NCBI RefSeq assembly: GCF_016592435.1
Contig: NZ_AP014545.1
Location: 310,001-374,000 of the forward strand
From: Amphritea japonica ATCC BAA-1530
Lineage (GTDB): Bacteria > Pseudomonadota > Gammaproteobacteria > Pseudomonadales > Balneatricaceae
Length of the DNA: 64,000 bases
Direction: 5' to 3'
In this document: positions 1 through 64,000 of the stretch, piece after piece
How positions within the stretch are numbered: position 1 is the stretch's first letter
Layout of the letters: every line of letters starts with the position of its first letter
Notes under the pieces: model-generated
The model's database searches: none
Seen by the model: the letters and a program-made list of their open reading frames with translations, nothing else
What the model was told of the DNA's origin: nothing
Translations under genes and position numbers: made by a program

Positions 1-1702
1 TGCTTGGTGGCAGGCTAAACTGTCCCTGCAACAGGCCGTAGGGTTGCTGTAACCACTGCATGACGGTGAGATAGAGCCAGCTAATCAGGGCGAGCATATA
101 AAAGAGGTTCTGGAGAGGTGCATCGTCGCCGTTTAGCTGCCTCCCGAGGGTATAAAGGAAGAGGGGGATGGGGAGCGCAACTAACGGCCCGTATAGCAAG
201 GGACGAACGGTATGGCTGATGTGATCTTCGCTGACATTGCCGAGCTGCTTACACCAGAGAGGCTGGCGTCTGTTCAGATAGCGGCGACAGAATATGGCAA
301 CCGCAAGAGAGGCCAGAAACAGCGATATCGGCAGTGACAGTTTGCTGGCAAGCTGATCAAAATGCGGCTGCAACAAATGGGGCAATTCACCACCGACGGT
401 GAGGCTGCCACTTAGAATTTGCGCAGGCCATTGTGCTGTTATGGGCTCGGCGCTGGGGAGCCAGAGAAGGTGTTTGTTAAACAATGCCTTACTGTCGCTG
501 ATCTGCAGATTAAACTGCTTCTGAATCAGGAGTAATTGAGACAGTTCACTGATCTGCTTTTGCTGAAGTGTGCGTTGCTCCTGTGTCAGTTCGCTCAGGC
601 TGGCTTCCAATTCGGAGAGCTTGGTTCGTTGCTGTGCCGATAGGCCTTCTGTCGCGGGTGGCTGGATAGGCTGGCTGAGGGTTAACTGACTTAAACGCAA
701 TTCTTTTAGTCGGTTTTGGGTTGTTGTTGATTTCAGTGTTTTAGGTAGCTGCTGTATATGTTTACGCACCTCAGAACCGGTATAGCCCAGTCCTAAGTCC
801 AGCTGTAACTGAATCGCTTCATATGTTTGGCGGATAACCTGTAGCTGCTGTTCCAGTTGTTTTCGACGAAGGGCGGTTTTCTCTGTTTCAGCAAGCCCCT
901 GGCGGATCAGTTCGGCGGTTTCATTGTTTCGGCTGAGTGCCTGCTGGAGTACAGGGTTACTGTCGGTTTCCGAGGAATCAAGCTGGCTCAGGGTTTTTTC
1001 AGCGGCAGCCCTGTTTGCCTGCTGTAGTCGAAGTTCCGCCTGGTTTATCCATTGGGTGTAATTTTGAATACTGCTTTCAAGATGTTTTTGGTTTAGTAGC
1101 GCCAGCTCTGTCCGGCCGGGAAGCGCCAGTATTTCCAACTCGGTGACTTCCAGCGCCGATTCCAGTGCCAGTTGCTTATACCTGAATGCTTCATCTCTGA
1201 GCTTTTGCAGCTCTGTTGTTTGTGTGGCGGCAGGCGTAGCGGGAACAGAGCTGTTAAGCTGTTGTTCTAATGAGGATTGTTTTTCGCGCTGGCTTAACAG
1301 ATATTTGTCGCTGTCACGCAGGGTACGCTTGAGCTCGTCCCGGCTTTGCTCCAGATCGATAAGTCTGGCTTTTGTCTTGACCAGCAGGGGCTGGAGTTCA
1401 TCTTCAGCAATGTTTGTGGCGGGGAGTTCTGAGTCAGACTGAGGTGTAGATTTTTTTGCCTGTTCCAGTTGCTGTGGCAGCGTTTCAATTTCGCGGCGCA
1501 GATCCTGTGCCTGCTCGCGCAGGCTTATCACTTCTTGAATATGGTGCAGAGCTTGTTGGTAGACCTCGATGAAAGGACTATCCGGATCATTTTCTAATTG
1601 CTGAAGCTGGGTTTCCAGTTGATTTATTTCAGCCGTGAATTCGGAGGAAACCGCGAACCCTTTGAGGCTAAACAACATAAGGAAAATGAGTAACAGTCGC
1701 AT
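1..1702 (-). CDS. Mechanosensitive channel, MscK/MscM type (N-terminal part; gene runs off the window)
   Basis: The frame is open on the minus strand from an ATG at 1702 to the left edge, about 567 codons, so the C-terminal MscS pore lies outside the window. The protein begins with a signal peptide (MRLLLIFLMLFSLKGF then AVSS), followed by about 430 residues rich in Gln, Glu, Leu and Ala with heptad character, as in the periplasmic coiled-coil domain of MscK/YjeP/YbiO-type channels. The first membrane segments appear near the left edge (around LPISLFLASLAVAIF). Large MscS homologues of this kind sit in the inner membrane and release solutes on hypo-osmotic shock. The pore cannot be seen, so the exact subfamily is uncertain. 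Confidence 0.8.
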   Translation of the reverse strand, partial: MRLLLIFLMLFSLKGFAVSSEFTAEINQLETQLQQLENDPDSPFIEVYQQALHHIQEVISLREQAQDLRREIETLPQQLEQAKKSTPQSDSELPATNIAEDELQPLLVKTKARLIDLEQSRDELKRTLRDSDKYLLSQREKQSSLEQQLNSSVPATPAATQTTELQKLRDEAFRYKQLALESALEVTELEILALPGRTELALLNQKHLESSIQNYTQWINQAELRLQQANRAAAEKTLSQLDSSETDSNPVLQQALSRNNETAELIRQGLAETEKTALRRKQLEQQLQVIRQTYEAIQLQLDLGLGYTGSEVRKHIQQLPKTLKSTTTQNRLKELRLSQLTLSQPIQPPATEGLSAQQRTKLSELEASLSELTQEQRTLQQKQISELSQLLLIQKQFNLQISDSKALFNKHLLWLPSAEPITAQWPAQILSGSLTVGGELPHLLQPHFDQLASKLSLPISLFLASLAVAIFCRRYLNRRQPLWCKQLGNVSEDHISHTVRPLLYGPLVALPIPLFLYTLGRQLNGDDAPLQNLFYMLALISWLYLTVMQWLQQPYGLLQGQFSLPPS

Positions 1703-1842
1703 AAATTCTGCCTTCAGATAGTCAGGATTACTATATACGCCTAACGCGATTGCACAAGGCATATGTTGTGAATCTGATCTAAATTATAGAGTAAACAGCG
1801 CTTCATGATGCGCGTTGCGGGTGGGTGTGACAGAGTAGGGGA

Positions 1843-2808
1843 ATGGATATGCAGATGTTAAATGTCACATCATTACGTAATAAGCTCCCTGTCTATAACC
1901 GGGAAGAAGGTGTTTGCAGTAGCGAGATGCTGGAAGAGTACCTTGAATGTTATCAGCTGAATCAGATACTGCATGCCGGGCATAAGCTTTATGCGACACA
2001 GCAAACAGTGCAGGGCAGTACTTTGTTTGTACAACACTACTGTAGCCGTTATGACAGCCGGGGAACGGTGGTTGTATTACATGGTTATTTTGATCACAGT
2101 GGTCTTTATCGTCATCTGATCTCCTATCTGTTGGAAAATAGTTGGGACGTTCTGATCTATGACCTGCCCGGACACGGTTTGTCGCAAGGGGCGCCGCTCT
2201 CTATAGATAGTTTTGAAACCTATGCCAGCCAGTTGACGGAACTGTTGAACAGTCGTCAGGATCGTTTACAAGCCCCCTGGGCCTTGCTGGGCCAGAGTAC
2301 CGGGGCTGCAATACTGATAGAACAGCAGTTGAAGTTTGGGCATCATAACTGGCCAGTACAGGAACAGGTTTTTCTCGCTCCGTTGGTGCGCCCTTGTGGC
2401 TGGCAGGGGATCGCTAAAAAATATCGCTGGCTGCGGTTTTTAATCCGTTCTGTTCCCCGCTCTTATGGACCGAGCTCTGCAGATAAGGATTTTCTGGATT
2501 TTGTTCGTTATCAGGATCCGCTTCAGCATCATCGGGTTCCGGTGCGCTGGATTGGGGCGATGCTACGCTGGGTTGAAAATGTAGAGCGACAGTTGGCTCA
2601 TCTGCCAACGACGCCTTTATGTATTCAGGGCGTGGAAGATGAAACGGTGGAATGGCGTCATAACTTAGGTGTTATCGGTCGCTTGTATCCCGGTCTGGAG
2701 ATTAAGCTGTTGCAGAAAGCACACCATCATCTGGTTAACGAGGAAACGACTATTCGATTACAGGTGTTTAACCTGATAGAGCAGGCATTGAACCGGTCGG
2801 CCCGCTAG
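1843..2808 (+). CDS. Alpha/beta hydrolase, lysophospholipase-like
   Basis: 321 residues with the alpha/beta hydrolase layout of the serine aminopeptidase S33 / PldB group: an oxyanion motif HGYFDHSG near residue 78, a nucleophile elbow GQSTG near residue 146, an acid in the VEDETVEW stretch and a C-terminal histidine in KAHHHLVNE. It probably hydrolyses an ester such as a lysophospholipid or monoacylglycerol; the true substrate cannot be read from sequence. The ATG at 1843 follows AGGGG at good spacing. It has no signal peptide, so a cytoplasmic location is expected. It is a single gene between the divergent channel gene and a bidirectional terminator shared with serA. Confidence 0.8.
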   Translation: MDMQMLNVTSLRNKLPVYNREEGVCSSEMLEEYLECYQLNQILHAGHKLYATQQTVQGSTLFVQHYCSRYDSRGTVVVLHGYFDHSGLYRHLISYLLENSWDVLIYDLPGHGLSQGAPLSIDSFETYASQLTELLNSRQDRLQAPWALLGQSTGAAILIEQQLKFGHHNWPVQEQVFLAPLVRPCGWQGIAKKYRWLRFLIRSVPRSYGPSSADKDFLDFVRYQDPLQHHRVPVRWIGAMLRWVENVERQLAHLPTTPLCIQGVEDETVEWRHNLGVIGRLYPGLEIKLLQKAHHHLVNEETTIRLQVFNLIEQALNRSAR

Positions 2809-2824
2809 TAAAGTGTCAGACAAT

Positions 2825-2852
2825 AAAAAAGGCAGCCTGAGCTGCCTTTTTT
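2825..2852. terminator. Bidirectional rho-independent terminator between hydrolase and serA
   Basis: A GGCAGC stem, CTGA loop and GCTGCC stem are flanked by A6 on the left and T6 on the right, so the hairpin can end transcription of both converging genes. Confidence 0.9.
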
Positions 2853-2865
2853 AGTCGGGATGCAA

Positions 2866-4098
2866 TCAGAACAAACGACGACAGCGGATAGTACCGTTTA
2901 CCTGCTTCAGTTTGCTTAAAGCAACTTGAGAGGTGTCTGCATCGACATCAATGACTACATAGCCAACCTTTTCATTGGTTTGCAGGTACTGACCACTGAT
3001 GTTGATGTTGTTATCAGAGAATACGTTGTTAATCGCACTCAATACACCCGGGATGTTCTCATGCACGTGCAACAGACGGTGAACGTCCGGATGCTCTGGC
3101 AGAGATACTTCAGGGAAGTTAACAGAGGTAATGGAAGATCCATTATCACTGTACTTGATCAGCTTTTCAGCGACTTCGTAACCGATGTTTTCCTGTGCTT
3201 CCAGAGTAGAACCACCGACGTGTGGTGTCAGGATTACATTGTCGAACTCGCGCAGAGGTGAGATGAACTCATCATCGTTAGTACGAGGCTCAACCGGGAA
3301 CACGTCAATTGCAGCGCCCAGCAGACGCTGTTCTGCCAATGCTTCGCAGAGCGCATCGATCACTACAACAGTGCCACGGGCAGCGTTGATAAAGATAGAG
3401 CCTTGCTTCATCTCAGCGAACTGCGCTGCCCCCATCATATCTTTTGTGGCAGGCGTTTCTGGTACGTGCAGAGAGACGATGTCACAGGTGTTAAGCAACT
3501 CTTTCATCGATCCTAGCTGAGTAGCGTTGCCCAGTGGCAGTTTGGTCACTACATCGTAGAAATAAACATCCATACCCAGGGATTCAGAGATAACGCTCAG
3601 TTGTGAGCCGATGCTACCGTAACCGACGATACCCAGCTTCTTACCACGGATTTCGTATGAATTCTTGGCTGTTTTCTGCCACTCACCACGGTGTGCTTTG
3701 GCATTTTTCTCAGCGACGCCCCGCAACAACAGGATCGCCTCTGCAATGACCAGTTCAGCAACAGAACGGGTGTTGGAGAACGGTGCGTTAAATACTGCAA
3801 CGCCCCGCATGGTAGCGGCGGCCAGGTTAACCTGGTTGGTGCCGATACAGAAACAGCCGACAGCGACCAGTTTCTCAGCTGCGGCAAAAACTTCTTCGGT
3901 CAGCTGGGTACGTGAACGAATGCCAATAAAGTGCGCATCTTTCACTCGCTCAAGCAGTTCCGCTTCCGGCAGAGAGCCTGTCAGGTATTCAATATTGGTG
4001 TAGCCGTGCGCATTCAGGGTATCCAGTGCTGACTGGTGCACGCCCTCCAGCAGCAGAATCTTGATCTTGCTTTTTTCCAGAGAGGTATTTTGGCTCAT
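2866..4098 (-). CDS. serA: D-3-phosphoglycerate dehydrogenase
   Basis: Catalyses the first committed step of serine synthesis, 3-phosphoglycerate to 3-phosphohydroxypyruvate with NAD. At 410 residues it has the length of the E. coli enzyme. The Rossmann nucleotide site GIVGYGSIGSQ lies at about residues 157-167, the active-site arginine is in NAARGTVV (about 240) and the catalytic histidine is in TPHVGGST (about 293). A C-terminal ACT domain (about 340-410, with NINISGQYLQT) fits feedback inhibition by serine. The ATG at 4098 is the family's usual N-terminus. It is preceded by a 220-bp spacer holding an imperfect inverted repeat. Confidence 0.97.
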   Translation of the reverse strand: MSQNTSLEKSKIKILLLEGVHQSALDTLNAHGYTNIEYLTGSLPEAELLERVKDAHFIGIRSRTQLTEEVFAAAEKLVAVGCFCIGTNQVNLAAATMRGVAVFNAPFSNTRSVAELVIAEAILLLRGVAEKNAKAHRGEWQKTAKNSYEIRGKKLGIVGYGSIGSQLSVISESLGMDVYFYDVVTKLPLGNATQLGSMKELLNTCDIVSLHVPETPATKDMMGAAQFAEMKQGSIFINAARGTVVVIDALCEALAEQRLLGAAIDVFPVEPRTNDDEFISPLREFDNVILTPHVGGSTLEAQENIGYEVAEKLIKYSDNGSSITSVNFPEVSLPEHPDVHRLLHVHENIPGVLSAINNVFSDNNINISGQYLQTNEKVGYVVIDVDADTSQVALSKLKQVNGTIRCRRLF

Positions 4099-4247
4099 GG
4101 TATGAATCTCATTTTAATGTAGTGATGTTTCTGTGTGTGGCAGACATCACTGGATTAGCCGTAAAAGAAAGGGCGCTATGTTAACACAGTGTGGTAGGAA
4201 AAGGGGGGGCCCAAAAGGGGGTATCTGATGGATTTTTATTCAATTCA

Positions 4248-4297
4248 ATATGAATCCGAATCAAGTAATAAAAATTTTAAGTGATTCGAATTCATAT
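4248..4297. repeat. Imperfect inverted repeat upstream of serA
   Basis: Arms at 4248-4262 (ATATGAATCCGAATC) and 4283-4297 (GATTCGAATTCATAT) match at 14 of 15 positions around a 20-base A+T-rich spacer. There is no T-run directly after it on either strand. It lies downstream of ppnP and 150 bp upstream of the serA start, so it could be an operator for serA or a 3' structure of the ppnP transcript. Confidence 0.6.
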
Positions 4298-4318
4298 AAG
4301 CAGGTTTCTATGGGCTGT

Positions 4319-4600
4319 TTAGCTGTAGAAACACAGGTACGCTGTCGGCTGAGCCACTTTAAGCTGAAAGCTTTGGTTAGCAGCCACTTTGAACTCAGTA
4401 CCACCAGGGAAGGACTGCCACTCATCGCTGCCGGGTAGTTTTACGACCAGTTCACCGCTAATCACTTTCATGAGTTCGTTTTCTGAGGTGCCGAATTCAT
4501 ACTCTCCGGCGGCCATAACACCCGATGACACTTTGCCATCTGCATTGTCAAAACCGATCGACTTTACAGCGCCATCAAAATATTCGTTTACGGTCAGCAT
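4319..4600 (-). CDS. ppnP: Pyrimidine/purine nucleoside phosphorylase PpnP (YaiE family)
   Basis: A 93-residue single-domain cupin that phosphorolyses nucleosides to free base and ribose 1-phosphate. The sequence follows the E. coli protein closely: [13 protein letters not shown] at the start, [24 protein letters not shown] and an end in [10 protein letters not shown] longer in-frame reading exists, but the ATG at 4600 gives the family's N-terminus and has AGGAG eight bases upstream. It lies between the LysR gene (53 bp upstream) and serA, all on the minus strand. Whether it is cotranscribed with the regulator is not clear. Confidence 0.92.
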
Positions 4601-4652
4601 TATGTTACTCCTATAAATGGGAGCGCTATAGTAGATATCTTTATAGATGTTG

Positions 4653-5540
4653 TCACCTGTTTGCAGCAGATGGTGTATGTTCAAGTAGATAGTCAACAAA
4701 AGACTGGTTTGCTTTGGAGAGGTAGCGCTGTTTTCGCCAGGCGATACAGAGATTAAAGGTAAGCGGTTCTACAAAAGGGATGCCGATCAGGTCACCGGCA
4801 TCGTCTATGGCAGGCCTGAGCAGTGCGGATATACCAAAGCCCTGCCGGATGACAGATTGAATCAACGGAATTAAATTAGTTTCGAAGGTGATCTTCGGTG
4901 TTATCTGGTAGCGCTCTGCCAGGGATTCCGTAACCTGGCGATGAAAGAAGCCCTCTTTGAACAGTACCAGCTCTTCCGCCAGGAATGCTGGGTAGCTGAT
5001 GCACGGCTGGTTGGCCAGAGGGTGCTCGGCGTTAACGCAGGCCAGGATCTCTTCTTCTATCAGAGAGACCTTCTCTAATTGCTCTGACTCACCATCATCG
5101 ACGACGATACCGATATCCAGCTCGCCCTGCTCTATGAGCTGGCGGATATGGGTGGTGCCGCCTTCAACGACTGAGAGTTGCAGGTTGGGGTGGCTGTGAC
5201 GAAACCCCATCAATAGCTCGGCTAGATGATAAGACCCGAGCATACTGGGAATGCCAACTCGTACCTGTCCCTGAGTGAGGCCGGTGAGTTCCTGCATTTC
5301 TAGCTCTGCATCAGTAACCGCCTGAATAATTTTGTCGGCATGTAACAATAACCGGCCACCTTCATCGGTCAGACTGATACGGCGTCCATTACGGTGAAAC
5401 AGTTTCAGGCCCAGCTGATCTTCCAGTCGTTTGATCGACATGCTGACCGCCGGCTGTGCCAGATGAAGCTTCTCTGCTGCGCGGGTGAAGTTTGTTTCCC
5501 GGGCAACGGTTTGAAAGCAACGGAGTGAGCGGATATCCAT
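4653..5540 (-). CDS. LysR-family transcriptional regulator
   Basis: 295 residues. The N-terminal winged helix (residues 1-60) carries the family pattern [22 protein letters not shown]; a periplasmic-binding-protein-like effector domain follows from about residue 90, beginning with [18 protein letters not shown]. It is divergent from an MFS exporter gene with a 160-bp shared regulatory region, a typical LysR arrangement in which the regulator controls its own gene and its neighbour. The inducer cannot be predicted. The ATG at 5540 gives the usual start MDIRSLRCF. Confidence 0.93.
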
Positions 5541-5578
5541 AGAGAGACCTGAATCAGTTTAGGTAATTTAGCGATCAG

Positions 5579-5626
5579 TTATCACAATTATTTATGAATA
5601 TTATCACTGTTATATATTTCTGTGAT
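5579..5626. promoter_or_regulatory. Repeated half-sites in the LysR/MFS intergenic region
   Basis: TTATCAC occurs at 5579-5585 and again at 5601-5607, exactly 22 bp apart (two helical turns). An inverted relative, GTGATTT, starts at 5622. This spacing on one DNA face between divergent genes suggests binding sites for the LysR protein; no experimental site is known to me. Confidence 0.4.
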
Positions 5627-5700
5627 TTTTATGTCACTGCTATGCTGCTGATTATCTGAGTGGGGTGGTGATTTGTGCTTTTATAGGGGAGAGATTGACC

Positions 5701-6903
5701 ATGATTGAATCGGGTAGCGCAGCGTTCTGGCGAGCAACCGTTGCGCTCTGTATCGGCTCATTTATGATCTTCTCAAATGTGTATGTCACGCAGCCTATTT
5801 TACCTGAGCTGCAGCGAGAGTTTGAACTCACGACACTCGAGGTGAGCGGGTCTTTTACGGTGACAACCTTAATGCTGGGGTTGTCCCTGTTACTCTATGG
5901 GCCGTTGTCGGATGCGCTGGGACGGCGTCGGTTGATGCTGCTGAGTATGACCGGTGTGTGTATCTGTTCCCTGCTATTGTCCCAGGTTGAAAGCTTTTCA
6001 ACGCTGGTTTGGCTTCGAGGTTTACAGGGGTTCTGTCTGGGTGGTTTGCCTGCCATTGCTATCGCTTATATGGGCGACGAGTTCTCCCGAAAGGCGTTGC
6101 TTGTGGCCGTGGGGCTGTACATTAGCGGTAATACACTGGGTGGGATTTCCGGCCGCCTGATTGGTGGTTTTGTCGGTGACTGGCTGGGCTGGGCCGATCT
6201 GTTTCTGGTGATGGGGATAATCAGCGCGCTCTGTCTGTTGCTGTTCTGGTGGTTATTGCCGCCGTCTCGACATTTTCGTCCTCAACCCCTGCACCCGAAA
6301 ACGATGCTTTCGCAGTTAAGAAACCACCTTTCCAACCCGCTACTCTTGCTGATTTATCTGGTGGGAGGGCTGAATTTCTTCATATTTATTAATCAATACA
6401 GCTATATTATTTTTGTTCTGGCTGATGCGCCTTATTCTCTGAGCCCTGCCTGGTTAGGCTTGTTGTTTCTGACCTATCTCACCGGTACTGTTGGTTCAGC
6501 TTTGTCTGGCAAAGTGGCACTACGACAAGGGCAGCTACGTTGCATCATCGCAGGCATATTGATTCTGATAGGGGGCAGCCTGTTGACGCTGAGTGGGTCG
6601 CTGCCGGTTATCGTGACGGGCTTTTTTATTAATAGCTTTGGTTTCTTTTTTGCTCACTCCAGCGCCAGCAGCTGGGTCAGTCATCAGGCGACCCATGCCC
6701 GAGCCAGCGCATCATCACTCTATCTGGTATTTTATTATCTGGGTGCCAGTATCGGTGGCTTTTATCTTGACCCTTTCTGGCAGTGGAGGGGCTGGGAAGG
6801 GGTCGTATCAGGTTCAGTCATTGTGTTACTGATCACCTTGAGTCTGACGCTGGCATTGAGCTCGTTGATCGCCAGGGGTATGATCAGAACCCACTCTTTT
6901 TAA
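5701..6903 (+). CDS. MFS transporter, YnfM/arabinose-efflux-like
   Basis: About 400 residues with roughly 12 hydrophobic segments. The loop 2-3 signature is present as GPLSDALGRRRLM (about residue 68), and the first helix contains FSNVYVTQPILPELQREF, typical of the YnfM/YdhP-like proton-driven exporters. It is expected in the inner membrane exporting an unknown small molecule. A longer reading from 5665 exists, but the ATG at 5701 has AGGGGAG upstream and starts nearer the first helix. It is divergent from the LysR gene, which probably controls it. Confidence 0.88.
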   Translation: MIESGSAAFWRATVALCIGSFMIFSNVYVTQPILPELQREFELTTLEVSGSFTVTTLMLGLSLLLYGPLSDALGRRRLMLLSMTGVCICSLLLSQVESFSTLVWLRGLQGFCLGGLPAIAIAYMGDEFSRKALLVAVGLYISGNTLGGISGRLIGGFVGDWLGWADLFLVMGIISALCLLLFWWLLPPSRHFRPQPLHPKTMLSQLRNHLSNPLLLLIYLVGGLNFFIFINQYSYIIFVLADAPYSLSPAWLGLLFLTYLTGTVGSALSGKVALRQGQLRCIIAGILILIGGSLLTLSGSLPVIVTGFFINSFGFFFAHSSASSWVSHQATHARASASSLYLVFYYLGASIGGFYLDPFWQWRGWEGVVSGSVIVLLITLSLTLALSSLIARGMIRTHSF

Positions 6904-6932
6904 CACTCTTTTATTGCTGAGGGGTTTCGGTT

Positions 6933-7595
6933 ATGCAGTATAAACATCGGTATGTAGATGGCACGGAAGCAGCTCTTCCTGTTGGGAAGGTTGTGTGCGT
7001 TGGGCGCAATTACGCTGATCATGCCGCTGAACTGAATAACCCGGTCCCAACGACACCGATGCTGTTTATGAAGCCCTCAACAGCACTGGTGCCATTAGAA
7101 GAGCCGTTTGAAATCCCCATGGATTACGGCAGTGTTCATTTTGAAACTGAGATGGCGATTTTGATTGGCCAACCGTTAAAGAATGCCAACAAATTCGAGA
7201 TTGAAGATGCCATCGTAGGTGTGGGCCTGGCGTTGGATCTGACGTTGCGTGATCTGCAGAGTAAACTGAAAGATCGGGGGCATCCCTGGGAAAAATCTAA
7301 AGCGTTTGATGGTTCATGCCCTTTGTCTGCTTTTGTGGAGCCTGCGGCTGTCGGCGATTTACAGGATCAGGCGATTCGCTTAACGGTGAATGGTCAGCTA
7401 CGCCAGAACGGTAATAGCGGCTTTATGCTACATAAAGTGTTTCCGTTAATCGCTTATATGAGTCACTATTTTACGTTGCTGCCAGGTGATGTGGTGATCA
7501 CCGGTACCCCTGCGGGTGTGGGGGAGGTGAATCCGGGAGATAAGTTGTTGGTTGAGCTGGGTGAACAATTGAAGATTGAGACTCAGGCGCTCTGA
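6933..7595 (+). CDS. Fumarylacetoacetate hydrolase family protein (YcgM-like)
   Basis: 220 residues, the short single-domain form of the FAH superfamily. The start VGKVVCVGRNYADHAAELN and the metal-binding acidic residues in HFETEMAILIG are visible, as are KAFDGSCPLS and TGTPAGVGEV. Members split C-C bonds in beta-diketo acids or act as acylpyruvases or oxaloacetate decarboxylases; the substrate here is not known. It follows the MFS gene by 29 bp and precedes hemJ by 22 bp, so the three may be transcribed together. Confidence 0.9.
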   Translation: MQYKHRYVDGTEAALPVGKVVCVGRNYADHAAELNNPVPTTPMLFMKPSTALVPLEEPFEIPMDYGSVHFETEMAILIGQPLKNANKFEIEDAIVGVGLALDLTLRDLQSKLKDRGHPWEKSKAFDGSCPLSAFVEPAAVGDLQDQAIRLTVNGQLRQNGNSGFMLHKVFPLIAYMSHYFTLLPGDVVITGTPAGVGEVNPGDKLLVELGEQLKIETQAL

Positions 7596-7617
7596 GAATG
7601 GATAAGGACTAACGCGA

Positions 7618-8031
7618 ATGTTGTGGGTTAAGGTATTTCATATTCTGGCAATGACCAGTTGGATGGCAGGTATTTTCTACCTTCCGCGTATTTTTGTGCA
7701 CTATGTTGAGGGGCGCGAAGCGGGACAGGATGTGGCCCGGCTGGAGGTTATGGCTGGTAAGCTGTATGGGTTTATGTCAATTATGGCGCTGTTTACCCTG
7801 GGGCTGGGGTTATGGCTCTGGTTTGGCTATGGTATCTCAGGTGCCTGGCTGCATGCCAAGCTGCTGTTTGTCGGTTTTTTGATTGGCTATCATTTCTGGT
7901 GTTTTGCGTATCTGAAGCGTCTGCGAGCCGGTATGCTGGACAATACCGGGCGTTATTTTCGTTACTTTAATGAATTGCCGTTGCTGATTTTTATACCGAT
8001 TCTGGTCTTTGTGGTGGTGAAACCTTTCTGA
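7618..8031 (+). CDS. hemJ: HemJ-type protoporphyrinogen IX oxidase (CopD/UPF0093 family)
   Basis: 137 residues with four predicted membrane helices. The family's conserved histidine (His8 in KVFHILAMTSW), the FYLPRIFVHY segment and the central lysine in AWLHAKLLFV are present; these residues are needed in characterised HemJ proteins. HemJ oxidises protoporphyrinogen IX to protoporphyrin IX in the late haem pathway, in bacteria lacking HemG or HemY. Databases often label it only CopD-family. Another haem gene, hemE, lies 28 kb away in this window. Confidence 0.82.
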   Translation: MLWVKVFHILAMTSWMAGIFYLPRIFVHYVEGREAGQDVARLEVMAGKLYGFMSIMALFTLGLGLWLWFGYGISGAWLHAKLLFVGFLIGYHFWCFAYLKRLRAGMLDNTGRYFRYFNELPLLIFIPILVFVVVKPF

Positions 8032-8057
8032 TAATCAGAGGGGTCGTTCGACTTCGA

Positions 8058-8660
8058 TTAAGTCTCTTGTAACCGCGCTATACGGGCGGATAGTCGCTCG
8101 GTGTCCTGGCGTATACGGTCGACCTCAGATGAAAACTGCCTAACCTCAGGTGCGCTGGGCAGAATGCGTAACTCTTCTTTCAGGTATTCCTCAAGATTGA
8201 GTAGCAGGCTATTACCTGTAGTCAGGTATAACTGAGCTTTCCAACGCAGGTAACGGGCGACTTCATGGGCGGGAAGGTCCCCTAATAGTTGAGCGAGAAT
8301 CGCTTCCCAATCCAATGCGGCATCGATCAGTATTTTACTAAAACGGGTCGCTAATCCACTGTCGCCACGGACGGTAATACTTTTACCAAACATGGCGTCA
8401 CTGCTATCAGTCGCCGTCAGTAAACGGAAAAAATCGCTGCCACTGCCGCTTAGTGTGACGTCGGCATCATCACGTTCAAATATATCGATCTGTATGCCTT
8501 CACCACTGGGCTGCAACGAAAGCGTAGCCGCGGGTGATGTTAGCTGGATGGCGATAACTTTGCCGTTCAACTGGCTGAGCTGATCTACGGTCTCAGGGCT
8601 GAGCCTTAATAACTTATTAAGGCTGGTTTCAGCCAGTGTCAGCAATGTAGCGTTGATCAT
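8058..8660 (-). CDS. ubiJ: Ubiquinone biosynthesis accessory factor UbiJ (SCP2 domain)
   Basis: 200 residues with an N-terminal SCP2 sterol-carrier fold (about residues 15-115; IQIDIFERDDADVTLSG) and a C-terminal helical/coiled-coil tail (EVDRIRQDTERLSARIARL). UbiJ binds lipid and helps organise the cytosolic complex that makes ubiquinone. It lies 45 bp downstream of ubiE, as in the widespread ubiE-ubiJ-ubiB operon, but the next gene is a convergent hemJ, so ubiB is absent here. Confidence 0.9.
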   Translation of the reverse strand: MINATLLTLAETSLNKLLRLSPETVDQLSQLNGKVIAIQLTSPAATLSLQPSGEGIQIDIFERDDADVTLSGSGSDFFRLLTATDSSDAMFGKSITVRGDSGLATRFSKILIDAALDWEAILAQLLGDLPAHEVARYLRWKAQLYLTTGNSLLLNLEEYLKEELRILPSAPEVRQFSSEVDRIRQDTERLSARIARLQET

Positions 8661-8705
8661 TTTGGTGCCCTAAGTATTTAAAGCAAGGCTTTAAGGATTA
8701 GATGC

Positions 8706-9467
8706 TCAGGGTTTGATGCCTGTATGCAGGGCGACGATGCCCCCGGTCATATTCTGGAATTTACACTGAACCAACCCCGCGTCCTCCATCATACCTTTGA
8801 GAGTTTCCTGATCCGGGTGCATGCGGATTGACTCAGCCAGGTAGCGATAGCTTTCTTCATCGCCGGCGATCAGTTTGCCGATTTTAGGCAGCAGACTGAA
8901 AGAGTAGATGTCATAGGCTTTGGTTAGCAGTGGGTTTTCAGTTTTGGAAAACTCCAGTACCATCACTTTGCCGCCGGGTTTCAATACCCGGGCCATCGAG
9001 GCCAGCGCGTTGTCTTTATGAGTAACGTTACGCAGGCCGAAGGCGATGGTGATGCAGTCAAAGGTGTTATCAGGGAAGGGTAATGCTTCGGCATTGGCCT
9101 GAACGAACTCAACATTGCCGGTGATCCCTTTGTCCATCAGCCGGTCCCGGCCGACATTCAACATTGAATCATTGATATCTGCCAGCACGACTTTGCCTTC
9201 AGAGCCAACCAGGCGGGAAAATCGCATCGTCAGATCGCCGGTACCACCAGCGATATCCAGCACTTTATGACCCCGGCGAACACCGCTTTGTTCGATGGTT
9301 ATGCGCTTCCAGATCCGGTGGACACCTCCGGACATCAGGTCGTTCATTACATCGTACTTACTGGCAACCGAGTGGAAGACATCGGCTACTTTGTCCTGCT
9401 TTTCATCGACTTTAACCTGCTCGAAGCCGAAGTGGGTCTGGTCCTGAGAATCTTTCTGGTCAGTCAT
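8706..9467 (-). CDS. ubiE: Ubiquinone/menaquinone C-methyltransferase UbiE
   Basis: 253 residues from the ATG at 9467. A longer frame reaches 9524, but the start at MTDQKDSQ matches the E. coli length of 251. It methylates the quinone ring with S-adenosylmethionine. The SAM motif [15 protein letters not shown] is at about residues 68-82, with family signatures [17 protein letters not shown] near the N-terminus and [15 protein letters not shown] near residue 170. It leads the minus-strand pair ubiE-ubiJ. Confidence 0.96.
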
Positions 9468-9613
9468 AGGAAACCTGTAATCTGCATAATTCGCGATGCC
9501 GCATTCTACCTTTGCAGCAGGCAATTGTCTTTATTCTTCCAAGATACTCTGATCTGGCTATATAAATGATGAGTAATGAAGGATTATCGGCTCCTTTATT
9601 ACTAATGACGGTT

Positions 9614-9991
9614 TCAGCCTTTAGCTATCATATTGCCGTGGCGTGTTTCTCCGGCGTCTGCCAGTGCTTTCAGATATCGGTTCCAATAGTTCTCTTGTTC
9701 CTGGCAGAGGTCATAAAGGTATTCCCAGGTATACAGTCCACTGTCATGGCCATCATCAAAGATGATTTTCAGAGCGTAGTTTCCAGCAGGCTCCAGCCCT
9801 TTGATGCCGACCAGTTGTTTACCGGTTTGCAGTACGCCGTTGCCGATACCGTGGCCGCGTACTTCCGCTGAAGGTGAATGGACGCGCAGGTATTCAGCGG
9901 TGAGCTCGAACTGTTCCTGATCACTGTAGATCAGTTCCAGAGTCCTGGATTTAGTATGCAGTTTGATGTCTTGCGGTAATGTGGCAGCCAT
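9614..9991 (-). CDS. DUF971 protein (gamma-butyrobetaine hydroxylase N-terminal-like)
   Basis: 125 residues from the ATG at 9991, which has CGGAG just upstream; an in-frame extension to 10030 looks less likely. The core pattern, LHTKSRTLELIY, LRVHSPSAEVRGHG and IIFDDGHDSGLYTWEYLYDL, is that of the DUF971 fold also found at the N-terminus of gamma-butyrobetaine dioxygenase. Stand-alone versions commonly follow hslVU in gammaproteobacteria, as here. The function is not established, although related domains are linked to Fe-S or metal handling. Confidence 0.88.
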   Translation of the reverse strand: MAATLPQDIKLHTKSRTLELIYSDQEQFELTAEYLRVHSPSAEVRGHGIGNGVLQTGKQLVGIKGLEPAGNYALKIIFDDGHDSGLYTWEYLYDLCQEQENYWNRYLKALADAGETRHGNMIAKG

Positions 9992-10036
9992 AACGAACTC
10001 CGGTGGCGAAGCCGACTGGCTCCGCCACACTGGGGG

Positions 10037-11368
10037 TTAAAGAATATAGTGGCTCAGATCTTCATCCTGACTCAGCTCTGCTAAATACTGGTCGACATAG
10101 GCGCGATCAACGTTAATTGCCATCCCTGCATTGTCAGATGCGGTAAAAGAGATCTCTTCTAACAGACGCTCCAGCATGGTATGCAGGCGGCGGGCGCCGA
10201 TGTTTTCTGTTTTCTCATTTACCTGGTAAGCCAGTTCTGCGATGCGCTCTATGCCGTCTTCAGCAAACTCTACGGTGACATTCTCGGTCGCAAGCAGGGC
10301 TTGATACTGTTCGGTCAGGGAGGCATTTGGTTCGGTCAGAATACGGCGGAAGTCGTCCGGTGTCAGAGCGTTCAGTTCAACTCTGATAGGCAGCCGGCCT
10401 TGCAGCTCAGGGATCAGGTCGGAAGGCTTCGACAGGTGGAAAGCGCCTGAGGCGATAAAGAGAATGTGGTCGGTTTTGATCATGCCGTGCTTAGTGGATA
10501 CGGTGCTGCCCTCTATCAATGGAAGCAGATCGCGTTGTACGCCTTCCCGTGATACGTCAGCACCGGTGCCTTCACGCTTACAGACTTTGTCGATCTCGTC
10601 GAGGAAGACGATACCGTTTTGTTCAACAGCATCGATCGCCATCTGCTTAAGCTCGTCATCATTGACCATCTTAGCTGCTTCTTCGTCAATCACCTGCTTA
10701 AGGGCATCTTTGACTTTAATGCGACGAGATTTGGTTTGATTGTTGCCCATATTCGAGAACATGCTTTGCAGCTGGTTAGTCATCTCTTCCATGCCAGGAG
10801 GTGCCATGATCTCAACGCCAACCGGGGTCTGGCTAAGATCAATGTCGACCTCTTTGTCATCCAGCTTGCCTTCGCGCAGCTGTTTTCTAAAGAGTTGGCG
10901 GGTCGCGCTGTCTGTTTTCTGCTCTGCTTGTGCTTCAGTGCCGACAGGGCGGGCTGGAGGTAGCAGGGCATCAAGAATACGCTCTTCGGCGGCATCTTCT
11001 GCGCGGAATTTAACCTTTTCCATCTCCTGCTCACGCAGCATCTTGATGGCCATATCCATCAGGTCGCGAATGATGGTTTCGACATCGCGGCCGACGTAAC
11101 CGACCTCGGTAAACTTTGTCGCTTCGATCTTAATAAAAGGTGCGTTGGCCAGTTTAGCCAGACGCCGGGCTATCTCTGTTTTACCCACACCGGTAGGACC
11201 GATCATCAGGATATTCTTGGGTGATACTTCAGCGCGCAGCTCGGCATCAAGCTGCATACGCCGCCAGCGATTACGCAGCGCTATAGCAACGGAGCGTTTG
11301 GCATCGGCCTGACCAACGATATGGCGGTCCAGTTCGGAAACGATTTCACGGGGTGTCATATTGGACAT
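10037..11368 (-). CDS. hslU: ATP-dependent protease ATPase subunit HslU
   Basis: 443 residues, matching E. coli HslU. It carries the Walker A motif GPTGVGKTE at about residues 56-64, an inserted I domain rich in charged residues (about 110-240), Walker B VFLDEID (about 253-259) and the C-terminal tail ending SHYIL that docks into HslV. As a hexameric AAA+ unfoldase it feeds substrates to the HslV peptidase in the cytoplasm. It starts 24 bp after hslV and shares the heat-shock promoter upstream of that gene. Confidence 0.98.
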
Positions 11369-11392
11369 TAGCGGTTCTCTCTAGCGATTCTT

Positions 11393-11932
11393 TCAGGCAT
11401 CGGCTGCGGTGGACTGCAGCTGCTCGATGGTCAGGTTAGCGTTGGTGAATACGCAGATGTCTGCGGCGATCTGCAGGCTCTTCTCGACGACATCACGGGC
11501 ACATAGATCACTGTTGGCAACCAGGGCACGGGCGGCTGCCAGGGCATAATTCCCACCGGAGCCTATTGCGATAACGCCATCTTCAGGCTCGATAATATCT
11601 CCGCTGCCCGAGATCAGGTAGGTTTTGTCTTTGTTGGCAACCAACATCAGTGCTTCGAGCTTACGCAATACCCGATCGCCGCGCCATTCACGAGCCAGGC
11701 TTACGACCGCATTGAAAATGTTGCCCTGATGTTTTTCCAGCTGCTGTTCGAACAGATCCAGAAGGGTGATGGCGTCGGCAGTGCTACCAGCAAAGCCGGT
11801 AATGACATCATGTTTTGCCAGACGGCGGACTTTACGGGCAGTGCCTTTCATTACGGTATTGCCAAGTGAAACCTGGCCGTCACCGCCAACAACGACCTGG
11901 TCGTCGCGTCGTACTGAAACAATTGTGGTCAT
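11393..11932 (-). CDS. hslV: ATP-dependent protease peptidase subunit HslV
   Basis: 179 residues from the ATG at 11932. This start is fixed by the catalytic threonine, which must follow the initiator Met ([11 protein letters not shown]); the longer frame to 11962 would bury it. HslV is a proteasome-like threonine peptidase forming a double hexamer with HslU. The block [15 protein letters not shown] and the [11 protein letters not shown] region are typical. A heat-shock type promoter and a perfect inverted repeat lie directly upstream. Confidence 0.98.
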
Positions 11933-11947
11933 GGGTCTGTCTTCCCG

Positions 11948-11983
11948 AATATCTATACTCAATTTGCAATGAGTATAGATATG
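11948..11983. repeat. Perfect 13-bp inverted repeat upstream of hslV
   Basis: Read on the plus strand, the arms ATATCTATACTCA (11949-11961) and TGAGTATAGATAT (11970-11982) are exact complements around an 8-base loop. The repeat ends 17 bp before the hslV ATG and overlaps the -10 element of the predicted heat-shock promoter. Confidence 0.85.
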
Positions 11984-12006
11984 GGAGCGGCGGACGTTAT
12001 TTCAAG
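11979..12006 (-). promoter_or_regulatory. Sigma-32 (heat-shock) type promoter of hslVU
   Basis: On the minus strand CTTGAA (12006-12001) is followed after 14 bp by TCCCATAT (11986-11979), close to the sigma-32 consensus CTTGAAA-N11-16-CCCCATNT. hslVU is a known heat-shock operon in E. coli, so the assignment fits both sequence and function. Confidence 0.8.
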
Positions 12007-12046
12007 GCTATGAAGTGTTAGTGACAGCAGTAATCTGAAACTAAAT

Positions 12047-12703
12047 TTAGTCGATCTGCCTGAGTAGAGGCTGGATATTCAGGCGTACGAGTCGATCCTG
12101 GGCTTTGTTTAGTTGTGAGCGGTTATCGAATGGCCCTGTACGTACCTGATACCAGATACTCCCGTTACTGTTGGTTACTCTGCGGGAATGGACATTGGGT
12201 AAGCCTTCAAGGATTAGCCGGGCTCTGAGTTGTTCCGCATCTTTGCTGTTTTGAAAGGAACCAACCTGGAGTACATAGGTGTGCTCAGACTTAGCGTCCT
12301 TTGGCGTCGATTTATAGGGCTCAACATTGGCGGTATCAACTTCGCTTTGGGGTAGAATCTGGTAAAAATCGAACCGTTCAGATTGCTCTTCGACCCGAGG
12401 CCCGGACTGATCCGTTGCTTTGCTGGCGGTTTTGTCTGAGGCTTTTGCTGCAGGCTTAGTAGCGGGTTTTGCTGCCGGTTTTTTTGCAGTGCTGGGTTGG
12501 ACTGCAGGAGACTGAGTCGCGGTGTTATCGGGTTTGACGCTGGTTAATTGCCATAGGGCGTAGCCAAAGCCGATTAAAAATAACAGGCTGATAATGATCC
12601 GGACCAGCGGGAACGGTTTTTTTACCGGCGCGCTTTTACGTCGCGGAGCCCGGCTTGCTGCCGAGCCACTGTTACGTTTCTTTGCGTAGTCTTTGCGCGC
12701 CAT
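12047..12703 (-). CDS. SPOR-domain membrane protein (FtsN-like)
   Basis: 218 residues. A basic N-terminal cytoplasmic tail (about residues 1-32) leads to one membrane helix (LVRIIISLLFLIGFGYALW, about 33-51), an Ala/Lys/Pro-rich linker (about 65-105) and a C-terminal SPOR domain (about 140-216; YVLQVGSFQNSKDAEQLRARL). SPOR domains bind denuded glycan strands at the septum, and the architecture resembles FtsN. The position between argS and hslV is conserved in pseudomonads. A role in cell division or septal peptidoglycan is inferred. Confidence 0.88.
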   Translation of the reverse strand: MARKDYAKKRNSGSAASRAPRRKSAPVKKPFPLVRIIISLLFLIGFGYALWQLTSVKPDNTATQSPAVQPSTAKKPAAKPATKPAAKASDKTASKATDQSGPRVEEQSERFDFYQILPQSEVDTANVEPYKSTPKDAKSEHTYVLQVGSFQNSKDAEQLRARLILEGLPNVHSRRVTNSNGSIWYQVRTGPFDNRSQLNKAQDRLVRLNIQPLLRQID

Positions 12704-12715
12704 GACGAGCCCTTA

Positions 12716-14407
12716 TTACATCAGATCCGGTGCGCTAACACCTAATAAATCAAGACCGTTAGCCAGTACGTGGCGCACAGCGACGGTGAGGGTCAGACGA
12801 GCGTTCCGCAGTTCGGTGTCATCAACCAGAGTTTTTTCTGAGTTGTAGTAGGTGTGGAAATCGCTGGCCAGTTCATACAGGTAGGTCGCGATTAGATGTG
12901 GCTCACGAACATCAGCAGCACGTTTGACTATCTCAGGGTAACGGCCCAGTTTGATGGTCAGGCGCTTTTCTGATTCCAGTTCCAGGCGACTCAGAGCGCT
13001 CAGGCCTGTCTCTTCATCCCACTGCAAGTTGTTCTCGGCCAGCTTGCGGAAAATCGAGCATACCCGCGCGTGCGCATACTGAATATAGTAAACTGGGTTG
13101 TCGGCAGATTCAGAGCGGGCCAGATCGATATCGAAATTAAGATGACTGTCTGACTTTCGTGCGGCCAGGAAGTAACGGGTGGCGTCTTTACCTACTTCGT
13201 CGATCAGATCGCGCAGGGTCAGATAGCTGCCAGCACGCTTGGAAATTTTGACCTCTTCGCCACCCCGCATGACCGTCGCCATCTGATGCAGGACGTAATC
13301 GGGCCAGCCTTTAGGGATGCCAGCATTCAGTGCCTGTAAGCCAGCACGCACGCGGGTGATGGTGCTATGGTGGTCGGCGCCCTGCTCATTGATAACGGTA
13401 TTGAAACCCCGCTGCCATTTGTTCATATGGTAAGCAACGTCAGGTACAAAGTAGGTATAGCCGCCATCGGTCTTACGCATTACGCGGTCTTTGTCATCGC
13501 CGAAATCAGTGGTGCGCAACCATAATGCGCCGCCTTCTTCGTAGGTATAGCCGTTTTTGATCAGGGTCTGTACCGCATCTTCAACTTTACCTTCGGAGTA
13601 GAGTGAGGATTCGAGGAAGTAGACATCAAAATCAACTCCGAACGCTTTTAGATCCAGATCCTGCTCGTGGCGCAGGTAGGCTACCGCAAAGTGACGAATG
13701 GCTTCCAGGTCTTCAGCATCTTTGGTGCCGGTGTAACTTTGATCTGCAGACTGCACGGTATCGCCGCGCATAAAGCTTTCTGCCAGGTCGATGATATACC
13801 CGCCACGATAGCCGTCTTCTGGCCAGCTGGAATCTTCCGGGGTCAGGTCTTTGCAACGGGCCTGTACGGAGAGAGCCAGATTGTTGATCTGCTGACCGGC
13901 ATCGTTGTAATAAAACTCACGGGTGACATCCCAGCCTGTTGCGTTCATCAGACGGCAAAGGCAGTCGCCTACTGCGGCGCCGCGTCCGTGGCCTATATGC
14001 AGAGGGCCGGTCGGGTTAGCTGAGACAAACTCAACCTGAACCTTTTTTCCTGCCCCGTCATTATTCCGGCCGTAGCTTTCTTTAGCCTGAAGAATCGTTT
14101 TAATCAGACTGCCGGTTGATGCGTCGCTGACAAAAAAGTTGATAAAACCGGGGCCGGCGATCTCGGTTTTATCCACATTTTCTGATTCAGGCAGAGCGTT
14201 ACAGATTTTTTCTGACAGGGCGCGAGGGTTGGTTTTTGCCGCCTTGGCCAGTGTTAGAGCAATGTTAGATGCAAAATCACCGTGTGACTTGTCGCGGGTG
14301 TTCTCTACCATGATGTTTGGCTGGATATCAGCAGGCAGAGTGCCATCTTCGATCAGCGAGGTCAGGGCAGTACTAATCAGGTCCGCAATATGTTGTTTCA
14401 TGCTCAA
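12716..14407 (-). CDS. argS: Arginyl-tRNA synthetase
   Basis: 563 residues. It is a class I synthetase charging tRNA-Arg, with the HIGH motif in [13 protein letters not shown] (about residue 131), a KMSKS-like KISKRAG (about 362) and the arginine-specific N-terminal additional domain (residues 1-95). The C-terminal DALR anticodon-binding domain starts near [14 protein letters not shown] (about 440). The stop lies 12 bp before the SPOR gene start, suggesting cotranscription. Confidence 0.98.
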
Positions 14408-14554
14408 AAGATACCGGGTTGAATTCAGGGAGCCAGACTTAGGTGCGCAGTTGTTAAAAAAAATAGGCGCTACGCGATCGTCTGTAGAAAAGACCGCGTA
14501 TTATCCCTTTTCGCTTGTGCTTTGTTAACCCCTCTCAAGCGGTTATTTTTGAGG

Positions 14555-16756
14555 CTAGAACATATCCACAGGGTCAACATCGACGGACCAGCGGACTTTC
14601 CGTGCGTCCGGGTCGGTCTCTGCCTGGTAAATGATACTTTGTAATTGATGGTGCAGGGCTTTTCGGTCCCGACTTTGTAGCACAAGCTGTGCCCGGAAAA
14701 GGCCGGCTCTTTTCTCCATCGGTGAAGGTAGTGGCCCCAGCCATTGAATGCCGTGGGGCTGCAGGATGTCTTCTTCTAACAGGTTGCGCAGTTTGCTTAG
14801 AAAGCGTTCGGCTAATCCCTGATGATTAGCTTCGGCTCGAAACATAGCGCAGTACAGAGAGGGGGGAAGCTGTGCGGAGATCCGTTGACTAAGCTCCTGC
14901 TCGGCAAATGCCTGGTAACCTTCGGTGACCAGGCTGGTAATCGTAGGGTGTTCGGCATGGTGGGTTTGCATGACGACTTTCCCCGGATGTTCTGCCCTGC
15001 CTGCTCGGCCGGATACCTGGAGGATTAGTTGGGCAGTGCGCTCCATGCCTCTGAAGTCAGCGCTGAAAAGGCCGCTGTCAGCATTCAGGATGGCAACGAG
15101 TGTTACTTTTGGGAAGTGGTGCCCCTTGGCCAGCATCTGCGTGCCTACCAGTATGCAGGGTTTACCTTCATGGACCCGGTCCATAATCTGTTGCATTGAA
15201 TGCTTGCGCTGAGTGGTGTCACGATCGACCCGGATAACCGGGAATTCGGGAAATAGCTTAAGTAAGGCTTCTTCTGTTCGTTCAGTACCCGCGCCTACCG
15301 GTTTTAATTCAGTACTGCCACAGCTGTCACAGGTAGCAGGAACAGGACGTTGGCTATCGCAATGATGGCAGTGCAGATGGAAGGGCTTTCGGTGTAGTGT
15401 CATATGCGCATCGCAGCGCTTACAGTCGGCCAGCCAGCCACAATCGTGACACATCAGAGTCGGAGCGAAGCCTCGCCGGTTGAGAAAGATTAAGACTTGA
15501 GTGCCTTGCTGTAAGTGCCCTCTGATCTGTTGTATCAGTGGTTCAGCGAGGCCGTCTTGTAACGGTAGTTGACGAATATCCAGAAGTTCGAACTTAGGTG
15601 GTTGGGCATTGCCTGCACGTTGATTGAGCTTTAGCCACTGATAACGCCCCTGGCGGGCGTTATACAAGCTTTCTATTGCCGGTGTTGCTGTGCCAAGTAC
15701 AACCGGAATGTCTTCATAATTACCGCGCATGACAGCCAGGTCCCGGGCGTTATAACGAAACCCTTCCTGCTGTTTAAAGGAGGTGTCATGTTCTTCGTCA
15801 ATAAAGATGACGCCTGGGTTCTTTAAGGGGGTGAAAATGGCTGAACGAGTGCCGATGATAATGCGGGCGACTCCCTCTTTTGCCTGTAGCCAGGCATCAA
15901 GTCGTTGGCGATCAGTCAGATTTGAGTGCAGCACAACAACCGGCAGGTTAAAGCGTGCTTTGAAGCGGGCAACGGTTTGTGGTGTCAGGCCGATCTCTGG
16001 TACCAGTATCAGTGCTTGTTTGCCCTCTCGAATGTAATGTTCGATTGCCTGAAGATAGACCTCGGTTTTACCTGAACCAGTAACACCCTGTAGCAGGAAG
16101 CTTGTAAAGCCATTGCTACGGACGATGGCGCTAACGGCGGCTTGTTGTTCGTTGTTAAGTGTTAAAGGGGCTTCGTGCAGTGGTTCACTGTTTTGTAGCT
16201 GATGATTTGGTTTGTGGATAAATGATTCAGCCAGACTCTTTTCTTCTAGTTTCTTTAATAGGCTGGATTGCCCTCCTTCAGCACGGATGGCGTCCTCACT
16301 GATGCCATTGGGGTGATCGAGTAAGAGTAACAGTAGCTCTCGCTGTCTGGCCGCTGTCTTTCCCAGTTGTGCAATGTCAGCGGCTTTAGCTGCTCGCCAC
16401 AGATGCTGATGAGCGTATTCGCAGGCTCCACCTTTACGCAGCAATACCGGCAGAGCCTGACTCAATGCATCGCCGAGCGGGTGTTGATAATAGTTTCCGG
16501 CCCAGCGAGCAAGTTTGAATAAAGACTCAGGTAGCGGAGGCTGTGTGTCAAGAACCGTGATTGCCGCTTTGAGCTTGCCTGTTGGCACGTCGGTGATTTC
16601 AGAAACTTCTATCAGTACTCCAGTCACTTCTCTGCGGCCAAAAGGTACCTTGACCCGCACTCCCGGTTGCAGTCTTTCAATGCAGCAGTCTTGTGGAGGC
16701 AGGTAGTCGAATAGCCGTCGGAGCGGTGATGGTATGGCCAGTCGCAGGTAAGGCAT
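14555..16756 (-). CDS. priA: Primosomal protein N', replication-restart helicase PriA
   Basis: 733 residues. This 3'-to-5' DNA helicase reloads the replisome at stalled forks. An N-terminal 3'-DNA-binding domain (residues 1-100) precedes Walker A GVTGSGKTEVY (about 224), the DEEH box (about 320) and eight zinc-binding cysteines between about 433 and 480, in the pattern CHDCGWLADCKRC ... CHHC ... CDSC. Helicase motif VSGRAGRAEHPG follows near residue 580. It is divergent from rpmE, as in Pseudomonas. Confidence 0.98.
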   Translation of the reverse strand: MPYLRLAIPSPLRRLFDYLPPQDCCIERLQPGVRVKVPFGRREVTGVLIEVSEITDVPTGKLKAAITVLDTQPPLPESLFKLARWAGNYYQHPLGDALSQALPVLLRKGGACEYAHQHLWRAAKAADIAQLGKTAARQRELLLLLLDHPNGISEDAIRAEGGQSSLLKKLEEKSLAESFIHKPNHQLQNSEPLHEAPLTLNNEQQAAVSAIVRSNGFTSFLLQGVTGSGKTEVYLQAIEHYIREGKQALILVPEIGLTPQTVARFKARFNLPVVVLHSNLTDRQRLDAWLQAKEGVARIIIGTRSAIFTPLKNPGVIFIDEEHDTSFKQQEGFRYNARDLAVMRGNYEDIPVVLGTATPAIESLYNARQGRYQWLKLNQRAGNAQPPKFELLDIRQLPLQDGLAEPLIQQIRGHLQQGTQVLIFLNRRGFAPTLMCHDCGWLADCKRCDAHMTLHRKPFHLHCHHCDSQRPVPATCDSCGSTELKPVGAGTERTEEALLKLFPEFPVIRVDRDTTQRKHSMQQIMDRVHEGKPCILVGTQMLAKGHHFPKVTLVAILNADSGLFSADFRGMERTAQLILQVSGRAGRAEHPGKVVMQTHHAEHPTITSLVTEGYQAFAEQELSQRISAQLPPSLYCAMFRAEANHQGLAERFLSKLRNLLEEDILQPHGIQWLGPLPSPMEKRAGLFRAQLVLQSRDRKALHHQLQSIIYQAETDPDARKVRWSVDVDPVDMF

Positions 16757-16851
16757 AAGAAGGGAGGGCTCGCGTCAGTCAGAGTAGATGCACAGTGTAT
16801 GTCTTTTTGATTTCACTGTTAACTGGCCAGGAAAATGAAATTTTTAAGGGC

Positions 16852-16880
16852 TTGTCTGGGGTTGTAACAATGCGTATAAT
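16852..16880 (+). promoter_or_regulatory. Sigma-70 type promoter of rpmE
   Basis: TTGTCT (16852-16857) and a perfect TATAAT (16875-16880) are separated by exactly 17 bp. The predicted start of transcription near 16887 leaves a leader of about 84 bases before rpmE. Confidence 0.8.
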
Positions 16881-16900
16881 CCGCGACCTTATTCCCATAA

Positions 16901-16949
16901 GGCTTTATTGCCTGCATGCGGTGCCCGGCAAAAGATCGGGTGGCGGCAT
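16901..16949 (+). promoter_or_regulatory. Folded leader of rpmE (candidate L31 autoregulatory leader)
   Basis: The leader contains GGC-TTTATT-GCC (16901-16912) and a longer hairpin closed by ATGC/GCAT (16916-16919 with 16946-16949) around CCCG/CGGG. L31 leaders have been described computationally in several phyla including gammaproteobacteria; whether this one matches that model is not tested. Confidence 0.45.
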
Positions 16950-16970
16950 ACAAAACGACTGAGGTTTCAC

Positions 16971-17186
16971 ATGAAAAACGGTATCCATCCAGAATACACA
17001 GAGATCAGCGCTACTTGCTCGTGCGGTAATGTTGTTAAAACCAGCTCTACTATCGGTAAAGATATTCATATCGATGTATGCAGCCAGTGCCACCCGTTCT
17101 ACACTGGTAAGCAGAAAGATGCTACCACTGGTGGTCGTGTTGACCGCTTTAACAAGCGCTTCGGTGGTCGTGGTCTTAAGAAGTAA
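16971..17186 (+). CDS. rpmE: 50S ribosomal protein L31
   Basis: 71 residues from the ATG at 16971, which gives the universal start MKNGIHPEY; a longer in-frame reading is not the gene. Cys16, Cys18, Cys37 and Cys40 form the zinc site, so this is the C-plus (zinc-containing) form rather than the zinc-free paralogue YkgM. A strong promoter and folded leader precede it and a terminator follows closely, so it is probably monocistronic. Confidence 0.98.
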
Positions 17187-17201
17187 ACGAACCGATATCG
17201 C

Positions 17202-17232
17202 AAAAAAAGGCACCCATGGGGTGCCTTTTTTG
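17202..17232. terminator. Rho-independent terminator after rpmE
   Basis: The stem GGCACCC/GGGTGCC is preceded by A7 and followed by T6. Confidence 0.9.
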
Positions 17233-17465
17233 TTTTTAGTCAATACAGGTCGATTTGTATTAAACTTTGGGATAACTAGTTAGATCCTCTGAAAATGGCT
17301 TTTTGTTCTTTGGTAAATGCTGTTTGCTCCGCCAAAAGTAGTAGAAAATACACTGATTATCGGGAAATTGTCAGGGATATAGGCTGTTTTGTCAGTTGAG
17401 TGGTAGAGTTCTTTTCTATATGATTCTTACTCCGAATTTTTTATAACTAAGTTGGAACCGCGCCG

Positions 17466-18734
17466 ATGTCTGAAGATATGAAACAAGCCGCACTCGATTA
17501 TCACGAGTTTCCTCGCCCAGGTAAGATCAGTGTTGAGCTTACGACTTCTGCTGAGTCTGCTCGTGATCTGGCTCTGGCATATAGCCCAGGTGTAGCTGAA
17601 CCTGTCCGTGCTATCGCAGAAAATCCAGAAGATGCATATCGCTATACTGGTAAGGGTAACTTGGTCGCTGTTATTACAAACGGTAGTGCTATTCTGGGTC
17701 TTGGTGATCTGGGGCCTTTGGCGTCAAAGCCTGTTATGGAAGGTAAGTCATTACTGTTTAAGCGGTTCGCTGGCGTAGATTCTATTGATATCGAAGTTGA
17801 TTCTGAAAGCCCGCAAGCGCTGATAGATACGATTGCGCGCATTGCTGACACTTTCGGTGGTATTAACCTGGAAGACATTAAGGCGCCAGAATGTTTTGAA
17901 GTTGAACGCGTACTGATTGAGCGTTGCAATATTCCTGTGTTCCACGATGATCAGCATGGTACTGCGATTGTAACGGCAGCGGGTATGATTAACGCGCTGG
18001 AGATTGCGGGTAAGAAGCTGGATGAAGCGAAAATTGTTTGTCTGGGTGCTGGGGCAGCAGCGAATGCCTGTATGACGCTTTTGGTAAACATGGGAGCGAA
18101 AGTCGAGAATATCTACATGATCGACCGTACCGGTGTTATCCATTCAGGTCGTGAAAACCTGACGCCTGAGAAAGCGGCGTTCGCTACCGAAACGGAAAAG
18201 CGTACGCTGGATGATGCTATCGATGGTGCTGATGTATTTGTTGGCTTGTCGGGTCCTAATCTGTTGAGTGCAGATCAGTTGGCTAAAATGGCTTCTTCGC
18301 CTGTAGTCTTTGCCTGTGCAAATCCAGACCCTGAAATTAAGCCAGAGCTGGCTCATTCTGTTCGTGATGATGTGATTATGGCGACGGGTCGTTCAGATTA
18401 CCCTAACCAGGTGAATAACGTACTTGGCTTCCCTTTCATCTTCCGTGGTGCACTGGATGTTCGTGCAACAGCGATTAATGAAGAGATGAAGGCTGCTGCT
18501 GTTCTGGCGCTTGCAGAACTGGCTAAAGAGCCAGTGCCTCAAGATGTGTTGGACGCGTATGAGCTGGATTCTCTGGAATTCGGTCCTCAGTATATTATTC
18601 CTAAGCCGACTGATTCGCGTCTGTTGGGTGCTGTGTCTGAAGCGGTAGCTCAGGCGGCGATTGATTCAGGTGTGGCGCGTTTACCACTGCCTGATCATTA
18701 CCCACTTACGACAGTTGCTGCTTTGCTGAAGTAA
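17466..18734 (+). CDS. maeB: NADP-type malic enzyme, short form
   Basis: 422 residues. Decarboxylates malate to pyruvate with NAD(P). The N-terminal malic domain contains SPGVAEP, ITNGSAILGLGDLG and the metal-binding EDIKAPECFEVE; the nucleotide site is VCLGAGAAANACM (about residue 195). It stops where E. coli MaeB continues into a phosphotransacetylase domain, so it is a single-domain enzyme like its Pseudomonas relatives. It lies between rpmE and convergent ponA. Confidence 0.93.
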   Translation: MSEDMKQAALDYHEFPRPGKISVELTTSAESARDLALAYSPGVAEPVRAIAENPEDAYRYTGKGNLVAVITNGSAILGLGDLGPLASKPVMEGKSLLFKRFAGVDSIDIEVDSESPQALIDTIARIADTFGGINLEDIKAPECFEVERVLIERCNIPVFHDDQHGTAIVTAAGMINALEIAGKKLDEAKIVCLGAGAAANACMTLLVNMGAKVENIYMIDRTGVIHSGRENLTPEKAAFATETEKRTLDDAIDGADVFVGLSGPNLLSADQLAKMASSPVVFACANPDPEIKPELAHSVRDDVIMATGRSDYPNQVNNVLGFPFIFRGALDVRATAINEEMKAAAVLALAELAKEPVPQDVLDAYELDSLEFGPQYIIPKPTDSRLLGAVSEAVAQAAIDSGVARLPLPDHYPLTTVAALLK

Positions 18735-18748
18735 GAAAGAACGTTAAA

Positions 18749-18777
18749 TAAAAAAACCGGCACTTGCCGGTTTTTTT
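18749..18777. terminator. Bidirectional terminator between maeB and ponA
   Basis: The ACCGGCA/TGCCGGT stem is flanked by an A-run and T7 and can serve both converging genes. Confidence 0.9.
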
Positions 18778-18794
18778 GTGCCTGAAAAACCGGG

Positions 18795-21296
18795 TTAGAA
18801 TATCTCTTCTGCCTGAGCGCTGCCGGTTGTGTTTTTCTGGCTAGGGTTATGGGCAATCTCTGTGGGAACGTTGTCCTCAGGGAATATTTCAAACAGTGCG
18901 CCTTCCTGTCCCGGGTAGGCGAGCAAGCCTGTTTTGGGGTCGATTCTGACGCTGGTCATACCGTCAGGTTGAGATGCTGGCAGGTCGGCTTTATTGGCGA
19001 GCGCTACCTTCATGAAGTCTATCCATATGGGGAGCGCTGCTGTCCCGCCAAATTCGCTGCGGCCGAGAGTGGATGGCTGGTCGAAACCTACCCAGGCAGT
19101 GGCAACTACATTGCTATTAAAACCAGAAAACCAGGCGTCCTTCTGATCGTTAGTCGTGCCTGTTTTGCCAGCAATGTCTGTACGTTGCAGGGCTAATGCC
19201 CGGCGTCCTGTGCCGCGGGTGATGACGTCCTGCATAATGTTATAGATCATGTACGCTGTTTGCGGTGTCATAGTGCGCTTAGCAACGGGAAGGTTGGTAA
19301 TCTGCTGTCCTTCGAGTTGTGGTGTTATTGGTTTTAGACTCAGTTCAGGCTTGGTGGAAGTGTCTGATGCCACGGTGGTGGGAGTTGAGCTAACCGGTAT
19401 CAGATTGAACTCGCTGGCAGGTGCTGATTCATCGGAAATGAAGGTGCACTCAGGGCAAACGGTGGTGGGTTTGGCTTGATAAAGAGTATTGCCATCGGAG
19501 TCTTCGATATGGCTGATAAAATATGGACTGACTTTGAAACCCTGATTGGCTAATCCGGCGTACCCTGTTACCAGCTCTAGGGGGGTTATATCGGCAGCGC
19601 CAAGCGACAGTGATAAGTTGTTGGGAAGGTGGCTTTTATCAAAGCCAAACCGGGTGAGGAACTCCGTGGCAGAGTCGATTCCGATCGAGCGAAGAATGCG
19701 GATAGAAACCAGGTTTCTGGACTTGTAGAGTGCTTCTCTTAGTCGTGTTGGGCCATAGAACTTTTTACTGTAGTTCTCGGGTCTCCAGTTGGATTCAAGG
19801 TTGTTGTCATGAAAAACGACGGGAGCGTCATTAATTATGGTTGCGGGTGTATATCCTTGTTCCAGGGCGGATGCGTAGATGAAAGGCTTGAGATTAGAGC
19901 CCGGTTGGCGTCTTGCCTGAGTTGCACGGTTAAATTTGTTGTGGGTAAAGTTAAATCCACCCACCAAGGCTTTTATCGCGCCGTCTTTTGGAGAGAGTGC
20001 GGTGAGCGCACCTTGTGCGCGGGGGATCTGGGATAGTCTCCAGTCATTTTCAGCAGTAAGGCGGACTCTAATGAGGTCGCCCTGTGTCAGGATGTCGCTG
20101 GCCTGCTTCAGTTTCTTGCCCAGCCTGTTGGGGCCTTTGTGCTCCCTGGCCCAGGTCATGTTTTCCCAGGTTAGAGTGGTAGCGCCATGCCCCTTTATGA
20201 ACAAGCTGGCTTGTTGCTTTTCTGTGGCGGTGACGATCGCGGGGATGAGTGATCCATACGTGCGCTGTTTTTTTAAGAAAGTGGAGATGCTTTCTTCGCT
20301 CAGTTCTGAAACGGCTAAAGGTGTTTCAGGGCCGTAATAGCCATGTCTTTCTGTGTATGCGAGGAGGCCGTCCTCGACCGCTTTATTGGCTGCGGTCTGC
20401 ATTTCGCTGTTTAGCGTGGTGTAAACGCGAAATCCATCAGAATACAATGTCTCGCCAAAGTGTTGATATAACTCATTGCGAATCATTTCAGCAACATAGG
20501 GGGCATATAGTTCGATCTGAGTGCCGTGGTACTCTGCGGTCACCGGCTCGTTTTTTGCTGCTGAATAGTCCTCATCATTGATTAAGCTGAGGCTGTGCAT
20601 CCGTTTTAGTATCCAGTTTCGTCGTTCGAGTGCGCGACTTGGATTGGTAATTGGATTGTAGGCAGAAGGGGCTTTGGGCAAGCCAGCGATCATGGCTTGT
20701 TGGGCAAGGCTTAGTTGATCAATATTTGTACCGTAATAGATATTGGCTGCTGCCTGAATGCCATAAGAGCGATGTCCAAGGTAAATTTTGTTGATATAAA
20801 GCTCGAAAATCTCTTCTTTGGAGAGCTCTTGTTCGATGCGAAGAGAGAGAAGTATCTCATTGAATTTACGGACAAAAGAGCGTTCTCTGGTAAGGAAATA
20901 GTTTTTAGCGACTTGCATTGTAATGGTGCTGCCGCCGCTTTGGATTTTACCGGTACTGACCAGTTGGAATGCTGCCCGGAATAGTCCTTTAATGTCGATG
21001 CCGATGTGCTCGAAGAAGTTACGGTCTTCGGCAGCGAGAAGGGCGTTAATGTAAGTTTGGGGAATCTCTTCAAAATTAATTGGGGTGCGACGTTTTTCGC
21101 CGAATTCAGAAATAAGTTTATCGTCTTCTGAATAGACCCGAAGAGGTGTTTGTAGTTGAACTTCACGTAGTGTTTCGACATCGGGAAGCTTTGGTGCGTA
21201 GTAAAAATACGCAGAAGCAAGCGCAACGCCACCGATAAAACAGCCCAGTATGGTGAGTTTGAGGCAAAGCTTAAGTAACGATGTCAGTATTTTCAT
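18795..21296 (-). CDS. mrcA: Penicillin-binding protein 1A, bifunctional peptidoglycan synthase
   Basis: 833 residues (also called ponA). An N-terminal membrane anchor (about 8-30) is followed by the GT51 glycosyltransferase domain with the EDRNFFEHIGID motif (about 82) and GGSTITMQVAKNYFL (about 120). A PBP1A-specific OB-like insert lies at about 315-420, and the transpeptidase has SNLK as its SxxK motif (about 465) and a KTGT box (KTGTTND, near 745). It polymerises and crosslinks glycan strands at the inner membrane. It is divergent from pilM, the classic proteobacterial arrangement. Confidence 0.97.
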   Translation of the reverse strand: MKILTSLLKLCLKLTILGCFIGGVALASAYFYYAPKLPDVETLREVQLQTPLRVYSEDDKLISEFGEKRRTPINFEEIPQTYINALLAAEDRNFFEHIGIDIKGLFRAAFQLVSTGKIQSGGSTITMQVAKNYFLTRERSFVRKFNEILLSLRIEQELSKEEIFELYINKIYLGHRSYGIQAAANIYYGTNIDQLSLAQQAMIAGLPKAPSAYNPITNPSRALERRNWILKRMHSLSLINDEDYSAAKNEPVTAEYHGTQIELYAPYVAEMIRNELYQHFGETLYSDGFRVYTTLNSEMQTAANKAVEDGLLAYTERHGYYGPETPLAVSELSEESISTFLKKQRTYGSLIPAIVTATEKQQASLFIKGHGATTLTWENMTWAREHKGPNRLGKKLKQASDILTQGDLIRVRLTAENDWRLSQIPRAQGALTALSPKDGAIKALVGGFNFTHNKFNRATQARRQPGSNLKPFIYASALEQGYTPATIINDAPVVFHDNNLESNWRPENYSKKFYGPTRLREALYKSRNLVSIRILRSIGIDSATEFLTRFGFDKSHLPNNLSLSLGAADITPLELVTGYAGLANQGFKVSPYFISHIEDSDGNTLYQAKPTTVCPECTFISDESAPASEFNLIPVSSTPTTVASDTSTKPELSLKPITPQLEGQQITNLPVAKRTMTPQTAYMIYNIMQDVITRGTGRRALALQRTDIAGKTGTTNDQKDAWFSGFNSNVVATAWVGFDQPSTLGRSEFGGTAALPIWIDFMKVALANKADLPASQPDGMTSVRIDPKTGLLAYPGQEGALFEIFPEDNVPTEIAHNPSQKNTTGSAQAEEIF

Positions 21297-21356
21297 GTTA
21301 AGTTATTTAAAGTTAAGTTTTTTATGGCCGAGATATTATATCTGTAAGAAAGTGTC

Positions 21357-21378
21357 AGCCACTAGTGAAACAGTGGTT
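21357..21378. repeat. Small stem-loop in the mrcA/pilM spacer
   Basis: AGCCACT (21357-21363) can pair with AGTGGTT (21372-21378) around an 8-base loop, with one G-U pair; TTTAATTTTT follows partly. It lies in the divergent promoter region, so its meaning is unclear. Confidence 0.3.
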
Positions 21379-21448
21379 TAATTTTTGATAAAACCGGGTT
21401 AGAGTCATTAATGCTTGGTATATGCGGGATATTTTAAGGACAATTATT

Positions 21449-22510
21449 GTGCTCAGCTTTCTTAGCAAACAGGAAAAAGGGTGGGTCGGCATAGATATCG
21501 GCTCTTCTTCAGTAAAAATGGTGGCGCTGTCTAAGCGTGGCGGAGCGCTTCGCCTGGACTCCTATGCGATTGTGCCATTGCCATCAACCGCTGTAATCGA
21601 GAACAGCATTCAGGATATCGGACAGGTCTCTGAAGCCGTCGATAAAGGTGTAAAGCTTTGTGGCGGCGGTCTAACGACCTGTGTTGCTGCCGTGCCGTCT
21701 TCTGCTGTTATTGCTAAACAGGTTCAGGTGAGTAATGCCTTTTCTGAATTTGAGCTCGAAGAGCAAGTCAAGCTTGAAGCTGATCGTTTTATCCCTTACC
21801 CGTTAAATGAGATTGCGCTGGATTTTGAAGTTTTAGGACCTGTCGAAGGATCTCCTGAACTTAATGATATCCTGCTGGTGGCATGCCGCCGGGATGATGT
21901 TGAAATGCGTGAAGATGCGATTAATAGTAGCGGATTGAAATGCGAAGTTGTCGATGTTGATCGCTTTGCCACCGAGCGAGTGACTGCGTTGTTGGATAAT
22001 GCTGATGAGGTAGGGGATCAGCTTATTGGTCTCGTGGATATCGGCGCATCTACTCTGACACTGAATGTCTTTAAAAATGGCAAGATAGTATATGACCGGG
22101 AGCAGGCCTTCGGCGGTAATGATCTTAGCAATGTAATTCATCAGCAATCAGGATTGGAAGCGGGTGAAGTTGAGCATCTGTTACGCAGCGGCGAACTTTC
22201 TGAGGATTTGAAACAGTCAGTTGTTTTGCCATTTCGGAGTACTGTTTCCCAGCAAGTGTCTCGTGCTCTGCAGTTTTTCTATTCTTCAGGGCCGCATAAC
22301 GAATTAAGCAAGCTGTATATATTAGGTGGAACGGCCGCGATAGATGGTTTGGCCGAACAGATGGAAGCGGAGGTTGGTGTTACCGTTGAAAAAGCTAACC
22401 CCTTTGCCTCAATGTCTGTTGATCCGAAAATCAATGCAAGCCGGCTTAACCAGGATGCCCCTACTCTGGTTAAGGCCTGTGGTCTTGCCTTACGCAGTTT
22501 TGAGGGGTAA
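21449..22510 (+). CDS. pilM: Type IV pilus assembly protein PilM
   Basis: 353 residues from a GTG at 21449 with AAGGA upstream; this matches the 354 residues of Pseudomonas PilM, whereas the ATG at 21422 would add nine unlikely residues. PilM is a cytoplasmic actin/FtsA-like ATP-binding protein that recruits PilN. The phosphate-binding motifs GWVGIDIGSSSVKMV near the N-terminus and VDIGASTLTLNVF (about 197) are clear. First gene of pilMNOPQ, with 5 bp before pilN. Confidence 0.95.
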   Translation: MLSFLSKQEKGWVGIDIGSSSVKMVALSKRGGALRLDSYAIVPLPSTAVIENSIQDIGQVSEAVDKGVKLCGGGLTTCVAAVPSSAVIAKQVQVSNAFSEFELEEQVKLEADRFIPYPLNEIALDFEVLGPVEGSPELNDILLVACRRDDVEMREDAINSSGLKCEVVDVDRFATERVTALLDNADEVGDQLIGLVDIGASTLTLNVFKNGKIVYDREQAFGGNDLSNVIHQQSGLEAGEVEHLLRSGELSEDLKQSVVLPFRSTVSQQVSRALQFFYSSGPHNELSKLYILGGTAAIDGLAEQMEAEVGVTVEKANPFASMSVDPKINASRLNQDAPTLVKACGLALRSFEG

Positions 22511-22515
22511 GGACT

Positions 22516-23064
22516 ATGGCAAAGATAAATTTAAGAGCCTGGCGAGAAGAGCTGGCTGCAGAAAGGCAGAAACAGTTTGTCGTAAATATACTGGCAGCAG
22601 CATTTCTGGCAGCGATAGTCGTATTTCTTATCGGTTTCTACATTGATATGCAAACGGACCGACAAAAAGAGCGGAATACCTATTTGCGAAACGAGATTGC
22701 ACAGTTAGATCATCAGCTTAAAGAAATTAAAGAACTGAAAAATAAGCGAGCTCGCCTACTTGATCGTCTGAACGCTATTCAGGAATTACAGGGTACTCGC
22801 CCCCTGATTGTGCGAAGCTTTGATGAGATGGTAAGGGTGTTGCCGGACGGTGTTTATTACTCTTCATTAAGTCGAAGCGGTGATTCCATTAATCTTCAGG
22901 GGCGTGCCGAGAAGAGCGATGACGTCTCAACCCTAATGCGAAGTGTATATGCAAGTATCTGGTTTGGAGAGCCTAATCTGTCTACGGTCGCTACCGATAG
23001 CGGTATGAAAAAATTCAACCTGTCAGTGCCGGTGTTAAAGCCCTCACTGGAAGAGGTGAACTGA
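22516..23064 (+). CDS. pilN: Type IV pilus alignment protein PilN
   Basis: 182 residues. The short cytoplasmic N-terminus INLRAWREE is the PilM-binding motif (usually INLLPWREE), with Arg-Ala replacing Leu-Pro. One membrane helix (about residues 23-42, ILAAAFLAAIVVFLIGFYI) leads to a coiled coil (about 50-90) and a periplasmic ferredoxin-like domain. It pairs with PilO in the inner-membrane alignment subcomplex that joins the motor to the PilQ secretin. Confidence 0.94.
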   Translation: MAKINLRAWREELAAERQKQFVVNILAAAFLAAIVVFLIGFYIDMQTDRQKERNTYLRNEIAQLDHQLKEIKELKNKRARLLDRLNAIQELQGTRPLIVRSFDEMVRVLPDGVYYSSLSRSGDSINLQGRAEKSDDVSTLMRSVYASIWFGEPNLSTVATDSGMKKFNLSVPVLKPSLEEVN

Positions 23065-23065
23065 T

Positions 23066-23668
23066 ATGGCTATGGATGCACTAAAAAACAGCTTTAAAGG
23101 CTTTGATGCTGATAATTTGGATCTGAGTACTTCAGGTAACTGGCCTGTTGGCGTTAAGGTGATTGCTTATCTGATTGTTTTTTCTCTGGTTGTTGGGTGT
23201 GGTGTTTATTTCTACACAACTGACAAAGAGAAAGTATTAAATAGAGAAGTCAGTCAGGAACCAGGGCTAAAGCAACAGGTTAGTATTAAAACCATTCAGG
23301 TTGCTAGCCTCGCTCAGTTGCGAATACAAATGAAGGATGTTGAGGGACGGTTTGCTGAGTTGCTAAAACAGCTCCCGACTGAAAAAGAGGTTCCTGGTCT
23401 GTTGGAAGATATTACAGAGATTGGACGTTCCAGTGGTCTCAATATTCAGTCAATTTCACTTGCGGGTGAGAAAAAGAATCAGATCTTTATTGAACTGCCG
23501 ATAAACATCAGGGTAAGTGGCACTTATCACCAGATGGGGCAGTTTGTGAGCGGTGTGGCGGCGATTCCCCGGATTGTAACGCTGCATGATTACAGTATAC
23601 AGCCAGCTGGGGCTCAGCTAGATATGACAATTAGTGCGAAGACTTACCGCTATGATGATACAAAGTAA
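23066..23668 (+). CDS. pilO: Type IV pilus alignment protein PilO
   Basis: 200 residues: an N-terminal cytoplasmic segment, one membrane helix (VKVIAYLIVFSLVVGCGVYF, about 29-48), a coiled coil and a periplasmic domain with the family's LLKQLPTEKEVPGLLEDI (about 105-122). It forms a heterodimer with PilN and binds PilP. The gene begins one base after the pilN stop. Confidence 0.94.
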   Translation: MAMDALKNSFKGFDADNLDLSTSGNWPVGVKVIAYLIVFSLVVGCGVYFYTTDKEKVLNREVSQEPGLKQQVSIKTIQVASLAQLRIQMKDVEGRFAELLKQLPTEKEVPGLLEDITEIGRSSGLNIQSISLAGEKKNQIFIELPINIRVSGTYHQMGQFVSGVAAIPRIVTLHDYSIQPAGAQLDMTISAKTYRYDDTK

Positions 23669-24200
23669 AGTTTTGCGTTTTCTTACTCTTATGCCTGTTC
23701 TTTTGGGTGGGTGCGTCTGGATTGACGATGTCAGTGATCTGCGTAGCTTTGTCGCTCAGGAAAAGCAAAAGAAAATCGAACGGGTAGAGCCGTTACCCGA
23801 ATTCAAGGCTTATCATAGCTTTGTTTACGAGGGGGCGAGTATGCGAAGCCCTTTTAAGCCCTTGGTGTCGATAGTGGTCTTTGAGGGCGATGACGAAACA
23901 GAAAATACGGCAGGAACGGGTGTTAAGCCTGATGTTGACAGGGAAAAAGAGTACCTGGAAACATTTTCACTGGATAATCTGGCGATGGTTGGCAGTATCA
24001 ATATGAACGGTGATGATTCACGCTGGGCGTTGATACGGGATAAAAAGGGAGAAGTTCATCGAGTTTCTGCTGGTGATTATATGGGGCTGGATTATGGCAA
24101 AGTAGTTGCTGTTAACAGTGATAACGTTGAGCTTTTAGAAATTGTGACAAACGGCCGGGGTGGTTGGATGAAACGCCCTCGTAGCGTGGTGATGGACTGA
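23652..24200 (+). CDS. pilP: Type IV pilus lipoprotein PilP
   Basis: About 182 residues. The lipobox LLGGC near residue 22 marks an inner-membrane lipoprotein. The C-terminal domain (about 105-180; LAMVGSINMNGDDSRWALI, VSAGDYMGLDYGKV) binds the N-terminal part of PilQ. Start choice is open: the ATGs at 23652 and 23655 overlap pilO by 17 or 14 bp, and an in-frame reading from 23634 would lengthen the signal peptide. The stop shares a base with the pilQ start (TGATG). Confidence 0.93.
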   Translation: MMIQSKVLRFLTLMPVLLGGCVWIDDVSDLRSFVAQEKQKKIERVEPLPEFKAYHSFVYEGASMRSPFKPLVSIVVFEGDDETENTAGTGVKPDVDREKEYLETFSLDNLAMVGSINMNGDDSRWALIRDKKGEVHRVSAGDYMGLDYGKVVAVNSDNVELLEIVTNGRGGWMKRPRSVVMD

Positions 24201-26311
24201 TGATGGTGAATACTGTGAAAAAGAATATTCAGGCGGGTAAGAAAGCATACTCCGCGTTCGCTAAAGTAGCGGGCATGATCATCGGCGTATGGATGCTGGC
24301 TTTCAGTGCTGTTTCGGTTGCTGCGGACGCAAAGCTGCTTTCGTCGTCCTTTGTTGCACTTCCCGATAATAAACTTGAAGTGCGGTTTGATTTTGATGTG
24401 CCGCCTTCAGTGCCTAAGTCCTATATGACGAACAGTCCTGCCCGACTGGTGCTGGATATGTGGGGTGTTGAAAATATTCAGGATACCCGTTTGCTGGGTG
24501 TTGAGAGTGGTAATGTTGATAATATTAACTTTGCCCAGGTTGCTGGCAGATTGCGGGTAGTTGTTAATCTGTATGAAGCATCAGCTTATGAAACCAGAGC
24601 GGATGGAAATAGCCTGTTTCTGGTTGTTGGTGATCGTGGTCAAGTGAAGCAGAGTACTGCTACAGAGCCTTCTCCAGAAGTCGCTGGGTCAAAAAATCAG
24701 CCGCCGATGTCTGATAAAACCCGGGTCAGCGGTGTGGACTTTGAGCGTACAGCTGAGGGCGGTGGCCGGATAGTTATCTCTTTGTCTGACGATCGTGCGG
24801 GTGTGGATGTAATTGAAGAAGGCAATAATGTTGTTGTTAATCTTCTGGGTGTAGATCTGTCCGCCAGTATGCAGAACCGTATCGATGTAAAGGATTTTGC
24901 AACACCGGTAATGTTTATCGACTCTATGGCAAGTGGCGAAAATGCATCGATTTTGATCAAGCCTTCTGCAGAGCCGTATGATTATATGGTCTATCAGACA
25001 AATAATCAGTTAGTTGTTGACTTGAAACCGATTACTCAGGCTGAACTGGAGCGTATTGAAGAAGATCGTTTCCCTTATCAGGGTGAGCGAATCGATCTGG
25101 ATTTCCAGAATATTGAGGTGCGTGCTGTACTACAGATTCTGGCCGAAGTGGCTGAGATGAATCTGGTGGTCAGTGAGGCTGTTGGAGGGAATATTACTCT
25201 TAGATTGAAGAATGTCCCCTGGGATCAGGCGCTTGACTTAGTTATGGCAACCAATCAGCTGGATAAGCGTGAGATGGGTAATGTTCTTCTCATTGGTACG
25301 GCAGCAGAGATAGCTGAAAGAGAGAAGGCGGAGCTGGAGAGTAGTAAACAGGTAGAAGAGCTTGCGCCGCTTAGAACCGAATTTATCCAGGTCGACTTTA
25401 GAAAGTCTTCTGATATGCTTTCGCGCCTGAATGAGGCAAAGCTTATCTCTGAACGCGGCTTTATTCTGGCGGATGATGAAACTAATGTGTTGATGGTGCG
25501 TGAAACCGCCAAACGAATGGAAGAGATACGGACTACTCTGCGTCGTTTTGATACTGAAGTAGCACAAGTGTTGATTGAGGCTCGACTGGTTACGGCTAAT
25601 ACTGATGTGTCTAAGGATTTAGGCATTAAGTGGGGCTTAGGTTACGGAAAAACAGATTCAAGTGGCAATGGCGTTTCGTTGGGTAATTCAATCGGGGGAG
25701 TGTCTTCTCCTGGTTCCATCCCCAGTGGTTTGATGGTTGATCTTGGCGCAGCTGTTACTTCTCCTGCATCTATTGCAGTGGGTCTGGCTTCCAGCAGTGC
25801 GCTATTGCAGCTTGAGTTGTCCGCTCTCGAGACTGACGGTCGGGTAGAGGTGATATCTCAGCCAAAAATTGTCACCACTAATGGTAAGGCGGCTTTGATT
25901 CAGTCTGGCCAGGAAATACCTTACCAAACGGTTGAAGATGGCGAAGTCAGTGTTGAGTTTAAAGATGTTGTTCTCTCCTTGGATGTGACGCCGAGAATTA
26001 ATCCTGGTGACAGAATTGCCATGGATCTGATCATTAAAAAGGATTCGGTGGGTGATCTTCTGCCTAACGGTGAAATCAGTATTATCAACAACGAACTGGA
26101 AACCTCTGTGGTTGTGCCTGATGGGCAAACAATAGTTCTGGGTGGTGTGTTTGAAAATGAAACCCGTAATGTGGTGAATAAAACACCACTGCTGGGTGAC
26201 TTACCTGTCCTGGGCCATCTGTTCCGTAACTCTTCGGAGCGCAATAGTAAATCTGAATTGCTGATTTTTATTACACCTAAGTTGATCAGAGAGTCTCTGT
26301 CAGCTCAGTAA
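24200..26311 (+). CDS. pilQ: Type IV pilus secretin PilQ
   Basis: 703 residues. A signal peptide ends near VAADAKLL (about 43). Two AMIN peptidoglycan-binding domains follow (about 50-125 and 175-265), then the STN/N0 domain (about 295-360; [19 protein letters not shown]), a secretin N1 domain and the secretin beta domain (about 445-700) with [15 protein letters not shown] and [11 protein letters not shown]. It forms the outer-membrane ring through which the pilus passes. Last pil gene of the operon, directly followed by aroK. Confidence 0.97.
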
Positions 26312-26321
26312 GGTTGTTGTA

Positions 26322-26840
26322 TTGAATATATTTCTTATTGGCCCTATGGGTGCTGGAAAAAGCACCATAGGGCGTCTTCTTTCTCAGGAACTGAAGCTTA
26401 ATTTTGTTGATTCGGACAAAGTAATTGAAGAGCGTGCCGGTGCTGATATTCCCTGGATTTTTGATGTTGAGGGTGAAGAGGGTTTTCGAAACAGAGAGGT
26501 TAATATCATCGATATTCTCAGTGATGAGGATAATCAGGTATTAGCTACTGGTGGCGGAGCTGTTCTGCGGAGTGAAAATCGGTCCAATCTTCAGGGTCGG
26601 GGTACGGTTATTTATTTACAAGCGTCGGTGGCTCAGCAGTTGGAAAGGACCTCTCGTGACAAGAATAGGCCTTTGCTGCAGACTCCAGATCCAAGTGTTG
26701 TGCTACATACGCTTATGGAGCAACGTCATCCCCTTTATATGCAGGTTGCCGATGTTGTTGTGGATACGGAACGTCGTAATCCGAAGGCCGTTGTAACCGA
26801 TATAATAGCGGAACTTCGCGCGCAGCAGATTATTAAGTAG
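26322..26840 (+). CDS. aroK: Shikimate kinase
   Basis: 172 residues. Phosphorylates shikimate with ATP in the aromatic amino acid pathway. Walker [10 protein letters not shown] is at residues 7-15, the shikimate-binding DSD is near 31 and GGGAVLR near 78, with the LID arginines in [10 protein letters not shown]. Translation begins at TTG (26322) behind AAGG; no ATG would retain the P-loop. It lies 10 bp after pilQ and 14 bp before aroB, the usual proteobacterial order. Confidence 0.96.
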
Positions 26841-26854
26841 AGATAACTCCCACC

Positions 26855-27931
26855 ATGCAAACGCTGAATGTTGAACTCGGTGATCGTTCATATCCAATTT
26901 TTGTTGGCTCTGATCTGTTTCGGACTGAGTATTTACACCCCTATATCAAAGGTAATCAGGTTCTGATCGTGAGCAATGAAACAGTTGCTCCGCTTTACCT
27001 GCAGCAGCTGAAAGCAGCGTTGCCATCGTTGCAGGTTGATGAAGTTATTCTTCCCGATGGCGAACAGTTTAAAACACTCGAAGAATTGAGTGCTGTGTAC
27101 GACCATTTACTCCAGTGTCGTCATAACCGTACGACCACGCTTATCGCGCTTGGTGGTGGTGTGGTGGGTGATATGACAGGGTTTGCAGCAGCTTGCTATC
27201 AGCGCGGTGTTAACTTTATTCAAATTCCTACGACTCTGCTTTCGCAGGTGGATTCCTCCGTCGGTGGTAAAACCGGTGTAAATCATCCTTTGGGTAAGAA
27301 TATGATTGGTGCTTTCCATCAGCCCCAGTCGGTACTTGCCAGTGTTGATGTTCTGAGTACGCTCCCTGATCGTGAGCTTTCGGCCGGTTTGGCGGAAGTG
27401 ATTAAATATGGATTGGTTTACGATGCCGTCTTTCTTGACTGGTTGGAAACCAATATGGCGGGGTTGATCGGTCGTGATTCTGCTTTGCTTAGCCGGGCAA
27501 TTTATCGCTCATGTGAGCTTAAAGCGGAAGTTGTTGCGCAGGATGAGAAGGAATCAGGTGTTAGAGCTTTATTGAACCTTGGGCATACGTTTGGTCATGC
27601 TATAGAGTCTTGCCAGGGATATGGGAACTGGTTGCATGGTGAGGCGGTAGCCGCAGGTACCGTGATGGCTGCAGACCTTTCTCGGCGCCTTGGCTGGATT
27701 AGCAGTGATGACTATGAACGAGTGGTTAACATATTCAAATTGGCGAACTTGCCGGTAGCGGCGCCTGCAGGGATGACGGCTGACGAGTTCATGAGTTTAA
27801 TGGCCGTCGATAAAAAAGTTATTGATGGGCAGCTTCGTCTGATATTGCTGCGTTCGCTTGGTGAGGCTGTGGTCACAGATCAGTTTGATCCTCAGGCGTT
27901 ACAGCAGACTTTGAATCATTTTACATCTTAA
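26855..27931 (+). CDS. aroB: 3-Dehydroquinate synthase
   Basis: 358 residues. Converts DAHP to 3-dehydroquinate with NAD and a divalent metal. The NAD-binding [13 protein letters not shown] (about 95-107), the [20 protein letters not shown] block and the metal ligands in [12 protein letters not shown] (about 240) and [10 protein letters not shown] (about 260) are present. It follows aroK in the same operon, and the DamX-like gene starts 12 bp later. Confidence 0.97.
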
Positions 27932-27943
27932 GGGCGCGGACAG

Positions 27944-29512
27944 ATGGTTGAGATGAAAGGAAACGGGACCGATGCACTGGCAGATGCGTTTGCCAGTGCA
28001 GAACAGCGAAAGAGTTTCTTTTTTGAGCCAGCCTCGCGCTTGCAACTCCTGGAAAAGCTAGAGCACCTGAGTCGTTTTAGTGATTTTCTACTTCTGGTTT
28101 CTGGCCCTTCAGGCGCAGGTAAAACTGTTTTATTGCAACAACTTAAAGCGCTTGAGTCTGATCGTACCCTGAGACTTTGTAGTATAGATGCTGTTGAGAC
28201 CCCTGGTTTAAATGCGTTGTTGGTTTCTCTAAGTGAGCAGCTTAGTCCAGAGATCGATACCCAGGCAGATAATCAGCAGATACTGAATGCTATCTATGAT
28301 TTTGTTCGGGTGATGGCGGCTGAACATCTCCAGTGGTCCATTATCATCGACAACGCAGATCAGCTTGAAAAGCCGGCGCTTCAGTTGTTACTGCAGATGC
28401 TTAGCGATGCGCAGGGACTGGCACTGAAGCCGCATGTACTTATGGCTGCTGGTGAAGGTTTCGGGGCAAAGCTGCAAGCATTCGAAGAGTATGCAGTTCT
28501 TGAAGCTCAGGTGCATAACCATGAACTTGAAGCTTTCACGTTATCCGAAGCAAAAAAATATCTATTACAGCGCTATAGTGCATCTGCTTCACTTTCAGAA
28601 AAGCAGTTGCAGGCTGTTTATGAGGCCTCTAAAGGCTACCCTGGTGGATTAAACGAGCAGGCGGAGCAATTGTTTCGTTCTGGTTCTGTCAGTAAGGCTA
28701 GTCAGTCTGCTGGTTTGACGCGAACACAACTTGTTAGTGTAGCTTCTGTTTTGTTATTAGTTTTGTTTGGTGCGTTATGGCAGTACTGGCCTGAGAATGA
28801 CAATACGAGTGACCGCACTCAGGTGGCGATTCAACTGCCCGTTGAAAAAGAGGTCGTTGCTGCTGAGGTGTCTGAGCCTGTACAAGAGGTCGGGGTAATT
28901 AAGCCGACGGTAACTGTTCCGGGTGCAACCGCTTCTGTTAAAAGCGATGTGGTTGTAAAGCCTGATCCGGTGAAAGAAGCTGCTGCTCCATCTGAAATCG
29001 TGGTTATAGAAACGCCTGGACCAGAAGTTGAAAAGGATGCTATTGCGGAAGTGAAGCGTGTGGAAATACCGGCTTTGTCCAGGCCGGCAGCAGAGAAAGT
29101 GGTTCCGGTTGTTGAAGATCAGCCGGTGAGTAAGCCTGTTATAGCTCCAGCGCCAGTTGTATCGCCGAAGCCTGCGCCGAAACCACTGATTTCAGCAGTG
29201 GAATCCTCTTTGTCTGAGTCAGAAGAAGTGCTTATGAGTTGGCCTGCATCAGGGTATACGTTGCAGATGTTAGGTGCGGGCGTGAAAAAAAGTGCTGAGA
29301 AGTTTATTAACGCTCAGGCAGAACCGCAGAAATTCTACTTGTTTCAGACACGTTATAAAAATAAACCCTGGTTTGTGGTAGTCTACGGTCAGTATAAGGA
29401 TCGTGCTATGGCGCAGGCTGCTAGTAAATCTTTACCCGTGACTTTAGCCAAGCTGAAGCCCTGGGCAAGGACAATTCAGGGGATTCAAACGGATCTATCG
29501 ACTAGAAAATAG
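27944..29512 (+). CDS. damX: DamX-like AAA/SPOR cell-division protein
   Basis: 522 residues. An N-terminal AAA ATPase domain of the ExeA/DamX type has Walker A SGPSGAGKTVLL (about 51) and IIIDNADQL (about 130). One membrane helix follows at about 266-285 (LVSVASVLLLVLFGALW), then a long Pro/Val/Glu-rich periplasmic linker and a C-terminal SPOR domain (about 440-520; YTLQMLGAGVKKSAEKFI). DamX proteins go to the septal ring by glycan binding. Location downstream of aroKB is conserved; here the ATPase domain is intact, unlike in short DamX forms. Confidence 0.87.
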   Translation: MVEMKGNGTDALADAFASAEQRKSFFFEPASRLQLLEKLEHLSRFSDFLLLVSGPSGAGKTVLLQQLKALESDRTLRLCSIDAVETPGLNALLVSLSEQLSPEIDTQADNQQILNAIYDFVRVMAAEHLQWSIIIDNADQLEKPALQLLLQMLSDAQGLALKPHVLMAAGEGFGAKLQAFEEYAVLEAQVHNHELEAFTLSEAKKYLLQRYSASASLSEKQLQAVYEASKGYPGGLNEQAEQLFRSGSVSKASQSAGLTRTQLVSVASVLLLVLFGALWQYWPENDNTSDRTQVAIQLPVEKEVVAAEVSEPVQEVGVIKPTVTVPGATASVKSDVVVKPDPVKEAAAPSEIVVIETPGPEVEKDAIAEVKRVEIPALSRPAAEKVVPVVEDQPVSKPVIAPAPVVSPKPAPKPLISAVESSLSESEEVLMSWPASGYTLQMLGAGVKKSAEKFINAQAEPQKFYLFQTRYKNKPWFVVVYGQYKDRAMAQAASKSLPVTLAKLKPWARTIQGIQTDLSTRK

Positions 29513-29564
29513 TTTCTTTCGGTATTGTTTTTACAAACAAAAATATCCCCTGTTTGCTTATAAT

Positions 29565-29593
29565 TTGTCCTTCCTTGCCTCTCTGTGTAAAAT
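29565..29593 (+). promoter_or_regulatory. Probable sigma-70 promoter of gltBD
   Basis: TTGTCC (29565-29570) and TAAAAT (29588-29593) are 17 bp apart in the 174-bp spacer before gltB. A separate TATAAT at 29559-29564 has no good -35 partner. Confidence 0.5.
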
Positions 29594-29686
29594 ACCTGTC
29601 CCATTTTCCCTATAAATACAACTGTAGCTGGAAATTGACGGCTTTAATATATTGATAATTAAGAACTTTTTGGTGGGATTCGTTTT

Positions 29687-32600
29687 ATGAGCAAAGGTCT
29701 GTATCGCCCTGGTGAGTTCAAAGATAACTGTGGTTTTGGTTTGATGGCCCATATGCAAGGGGAGCCAAGCCACGACTTGCTGTTGAAGGCGATTGAAGCA
29801 CTTGCATGTATGACTCACCGTGGTGGAATCGCGGCAGACGGTAAGACCGGAGATGGCTGCGGATTGTTGATGCAGATACCGGATACCTTTCTGCGTGCGG
29901 CTGCGAAGAGCGAACTGGGTGTTGAGTTGGGTGAGAACTATGCCGTAGGCATGGTCTTTCTGTCTAAAGAGCCTGCGCAGGCTGATGCGGCGCGCGAAAC
30001 ATTAAATAAAGAGCTGGCTGCCCAGGGATTGACGGTAGCCGGTTGGCGTATTGTGCCGACAGATGAAAGCTGTCTCGGTCCGATCGCTAAGGATACACTG
30101 CCAAAGATTGAGCAGGTATTCGTCACAACAGATAAAACTGAACGCGAACTGGCTGTCAGTATCTATACTGCTCGTCGTAAGGCTGAGATCGCCCTGGCTG
30201 CGGATGAAGACTTTTATATATGTAGTCTATCCGACAAGGTTATCTCCTATAAGGGTCTGACGATGCCGGTTGATCTGCCGGTATTTTATAAAGACCTGAG
30301 TGATGAGCGTCTGGAAACAGCGATCTGTACCTATCACCAGCGCTTTTCGACTAACACAGCGCCGCGCTGGCCTTTGGCCCAGCCGTTCCGTTTGTTAGCC
30401 CATAACGGCGAGATAAACACGATTGAGGGTAACCGTAACTGGTCCCGTGCTCGTTCGAGTAAATTTGCCACTGAGCTTTTTCCTAATGTAGATGAGCTCC
30501 AGCCTATTGTTAACACGACCGGTTCAGACTCTTCCAGTATGGATAATATGCTGGAATTCCTGCTAACGGGAGGTATGAACCTTTATCGCGCAGCACGAAT
30601 GATTGTACCGCCTGCATGGCAGAATGTAGATACCATGGACGCTGAGCTACGTGCCTTCTACGACTATAACTCCATGCACATGGAGCCATGGGACGGTCCG
30701 GCTGGAATGGTAATGACCGATGGCCGTTATGCTGTTTGTATGCTGGACCGAAATGGCTTGCGCCCATCCCGCTGGGTGATGACCAAAGATGGCTTCATCT
30801 GTACGGCATCTGAGATTGGTGTGTTTGCCTACAAACCAGAAGATATTGTTTCTCAGGGGCGTGTTGGTCCGGGTCAGATTCTCTCTATCGATACTCAGAC
30901 CGGAGAAGTACTGCATACAGCAGATGTGGATGATCGTTTGAAGAAAGCGCAGCCATATAAAAAGTGGATGCGTGAGAACGCTTTGCCGTTAGAGCAAACC
31001 ATGAACCTGACTGAAGAGTCCCAGTCTTTCTGTGAGATGACTCCGGAAGCGGTCAAAACGCACATGAAGATGTTCCAGGTGACCTTCGAAGAGCGTGATC
31101 AGGTACTTCGCCCGCTCGGTGAAACCGCGATGGAAGCTGTTGGTTCTATGGGCGATGATAAGCCGATGGCGGTTTTGTCCTCAAAAGAGCGTTCTGTTTA
31201 CGATTATTTCCGTCAGCAATTTGCTCAGGTAACCAACCCGCCGATAGATCCGTTGCGTGAAGCGATTGTTATGTCGCTTGAAACCTGTATTGGTGCTGAA
31301 CGTAACGTTTTTGAAGAGTCCCCAGAGCATGCGCGCCGTGTGATTCTGACGACTCCGGTATTGTCTGCCAGTAAATTCCTGCGTTTAAAGAATAATACAG
31401 TAGATGGCTTTGGTGTTGCTCAGATTGAACTGAACTACGATCCTGCAGAGATGGATCTGAAGGCTGCGATCGAGTCAGTGACTGATCAGGCAGTACAGTT
31501 GGTCCGTGACGGTAAAGTTATTCTTATTTTGTCTGACTTTGCAATTGAAAAGGGCAAACTGCCGATTCATGCCTCCATGGCAACAGGTGCTGTGCATCAC
31601 CGTTTGATTAATGAAGGCCTTCGTGCTGATGCGAACATTGTGGTTGAATCTGGCACGGTACGTGACCCTCACCACTTTGCGGTGTTGTTTGGTTTTGGTG
31701 CGACTGCGGTATACCCATACCTGGCTTACCGGGTTCTGACCGACCTTTGTGCAACGAATGAGTTGCAGATGAACTGGCTGGATAGTCACGAGAACTATCG
31801 TAAAGGTATTAACAAAGGCCTGATGAAGATCCTGTCCAAGATGGGCATTTCTACGGTTGCTTCATATCGTGGAGCGCAGCTCTTTGAGGCGGTAGGTATT
31901 AACTCTGACGTTGTGAGTCTTTGTTATACCGGTGTAGCCAGCCGGATTGAAGGGGCTGACTTTAGTGACTTCCAGAAAGACCAGCAAGCGCTGTCTGAGG
32001 AGGCCTGGGTTGCCCGTAAGAAGATTAAGCAAGGCGGTCTGCTGAAGTATGTACATGGCGGTGAGTATCATGCCTACAATCCGGATGTAATCCGGACTAT
32101 TCATTCGGCGGTTCGCAGCGGTGATTCTGCTGACTATCAGGAATATGCTGATCTTGTGAATAAGCGCGGCGTCGCGACTATCCGTGATTTATTGGGACTG
32201 AAAAAAGATGCTAAATCTGTTCAGCTGAGTGAAGTTGAACCGATTGAAAATATATTCAAGCGCTTTGACTCAGCAGCGATGTCGCTGGGCGCGTTGTCTC
32301 CTGAAGCCCACGAATGCCTGGCGATGGCGATGAACGAACTGGGTGGTCGTTCAAATTCCGGTGAAGGTGGTGAAGATCCTGCGCGTCATGGTACGAATAA
32401 GCGCTCTAAGATTAAGCAGGTAGCGTCGGGTCGTTTTGGTGTAACTCCTGAGTATTTGATCAATGCAGACGTAATGCAGATCAAGGTGGCGCAGGGTGCT
32501 AAGCCGGGCGAAGGTGGTCAGTTGCCAGGCGGTAAGGTCAATAGCCTGATTGCGCGTTTGCGTTACTCGGTACCGGGTGTCACTCTGATTTCACCTCCAC

Positions 32601-34141
32601 CGCACCACGATATCTACTCAATTGAAGATCTGGCGCAGCTGATTTTTGACCTGAAACAGGTTAACCCTGAAGGCCTGGTTTCGGTGAAGCTGGTGTCTCG
32701 TCCAGGCGTGGGCACTATCGCCTGCGGTGTAGCTAAAGCCTATGCAGATCTGATTACTATCTCCGGCTATGACGGTGGTACAGCGGCGAGCCCGTTGACC
32801 TCGGTGCATTATGCAGGCTCTCCCTGGGAGCTGGGTCTGGCGGATGCTCATCAGTCTCTGCGGGGCAACCATCTACGTGGCAATATTCGATTGCAGACCG
32901 ATGGCGGCCTTAAAACAGGTCTGGACGTTGTAAAAGCAGCGATTCTAGGTGCAGAAAGCTTTGGTTTTGGAACGATGCCGATGGTTGCCGTCGGTTGTAA
33001 ATACCTGCGTATCTGTCATCTGAATAACTGTGCGACCGGTGTGGCCACACAGAACGATGAGCTGCGGGATAAGCATTACCGCGGTACTGTTGAGATGGTT
33101 AAGAACTATTTCCGCTTTGTTGCTGAAGAAACGCGTCAGTGGATGGCCTCTGTAGGGGTGCGTACGCTGGAAGAGCTGGTTGGTCGTGTTGATCTGCTGG
33201 AGCTGCTGGATGGTAGTACGACTAAACACGCGAAGCTGGATCTGTCTCCGCTGATCTCTGATGCCGGTATTCCTGCTGAATATCCACAGACTTGCCAGGT
33301 AGAGCAGAATGATCCTTACGATCTGGCGCAGTTGAACAGTAAGATGCTGGACTTGGCGCAACAGGCTATCAATGATAAGTCTGGTGCTGAGTTCGAGCTG
33401 GTAATTACTAACTGTGACCGTTCAGTTGGTGCGCGGACATCCGGTGCAATCGCGAAAGTACACGGTAACCTGGGTATGAACGATAAGCCTGTTCGCTTTA
33501 ACTTTACCGGTCATGCGGGACAAAGTTTTGGTGTATGGAATGCGGGTGGTCAGGAACTGTATCTGAAAGGTGATGCAAACGACTACGTTGGTAAAGGTAT
33601 GGCCGGAGGCAAGATCGTTATTCGTCAGCCGGAAACTGTGACTTTTGCCAGTAATGAAACTGCGATTATCGGTAATACCTGCCTCTATGGTGCGACCGGT
33701 GGCAAACTCTTTGCGGCAGGTTCTGCCGGTGAGCGTTTCGGTGTGCGTAACTCAGGTTGTTATGCTGTTATCGAAGGCGCGGGTGACCACTGCTGTGAGT
33801 ATATGACTGGCGGTATGGTAACTGTGTTGGGTGAGACGGGTTATAACTTCGGTGCGGGTATGACCGGTGGTTTTGCCTACGTTCTGGATATGGATAACAC
33901 CTTTGTTGATCGGTACAACCATGAATTGGTGGATATCCACCGCGTGGCGCCGCAGCATATGGAAGAATACAAGAACCACTTGCGTACAGTGATCATCGGT
34001 TTTGTTAGTGAGACCGGTAGCGCGTGGGGACAGCAGATTGTTGATAACTTCGATGATTACATTGGTCGTTTCTGGCTTGTTAAGCCTAAAGCGGCTAGTT
34101 TGGGAGCGCTGCTAGCTGATATGCGCTCCCGTCCGGAGTAA
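29687..34141 (+). CDS. gltB: Glutamate synthase (NADPH) large subunit
   Basis: 1484 residues. With GltD it makes two glutamates from glutamine and 2-oxoglutarate. A short propeptide precedes the catalytic Cys15 of the class II glutamine amidotransferase domain (CGFGLMAHM). The central domain and FMN-binding synthase domain follow (about 800-1190; [26 protein letters not shown], with 3Fe-4S cysteines in [12 protein letters not shown] after about 1105), and the C-terminal GXGXG beta-helix domain is at about 1230-1440. It is separated from gltD by 72 bp containing a stem-loop. Confidence 0.98.
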
Positions 34142-34173
34142 TGGGTTCATCGAACAGATGTAATGATTTAGCT

Positions 34174-34195
34174 GTGTCTGTCTGCGGACAGGCAC
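34174..34195 (+). repeat. Stem-loop between gltB and gltD
   Basis: GTGTCTGTC (34174-34182) pairs with GACAGGCAC (34187-34195) over nine pairs including one G-U, with a TGCG tetraloop. No T-run follows, so it is more likely an mRNA processing or stability element than a terminator. Confidence 0.5.
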
Positions 34196-34201
34196 TATTA
34201 G

Positions 34202-35635
<1,434 letters not shown>

Positions 35636-35651
35636 AACAGCAAGTGCTACG

Positions 35652-35679
35652 AAAAGGTCGCTTTATGCGGCCTTTTTTT
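35652..35679 (+). terminator. Rho-independent terminator after gltD
   Basis: AAAAGGTCGC and GCGGCC pair (one G-U) around TTTAT and are followed by T7. Confidence 0.8.
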
Positions 35680-35779
35680 GTGTTCGAAAGTCTGAGGTGA
35701 GTTACTGCGTTAGTTGTTCGCCCCAGCCGTTAAAAACCTGTAAAATGCCTGCAGTTTTGAATCTGAGTTGAGAAGAGTA

Positions 35780-36844
35780 ATGGCTGAACTAAAGAATGAT
35801 CGTTTCCTGCGTGCGCTGATGCGTGAGCCTGTTGATGTAACACCGGTATGGATGATGCGTCAGGCTGGCCGTTATCTTCCTGAGTATCGGGCTACCCGTG
35901 CTCAAGCCGGCGACTTTCTGAGTCTGTGCAAAAACCGGGATCTGGCATGTGAAGTAACTATCCAGCCTTTAGAGCGTTACGATCTGGATGCGGCTATCCT
36001 TTTCTCAGATATTCTGACAATTCCCGATGCTATGGGTCTTGGTTTGTATTTTGAAGTCGGTGAAGGGCCTAAGTTTAAGAAGGTTATTCGTACGGAAGCT
36101 GATGTAGATGCTCTGCCGGTACCTAAATCTGCCAGTGATCTCGATTATGTAATGAACGCAGTGAAGACTATTCGCTCCGAGCTGAATGGACGAGTGCCGC
36201 TGATCGGTTTCTCAGGTAGTCCATGGACACTGGCTACCTATATGGTTGAGGGTGGTTCCAGTAAAGATTTCCGTCATATCAAGAAGATGATGTATGCGAC
36301 GCCTGAAGTGCTGCATCAGCTGTTAGATAAATTGGCGCAATCGGTGACTGACTATCTGAATGAGCAGATCCGTAGTGGTGCTCAGGCGGTACAGATTTTT
36401 GATACCTGGGGTGGCGCATTGAGCGGTCCGATGTATCAGGAGTTCTCATTGAAATATATGCAGAAGATTGCCAATGGTCTGATTCGTGAAAACGAAGGGC
36501 GTAAGGTGCCGCTGATTATGTTTACCAAGAATGGTGGCCAGTGGCTGGAAGCGATGGCTGAGGCGGGAGCAGATGCTTTAGGACTGGACTGGACAACCAA
36601 TATTGATGATGCCCGGGCCCGTATAGGTGACAAAGTGGCCTTGCAGGGTAATATGGATCCGTCTGTATTATATGGTACGCCTGAGCGTATTCGTGCTGAA
36701 GTGGCAGATATTCTGGCGCGTTATGGTAGCGGTCCTGGTCATATCTTTAATTTGGGGCATGGTATCCACCAGTTTGTTGACCCGGCTCAGCCGAAGATTT
36801 TTGTTGATGCGGTACATGAACTAAGTGCTCAGTACCACGTCTAA
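35780..36844 (+). CDS. hemE: Uroporphyrinogen decarboxylase
   Basis: 354 residues from the ATG at 35780, equal to E. coli HemE; a TTG twelve bases upstream is less likely. Removes four acetate carboxyls from uroporphyrinogen III. The N-terminal signature [16 protein letters not shown] (about 24-39), the catalytic aspartate in [12 protein letters not shown] and the [17 protein letters not shown] block are all present. It has terminators on both sides, so it is probably monocistronic. Confidence 0.98.
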
Positions 36845-36861
36845 CGTGTTGAAATTTAATG

Positions 36862-36885
36862 AGAGGGCTTATGGCCCTCTTTTGT
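36862..36885 (+). terminator. Rho-independent terminator after hemE
   Basis: AGAGGGC (36862-36868) pairs with GCCCTCT (36874-36880), followed by TTTTGTT. Confidence 0.8.
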
Positions 36886-36900
36886 TATCTAACGGAATTG

Positions 36901-37638
36901 ATGGCTCCCGAGATGAAACGACTGACAGAACTATTGGAAAGTAACCGTCAATGGGCGGAAAAAATCAATCAGGAAGATCCGGAATTTTTTGAAACACTTG
37001 CCCAGCAGCAAGCTCCTGAATACCTATGGATTGGTTGTTCTGATAGCCGGGTACCTGCAAATGAGATTGTAAATATGATGCCAGGTGAGCTATTTGTTCA
37101 CCGTAACGTATCAAATCTGGTTGTGCATACTGATATGAATTGCCTGTCGGTGATTCAGTACGCGGTTGAAGTGCTGAAAGTGAAGCATATTATGGTCGTA
37201 GGACACTACGGATGCGGAGGCGTTAAAGCGGCGATAGAGGCGACTCCTCATGGCTTGATTGACAACTGGTTGCGGCATATTCGTAATGTTTACAATAAAC
37301 ACCGTAAGTTGTTGTCGGCCTGGGATAACTCCCATCAGCAGCTGGACCGTTTGTGTGAATTGAACGTAATTGAGCAGGCTTATAATGTCTGTGAGACCAC
37401 AGTGGTACAGGAAGCCTGGTCGAGAGGACAGGATGTGGCTGTGCACGGTTGGGTTTATGGACTCAATGATGGCCTGGTCAATGATCTGGAATTTGACGCC
37501 TGTAGTCAGGAAGATGTAGATGACGAGTATCGGCTTGCGATTAACAAAATCGAAAAACTGCGTGAGCTGGCCTTTGTGTCTGAAAAGGGACAAAACGCCC
37601 GCGGTTTATGGGATAAACTACGTAAACTGTTTAACTGA
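36901..37638 (+). CDS. can: Beta-class carbonic anhydrase
   Basis: About 245 residues. Interconverts CO2 and bicarbonate. The zinc ligands are in WIGCSDSRVP (Cys, with its Asp-Arg dyad) and GHYGCGGVKAA (His and Cys), the same pattern as E. coli Can. The frame opens at 36859, but that ATG lies inside the hemE terminator hairpin; the ATG at 36901, or 36913, fits the family N-terminus (MKRLTELLESN). A bidirectional terminator separates it from convergent metY. Confidence 0.95.
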   Translation: MAPEMKRLTELLESNRQWAEKINQEDPEFFETLAQQQAPEYLWIGCSDSRVPANEIVNMMPGELFVHRNVSNLVVHTDMNCLSVIQYAVEVLKVKHIMVVGHYGCGGVKAAIEATPHGLIDNWLRHIRNVYNKHRKLLSAWDNSHQQLDRLCELNVIEQAYNVCETTVVQEAWSRGQDVAVHGWVYGLNDGLVNDLEFDACSQEDVDDEYRLAINKIEKLRELAFVSEKGQNARGLWDKLRKLFN

Positions 37639-37661
37639 TCATTTATTTGCTCAGGTGATAT

Positions 37662-37693
37662 AAAAAAGCCTCGCATTAGCGAGGCTTTTTTTT
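37662..37693. terminator. Bidirectional terminator between can and metY
   Basis: GCCTCGC and GCGAGGC pair around ATTA, flanked by A6 and T8. Confidence 0.92.
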
Positions 37694-37707
37694 ATCTGCT
37701 TTAAATA

Positions 37708-38982
37708 TTACTTCGCAGCTTGTAGTGCCTGATCAAGATCGGCCATCAGGTCATCGATATGCTCGATGCCGATAGACAGACGAACCATTTCCGGGCTTAC
37801 GCCAGCTGATTTCAGTTCTTCATCGTTCAGCTGACGATGAGTAGTTTCGGCTGGGATTGATGCCAATGACTTACAATCACCTATGTTAACCAGGCGCAGG
37901 AAGATGTTGAGTGCATCGTAGAATTTAATAGTGGCTTCGCGGCCGGCTTTCAGACCAAAGCTAAGAATCCCTGATGCCTTGCCGTTCATGTACTTTTTAG
38001 CCAAAGCGTTATCTTTGTGGCTTTCCAGACCTGCATAGTTGACCCAGGATACCTGGTCATGATTTTCCAGGTACTCTGCAATCGTCTGAGTGTTTTCGCA
38101 GATACGTTCCATTCGCAGGCTTAGAGTTTCGATACCCTGAATCAGCAGGAAGGCGTTCATTGGTGACAGTGCGGCACCGGTATTACGCAGCGGAACGACA
38201 CGGCAGCGGCCGATAAATGCAGCAGGGCCAAAGGCATCGGTATAGACCACGCCGTGATATGAAACATCAGGTGTGGTTAGCAGAGGGAAGCGGTCAGCGT
38301 TATCTGCCCAAGGGAAGTTTCCGGAATCAACAATGACGCCACCGATAGAGTTACCATGGCCGCCGATGTATTTAGTGGCTGCCTGAATAACGATATCAGC
38401 GCCGTGCTCAATCGGACGCCATAGTGCGGGGCTGGCAACAGTGCTGTCAACGATCAGTGGCAGGCCGTGTTTATGGGCCAGTTCGGCCAGAGCTTCAATG
38501 TCAGCAATGCCGCCAGAAGGGTTGCCGATGGATTCACAGAAGATTGCGCGGGTGCGGTCGTCTATCTGAGCTTCCATTGCGGCAAAGTCGTCTTTGTTAG
38601 CGAAGCGTACTTCGATACCCTGGCGCGGCAGAGTGTGCGCGAACAGGTTATAAGTCCCGCCGTACAGCTCGCTGGTAGCGATAATGTTATCACCGGCTTC
38701 AGCGATAGTCTGAATCGTGTAAGTAATGGCTGCCATGCCTGAAGCAACTGCCAGAGCAGCAACGCCGCCTTCCATCGCTGCAACACGCTGTTCCAGTACA
38801 TCGTTGGTCGGATTCATGATACGGGTGTAGATATTACCGGGTACCTTCAGATCGAACAGGTCGGCGCCGTGCTGTGCGTTATCGAATGCGTATGATGCGG
38901 TCTGATAAATAGGGACAGCAACTGCTTTAGTGGTTTCGTCCGGGCTGTAACCGCCGTGTACGGCAATGGTTTCCAGTTTCAT
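37708..38982 (-). CDS. metY: O-acetylhomoserine (or O-succinylhomoserine) sulfhydrylase, PLP enzyme
   Basis: 424 residues of the Cys/Met metabolism PLP family. The start METIAVHGGYSPDETTKAVAVPIYQT-like region, SELYGGTYNLF (about 104), VDSTVASPALWRP and the PLP lysine in IQAATKYIGGHG (about 206) are seen. The length and the early HGGYSPD pattern favour the direct sulfhydrylase MetY, which makes homocysteine from sulfide, over cystathionine enzymes, but the acyl group of the substrate is not certain. AGGAG precedes the ATG at 38982. No SAM riboswitch was seen upstream. Confidence 0.88.
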   Translation of the reverse strand: MKLETIAVHGGYSPDETTKAVAVPIYQTASYAFDNAQHGADLFDLKVPGNIYTRIMNPTNDVLEQRVAAMEGGVAALAVASGMAAITYTIQTIAEAGDNIIATSELYGGTYNLFAHTLPRQGIEVRFANKDDFAAMEAQIDDRTRAIFCESIGNPSGGIADIEALAELAHKHGLPLIVDSTVASPALWRPIEHGADIVIQAATKYIGGHGNSIGGVIVDSGNFPWADNADRFPLLTTPDVSYHGVVYTDAFGPAAFIGRCRVVPLRNTGAALSPMNAFLLIQGIETLSLRMERICENTQTIAEYLENHDQVSWVNYAGLESHKDNALAKKYMNGKASGILSFGLKAGREATIKFYDALNIFLRLVNIGDCKSLASIPAETTHRQLNDEELKSAGVSPEMVRLSIGIEHIDDLMADLDQALQAAK

Positions 38983-39142
38983 CTGAAGCTCCTCATGAGA
39001 AATGTGATACGTTAAATTTCGTTCTTGTATTTGTTACGTAGCGCTCGATTGTAGCTCTTCAGGAGAAGAAATAAAGCTCTCTTTTGTTCAAGGCAGCAGA
39101 GGGTTCAGATAGAATGCGCAGATACACCTAAAGGAGAGTTTG

Positions 39143-40516
39143 ATGGCTAAGGCGAAGAGTGCGTATGTCTGTAATGACTGCGGCGCAGATTATTCCAAAT
39201 GGCAGGGGCAGTGTACCGCCTGTAATGCCTGGAATACTCTGACCGAGATTCGCCTTAGCAGTGCTAAAGCAAGCAGTACGCGGGGTGCTCGGTATGAGGG
39301 ATATGCGGGGGCTGGCAATGTTGCAAAGGTGCAGGACCTGTCAGAGGTGAATCTGGCCGAAATGCCTCGTTTTGCATCTGGATCCGGTGAGTTAGATCGG
39401 GTGCTGGGGGGAGGATTAGTGCCTGGCTCTGCGATTCTGATCGGTGGTCATCCTGGCGCGGGTAAAAGTACACTGTTATTGCAGACTATGTGTCATCTTG
39501 CCCAGCAGATGCCCGCGCTCTACGTTACCGGTGAGGAATCTCTGCAGCAGGTGGCTCTGCGCGCTCAGCGTTTAGGGACGAATAGCCATAATCTGAAAAT
39601 GCTGTCAGAAACCAGTGTTGAGCAAATCTGCACCACCGCCGAACAGCTTAAGCCGAAAGTGCTGGTGGTCGATTCGATACAGGTGATGCATGTGGATGAT
39701 GTGCAATCTGCTCCCGGGAGTGTGTCTCAGGTTCGAGAGGCGGCTGCCTATCTGACTCGTTTTGCTAAGCAGACAGGCACGGTGTTGTTCCTGGTTGGCC
39801 ATGTCACTAAAGACGGCTCGCTGGCGGGACCGAAAGTGCTGGAGCATATGATTGACTGTTCACTGCAATTAGAGGGTGATAGTGACGGTCGTTTCCGGAC
39901 GTTACGTAGTCATAAAAACCGTTTTGGTGCGGTGAATGAGCTGGGTGTGTTCGCGATGCTTGAGCAAGGCCTGAAAGAAGTAAAAAACCCCAGTTCTATT
40001 TTTCTCAACCGTGGCGAGGTGCCTAGCCCTGGCAGTCTGGTAATGGTGGTGTGGGAGGGTACTCGTCCTTTGCTGGTAGAAGTTCAGGCGCTAGTGGATG
40101 AAAGTCATATGAATAACCCGCGACGGGTTGCCGTGGGATTAGATCATAACCGGTTGGCGATGTTATTGGCGGTATTGCATCGCCACGGAGGTTTACAAAC
40201 AGGTGATCAGGATGTGTTTGTTAACGTAGTGGGCGGTGTCAAAGTGCTTGAAACCAGTGCTGATCTGGCGCTATTGCTGTCCGTGGTTTCGAGCTTTCGT
40301 GATCGGGCGCTGCCACAAGATCTGATTGTTTTTGGTGAGGTCGGGTTGTCAGGTGAAATTCGTCCGGTGCCTAATGGTCAGGAGCGCATCAAAGAGGCGG
40401 CTAAACACGGATTTAGGCGTGCGATTGTGCCAAAAGCAAATGCGCCAAAACAGCGCCTGGAGGGAATGGAGGTAATAGGCGTGAGTCAGTTATCGGAAGC
40501 CCTGGAAGCGCTGTGA
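39143..40516 (+). CDS. radA: DNA repair protein RadA
   Basis: 457 residues from the ATG at 39143 with AAGGAG upstream. An N-terminal C4 zinc finger (CNDCGADYSKWQGQCTAC) is followed by the RecA-like ATPase with Walker A GGHPGAGKST (about 98-107), the RadA-specific KNRFG motif (about 255) and a C-terminal Lon-protease-like domain ending near the end of the protein. It promotes branch migration during recombinational repair. It is divergent from metY; its stop codon abuts that of the convergent PilZ gene. Confidence 0.97.
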   Translation: MAKAKSAYVCNDCGADYSKWQGQCTACNAWNTLTEIRLSSAKASSTRGARYEGYAGAGNVAKVQDLSEVNLAEMPRFASGSGELDRVLGGGLVPGSAILIGGHPGAGKSTLLLQTMCHLAQQMPALYVTGEESLQQVALRAQRLGTNSHNLKMLSETSVEQICTTAEQLKPKVLVVDSIQVMHVDDVQSAPGSVSQVREAAAYLTRFAKQTGTVLFLVGHVTKDGSLAGPKVLEHMIDCSLQLEGDSDGRFRTLRSHKNRFGAVNELGVFAMLEQGLKEVKNPSSIFLNRGEVPSPGSLVMVVWEGTRPLLVEVQALVDESHMNNPRRVAVGLDHNRLAMLLAVLHRHGGLQTGDQDVFVNVVGGVKVLETSADLALLLSVVSSFRDRALPQDLIVFGEVGLSGEIRPVPNGQERIKEAAKHGFRRAIVPKANAPKQRLEGMEVIGVSQLSEALEAL

Positions 40517-40879
40517 TTACTCTTTAGCGCTCAGGTGCTCCAGCTCTCGTTCAAGCAGGTCTTCGTTACCGAGATTCAGTTCTACAAGTCGGCGAAGATG
40601 TGAAACGCTGTCTATATCCATGCTTTGAGCTTCAAAGCCCAGATATTCGCCCATTTGATGACGTAAAATAACGGGCATGCGTATGGTAATGTCATCACTC
40701 AGTTTTAGCACAAGGTCAGCGTTGTCGCCGACTTTCAGCATAGGGGTGATGATAGTGGAGGTGAGAGCCCCGCGAAAAGAGATGTCGATCAGGTTGACTG
40801 GCCAGCTACAGGCTTCGGTCTCTACTTCACAGTCTGCATCAAAGGTTATCCGCTGAAAGCGGCGCCGTTCTTCTGTCAT
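40517..40879 (-). CDS. PilZ-domain protein (predicted c-di-GMP receptor)
   Basis: 120 residues, almost all one PilZ domain. Both c-di-GMP binding motifs are present: the arginine motif RRRFQR near residue 5 and the D-x-S-x-x-G motif DISFRG near residue 32. The protein therefore probably binds the second messenger; its output partner is unknown. A link to the type IV pili encoded 15 kb away is possible but only inferred. The stop codon directly abuts that of radA. It lies 161 bp downstream of ettA with a terminator between. Confidence 0.88.
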   Translation of the reverse strand: MTEERRRFQRITFDADCEVETEACSWPVNLIDISFRGALTSTIITPMLKVGDNADLVLKLSDDITIRMPVILRHQMGEYLGFEAQSMDIDSVSHLRRLVELNLGNEDLLERELEHLSAKE

Positions 40880-40985
40880 TTTCTATTCTCCTGCGTATTA
40901 CTACGTGTTGGCTGCAGCAAATTGCCTTTTAGTTTAGAGCAAATTGTCCGCCGGGAATACCTGCAGGATTACTCAGCATGAGGAA

Positions 40986-41015
40986 TAAAAAAACCGGCCT
41001 GAGGGCCGGTTTTTT
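40986..41015. terminator. Terminator after ettA
   Basis: ACCGGCC and GGCCGGT pair around TGAG, flanked by an A-run and T6; symmetrical, and placed right at the ettA 3' end. Confidence 0.88.
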
Positions 41016-41040
41016 CTGCAAAGCGCTTAATGCTGGATTA

Positions 41041-42702
41041 CTACTTGGCCATACGCTTGTATTTGATTCGCTCAGGCTGGTGGTCTTTACCGTGCCGCTT
41101 TTTATAATCTTCAGCGTATTCGGTATAGTTGCCCTCAAAGAATGCAACGTTAGATTCACCCTCGTAAGCCAGCATGTGGGTACATACCCGGTCCAGGAAC
41201 CAGCGGTCGTGAGAGATGACTACCGCACAACCAGGGAATGCCAGCAGCGCTTCTTCCAGTGCCCGCAGGGTTTCAACGTCAAGGTCGTTAGTTGGCTCGT
41301 CGAGCAGCAGCACATTACCGCCCTCTTTCAGCAACTTGGCCATATGCAGGCGGTTACGTTCACCGCCCGAGAGGTCCTTAACAAACTTCTGCTGGTCGGA
41401 GCCTTTGAAGTTGAAACGGCCGCAATAGGCGCGAGAAGAAGAGGTGTAGTTACCGACAATAATATTGTCCTGGCCATCAGAGATCTCTTCCCAGACGGTT
41501 TTCTCGCCGGCAAGATCGCGGCTCTGGTCAACATAGGCCAGTTTAACTGTCTCGCCAATTTCGATACTGCCGGCATCAGGTTTTTCCTGTCCGGTGATCA
41601 TCTTGAACAGAGTGGACTTACCGGCACCGTTACCACCGATAATACCGACAATAGCGCCCTGAGGAATGCTTAACGACAGATCTTCAAACAAGACTTTATC
41701 GCCAAAGGACTTGGTAACGTTATCCAGTACGATAACTTTTTCACCCAGACGAGGACCCGGCGGGATATAAATCTCAGAGGTTTCGTTGCGGGTTTGGAAT
41801 TCACGGGAATTCATCTCTTCAAACTGACGCAAACGGGCTTTAGATTTAGCCTGGCGTCCTTTCTGGCCCTGTCGTACCCATTCTAACTCGGCATTAACCG
41901 CTTTATGGTGGGCCGCTTCCTGTTTAGATTCCATCTCCAGGCGATGTTCTTTCTGCTCCAGCCAGCTAGAGTAGTTGCCTTCGTATGGAATGCCGCGACC
42001 GCGGTCCAGTTCCAGAATCCAGCCGGCGGCATTGTCCAGGAAATACCGGTCGTGGGTGATCGCCACAACGGTACCCGGGTATTCCTGCAGGAACCGCTCA
42101 ATCCAGGCGATTGATTCCGCATCCAGGTGGTTGGTTGGCTCGTCCAGCAACAGCATATCTGGCTTGTCGAGTAATAGGCGACAGAGAGCAACCCGACGGC
42201 GTTCACCGCCCGATAAGTGTTTAACTTCGGCGTCCCAGGGTGGCAGACGCATCGCATCAGCGGCGCGTTCCAGCATGGTGTCCAGATTATGACCGTCTTT
42301 TGCGGAGATCAGATCTTCAAAGCGTGCTTGCTGTTTCGCTAACTCATCAAAGTCGGCATCGGGTTCTGCGTAGGCGGCATAAACTGCTTCAAGACCGTCC
42401 AGTGCTTCTTTAACATCGGAAACTGCCTCTTCGACAATTTCGCGAACGGTTTTACTCTCATCCAGTTGGGGTTCTTGCGGCAAGTAGCCAACTTTAATCC
42501 CCGGCATTGGACGTGCTTCACCGATGTATTCCTGATCTAAGCCTGCCATGATTTTAAGCAGCGAAGATTTACCCGAACCGTTTAGTCCAAGTACACCAAT
42601 TTTAGCCCCTGGGAAAAATGACAGGGAGATGTCTTTAAGAATTTCACGCTTGGGTGGCACGACTTTGCCAACCCGATTCATGCTGTAAACGTACTGAGCC
42701 AT
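41041..42702 (-). CDS. ettA: Energy-dependent translational throttle protein EttA (ABC-F)
   Basis: 553 residues with two ABC domains and no membrane segment. Walker A motifs are GLNGSGKSS (about 39) and GGNGAGKST (about 357); the signatures are LSGGERRRVAL and LSGGERNRLHM. Between them lies the charged linker (about 240-310) that contacts P-site tRNA. The start AQYVYSMNRVGKVVPPKREIL is typical of EttA, which holds initiating ribosomes when ADP is high. It appears to be transcribed alone. Confidence 0.95.
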   Translation of the reverse strand: MAQYVYSMNRVGKVVPPKREILKDISLSFFPGAKIGVLGLNGSGKSSLLKIMAGLDQEYIGEARPMPGIKVGYLPQEPQLDESKTVREIVEEAVSDVKEALDGLEAVYAAYAEPDADFDELAKQQARFEDLISAKDGHNLDTMLERAADAMRLPPWDAEVKHLSGGERRRVALCRLLLDKPDMLLLDEPTNHLDAESIAWIERFLQEYPGTVVAITHDRYFLDNAAGWILELDRGRGIPYEGNYSSWLEQKEHRLEMESKQEAAHHKAVNAELEWVRQGQKGRQAKSKARLRQFEEMNSREFQTRNETSEIYIPPGPRLGEKVIVLDNVTKSFGDKVLFEDLSLSIPQGAIVGIIGGNGAGKSTLFKMITGQEKPDAGSIEIGETVKLAYVDQSRDLAGEKTVWEEISDGQDNIIVGNYTSSSRAYCGRFNFKGSDQQKFVKDLSGGERNRLHMAKLLKEGGNVLLLDEPTNDLDVETLRALEEALLAFPGCAVVISHDRWFLDRVCTHMLAYEGESNVAFFEGNYTEYAEDYKKRHGKDHQPERIKYKRMAK

Positions 42703-43051
42703 TACACAACCTGTTAACTGTTATCTCGAAACTGCGCATATCTTAGCCGCACAGAGCGATTATTACCATTTGATATGGACTAAAACATCACGGGTTCTCA
42801 TAGAGTGAAGGGCTTTATGGCGCTATTTCTGTGGGTGTCTGACTTGCTGAAAGTGGTGCGGAGGTTGCCCTGATTGAGAATGCTGGTGCAGATATCCTCT
42901 TCATGAGTGAAATTCTCAAAGAACTGATTCAGTTTCAAGTGCGTTTTGTATATAAATTCGACTATAATACGCGGCTTTTCCAAGGCCCAGATTATCGCCA
43001 CTGCAATGGTGCTGGCCGGGCCTGTGTAAATCTCAACCTTGGGGACCGCTA
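42703..43051 (+). promoter_or_regulatory. ettA/glyA intergenic region with promoter and folded glyA leader
   Basis: This is the longest gene-free stretch in the window. A TATAAT at 42963-42968 is a likely glyA -10 element, though no good -35 is visible. The leader downstream can form GGCCC/GGGCC (42984-42988 with 43018-43022) enclosing GCCA/TGGC, and CCAAGG (42980-42985) can pair with CCTTGG (43037-43042), which overlaps the GGGGA ribosome site at 43041-43045. Around 42840-42945 the plus strand has a short coding-like stretch (AESGAEVALIENAGADIL) without a usable start, perhaps a gene remnant. Confidence 0.45.
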
Positions 43052-44308
43052 ATGTTTAGCAAAGAGATGACTATCGCTGATTTTGATCCGGATCTATATG
43101 CTGCGATGCAGGCTGAGGCCAAGCGTCAGGAAGAGCATATTGAACTGATTGCTTCTGAAAACTACACCAGCCCACGGGTAATGGAAGCACAGGGTTCTGA
43201 GCTGACCAATAAATACGCGGAAGGCTACCCTAATAAGCGTTATTACGGTGGTTGTGAGCATGTTGATATAGTAGAACAGCTGGCGATTGATCGTGCTAAA
43301 GAACTGTTTGGTGCGACTTATGCTAACGTTCAGCCACATTCTGGTTCTCAGGCAAACGCCGCCGTTTATATGGCGCTTTGTCAGCCAGGCGATACTGTTC
43401 TGGGGATGAGTCTGGCACACGGTGGTCACCTGACACACGGTTCCGCTGTTAGCTTTTCTGGTCGAATCTACAAAGCGGTTCAGTATGGGTTGAATGCTGA
43501 AACTGGCGAGATTGATTACGATGAAGTTGAGCGTCTTGCGCTGGAGCACAAGCCCCGGATGATCGTAGCAGGCTTCTCTGCATACTCACGAATTGTTGAT
43601 TGGCAACGTTTCCGTGATGTTGCGGATAAAGTTGGCGCACTCCTGTTTGTTGATATGGCCCATGTTGCGGGACTGGTTGCAGCGGGTGTATATCCAAGTC
43701 CATTGTCTGTGGCTGATGTTGTGACAACAACAACGCACAAAACGCTGGGTGGCCCACGTGGTGGTTTGATTCTGTCTGCGAATGCCGATGAAGAGCTACA
43801 GAAGAAGCTAAACTTTGCTGTTTTCCCTGAGTCTCAGGGCGGCCCTCTGATGCATGTCATCGCTGCTAAAGCGGTCTGTTTCAAAGAAGCGATGGAAAGT
43901 GAGTGGCAAGAGTATCAGGCTCAGGTTGTTAAAAACGCCCGGGTTATGGCTAAAGTCTTTATGGATCGCGGGATAAAAATCGTATCTGAAGGTACTGATG
44001 ATCACCTGTTCCTGGTTGACCTGATCGGTAAAGAATACACAGGTAAGGATGCTGATGCGGCGTTGGGCCAGGCAAATATTACTGTGAATAAGAACTCGGT
44101 TCCAAACGATCCACGCTCTCCATTTGTCACTTCAGGTCTGCGTATTGGTACTCCGGCTATTACTCGCCGTGGTTTCAAAGAGGCTGAAGCAGAGCAGCTG
44201 ACTAACTGGATTTGCGATGTGCTGGACAATATCGAGAATCAGGAAGTGATCAATACAGTTAAACAGAATGTTCTGGATATCTGTGCCCGCTTCCCGGTTT
44301 ATAAGTAA
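43052..44308 (+). CDS. glyA: Serine hydroxymethyltransferase
   Basis: 418 residues. Interconverts serine and glycine with tetrahydrofolate, the main one-carbon source. The PLP lysine is in [16 protein letters not shown] (about 229), with ASENYTSP near residue 35 and [15 protein letters not shown] near 52. ATG at 43052 follows GGGGACCGCTA. A C+G-rich hairpin follows the gene. Its long, structured leader suggests post-transcriptional control. Confidence 0.98.
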
Positions 44309-44349
44309 ACCGTTACAATAGAAACTGTTTTACAGATCAGTTTCTCTGT

Positions 44350-44378
44350 CGGGGCGCCTTGTGCGCCCCGGTTGCTTA
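44350..44378 (+). terminator. Hairpin after glyA, probable terminator
   Basis: CGGGGCGC (44350-44357) pairs with GCGCCCCG (44363-44370) around five bases. The following tract (GTTGCTTA) is poor in T, so termination may be weak or rho-assisted. Confidence 0.6.
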
Positions 44379-44411
44379 TATAAAGGTTTTGATCAAAGTC
44401 TTTATATAAGC
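44374..44411. repeat. 38-bp near-perfect palindrome upstream of nrdR
   Basis: GCTTATATAAAG (44374-44385) and CTTTATATAAGC (44400-44411) are exact complements, and the centre contains the perfect palindrome TTTGATCAAA (44388-44397); only the two base pairs joining them mismatch. It lies 70 bp before nrdR and could be a protein-binding site for the nrdR-rib operon. Confidence 0.75.
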
Positions 44412-44480
44412 ACTATTTATAAGCATTAATGTAAACGCTCTTATAGCTGAAATAGCAGCTACGCTCTTTGAGGATGATAT

Positions 44481-44957
44481 ATGTACTGTCCGTTCTGTAA
44501 TGCCCATGAGACCAAGGTGGTGGACTCACGCCTGGTTGCAGAAGGGCAGCAGATTCGCCGGCGTCGCGAATGTATTACCTGCCATGAGCGGTTCACAACC
44601 TATGAAGCTGCCGAGCTTCTGATGCCCCGCATGATTAAAGCGGATGGCACTCGCCAACCTTTCGATGAAGATAAATTGCGCGCCGGTATTCAGCGTGCAG
44701 TTGAAAAACGTCCTGTCAGTGTAGAAGATATCGAAGCTTGTATTAGTCGTATCAAACAGCATTTGCGTGCTACTGGTGAGCGAGAGCTGCCTTCCCGTAC
44801 GGTAGGCGAAGAGGTGATGAGCGAGTTGCGTAAACTGGATCAGGTTGCCTATGTTCGATTTGCCTCGGTGTATCGTAGCTTTCAGGATATTAACGAGTTT
44901 AAAGAAGAGATCGATCGTCTGTCAGAGCAGAAAGAGGATGCCGTAAAGGCAGAGTAA
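44481..44957 (+). CDS. nrdR: Transcriptional repressor NrdR
   Basis: 158 residues. The N-terminal zinc ribbon uses Cys3, Cys6, Cys31 and Cys34 ([22 protein letters not shown]), followed by an ATP-cone domain (about 49-139; [20 protein letters not shown]). NrdR senses ATP/dATP and represses ribonucleotide reductase genes. It is the first gene of the riboflavin cluster, 5 bp before ribD, a conserved proteobacterial order. Confidence 0.98.
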
Positions 44958-44962
44958 GCAGC

Positions 44963-46087
44963 ATGTCAGACTGGAGTGTTACAGACCACAAATTTATGTC
45001 CCGGGCGGTGCAGATCGCCTGGCAGGGGCTCTATACCACGGCACCCAATCCCCGGGTTGGCTGCGTGTTAGTAAAAGATGGCGAACAGATTGCAGAAGGC
45101 TACCACCGTAAAGCCGGTGAAGGCCATGCGGAAGTGAATGCCCTACGAAGTGCTGCCGAACGTGCAAAGGGTTGTACCGCCTACGTTACGCTGGAGCCCT
45201 GTAGCCACTTCGGTAAAACGCCGCCCTGCGCAGACGGGTTGATCAATGCCGGGGTGTCTGAAGTCGTGGTGGGTATGGTCGACCCTAATCCACAAGTTTC
45301 AGGAAAGGGTGTTCGTAAGCTGGAACAGGCGGGTATCAAAGTACGTACGGGGCTGATGGAAGCCCAGTGCCGGGAACTGAATCCGGGGTTTATTAAGCGA
45401 ATGGTGACAGGTATGCCATTTGTCAGATTGAAAATGGCCGCCAGCCTTGATGGTCGCACGGCGATGGCATCCGGTGAAAGTAAGTGGATTACCGGGCCAA
45501 TGGCACGACAGGATGTGCAACGTTTAAGAGCGCGTAGTTCTGCTATTGTCAGTGGAGTGGGTTCTGTTATCAAAGATGACTCTGCCCTGACGGTACGCGA
45601 ATCTGAGTTGGGACTGGAAAATGCGACCGAAGTAGTTGCACGTCAGCCTTTGCGCGTTATATTAGACAGTTCTGGGCGGATGCCAGAGCAGGCAAAGATG
45701 TTACGTTTGCCAGGTGAAACACTGATTGTCAGCTGTGTCGATGCACCGGCTTTTATTGCGGATATAGAGCAAGCCGAATGGCTAAAACTCCCCGGACAGC
45801 ACGGCGGCATTAATCTTCAGGAGCTGTTAAAGGCTTTGGCCCTCAGAGACTGTAATGAAGTACTGATAGAAACCGGGGCCACTCTGGCCGGAGCCTTTAT
45901 AGAAGAGGGGCTGGTGGATGAACTGGTTCTCTATCAGGCGATGAAATTATTGGGTAGCAGAGCCCGACCGATGTTTCTGCTACCGCTGGATAACATGAGT
46001 GAACAGATAAACTTCACTCTACGGGATAGTCGGGCGCTGGGCGATGATCTGCGCCTTACGCTGATTCCCCGGCAGGAGAAACATTAA
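44963..46087 (+). CDS. ribD: Bifunctional diaminohydroxyphosphoribosylaminopyrimidine deaminase / reductase
   Basis: 374 residues. Carries out the second and third steps of riboflavin synthesis. The N-terminal deaminase has the zinc motif HAEVNAL (about 54) and PCSHFGKTPPCADGLI (about 78). The C-terminal NADPH reductase domain (about 150-370) opens with PFVRLKMAASLDGRTAM. The stop codon overlaps the ribE start by one base (TAATG). Confidence 0.97.
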   Translation: MSDWSVTDHKFMSRAVQIAWQGLYTTAPNPRVGCVLVKDGEQIAEGYHRKAGEGHAEVNALRSAAERAKGCTAYVTLEPCSHFGKTPPCADGLINAGVSEVVVGMVDPNPQVSGKGVRKLEQAGIKVRTGLMEAQCRELNPGFIKRMVTGMPFVRLKMAASLDGRTAMASGESKWITGPMARQDVQRLRARSSAIVSGVGSVIKDDSALTVRESELGLENATEVVARQPLRVILDSSGRMPEQAKMLRLPGETLIVSCVDAPAFIADIEQAEWLKLPGQHGGINLQELLKALALRDCNEVLIETGATLAGAFIEEGLVDELVLYQAMKLLGSRARPMFLLPLDNMSEQINFTLRDSRALGDDLRLTLIPRQEKH

Positions 46088-46764
46088 TGTTTACCGGAAT
46101 TATTGAAGCGGTGGGAGTGATTGCTGCTGCTGAAGAGGTGCAGGGAGATCTGCGTCTTTATATTCGTACCGGTGATCTGGATCTGTCGGATGTTAAGCTG
46201 GGTGACAGCATCGCTGTTAACGGTGTTTGTCTGACCGCAGTGGCATTGCCGGGTGATGGTTTCTGGGCTGATGTTTCCAGAGAAACCCTGGTTCACTCCC
46301 GCTTTCCAGATCTGGCGCCGGGAGAACGGGTTAATCTCGAAAAAGCGATGCAGCCAACTACCCGGTTTGGCGGTCATATTGTCACCGGTCACGTAGATGG
46401 CTTGGGTGAAATTATATCTGTTGAAGCGGACGCCCGCTCAATTCGGTATAAAATCAGTGCGCCCAAAACGATTGCCCGTTACATAGCGGGAAAAGGCTCA
46501 ATAACGGTCGATGGCGTAAGCCTCACCGCAAATGCGGTAGAGGGGCATACATTTGACTTGAATATTGTGCCCCATACCGCACAAGAAACGATAATAGCCA
46601 GCTATCAGGCTGGTCGAAAGGTACATCTGGAAGTTGATATTATTGCTCGTTACATGGAACGGTTGATCAACTACACCGATGATGCTGATACTAATACAAC
46701 GGAGCCAGCCGGTGGGGTGAGTATGTCTACCCTCGCTGCTGCAGGCTTCCTGAACCGCCGCTAA
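46087..46764 (+). CDS. ribE: Riboflavin synthase, alpha chain
   Basis: 225 residues with two tandem lumazine-binding barrels, each carrying the repeat pattern (GDSIAVNGVCLTAV near 40 and KGSITVDGVSLTANAV near 138). The start MFTGIIEAVG is diagnostic. It dismutates two 6,7-dimethyl-8-ribityllumazine molecules to riboflavin and the pyrimidine precursor. Called ribC in E. coli. It is translationally coupled to ribD. Confidence 0.97.
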   Translation: MFTGIIEAVGVIAAAEEVQGDLRLYIRTGDLDLSDVKLGDSIAVNGVCLTAVALPGDGFWADVSRETLVHSRFPDLAPGERVNLEKAMQPTTRFGGHIVTGHVDGLGEIISVEADARSIRYKISAPKTIARYIAGKGSITVDGVSLTANAVEGHTFDLNIVPHTAQETIIASYQAGRKVHLEVDIIARYMERLINYTDDADTNTTEPAGGVSMSTLAAAGFLNRR

Positions 46765-46787
46765 CCGGCAACAGAGGCATAGGCTGA

Positions 46788-47906
46788 ATGAAACTGAATA
46801 CCCCCCAGGAACTGATTGAAGATATTCGTCAGGGTAAAATGGTTATCCTGATGGATGATGAGGATCGGGAAAATGAAGGCGATCTGGTTATCGCAGCTGA
46901 GATGGTGCGGGCTGATGATATCAACTTCATGGCGACTCATGCCCGTGGTCTGATCTGTCTTACTCTGACGCAAGAGCGTTGCGAGCAACTAAAGTTACCA
47001 TTGATGGTGAAGAGTAATGGTGCTCAGTTCGAGACCAACTTTACGATGTCGATTGAAGCAGCTGAAGGTGTTACAACCGGTATCTCCGCCGCGGATCGTG
47101 CACACACAGTGCGAACTGCGGTGCGTCTGGATGCTAAGGCGGAAGATATTGTCCAGCCAGGCCATATCTTCCCTCTGATGGCGCAACCAGGTGGTGTTTT
47201 GAGCCGTGCAGGCCATACAGAAGCCGGGTGTGACTTGTCTCGTTTGGCAGGCATGATTCCATCGGCAGCTATCGTTGAAATTATGAATGCTGACGGCACT
47301 ATGGCGCGTCGCCCTGATCTCGAAGAGTTTGCTCAGAAACATGATTTGAAGATAGGTACTATCGCGGACCTGATCCATTACCGTACCACCAATGAACACA
47401 CGGTGATGCGTGAAGATGAAGGTACCTTGCCGACTGAATTCGGTGACTTTAATTTTGTTTCGTATCGGGATGAAATTCAGGGCTGTGCTCACCTGGCATT
47501 AACGCTGGGCGATATTGATGAAAATGAGCCTACTGCAGTACGGGTTCATCTGCGTACTGAAGTCCTGAGAGATGTGGTTGGTGCTGCTCAGGGCGAAGAG
47601 TTGAAATGGACCATGCGCCGGGCGCTAAAGCGCGTTGCTGAAGAGGGTAAAGGGGTTGTCTTGCTGCTGGATACCGGCGAGCGAGTCGATCTTGGGACTG
47701 CTCTGAACGCTATGCTTAAGACAGAGAAAAAGATTAGACAGCACAATATCAGTGCTTCCGGTTCCTACCTGACAGTCGGTACCGGTTCTCAGATTCTACG
47801 GGATCTGGGTGTAGGTAAAATGCGGGTGATGAGTTCACCTATGAAGTTTAATGCGATTTCAGGTTTTGACCTGGAAATTGTCGATTACATTGCATGTGAA
47901 GAGTGA
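46788..47906 (+). CDS. ribB: 3,4-Dihydroxy-2-butanone 4-phosphate synthase with degenerate RibA domain (RibBX type)
   Basis: 372 residues, the length of a RibBA fusion. The N-terminal half (about 1-200) is a complete RibB with [17 protein letters not shown] (about 19) and the GHTEAGCDL block; it converts ribulose 5-phosphate to the four-carbon precursor. The C-terminal half is aligned with GTP cyclohydrolase II but has lost the three zinc cysteines: where RibA reads HSECLTGD...RCDCG, this protein reads [19 protein letters not shown]. It should therefore be RibB only. The intact RibA is at 52905. Known RibBX proteins of proteobacteria look the same. Confidence 0.92.
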
Positions 47907-47911
47907 AGAAT

Positions 47912-48385
47912 ATGTCAGTTCAATATATTGAAGGTGATTTCCTGACCGGTAACGGTCAATACGCGATTGTTGTGGGTCGATTTAACAGCTTTGTTGTTGA
48001 AAGCCTGTTAGACGGTGCGATTGATACTCTAAAGCGCCATGGTGTTGCTGAAGAAAAGATCCGTGTTATCCGGGTACCGGGTGCATTTGAAATTCCTCTG
48101 GCGGTGCAAAAACTGGCCTCGCAGAAGAAAGATGATGCGATTATCGCGCTGGGTGCAGTTATTCGGGGCGGCACGCCGCATTTCGAATATGTGTCCGGTG
48201 AAAGCTCTAAAGGTGTTGCTCAGGTTTCTCTGGATTCAGGTATTCCAGTGGCTAACGGTATTTTGACTGTTAACTCTATTGAGCAGGCGATCGAGCGTTC
48301 AGGTACTAAGGCGGGTAACAAAGGCGCTGAAGCAGCCCTTTCTGCACTGGAAATGGTTAGCTTGCTTCGTCAGTTAGAGGTTTAA
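47912..48385 (+). CDS. ribH: 6,7-Dimethyl-8-ribityllumazine synthase
   Basis: 157 residues from the ATG at 47912; a GTG at 47903 overlapping the ribB stop is an alternative. It condenses the pyrimidine and butanone intermediates. Active-site regions VVGRFN (near 22), [13 protein letters not shown] (about 54) and the histidine-containing [16 protein letters not shown] (about 85) are present. nusB starts one base after its stop. Confidence 0.97.
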
Positions 48386-48386
48386 G

Positions 48387-48863
48387 ATGAGCGATACACC
48401 TGCGCCTAAAAAGTCAAAGAAGCCCTCTCGTACAGAGATGCGCCGCGCCGCCCGTAGTTTCGCACTACAGGCGCTGTATCAGTGGCAGATGTCGGGCAAT
48501 GCGGTGAATGATATCGAATTGCAGTTTCGTATGGATAACGACATGTCCGGTACAGATCTGACGCTATTTGGCGAGCTGTTACATGGCGTGCCTGCCAATG
48601 TTGCCGATCTGGATAAAGCTTACGAGCCGTTTCTTGATCGGGCATTAGAGGATCTGGATCCCATTGAACGTGCAGTGTTACGTATCGGAAGCTTTGAGCT
48701 GGTTCATCGCATCGTTGTGCCCTACAAAGTGGTGATTAACGAGAGTGTCGATCTGGCAAAAATCTTCGGTGCGACTGAAAGTCATAAATACGTGAATGGC
48801 ATTCTGGACAAACTAGCTGCCCGGGTACGTATGACTGAGATTAACGCGAAACGCGGTAAATAG
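48387..48863 (+). CDS. nusB: Transcription antitermination factor NusB
   Basis: 158 residues. All-helical RNA-binding protein that forms the NusB-NusE complex on boxA of rRNA operons. The region RRAARSFALQALYQWQMSG (about 20) and YKVVINESVDLAKIFGATESHKYVNGILDKLA (from about 113 on) identify it. An N-terminal Lys/Pro-rich extension of about 15 residues is slightly longer than in E. coli. It lies in the usual place after ribH. Confidence 0.97.
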   Translation: MSDTPAPKKSKKPSRTEMRRAARSFALQALYQWQMSGNAVNDIELQFRMDNDMSGTDLTLFGELLHGVPANVADLDKAYEPFLDRALEDLDPIERAVLRIGSFELVHRIVVPYKVVINESVDLAKIFGATESHKYVNGILDKLAARVRMTEINAKRGK

Positions 48864-48870
48864 CAGTTTA

Positions 48871-49848
48871 ATGGCGGACGAGTTTGAACTGATCCAGCAT
48901 TACTTCTCAGAAGTGGGAAGTGATAGGTCTGGTTCTGTTCGTTTGTCAGTAGGCGATGACTGTGCGGTTATCGCCCCGCCAGCCGGCTATGAGCTGGTAG
49001 TATCGATTGATACGATGGTCGAGGGGACGCATTTTCCACCAGGAACCCCGGGTGATAAAGTTGCCTCTCGTCTATTGGGTGCAGCACTGAGTGATCTGGC
49101 TGCAATGGCGGCTGTTCCTGCGTGTTTTACGCTGGCACTGACGCTACCTGAAACAGACAATTCCTGGTTGAAAGCTTTTAGTACCCGGCTTAGCGAGCTT
49201 GCCATTCAGTATGGTGTTCGACTGGTAGGGGGTGATACGACCCGTGGTCCGCTAACACTGAGTGTACAAGTGCATGGCTGGACCAAGCCCGGTAAAGCTT
49301 TGCTTCGCCGGGGCGCACAACCGGGTGATCGGATCTTTGTCACCGGAACGCTGGGTGATTCCAGAGGTGGCCTGGAAACCGTTCTGAAGCATATTGTTGG
49401 CGAGCAGGTGCCCTACTTGCAGAAACGCTTTTACAACCCCGAACCGCGTCTTGATACAGCGCTCCTGGTTGCTGACTTTGCGACGTCAGCAATCGATATA
49501 TCCGATGGTTTACTGGCCGACCTGAATCACATTCTTCAAGCCAGTCATGTGGGCGCGATGTTGAATCCTGGGGAGATGCCTATTTCTCAGTCCTTGTATC
49601 GTTGGGTAGGGGAAAAAAAGGCGAGGGAGTGGGCGTTGAGCGGTGGTGAAGATTTTGAACTCTGCTTTACCGTTCCTCTTCTGTCTGAACCTAAGCTGGC
49701 CTGGGTGTTGCGTGAACACGATGTGGCAGTCACCTGTATAGGTCAGATTACTGACACGCCCGGTATTGTGCTGGCCGAAGAGGGTGAAATCTGGCCGGTA
49801 GAGCCCCATGGATATAATCATTTTTCAGATAAAGGTTTTAAACAATGA
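48871..49848 (+). CDS. thiL: Thiamine-monophosphate kinase
   Basis: 325 residues. Phosphorylates thiamine monophosphate to the diphosphate cofactor. It shows the AIR-synthase-like fold with GDDCAVIAPPAGYELVVSIDTMVEGTHF (residues about 28-55), the GGDTTRG metal site (about 119) and DISDGLLADL (about 211). The stop overlaps the pgpA start by 4 bp (ATGA), indicating translational coupling. Confidence 0.97.
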   Translation: MADEFELIQHYFSEVGSDRSGSVRLSVGDDCAVIAPPAGYELVVSIDTMVEGTHFPPGTPGDKVASRLLGAALSDLAAMAAVPACFTLALTLPETDNSWLKAFSTRLSELAIQYGVRLVGGDTTRGPLTLSVQVHGWTKPGKALLRRGAQPGDRIFVTGTLGDSRGGLETVLKHIVGEQVPYLQKRFYNPEPRLDTALLVADFATSAIDISDGLLADLNHILQASHVGAMLNPGEMPISQSLYRWVGEKKAREWALSGGEDFELCFTVPLLSEPKLAWVLREHDVAVTCIGQITDTPGIVLAEEGEIWPVEPHGYNHFSDKGFKQ

Positions 49849-50318
49849 ACCGAGCTCCTGCTTCTGTATGGCGTAATCCTGTGCATTTTCTGGCTTTTGG
49901 TCTGGGAAGTGGAGCAGCACCCTGGGCTCCGGGGACTGTTGGGACGCTGGCGGCTATACCCTTTTTTCTGCTGATGCAGCCCCTGGCGCTTCCCTGGTAC
50001 GCGGCTATCTTGTTACTGACCTCTGTCGTAGGTATCTACCTCTGCGGTAAAACATCTGATGATATGGGGGTGCACGATCATGGTGGCATCGTCTGGGATG
50101 AGTTCGTAGGTTACTGGCTGACGATGTTTGCGGCACCGCCCGGTTGGTTATGGATTATCATCGGTTTTGTGCTATTCAGGCTGTTTGATATTATCAAACC
50201 CTGGCCTATCAGCTGGGCGGATAAGAAAGTCGCAGGAGGCCTGGGGATTATGCTGGATGATATTCTAGCGGGTCTGATGGCGCTGGCGTGCTTGCAGTTA
50301 CTCGCGCTATTCTTGTAA
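49845..50318 (+). CDS. pgpA: Phosphatidylglycerophosphatase A
   Basis: 157 residues with about four hydrophobic segments. Removes the phosphate of phosphatidylglycerol phosphate in the inner membrane. The conserved block GSGAAPWAPGTVGTLAAIP (about 20-38) and the acidic motif DHGGIVWDEFVGYW (about 77-90) are present. Last gene of the nrdR-rib-nusB-thiL-pgpA run. Confidence 0.96.
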   Translation: MNRAPASVWRNPVHFLAFGLGSGAAPWAPGTVGTLAAIPFFLLMQPLALPWYAAILLLTSVVGIYLCGKTSDDMGVHDHGGIVWDEFVGYWLTMFAAPPGWLWIIIGFVLFRLFDIIKPWPISWADKKVAGGLGIMLDDILAGLMALACLQLLALFL

Positions 50319-50450
50319 TTTATTCTGTCGCCAAAAGGCTTCGTTTTCAGTTTAATTTCAGACACCCTTGTTAATCTAAAGCTGTAATACGTCTGTTTGT
50401 TAGTATAAATGGGGCGTTTGAATCAGTTTCTTGATTCCCCGGGAGCTTTT

Positions 50451-50774
50451 ATGAAAATGATATTCACAGCAGTTTTTTTGGCCGTCTTTAGTTTGACGAC
50501 GCCCGTATATAGTGGTGGTTCCGGGATTAAAGCGCTGGACTACGAGGCTTGTCGGTTACTGGTTCAGGAAGGCGAAATTCTTTCTATGACAGAACTGATG
50601 GAGCTGGTAAACCGGCTATCGGAAGGTAAGATTATAGATACTCGTTTGCTGCAGGATGAGCAGTCGTATATTTATGAGATGGAGATTGCCAGTGCCGATG
50701 GCATGGTGAATATGCTCTATGTGGATGCTCGTAGTGGTGTTGTCACCGATCCGGTCACAGTCGATAACAAATAG
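50451..50774 (+). CDS. Small secreted PepSY-like protein
   Basis: 107 residues from the ATG at 50451, which has GGGAG upstream; the frame is open further but the signal peptide (MKMIFTAVFLAVFSLTTPVYS) fixes this start. The mature part looks like a PepSY domain: an amphipathic helix, then a strand region ending YIYEMEIASADGMVNMLYVDARSGVV. Such proteins often precede PhoPQ-like two-component genes and are thought to modulate or respond to the sensor. It lies 15 bp before the response regulator gene. The function is not established. Confidence 0.75.
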   Translation: MKMIFTAVFLAVFSLTTPVYSGGSGIKALDYEACRLLVQEGEILSMTELMELVNRLSEGKIIDTRLLQDEQSYIYEMEIASADGMVNMLYVDARSGVVTDPVTVDNK

Positions 50775-50789
50775 GGAGAGTGTAAGCCG

Positions 50790-51452
50790 ATGCGAATTTT
50801 GCTGGTGGAAGATGATGCAGCACTGGGGCCTGAACTGAAAACATCGCTGGCGCGTAACGGTTATGCAGTCGACTTGGCGGTTAATGGTATTGATGGACAG
50901 ATCATGGGTAAAGAGGATATCTATGATCTGGTTATTCTGGACCTGGGCTTACCTGATAAACCGGGTCTGGAAGTTCTGCGACACTGGCGAGCGCAGAAGA
51001 ACAATATTCCGGTATTGATTCTGACGGCACGTAGCGCCTGGCAAGAGCGGGTGGACGGCTTTGATGCAGGCGCTGATGACTACCTCCCTAAACCTTTTCA
51101 TACTGAAGAGCTTTTGGTCAGAATGACGGCGCTGCTGCGACGAGCCAATCAACAGATCAGTTCCCAGTTAGAGACTTCAGGTCTTACCTTAGATGAGAAT
51201 ACTCAGTCGGTGCTTCGTGAGGGGCAGGAAGTCGCTCTGACGGGCACTGAGTATCGATTACTGCGTTATATGATGCACAACCCTGGCAGAGTCTTATCGA
51301 AACTGCAGCTGGTGGAGCATATGTATGATGACTGCGCCGAAAATGACAGTAATGTTGTTGAAGCCTACATTAAAATGCTGCGAAAAAAGATAGGACACGA
51401 AATGATTACCACAAAACGTGGCCAGGGTTATGTGTTCGGAGCCAGCCGTTGA
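50790..51452 (+). CDS. OmpR-family response regulator (PhoP-like)
   Basis: 220 residues. The receiver domain has the acidic pair in LLVEDDAAL, the phospho-acceptor Asp51 in LVILDLGLPDKPG and the KPF lysine near 101. The C-terminal winged helix (about 127-220; LTGTEYRLLRYMMHN, KTTKRGQGYVF-like end) binds DNA. It overlaps the kinase gene, so the two form one system; PhoP/QseB-like homology suggests envelope stress, cations or antimicrobial peptides as input, but this is inferred. Confidence 0.93.
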   Translation: MRILLVEDDAALGPELKTSLARNGYAVDLAVNGIDGQIMGKEDIYDLVILDLGLPDKPGLEVLRHWRAQKNNIPVLILTARSAWQERVDGFDAGADDYLPKPFHTEELLVRMTALLRRANQQISSQLETSGLTLDENTQSVLREGQEVALTGTEYRLLRYMMHNPGRVLSKLQLVEHMYDDCAENDSNVVEAYIKMLRKKIGHEMITTKRGQGYVFGASR

Positions 51453-52795
51453 GGTCGATCCAGTCGCGGCTTAACGTTAACTTTATTGTCGTCACGCTCG
51501 TCCTCTTCGGACTGTTCTGGTTGGGGCAAAGCTGGTTTCTGCGGCAGATGGCCTATGAATTTGTTGCTTCCCGGCTGAACAGTGATGCGTACTCTGTCTT
51601 ACGGGCGGTGGAGATGGATATCGGTTCTGGCTGGCGAATCAATCTTGATAACACATCCTCGGTATACCAGCAGCCTATGTCTGGACACTATTTCCAAGTA
51701 GCCGTTGATGGGAAGTGGTTTTATTCGCGTTCCCTCTGGGATGCTCAGATACCCTCGACCGGGGGAAATGACATTGGTCAGGAAAATATCAGCCTGATTG
51801 AACAGAATAATAAGCCGACGCTGGTTTATTCAAAAACATTTATGAAACAAGGGCGAGAGATTCAAGTGATCTTGGCTGAAGATATCAGTCGTATCGAGGA
51901 ATCTCTCAGCCAATTAGGCTGGCTATTGGCCGGCCTGGGAACCCTGGGGTTGGTTGTCCTGCTGACGCTACAGATCTTTATTATTCGCCGCGGCCTGTGC
52001 TCTCTCATTGATGTAAAGAAAGATATCTCGCGCTTAAAATCGGGCAATATACGTCAACTGTCTTCAACGAATACGACGGAGATCGAGCCTCTTGTGACTG
52101 AGATAAATTATCTGGTCCAGAACATGGAGTTGCGATTACAACGTTCCCGTAATGCGGTGGGTAATCTGGCTCACGCGGCGAAAACACCTTTAACCGTTAT
52201 TGACCGTCATGTTGATGTGCTTCTCGAAGAGGATATTGATCAGGGGGAAGCGATTAAAGAACAGTCTGCACGGCTGCGGGAGATGATCGAACGTGAACTG
52301 ACCCGGGCAAGGATTGCCGGGGCTGCACTGCCAGGTCAGCGGATCTATATTGGCGAAGAGCTGGAAAAACTAACACGCACACTGAAAGCCATTTATCGTG
52401 AAAAAGCACTAATTTTTGAATTAGATATCAGTGCAAAAAGCTATTTTCCTGGTGAGCGTGATGACCTGGTAGAGTTAATGGGTAATCTACTGGATAACGC
52501 CAGTAAGTGGGCTGGGAGTCAGGTTCGGATTAAAGCGCATATGGATGATCACTGTCTTGAATTGGTGGTCGAGGATGATGGTCCGGGAATACCGCCGGAC
52601 GCGCGTGAACGCTTACTAAATCGGGGTGAACGACTTGATGAGTCTACCACTGGACACGGTCTGGGCATGAGTATTATCACTGAGATCGTGCGTCAATATC
52701 AGGGCAAACTGATGCTGGACTCCTCTCAGCGATTGGGAGGGCTGGAGGTTCAGGTAGTGCTGCCACGTCGGGTTGATCTGGAGCTTCCAGACTAA
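51449..52795 (+). CDS. Sensor histidine kinase (PhoQ-like)
   Basis: 448 residues starting at a TTG that overlaps the regulator stop (TTGA). Two membrane helices (about 10-31 and 150-172) bound a periplasmic sensor domain of about 120 residues. The phospho-acceptor His242 is in NLAHAAKTPLTVID, the PhoQ-type H-box. ATP-binding motifs are LMGNLLDNASKW (N box), VEDDGPGIP (G1) and GHGLGMSI (G2). The sensed signal is unknown. Confidence 0.93.
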   Translation: MRSIQSRLNVNFIVVTLVLFGLFWLGQSWFLRQMAYEFVASRLNSDAYSVLRAVEMDIGSGWRINLDNTSSVYQQPMSGHYFQVAVDGKWFYSRSLWDAQIPSTGGNDIGQENISLIEQNNKPTLVYSKTFMKQGREIQVILAEDISRIEESLSQLGWLLAGLGTLGLVVLLTLQIFIIRRGLCSLIDVKKDISRLKSGNIRQLSSTNTTEIEPLVTEINYLVQNMELRLQRSRNAVGNLAHAAKTPLTVIDRHVDVLLEEDIDQGEAIKEQSARLREMIERELTRARIAGAALPGQRIYIGEELEKLTRTLKAIYREKALIFELDISAKSYFPGERDDLVELMGNLLDNASKWAGSQVRIKAHMDDHCLELVVEDDGPGIPPDARERLLNRGERLDESTTGHGLGMSIITEIVRQYQGKLMLDSSQRLGGLEVQVVLPRRVDLELPD

Positions 52796-52904
52796 AATTA
52801 ACCTCATACACCTTTAATATTCTGATAACGCCCCCATTTCAGGGGTATGTGAAAACAGATATCACTGCTAGAATAACCGCCTTATTTTTTGAAGGAATTC
52901 CTTA

Positions 52905-53516
52905 GTGTCCGTTAAGTACGTCGCATCATCTAAGCTGCCGACCCCCTGGGGTGTTTTTACCATGGTGGGATTTGAAGACCTGGAGTCAGGGAAAGAACAT
53001 GTGGCACTGACTTTTGGTGAGCTGGATTCGGGTAAGCCGGTACTGGCGCGCATCCATTCAGAATGCCTCACCGGTGACGCGCTATTCTCATTGCGTTGCG
53101 ATTGTGGTTTTCAGTTGCAGGAAGCATTGAAGCGGATTAGCGAAGAGGGCGCGGGTGTTCTTCTCTATCTGCGTCAGGAAGGCCGGGGTATTGGTCTACT
53201 GAACAAAATTAAAGCCTATCATCTGCAAGACGGTGGAGCGGATACGGTTGAGGCCAATGAAAAACTGGGCTTTGCCGCTGATATGCGTGATTACAGCATG
53301 TGTAAACTAATGCTTGAGCACCTGAACATCCAGAGTGTAAATCTGATGACCAATAACCCACGTAAGGTGAAGGCATTAGAAAAGTATGGGTTGAATGTAG
53401 CTGCGCGGGTGCCCCTGCAAGTGGGTAAAAATCGTCATAACGAAGAATACCTCGCGACTAAAATGGGTAAGTTAGGACATCTGATGAGCGAACATCATTT
53501 TCAGGATGATGACTAA
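52905..53516 (+). CDS. ribA: GTP cyclohydrolase II
   Basis: 203 residues from a GTG at 52905 preceded by GAAGGA. Opens the GTP imidazole ring in the first step of riboflavin synthesis. The zinc ligands Cys54, Cys65 and Cys67 ([21 protein letters not shown]) and the [17 protein letters not shown] block are complete. This is the only intact RibA seen in the window and compensates for the degenerate domain of the RibBX-type protein. A terminator follows immediately. Confidence 0.97.
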
Positions 53517-53526
53517 GCGCTACGCG

Positions 53527-53557
53527 AAAAAAAAACCGGCTGAGGCCGGTTTTTTTT
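53527..53557. terminator. Bidirectional terminator between ribA and dxs
   Basis: ACCGGC and GCCGGT pair around TGAG, flanked by A9 and T8. Confidence 0.92.
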
Positions 53558-53575
53558 ATCCTGTTTTATCGGGGG

Positions 53576-55354
53576 CTAAGACAGTCGCTCTTCGATCGCT
53601 GCAACTATTCCCTGGCAATCCAGCCCGCACTCTTCTAATTGTTCGGAACGTGTTGCGTGCTCAATCCAGCGATCCGGTATGCCCAGGCAAAGTAAGTGAT
53701 TGCTGTACTGTTTAGAGTGTAGGTACTCACTTACTTCGGATCCCGCTCCGCCTTTGATTGAGTGGTCTTCAAGTGTGATTATCAGAGGGTGTTCCCTGGC
53801 CAGCTTATCAATCATTTTCCGGTCAAGTGGTTTAACAAAACGCATATCAACCAAGGTAAGGTTAAGTTGCTCCGCCGCTGCTTTCGCTTCTTGCAGAAGC
53901 GGGCCGAAGTTTAATAGTGCTCCCTGTGTTCCCTGACGGATAAGGTGGGCTTTGCCAAGGGGGACCGGTTCTGTTTTTTCGACCTTGCGTCCAGGCCCCG
54001 TACCCCGGGGGTAACGAACCGCTGCCGGGCCATTAAAATCATAGCCGGTTTGCAAAAGGTTGCAGAGTTCCTGCTCGTCGGAAGGAGTCATAATAACCAT
54101 GTCGGGAATACAGCGCAGATAGCTGATATCGAAACAGCCTGCGTGGGTTGCCCCGTCTTCGCCCACCAGGCCTGCCCGGTCTATGGCAAAAAGTATATCA
54201 AGGTTCTGGATCGCGACATCATGGATAAGCTGATCATAGGCCCGCTGTAAAAAGGTCGAATAGATCGCCACGATCGGTTTCATATTTCGGCAAGCCATAC
54301 CTGCTGCCAGAGTGACAGCGTGCTGTTCTGCGATAGCGACATCGAAAAAACGTTCGCTGAAGCGTTGCGAAAACGCGACCAGATCGGAGCCTTCACTCAT
54401 CGCCGGGGTTATACCGACGGTGCGCATATCATTCTCAGCCAGATTGCAGATCCAGCGGCCAAATATGTGGGCGTAATTTGGTGGTTTAGCTTTGGGGGCG
54501 GATTGAGGCTGAGTGATAGGCTCAATCTTGGTGATCGCATGATAGCCAACCGGGTCTTTCTCTGCGGGGGCGAACCCTTTGCCTTTCAGGGTTGTGATGT
54601 GAAGGAATTGTGGTCCCTGAGAGTTGAGCGCAAGTTGCAATGCCGGTACTAGTTTTTCGAAATCGTGGCCATCGACGGGGCCGCTATAGTGAAAATCAAC
54701 TGCTTCAAACAATGCTGCAGTGGTGGCACCCATCTTGTCTTTCAGGTTTTTTGCCAGATAAGTTGCCAGTCCACCCTCATTCCGGGAGATCGACATATCA
54801 TTATCATTCAGGATAACCAACAGGTCGGCATTGGTATGGGCGGCATGATTGAGGGCCTCAAATGCCATCCCTGCCGTCATTGCGCCATCCCCTATGATAG
54901 CGACAGTCTTATGTTCAAAACCCTGCAGGCGGTCTGCAATAGCTATTCCCAGGGCTGCACTGATCGAGGTACTGGAGTGCCCGGTACCGAAATCATCGTA
55001 CTGACTTTCACTGATACGAGGAAAAGGGGCTAGCCCTTCTTTCTGACGGATGCTCAGTAGGGCATCCTGACGACCGGTGAGAATCTTATGGGGATAACTT
55101 TGATGGCCGACATCCCAGATCAGATGATCATCCGGCGTTTTTAGTAGGTAGTGCAGCGCTATCGTTAATTCAATCACACCTAAACCGGCGCCAAAATGCC
55201 CGCCGGTCTGGCCGACAGAATAGAGTAAGAAGGCTCGCAGTTGCTCGGCGACTTTGGGCAGCTGCTCAGGGGATAGCTGTCGCAGGTCAGCGGGTGACGC
55301 GATGCTGTCCAGCAAGGGGGTAGCCGGGCGGGATTCAGGAATCGAGTAGAACAT
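53576..55354 (-). CDS. dxs: 1-Deoxy-D-xylulose-5-phosphate synthase
   Basis: 592 residues, slightly shorter than the E. coli enzyme (620). Condenses pyruvate and glyceraldehyde 3-phosphate, the first step of the MEP isoprenoid pathway. The thiamine diphosphate motif GDGAMTAGMAFEALNHA (about 147) and DVGHQSYPHKILTGR (about 80) are present, as is the transketolase pyrimidine-binding part (from about 320; ESDLVAFSQRF, VAIAEQHAVTLAAG). It lies 5 bp downstream of ispA in one operon. Confidence 0.97.
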   Translation of the reverse strand: MFYSIPESRPATPLLDSIASPADLRQLSPEQLPKVAEQLRAFLLYSVGQTGGHFGAGLGVIELTIALHYLLKTPDDHLIWDVGHQSYPHKILTGRQDALLSIRQKEGLAPFPRISESQYDDFGTGHSSTSISAALGIAIADRLQGFEHKTVAIIGDGAMTAGMAFEALNHAAHTNADLLVILNDNDMSISRNEGGLATYLAKNLKDKMGATTAALFEAVDFHYSGPVDGHDFEKLVPALQLALNSQGPQFLHITTLKGKGFAPAEKDPVGYHAITKIEPITQPQSAPKAKPPNYAHIFGRWICNLAENDMRTVGITPAMSEGSDLVAFSQRFSERFFDVAIAEQHAVTLAAGMACRNMKPIVAIYSTFLQRAYDQLIHDVAIQNLDILFAIDRAGLVGEDGATHAGCFDISYLRCIPDMVIMTPSDEQELCNLLQTGYDFNGPAAVRYPRGTGPGRKVEKTEPVPLGKAHLIRQGTQGALLNFGPLLQEAKAAAEQLNLTLVDMRFVKPLDRKMIDKLAREHPLIITLEDHSIKGGAGSEVSEYLHSKQYSNHLLCLGIPDRWIEHATRSEQLEECGLDCQGIVAAIEERLS

Positions 55355-55359
55355 AGTGA

Positions 55360-56241
55360 TCAGTACTGTCGTTCAACAATGTAGTCTGCCAGCCAGTGCA
55401 GTGGTTGTGCCGCGTCACCGAAGTCCGCGATACTTGCGTGGGCTTGCTCGTTTAACAGCGCTAGTTTTTGCTTAGCGCCCTCCATACCCAAGAGCGCTGG
55501 GTAGGTTGATTTTTCATGTTGTAGGTCAGAGCCCTGGGGTTTGCCTAAGGTTTCTGTACTGCCTTCAATATCGAGAATGTCGTCCTTTACCTGAAATGCG
55601 AGACCGATAGCGTTGGCGTAGCTTTTAAGTGCGTGCAGATCTGCTTTGCTGGCATGGTTACTGGACAGTGCGCCCATCTCTATACTGGCGCAGATCAGAG
55701 CGCCGGTTTTGTGTCGATGCATCAGCTCCAGTTGCTCAGTGCTGATCTGTTGCCCTTCATTGCTCAGGTCGATGGACTGGCCGCCCACCATGCCCAGATA
55801 GCCGCTGTCACGGGCTATTACGCTAACCATCTGCAGGCGAATCTCAGCTGACAGACCGTTATCGGTAGCGAGCAGTTCGAAAGCCAGTGGTTGTAGCCCA
55901 TCACCGGCAAGGATTGCGGTCGCTTCATCAAAGGCGATATGGCAGGTCGGCTTACCGCGTCTCAGCTCGTCATCGTCCATCGCCGGGAGGTCATCATGTA
56001 CCAGTGAATAGCTATGGATGCACTCGATTGCGCAGGCAGCAGAATCTGCCTGTGCTAGTTGACCGTTCAACAGTTGATTTGCCATATAGACCAGTACTGG
56101 CCGCACCCGTTTGCCACCGTTAAACAGCGAATAGTTCATCGCCAGACGAACCCGCTCAGCATCACAGGTTTTTTGCAGTACGGTTTCCAGCTGTTGCTCA
56201 ACTCTTTTCTGATACTGCTGTAGCAAAAGCTTTCCTTCCAT
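55360..56241 (-). CDS. ispA: Geranyl/farnesyl diphosphate synthase
   Basis: 293 residues from the ATG at 56241, whose ribosome site GAGGAG overlaps the end of xseB. Builds C10-C15 prenyl diphosphates. The first aspartate-rich motif is in HDDLPAMDDDELRRGKPT (about 83-100) and the second in KDDILDIEG. Both are DDxxD type; the insertion between the aspartates (DDLPAMDD) is typical of bacterial FPP synthases. Follows xseB as in E. coli. Confidence 0.96.
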   Translation of the reverse strand: MEGKLLLQQYQKRVEQQLETVLQKTCDAERVRLAMNYSLFNGGKRVRPVLVYMANQLLNGQLAQADSAACAIECIHSYSLVHDDLPAMDDDELRRGKPTCHIAFDEATAILAGDGLQPLAFELLATDNGLSAEIRLQMVSVIARDSGYLGMVGGQSIDLSNEGQQISTEQLELMHRHKTGALICASIEMGALSSNHASKADLHALKSYANAIGLAFQVKDDILDIEGSTETLGKPQGSDLQHEKSTYPALLGMEGAKQKLALLNEQAHASIADFGDAAQPLHWLADYIVERQY

Positions 56242-56245
56242 CAGG

Positions 56246-56485
56246 TCACTCCTCTGGCAGATCAAAGGGAACCTCTTTTAACTCCCCATTTTGCTGAATC
56301 AGCATCTGCACTTTTTGTTCTGCCTGGGCGAGAATGGACTGGCAGTCGCGGGTCAGGCTGACACCTTGCTCAAACGTTTGCAGAGACTGTTCAAGAGACA
56401 ACTCTCCCTGCTCAAGCTGGGTGACCATCGTCTCCAACTGTGCCAAAGAGGTTTCAAAATCGGGTGTTTTCTTCTTTGCAGGCAT
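56246..56485 (-). CDS. xseB: Exodeoxyribonuclease VII small subunit
   Basis: 79 residues. Two-helix protein with the family core [32 protein letters not shown] (written here in part: [15 protein letters not shown]). It binds the large subunit XseA, encoded elsewhere, to make the single-strand nuclease ExoVII. First gene of xseB-ispA-dxs. Confidence 0.95.
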
Positions 56486-56614
56486 AGAGTGTACCGTCGG
56501 GTTGGAACCGTTAAAAAGGCGACAAACTACCGGACAGGCCGGTTTTGGTCAATCAGACCAATAAATTGTACTAGAAACAGTGCTAAATAGGTGAACCCGG
56601 TTATTTTTTTGATA

Positions 56615-56636
56615 CTATCTAGCTACAGCTAAATAG
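56615..56636. repeat. Near-palindrome and direct repeat upstream of pomA
   Basis: CTATCTAGCT and AGCTAAATAG (56615-56624 and 56627-56636) form an inverted repeat with one mismatch. The 11-base unit GCTAAATAGGT occurs at 56582-56592 and 56628-56638. They lie 85-140 bp before pomA in the xseB/pomA divergent spacer and may be operator sites. Confidence 0.4.
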
Positions 56637-56720
56637 GTATGCCAGCAATCACAGATTTTTATATAGGTGCTGTTGATTGTTTGGATGGCCTGACTAACTT
56701 ATTGATTTGGGGAATGAAGC

Positions 56721-57479
56721 GTGGATATAGCGTCGCTCGTCGGTATTATAGGCGCCTTTGGTATCGTAATTGCTGCGATGGTTACAGGCGGTGATATCGG
56801 TGTTTTTGTAAACGTTCCGTCATTGTTGATCGTTATTGGCGGAAGTCTTTTTGTTGTACTGATGAAGTTTCCATTGGCGCACTTTCTGGCGGTAGGCAAA
56901 GTTGTTGGAAAGGCGTTCAAATTTAAATCAGTTAAACCCGAAGATATTATCGCTGAAACTGTGGATCTGGCAGACGCTGCGCGAAAAGGTGGATTGCTGT
57001 CTCTGGAAGATAAGGAAGTCAGTACTGACTTTATGCAGCGGGGAATCCAGCTGCTGGTGGACGGGCATGATCCCGACATTGTCAAAGCCCTGCTGAACAA
57101 AGAGAAAGGGTTGACGACAGAACGCCATGAATATGGTTCTGATATTTTTAAAGCGATAGGCGATGTGGGCCCAGGTATGGGCATGATCGGTACGCTGGTC
57201 GGCCTGGTGCAGATGCTATCCAATATGTCTGATCCGAAATCGATCGGTCCGGCGATGGCAGTTGCGCTGCTGACAACACTATACGGCGCGATGCTGGCGA
57301 CTATGTTTGCGTTACCCGTTTCAGATAAGCTGGATGCGCGCAAAGCAGAAGAAGAACTTAATCAGTCGCTGATTATTGATGGCTTGCTGGCGATTCAGGC
57401 AGGACAAAATCCCCGTGTTATTGAGCAGATGCTGCGCAACTATCTTCCTGAGAAAAAGCGCGCGGTCGCTGAAGAGTAG
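56721..57479 (+). CDS. pomA: Flagellar motor stator protein PomA/MotA
   Basis: 252 residues from a GTG at 56721 with GGGGA upstream. Four membrane helices: MDIASLVGIIGAFGIVIA, a second near 30-50, and two after a cytoplasmic loop (GPGMGMIGTLVGLVQML near 150, and AVALLTTLYGAMLATMFALPV near 180). The length and motifs fit the PomA/MotC group. With PomB it forms the 5:2 ion channel that drives the flagellum. The ion, Na+ or H+, cannot be decided from what I can see. No other flagellar gene is nearby. Confidence 0.93.
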   Translation: MDIASLVGIIGAFGIVIAAMVTGGDIGVFVNVPSLLIVIGGSLFVVLMKFPLAHFLAVGKVVGKAFKFKSVKPEDIIAETVDLADAARKGGLLSLEDKEVSTDFMQRGIQLLVDGHDPDIVKALLNKEKGLTTERHEYGSDIFKAIGDVGPGMGMIGTLVGLVQMLSNMSDPKSIGPAMAVALLTTLYGAMLATMFALPVSDKLDARKAEEELNQSLIIDGLLAIQAGQNPRVIEQMLRNYLPEKKRAVAEE

Positions 57480-57490
57480 GGGATAGCAGA

Positions 57491-58444
57491 ATGAGTGAAG
57501 AAGAGCATAAGTGTCCCCCCTGCCCGGCGGGTTTGCCGGGGTGGCTGGCTACCTTTGGTGACTTGATGTCACTGCTGATGTGTTTCTTCGTACTTCTATT
57601 GTCATTTTCTGAAATGGATGTGCTGAAATTCAAGCAGTTGGCCGGTTCGATGCGCGAAGCGTTTGGTGTTCAGAATCAGGTTAAAGTTCAGGATATTCCG
57701 AAAGGTACCAGTATTATTGCTCAGGAGTTCAGTCCCGGTCGTCCCGAACCGACACCTCTGAATGAAGTCCGACAGATGACGATTAATAATAATATGCAGA
57801 CCCTCGATGTCAGGACAGAAGAGGGAGAGTCCGAGGTCAGTGATAAGCAGCAGGGAGAAACTGCTGAAGAGTTACGGCAGATGCTGGAAGAAATCGAGGC
57901 TAAGGCGGAAGCTGAGGCTCAGGAGGAAGCGGTTGAATTTGCGGCTGCGCTGCGTCAGGAGATTGGGCAAGGCAGTGTTGAAGTGGCGACGGATGGCAAG
58001 AAGATTGTTATTCGGGTGAAAGAAAAAGGCTCATTTGACTCAGGTTCTGCAGAACTTAAATTTGCTTATATACCGATAATTGCCAAAATTCGTGATGTAC
58101 TACTTAATGTCAGCGGTAAAGTTGCCATCGAAGGACATACCGATAATATCCCGGTTTCCGGCGGGCGTTATGAGTCTAACTGGGGGCTGTCGACTTCCCG
58201 GGCACTGGCAGTAGGACATGAACTGTTTGCCGATCCGCGTATAGACCAGGCACGATTTACGGTTATAGGCTTTGCTGATACGAAACCCTTAGCACCGAAT
58301 AACACTATTGAAAATCGCAGTACCAATCGCCGGGTTGAGATTATTATACAGAAAGGAAATGACCCTGAAGCGTTGGAAAAACTGAGAACTCAGGGTGAAG
58401 GGGATAAGGAATTCGGGCCGCTGGAGCCGCAAGAAGTTTTCTAA
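57491..58444 (+). CDS. pomB: Flagellar motor stator protein PomB/MotB
   Basis: 317 residues. One membrane helix (about 18-40) carries the ion-binding Asp24 in WLATFGDLMSLLMCFF, the same number as in Vibrio PomB. A plug/linker region with an acidic, Ala/Glu-rich coiled coil (about 110-150) leads to the OmpA-like peptidoglycan-binding domain (about 180-300; EGHTDNIPVSGGRYESNWGLS, NRSTNRRVEIII). It anchors the stator to the cell wall. Follows pomA by 11 bp. Confidence 0.94.
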   Translation: MSEEEHKCPPCPAGLPGWLATFGDLMSLLMCFFVLLLSFSEMDVLKFKQLAGSMREAFGVQNQVKVQDIPKGTSIIAQEFSPGRPEPTPLNEVRQMTINNNMQTLDVRTEEGESEVSDKQQGETAEELRQMLEEIEAKAEAEAQEEAVEFAAALRQEIGQGSVEVATDGKKIVIRVKEKGSFDSGSAELKFAYIPIIAKIRDVLLNVSGKVAIEGHTDNIPVSGGRYESNWGLSTSRALAVGHELFADPRIDQARFTVIGFADTKPLAPNNTIENRSTNRRVEIIIQKGNDPEALEKLRTQGEGDKEFGPLEPQEVF

Positions 58445-58470
58445 TGGAAATTCAGACCTTATTTAGATAC

Positions 58471-58500
58471 AAAAAAACCCAGCAACAGCTGGGTTTTTTT
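58471..58500. terminator. Bidirectional terminator between pomB and cytochrome c5
   Basis: ACCCAGC and GCTGGGT pair around AACA, flanked by A7 and T7. Confidence 0.92.
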
Positions 58501-58514
58501 ATCTGAGAACTCTA

Positions 58515-58820
58515 TTACTTAGAGTTATCTAGCATGTGCTGGATAGCAGCTTTCAGCTCACCATCAGTACAATCCATGCAAGTGCCTTTAGGTGGCATAG
58601 CGTTAACACCTTTTATTGCAGATGCTGTAAGTGCATCAATACCCATAGCAGCACGTGGACCCCACTGGTCAGCTTTGCCCACAATCGGAGCGCCGGCTGC
58701 GCCAGTCATATGGCATGCCATACACTTAGTGTTGTAAACAGTTGCGCCATCGCGTTCAGCCATTGCTGCAACTGGAGTCATTAACATGGCAGTTACTGCC
58801 AGAATCATAGTCTTTTTCAT
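58515..58820 (-). CDS. Cytochrome c5-like periplasmic monohaem cytochrome
   Basis: 101 residues with a signal peptide cleaved after MAMA-like AAMA (about 21). The haem site is CMACH (about 33-37) and the axial methionine lies in AMPPKGTCMDCTDGEL, where two further cysteines form the disulfide typical of cytochrome c5. It carries electrons in the periplasm, probably towards a terminal oxidase. It is a single gene convergent with pomAB. Confidence 0.93.
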   Translation of the reverse strand: MKKTMILAVTAMLMTPVAAMAERDGATVYNTKCMACHMTGAAGAPIVGKADQWGPRAAMGIDALTASAIKGVNAMPPKGTCMDCTDGELKAAIQHMLDNSK

Positions 58821-58980
58821 ATTGCCTTCACCTTTATTAGTATCCGTAGAAAGTTGCCGTATTACCGGCCCCGGAATTTGGTCACTGAAGTGTATTCGTA
58901 ACGGGTACTTAGTGTAAATACCACAATAGGCCTGAATTGAATCTGAATCGGCAATATATGATGTAAGACAAAGCGTTCAT

Positions 58981-59184
58981 TCAGGCATGTAAACTCATCG
59001 CGTAAATAGCCTGGCTGTGTTGATTTGTGGCTTTCGTTTTCTGCAGGTCTCGTTGTTTATTGAGGTCGCTGCAGAGTGCCTTAACCTGTTCAGCGGGCAG
59101 GCCGATGATATTACCAATCTGATCAGTAGTATGGCCGTCACGCATAAATTGTTCTATTTGATGTTCAATGTCATTCGTCTTCAT
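58981..59184 (-). CDS. Small hypothetical protein
   Basis: 67 residues, not recognised. The middle (GHTTDQIGNIIGLPAEQVKALCSDLNK) resembles a helix-turn-helix half, as in small regulators or sigma-like fragments, but it is too short to assign. The ribosome site is weak (AGG ten bases before the ATG). There is no signal peptide or membrane segment. The C-terminal part is polar. It may be a real small gene, since no other frame competes for this interval. Confidence 0.45.
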   Translation of the reverse strand: MKTNDIEHQIEQFMRDGHTTDQIGNIIGLPAEQVKALCSDLNKQRDLQKTKATNQHSQAIYAMSLHA

Positions 59185-59405
59185 TGTTTTAAACCTATTC
59201 TCTACATTAGCGGGTAGATAATCTCAGGATATTGTTACAAAAGTGTTGCGACCACTTAATTGCCTAAGATTTTTAGGGTTTTTGTTGTCGTAAGGGGGGG
59301 GAATGGTATATGTTGTATTTATTACTCAAACTGAGATATCTGTTTGAATAGGGCTCTGCGTCGATGGCAAGGATTGGCACGCAGGAAATGAAACCGGGGG
59401 GGATA

Positions 59406-59942
59406 ATGGATAAAAATAATACCGCATTAAAGGCTGGTTCATATCAGAGCAAAACTTCAATATTAGGAGGGGGTATGCCAACTAGCCTGCGAGCCAGTTA
59501 CGACGACGATGAATTGGCGCAAAAGCTTGGCTTCGTGTCTTTTTCAACTGATTTTCTGATACGTTGTTATCGTGTGTTTGATGGCGACATCAAATCGGCC
59601 ATTATTTTTAACGTAATCTCTCTGTGGGCATTGCGCCAACGAGAAGGGGCTGAAGAACAGCAAGCCGTTGCTGGTTTTTCCTGTAATAACCATTCCATCA
59701 GTATTGCTACTGGCATTCCATATGAGACTGTTCGTCGTAAAGTAAAGGCAATGGTTGAGAATGGCTGGCTGGAATTCAGTGATTCTTCTCATGTTGTGCT
59801 TAATTCAGACAAATGGCGTGAAGTACTGAGTGAAGTGATAGACCCGGAACGTTGTGTTGTGGGTTATGTTCGAAGCACTGATGTTGCTCCCAGTTTCTCT
59901 GGTCGTGAGCGACGTGGTAGTCCTTCAGACCGCCGCAGCTGA
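59406..59942 (+). CDS. Predicted winged-helix DNA-binding protein, unknown function
   Basis: 178 residues from the ATG at 59406, chosen because a G-rich ribosome site (GGGGGGGATA) precedes it; an in-frame start at 59364 is possible. The central part, SCNNHSISIATGIPYETVRRKVKAMVENGWLE in summary (helix-turn-helix with a wing at about 98-128), resembles MarR/Crp-type winged helices. The preceding helical region (about 45-90) has a DGDIKSAIIFNVISLWALRQ stretch. No effector domain is recognised. A terminator follows, so it is monocistronic. Target genes are unknown. Confidence 0.65.
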   Translation: MDKNNTALKAGSYQSKTSILGGGMPTSLRASYDDDELAQKLGFVSFSTDFLIRCYRVFDGDIKSAIIFNVISLWALRQREGAEEQQAVAGFSCNNHSISIATGIPYETVRRKVKAMVENGWLEFSDSSHVVLNSDKWREVLSEVIDPERCVVGYVRSTDVAPSFSGRERRGSPSDRRS

Positions 59943-59958
59943 AAATAAGTTGTTTAAA

Positions 59959-59985
59959 AGAGGGTCGCTGTTGCGGCCCTTTTTT
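59959..59985 (+). terminator. Rho-independent terminator after the winged-helix gene
   Basis: AGGGTCGC and GCGGCCCT pair (one G-U) around TGTT, followed by T6. Confidence 0.82.
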
Positions 59986-60103
59986 ATAGCTGTGATTTTA
60001 TGCGTGTTCAGATCAGTCTGGCAGCAAAAAAGGATTGCCCCTTTAGCAGTTTTTTTGTCAAATGCGGACTTCATTAAAGACGCTGATAAGTGGAGTTACC
60101 CGG

Positions 60104-60736
60104 ATGTCAGACAGTGAGATTTTTGATCGGATAGCAGAAGAGGTATATCGGCAGGGTTATTCTGTACTAAGTAATGCGCTGCCTGTTGAACTTTGCACTG
60201 CGCTGGCTGACGAAGTTAAAAGCTTACCTGTTGAACGCTTTAGTCGGGCAGGTATAGGCCGTCAGGATGCCCATATAAAAACCGAAGCGATACGTCGCGA
60301 TGAGATCTGTTGGATCGACAACTCTACGACGGCCGGCCATGCCTGGCTTGAATGGGCTGATGGGCTCAAACGGGCGCTGAATCGACGGCTGTTTCTGGGG
60401 CTGTTCTCGTTCGAGAGCCATTACGCTCATTACCAGCCAGGTGACTTTTACAAAGTGCATCTGGATGCTTTTAGAGGACAGCAAAACCGTGTGCTGACGG
60501 TCGTAACCTATCTTAATTCGGATTGGCCCGCTGAGGATGGGGGGGAGCTGCTGATATATCCGGAAGAGGGTAAAATACCTTTGCTGAAAGTAACACCTGA
60601 ATTCGGCACTTTAGTGGTTTTTTTAAGTGAAGAGTTCCCCCATGAAGTGCTGCCTGCTAATGCTGATCGTTACAGTATTGCAGGTTGGTATCGAATCAAC
60701 AGTTCGGGCAATGGCAAGGTCGATCCGGATGCCTGA
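60104..60736 (+). CDS. 2-Oxoglutarate/Fe(II)-dependent oxygenase (SM-20/prolyl hydroxylase-like)
   Basis: 210 residues from the ATG at 60104 with GGAG eight bases upstream; the frame is open to 60062. The iron ligands are His119 and Asp121 (KVHLDAF) and His180 (FPHEVLP), and Arg189 (RYSIAGW) should bind 2-oxoglutarate. This double-stranded beta-helix pattern is that of prolyl 4-hydroxylase-like enzymes, several of which hydroxylate ribosomal or elongation factor proteins. The substrate here is unknown. It stands alone before the glycosyltransferase gene. Confidence 0.88.
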   Translation: MSDSEIFDRIAEEVYRQGYSVLSNALPVELCTALADEVKSLPVERFSRAGIGRQDAHIKTEAIRRDEICWIDNSTTAGHAWLEWADGLKRALNRRLFLGLFSFESHYAHYQPGDFYKVHLDAFRGQQNRVLTVVTYLNSDWPAEDGGELLIYPEEGKIPLLKVTPEFGTLVVFLSEEFPHEVLPANADRYSIAGWYRINSSGNGKVDPDA

Positions 60737-60797
60737 AAAGCAGTGATCAGTTTTCGGTTTTCTCGCTGTCGGTGATAACATACAACATAACAATCGG

Positions 60798-62333
60798 ATG
60801 GACTTAAGGTCACTCGTGTCCCTATCAGCTAAATCAACGCCTGCACCACTCAATTTTCTCTGGCTACTGGCAGGGTACATACTGCTACACCTGTTTATCC
60901 GTCTGGGAATGGGTGGGACGCTGGAGTTGGATGAAGCTGAGCAGGTCATTCTGGGGCAGCAACTTGAGTTAGGGTATAACACTCAACCACCACTATATAC
61001 CTGGATTCAGTGGCTGTTTTTCCAGCTGCTGGGAACCGGTGTCTTTGCGCTGGCAGTGTTAAAGTCACTCCTGCTGTTCTCTATATATCTATTTACCTGG
61101 CTGATCGCCCGGCAGGTTATTCCTAATCAGCGCATGGCGCTACTGGCGAGCTTTTCCTTATGCCTGATCCCCAGCGTCGCCTGGGAGTCCGTCCGGGATC
61201 TGACCCATACGGTACTGGTTACTGCGATTGCGTCCGCTACTTTTTATACTGTGTTCAGAATCTATCAGACGCGTGCCCTTAGCGGCTATATTGCGCTGGG
61301 TATTTTGTTGGCTTGCGGTATGCTGGCGAAATATAGTTTCGGCCTGTTTGCCGCCAGCTTGCTGTTATCTGCGTTGTCCGTCAGAGAATATCGTGGTTTG
61401 ATTTTGAATCGACGCATACTGATTTCTATCAGCATCGTTATCCTGCTTTTTTTACCACATCTGCTGTGGGCTGTTGGTCATCTCGACGAGATTAAAGCTT
61501 TTATTGGTGGCCAGGTGGGAGAGGGCAGTGAGGCCAGTTACCTAAACGGAGTGCTCGCTGGTTTTTCTAGTCTGGCAAAGAATGCCGCCGAATTTCTAAT
61601 TTTGGTCTGGCTGGTACTGACACTTATTTTTCCTTCAGCCTATAAACCGTTGTCTGTCGAGAATGAATGCGTACACCGGGTGCTGATTGCGCGGTTTCTG
61701 ATTGCAGGGGGGCTAATCTGTATAGCCCTGATCCTACTGTTTGGTACGACTCAGTTTCAGAGTCGTTGGTTTCAGCCGCTACTGATTTTCTTTCCTCTCT
61801 ATATGCTCAGCAGGGTTGAGACCGTTGGCTCTCCAGTGCGACGAGAGACAATACTTCGCTCGGTGATTGTCTTTTTTATAGTGATAGTGGTGGTTCTGCG
61901 TTTTGCTCAGTTCTGGCTTGCTCCTTATGTTAAACGTAATGCTAACCGCATGCAGTATCCCTCTGCCGAGCTTGCGCAACAGTTGAAACAAGAGGGCTTT
62001 ACACAGGGGACTATCATTGGGGACAGTAATCTGACCGCCGCCAATCTTAGTTTATACTTTGATGGTGCCAGAATTCTGAGCCCGAATACTGAATTTTTTA
62101 TAGCTGACCCGAGTATGGGAAGTGGGCAGTGTCTGGTGGTCTGGAAAGCTACCCGGCATGATAATATGCCGTTGCCGCAGGTTAATTACCTTAAGCGTTT
62201 GGGAATTGATGCACAGAGTAAGCCCTATCGCTATATTACAGCCCCCTATCGTTATGCCGACAGTGGCGAGCATCGTCTAGGGTATGTCTTATTTGTTTCA
62301 GAAAAACAATGTTCTGGTTCCGACGCTAAATAA
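60798..62333 (+). CDS. GT39-family membrane glycosyltransferase (ArnT/PMT-like)
   Basis: Up to 511 residues; ATG at 60798, or a GTG at 60816 with AAGG six bases upstream. Roughly ten to twelve membrane helices follow a first periplasmic loop carrying the acidic pair LELDEAEQ (about 47-53) and the QPPLYTWIQW motif, the hallmark of the GT39/ArnT catalytic loop. Such enzymes use an undecaprenyl- or polyprenyl-linked sugar on the periplasmic face to modify lipid A, protein or glycan. The acceptor is unknown. It is convergent with the Slam-like gene with only 20 bp between stops and no terminator. Confidence 0.87.
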   Translation: MDLRSLVSLSAKSTPAPLNFLWLLAGYILLHLFIRLGMGGTLELDEAEQVILGQQLELGYNTQPPLYTWIQWLFFQLLGTGVFALAVLKSLLLFSIYLFTWLIARQVIPNQRMALLASFSLCLIPSVAWESVRDLTHTVLVTAIASATFYTVFRIYQTRALSGYIALGILLACGMLAKYSFGLFAASLLLSALSVREYRGLILNRRILISISIVILLFLPHLLWAVGHLDEIKAFIGGQVGEGSEASYLNGVLAGFSSLAKNAAEFLILVWLVLTLIFPSAYKPLSVENECVHRVLIARFLIAGGLICIALILLFGTTQFQSRWFQPLLIFFPLYMLSRVETVGSPVRRETILRSVIVFFIVIVVVLRFAQFWLAPYVKRNANRMQYPSAELAQQLKQEGFTQGTIIGDSNLTAANLSLYFDGARILSPNTEFFIADPSMGSGQCLVVWKATRHDNMPLPQVNYLKRLGIDAQSKPYRYITAPYRYADSGEHRLGYVLFVSEKQCSGSDAK

Positions 62334-62353
62334 CTTAGTGAATGGAATAAGCT

Positions 62354-63604
62354 TTACTTAAAAGAGCGTAGTTCAACGGTGAAGACGATTTTGTCGTAGG
62401 TGTAGTAATCTATAGAAGATTCTACCTGCTCATATGAAATGCCTATAATTGGTGTTAATCCCTGCCAGTCTGTCTCCCGGTTAAAAAGGTTTATATGCCA
62501 GGTGCTCTTGTTATCCTGCCGTGTTATACCGAAAAAAGGATCAGAGCCTTTATAGTCTGCCCATGCTAACTTGCCTCCAAAATCAATACTCCATGAATTG
62601 ATAGGGACCTCAACTGCGGCAGAAAATGTAGTAGAAATATATGAGTAAGGGTTCTCTCGGGCTCTGGAATCGGTGACGGTCAAGCCTCCCAGGGCTCGCG
62701 AATTCCGACCGATAGGAACTATTATATTGGCTGCAACGGAATGTTGCAGAGCATCCAGATGATCTGCGTTCTCTATATCTAACTGACCGATAGAGTATTC
62801 AATAATTTGGTTGAACTGATCAGTGATTCTGGGGCTGTATTTTATCCCCGCATAGGAATAATCATATTTTAGGGATTCTGTATCCCAACTGTTTTCCATT
62901 CCCAGGGTATATTGAATATTCCGATGATTTTCAGGGATATAACGTATCCCGGTATCTAAGGTATAGCTATCCAGAGTGTTTTGTTCGAAGTCTCGGACGG
63001 AGAGCGCGACGTAAGCCTGAGTAAGAAAATTATCAGTGAGAGGGGCTCCGGCCATTAGTTTGTAGTTTAATCCTTGAGAAACTCGCTTTTCAGGGGGGGG
63101 AGCTACCGTCAGCTTATGCCCGAGAATAGTGACCTCTTCTTTTGAGGTAAAGTTGGTTGGATTGTTGTCGCTGACCAAGGCCAGAGAAAAGTCTACAAAC
63201 CCCAGCGCCTTATCGATTTCGCGTAAATACAGATATATTTTTTGCTTCACTGGCCAGGGAAGACCACCTGAGAGGAGTACCGCGTTAAATTCTTGTTTAG
63301 CCTGTGAGAACTCTCCCATCAGAAAGAGTGCTCTTGCAAGTTCCAGTTGCACACGAGGGCTGGACTCTTTTTTTAGAAATTCTCTAAAGATAGCTACAGC
63401 CAAAGGAAAATTCCTCTGTTGCAGAGCGATGCCTCCCATAGTAAACAAAGATTGAAGCTTACGTTCTATGTGAACAACTTCAATCTCTGCAGGTCTATCA
63501 TTACTGCCTGTTTTATTGTCTGCATCCGCATAGCTAAACAATGAGGCAGATGTGGAAAAAACCAGGCAGATTAATTGCTTGAAAGTCAATTTATCGTTTA
63601 GCAC
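62354..63604 (-). CDS. Slam-like outer-membrane protein (type XI secretion translocon, DUF560)
   Basis: About 416 residues. A signal peptide (LICLVFSTSASLFSYA) is followed by TPR-like helices (about 50-130; QQRNFPLAVAIFREFL, ELARALFLMGEFSQAKQEF) and then by a C-terminal region of about 270 residues of alternating strands with aromatic belts, ending VFTVELRSFK, as expected of the 14-strand Slam barrel. Slam proteins move TbpB/hemophilin-like cargo across the outer membrane. The gene overlaps the 3' end of just such a cargo gene. The start is uncertain: GTG 63604 gives a basic n-region, TTG 63589 a compact signal peptide, TTG 63628 a 13-residue longer reading. No clear ribosome site, so coupling to the cargo gene is likely. 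Confidence 0.82.
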   Translation of the reverse strand: MLNDKLTFKQLICLVFSTSASLFSYADADNKTGSNDRPAEIEVVHIERKLQSLFTMGGIALQQRNFPLAVAIFREFLKKESSPRVQLELARALFLMGEFSQAKQEFNAVLLSGGLPWPVKQKIYLYLREIDKALGFVDFSLALVSDNNPTNFTSKEEVTILGHKLTVAPPPEKRVSQGLNYKLMAGAPLTDNFLTQAYVALSVRDFEQNTLDSYTLDTGIRYIPENHRNIQYTLGMENSWDTESLKYDYSYAGIKYSPRITDQFNQIIEYSIGQLDIENADHLDALQHSVAANIIVPIGRNSRALGGLTVTDSRARENPYSYISTTFSAAVEVPINSWSIDFGGKLAWADYKGSDPFFGITRQDNKSTWHINLFNRETDWQGLTPIIGISYEQVESSIDYYTYDKIVFTVELRSFK

Positions 63605-64000
63605 CAAAAGCGCCGATATAGCTTTCAACGCCAGTACCTGTCAGGGAGAACGTACCGCCAGCTTCTTCTGCGGATGGACCGTAAAAGTGGCCATCAGCTG
63701 TACCATTAATGCCGGCTCCGGTCACGGCACCTGAAAAGTTATTGGATCCCGCAACATAGGTCAGAGTGCCGGTTAGATTAAGGTCCGCATTAATGCCTGT
63801 GGTTGCATCATCCAGGTTAACTGTATTGTTGTTTGAGGTAGTAAAACTGAGGCTTCGGGTAGTAAAATCAGCTCCAATTGACGTCGCACCGGCAACGAAA
63901 AATGCCGTGCCTGCTGCATCAATATGTATACCCGTTGTCATGCCTGTAAATGTTGCTGTTCCGGTTGTGGGCACAGCGCTGCCATCGGTACGGGAACCTA
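63591..64000 (-). CDS. TbpB-type beta-barrel protein, probable Slam cargo (C-terminal part; gene runs off the window)
   Basis: The frame is open from the right edge to the stop at 63591 (about 136 codons); the N-terminus lies outside. The visible part is a repeat-like, Gly/Thr-rich eight-strand barrel with the family marks IGADFTTRSLSFTT, TLTYVAGSNNFSGAVTG and the closing pattern GHFYGPSAEEAGGTFSL ... GAFGAKR, as in the TbpB barrel domain, hemophilin and related lipoproteins. These bind transferrin, haem or other host or environmental ligands. Whether this one is a lipoprotein or freely secreted depends on the unseen N-terminus. Overlap with the Slam-like gene places both in one transcript. 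Confidence 0.85.
   Translation of the reverse strand, partial: GSRTDGSAVPTTGTATFTGMTTGIHIDAAGTAFFVAGATSIGADFTTRSLSFTTSNNNTVNLDDATTGINADLNLTGTLTYVAGSNNFSGAVTGAGINGTADGHFYGPSAEEAGGTFSLTGTGVESYIGAFGAKR

Follow-up and report, generated by a model that had tools for sequence, protein, structure and literature searches.

A probable type XI secretion pair with a lipoprotein cargo and no adjoining TonB receptor gene in Amphritea japonica

Introduction

Pairs of a Slam gene and a gene for a TbpB-barrel cargo make up type XI secretion systems (T11SS). The available part of PMC8406197 describes 851 DUF560–TbpB_B_D pairs, with one subcluster of mostly lipidated two-barrel cargo and another of soluble single-barrel cargo. 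In an earlier survey, a TonB receptor accompanied 120 of 185 Slam clusters with a lipoprotein (PMC5449769, available part), so that a cluster without the receptor is a minority state and not a new one. HphA binds haem with two His and hemophilin with one (PMC8560813, available part). Marine cluster 3 T11SS of Rhodobacteraceae/Roseobacteriaceae have predicted lipoprotein cargo of 282–375 aa with a C-terminal eight-strand barrel, and TonB receptors are rare in their Slam loci (PMC12282271, available part). We found no literature on T11SS together with Amphritea, and the main text of PMC5449769, in its available part, does not contain the genus name.

The window analyzed here is a stretch of 64,000 nucleotides of Amphritea japonica, G000:C1:310001-374000 of a single-contig genome of 3.83 Mb (below, G and L numbers stand for genomes and loci). 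A preliminary description had placed at its end a Slam-like gene overlapping the 3′ end of a TbpB-barrel cargo gene, with no TonB receptor gene beside them and perhaps a new ligand, against a background called free-living marine. The last point is only loosely right: Amphritea species do come from marine sediment and a fishpond, but also from deep-sea mussels and whale-carcass sediment (PMC9365125, available part).

Results

The two genes and their products

Both genes lie on the minus strand at the positions first described:

62354..63604, minus strand: Slam-like outer-membrane translocon gene (GTG start at 63604; 416 aa)
62369..63190, minus strand: SlipAM (formerly DUF560) barrel domain (PF04575 match, G000:C1:372369-373190)
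63203..63493, minus strand: N-terminal TPR-type helices of the Slam-like protein (model helices 19-115; TPR_19 and TPR_Slam below cut-offs)
63591..64000, minus strand: probable cargo surface lipoprotein gene, 3′ part (continues to the equivalent of 64493; G000:C1:373591-374493, 300 aa)
63594..63974, minus strand: eight-strand TbpB_B_D barrel at the cargo C-terminus, presumably the Slam-targeting domain

The Slam-like product matches Pfam SlipAM (PF04575) at 3.9e-13 and 50 bits (cut-off 22; searched as the longer frame 62354-63628). Alternative starts are TTG at 63607 or 63589. The cargo stop codon occupies 63591-63593; the two genes share 14 nt if the GTG at 63604 is the start, and are separated by 1 nt if it is the TTG at 63589. 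The N-terminal helices score just under the TPR_19 cut-off (24.4 vs. 25 bits) and well under that of TPR_Slam (20.9 vs. 35.2 bits). The AlphaFold model (pLDDT 90.3, pTM 0.82) begins with five TPR-type helices, after which come 14 long and two short strands. Slam barrels typically have 14 strands. In Foldseek, the best 50 rows for this model begin with TPR-barrel polysaccharide secretins, namely BcsC, a “polysaccharide outer membrane secretin” (4y25, which we take to be PgaA) and PelBC, and contain no Slam entry. That absence is no argument against Slam membership. The ranking and the weak Slam-TPR score do count toward another reading, in which the barrel gene encodes a different TPR-barrel exporter (polysaccharide secretin-like), the lipoprotein is periplasmic and the adjacency is incidental; against it, the SlipAM score is well over the cut-off.

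The cargo ATG lies beyond the window end on the same contig, at the equivalent of window position 64493 (genome stretch L002), and the in-window part of the frame contains FYGPSAEEAGGTF...GAFGAKR. The cargo matches TbpB_B_D (PF01298) at 9.3e-11 and 42.8 bits (cut-off 26), the sole PF01298 match in the whole genome. Read by eye past position 64000, its N-terminus has a signal peptide, MSNSLKATILCCGITLLVSGC followed by GGGGGGSS, with a lipobox (LVSGC) and a glycine linker. The export signal and the DUF560 match that the preliminary description had asked for are thus both present. The NCBIfam model NF041636, “Slam-dependent surface lipoprotein,” gives 38.8 bits, below its cut-off of 80; as an equivalog model it covers less than the whole functional class, and 23 of 24 cargo relatives match it at E 0.001 or better. 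A cargo orthologue was modeled with a pLDDT of 94.7, and its fold resembles those of single TbpB lobes, HpuA and hemophilin. Apart from the lipid Cys, the 24 relatives contain no Cys. Two candidates were rejected: a chance match of the pair, both family matches being well over cut-off, and a soluble hemophore, against which the lipobox speaks.

The mature cargo is very acidic, with a pI of 4.09 (4.05 to 5.34 over the 25 proteins computed). Such a protein could shield the cell by binding cationic peptides, yet acidic proteins are common in marine bacteria, and the cargo-family model is one compact lobe without a long insertion of the kind found in LbpB. The precedent is the anionic domain of LbpB, which traps cationic peptides (PMC11022072, available part). 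We regard such a shielding role as improbable.

Gene neighborhood

Ten nearby products were scanned: an aminotransferase, three cytochrome c-type proteins, a TPR protein, an SNF symporter, an ELFV dehydrogenase, a pyruvate-ferredoxin-oxidoreductase-type enzyme, and two without a match. None of the ten is a TonB receptor, a haem-uptake protein or a polysaccharide synthase, and none matches the DUF1194, thymidylate synthase or glyoxalase models. The Slam gene is convergent with a gene for a PMT_2-type glycosyltransferase (window 60798-62333, plus strand; 62.5 bits, cut-off 26.1). In A. atlantica, a lyase gene takes the position of the glycosyltransferase gene, and the aminotransferase flanking the pair at its opposite end is common to both species. 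A promoter scan gave weak sites that say little.

Recurrence of the pair and co-divergence

In a sample of 95 genomes (same order and closer), PF01298 matches occur in 13 genomes (over cut-off in 12) and SlipAM matches in 33 (over cut-off in 30). The 16 PF01298 matches form 14 loci, whose flanks were all read. A Slam-like ORF is the next gene in 13 of them and lies 5.5 kb away in L032; ten of these 13 ORFs are PF04575 matches, and those of L030, L031 and L033 were identified only by BLAST to a second Slam of the A. japonica genome (described below) or by a home-made Slam HMM.

A wider profile search of genome contigs, with a six-member cargo alignment and a single peptide pattern, gave 54 loci, in Neptunomonas, Thiobacillus, Hydrogenophilales, a Desulfuromonadaceae MAG, many Rhodobacteraceae and more distant bacteria. 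Pairs in the order cargo then Slam recur in other Amphritea, Neptunomonas, Thiobacillus and Rhodobacteraceae. Counting L002 with the 54, the cargo match has an E value below 1e-20 in 30 loci; the Slam gene follows directly on the same strand in 17 (spacing −98 to +56 nt, the overlaps being upper bounds because ORF starts are mechanical) and is placed otherwise in five, and eight have no full-length Slam ORF within the fetched stretch. For the 17 abutting pairs, the cargo and Slam distance matrices correlate with r 0.89, a value reached by none of 5000 permutations; this co-divergence owes part to the shared descent of the hosts.

The tight, recurrent adjacency with TbpB-barrel lipoproteins and the co-divergence go against a polysaccharide secretin-like exporter, as does the lack of a polysaccharide synthase among the ten neighbors, despite the converging glycosyltransferase gene; we hold that reading to be highly improbable. 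A periplasmic lipoprotein beside an unrelated porin was rejected because of the recurrent pairing. The family matches, structure models, lipobox, recurrent adjacency and co-divergence together make a type XI pair, with a surface lipoprotein as its cargo, very probable, as first proposed.

Some loci depart from the simple arrangement. Two tandem cargo genes are present at L077:7806-9966 and at L079:7611-9604, and in L079 the Slam frame is broken into two ORFs (267 and 150 aa). Cargo relatives with 32–34% identity also occur on four plasmid records (CP090106.1, NZ_CP014600.1, NZ_CP154653.1 and NZ_CP022195.1; 118 kb to 3.7 Mb) from Sinorhizobium, Salipiger and Alloyangia, annotated as “transferrin-binding protein-like solute binding protein.”

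TonB receptors and haem uptake

The genome has four TonB receptors, the nearest about 36 kb from the pair, in line with the earlier remark that none adjoins it. Only the copper receptor is over an NCBIfam cut-off, and none is over a haem cut-off. A small HMM built from these four receptors was positive in two of the 54 loci (L101 and L107), with no match in the 17 closest ones, L064-L080 (two of these, L072 and L074, are contigs only some 6 kb long). As a control, it recovered the receptors at three loci, L026, L027 and L034, which belong to other genera within the family or order, and Pfam agrees. A Pfam scan covered 80 of 110 neighbor ORFs from 14 loci; PF00593 is not among the best 25 of 120 families ranked by members, and therefore at most one neighbor ORF matches it at 1e-5.

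Genome-wide searches for PF00593 were positive in 13 of 15 cargo-bearing genomes (that of L065 left out) and negative in those of L077 and L078; the plug domain is absent from the same two of 18 genomes. These two are not clean cases, since the L077 genome is a Paracoccaceae MAG (with an adjacent Slam) and that of L078, Silicimonas algicola, has no PF04575 match.

The cargo could nevertheless scavenge haem or a metal in the manner of hemophilin, HpuA or TbpB and work with a TonB receptor whose gene lies elsewhere in the genome. The distance and the class of the four receptors argue against this. So do the haem-degradation models searched, since neither HemS nor a PF01126 haem oxygenase is found in the genome. 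A Fur-box-like pattern occurs twice in 18 kb, neither time beside the cargo, for 0.9 expected, which is chance level. No alignment column has His in 12 or more of the 24 cargo relatives, and ten of the 24 lack His altogether (there are two in the window cargo), whereas HphA and hemophilin use His for haem. His-bound haem uptake via a TonB receptor is thereby made less likely for the cargo, and a scavenger of this kind is, on the whole, unlikely.

The three control loci give the picture of TonB-linked Slam loci in the order. Each combines a TbpB-barrel cargo, a SlipAM match of 126-192 bits and a TonB receptor of 1023-1169 aa; L034 has in addition a haem oxygenase, and L026 a sigma factor and a FecR regulator. 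By eye, their TbpB-barrel proteins have no lipobox with glycine linker. The window locus is of another kind.

A second Slam and a FecR-linked branch

A second SlipAM match in the genome (G000:C1:1396615-1397448, 44 bits) is followed, 8 bases on, by the gene of a 555-aa protein (G000:C1:1397463-1399127) with a FecR domain (54.4 bits, cut-off 24), a signal-like start and, by eye, no evident lipobox. The two span G000:C1:1396615-1399127 (L021:9154-12131). Of 40 SlipAM matches in the 95 genomes (the Slam-like ORF of G063 falls outside them), 19 have a match to this FecR protein within 1 kb, ten a PF01298 match within 2.2 kb, 11 neither and none both. In a tree of 32 Slam sequences (L031 and L033 left out), the 15 TbpB-paired members form a group separate from the 17 FecR-paired members (support 0.96).

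A C-terminal WGxW region is present in 22 FecR proteins, which range from 520 to 2274 aa in length; in L153 and L155-L157 such a protein is encoded some 2 kb away and does not adjoin the Slam. The motif is missing from the short FecR proteins next to Slams in G075 and G021 (283 and 292 aa). A first hhalign of the FecR C-termini (13 proteins) against the cargo family gave a probability of 0.3%. In a relaxed alignment of the 22 proteins (L030 left out), the match is co-linear from end to end with a probability of 6% and a score of 23.5; 60 column-shuffled templates averaged 11.7, with one higher (26.3), and the reversed template gave 12.6. The comparison may suggest homology of the FecR C-termini with the cargo barrel, at a level that is not significant.

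The FecR protein of L030 (genome G063; L030:7111-8466, minus strand) has a PF01298 barrel of its own, over cut-off (28.7 vs. 26), and no WGxW. It is followed by a 1585-aa ORF (L030:2352-7109, minus strand) that has no Pfam match and, by eye, begins with a lipobox-like sequence. In L154:6269-8314 (plus strand), a single ORF matches the home-made Slam HMM (4.5e-41) and also contains TPR repeats and a FecR domain, as if a FecR-Slam fusion, and the next ORF (L154:8308-10047, plus strand) is a second FecR protein with a WGYW-region end.

The neighbor counts of the 40 SlipAM matches hint that the FecR-adjoining Slams may serve a second cargo class with a presumed barrel. A FecR-domain cargo class for type XI secretion was not found in print; in the sources as available, FecR does not occur together with DUF560 or T11SS, and one paper has it together with “surface lipoprotein assembly.”

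A possible enzyme cargo

Locus L024 encodes a 687-aa protein (L024:5358-7421, plus strand) that carries the lipase-like motif GHSLGGG (its Lipase_3 score of 18.3 bits is under the cut-off of 22) and has a TbpB_B_D barrel at its C-terminus (40.9 bits). Its gene overlaps a Slam gene (L024:4006-5361), and a TonB-receptor-like ORF lies at L024:1261-3240. Judged from its domains, this protein is a possible enzyme cargo.

Discussion

A model for the pair

We propose that the two genes form a type XI secretion (Slam) operon. The cargo would be exported by Sec, receive its lipid at Cys21 (counted from the ATG) and be routed to the outer membrane. The adjacent Slam, with its TPR domain in the periplasm and its 14-strand barrel in the membrane, would recognize the C-terminal TbpB-type barrel of the cargo and move the protein to the cell surface, where the lipid and the glycine linker would tether it. 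The variable N-terminal handle would then mediate TonB-independent surface binding and not act as co-receptor of a haem or metal importer. The analysis shows the domains, the lipobox (by eye), the predicted folds, the gene pairing, the co-divergence and the lack of a nearby TonB receptor gene; translocation by the adjacent Slam, surface exposure and a binding role of the cargo are inferred. Taken as a whole, a type XI pair whose cargo acts as a TonB-independent surface binder is a reasonably probable reading. Against it stand the Slam-TPR and NF041636 scores below their cut-offs, the Foldseek ranking of the Slam model and the eight of 30 loci with no full-length Slam ORF in the stretch; in addition, the four TonB receptors elsewhere in the genome could serve the cargo, and TonB-linked Slam loci exist in the same order.

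More tentatively, and a little short of probable in our judgment, type XI secretion in environmental bacteria may be a general means of surface display with separate Slam branches for each cargo class. The window pair would belong to a TonB-independent branch with lipidated single-lobe binders, and a sister branch would carry FecR-domain proteins, many with a WGxW end that could be a very divergent targeting barrel. The FecR-linked branch, if confirmed, would constitute a new cargo class. A compact lipidated pair with no adjoining TonB receptor gene, in culturable marine hosts, offers a route to roles of type XI secretion beyond host iron piracy, and could show which part of the cargo barrel suffices for recognition.

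Comparison with known systems

Neisseria Slam proteins are longer than the window Slam, which has about 416 aa and a weak Slam-TPR match. The window pair nonetheless resembles Neisseria Slam1-TbpB and Slam2-HpuA in having a SlipAM barrel with N-terminal TPR-type helices beside a lipidated TbpB-barrel protein, and differs from them in its one-lobe cargo and in the lack of a TonB receptor gene nearby (PMC5449769 and PMC8406197, available parts). TbpB and LbpB have two handle-barrel lobes, whereas the window cargo has one lobe in the model and is the one PF01298 match genome-wide. From hemophilin (HphA/HrpC) and its Slam (PMC8560813 and PMC8406197, available parts), the pair differs by the lipobox and glycine linker of the cargo, by the absence of a conserved His, and by a cluster without a receptor or haem oxygenase gene. 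The pair also resembles the marine cluster 3 T11SS: the cargo relatives found here include Silicimonas, Salipiger, Ruegeria and Shimia, and because they overlap the set of PMC12282271 (available part), the window pair falls within an already known kind of pair. It differs from that set in the ten window neighbors, with their lack of DUF1194, thymidylate synthase and glyoxalase matches, and in its hosts, since the pair occurs here in Amphritea and in other Gamma- and Betaproteobacteria.
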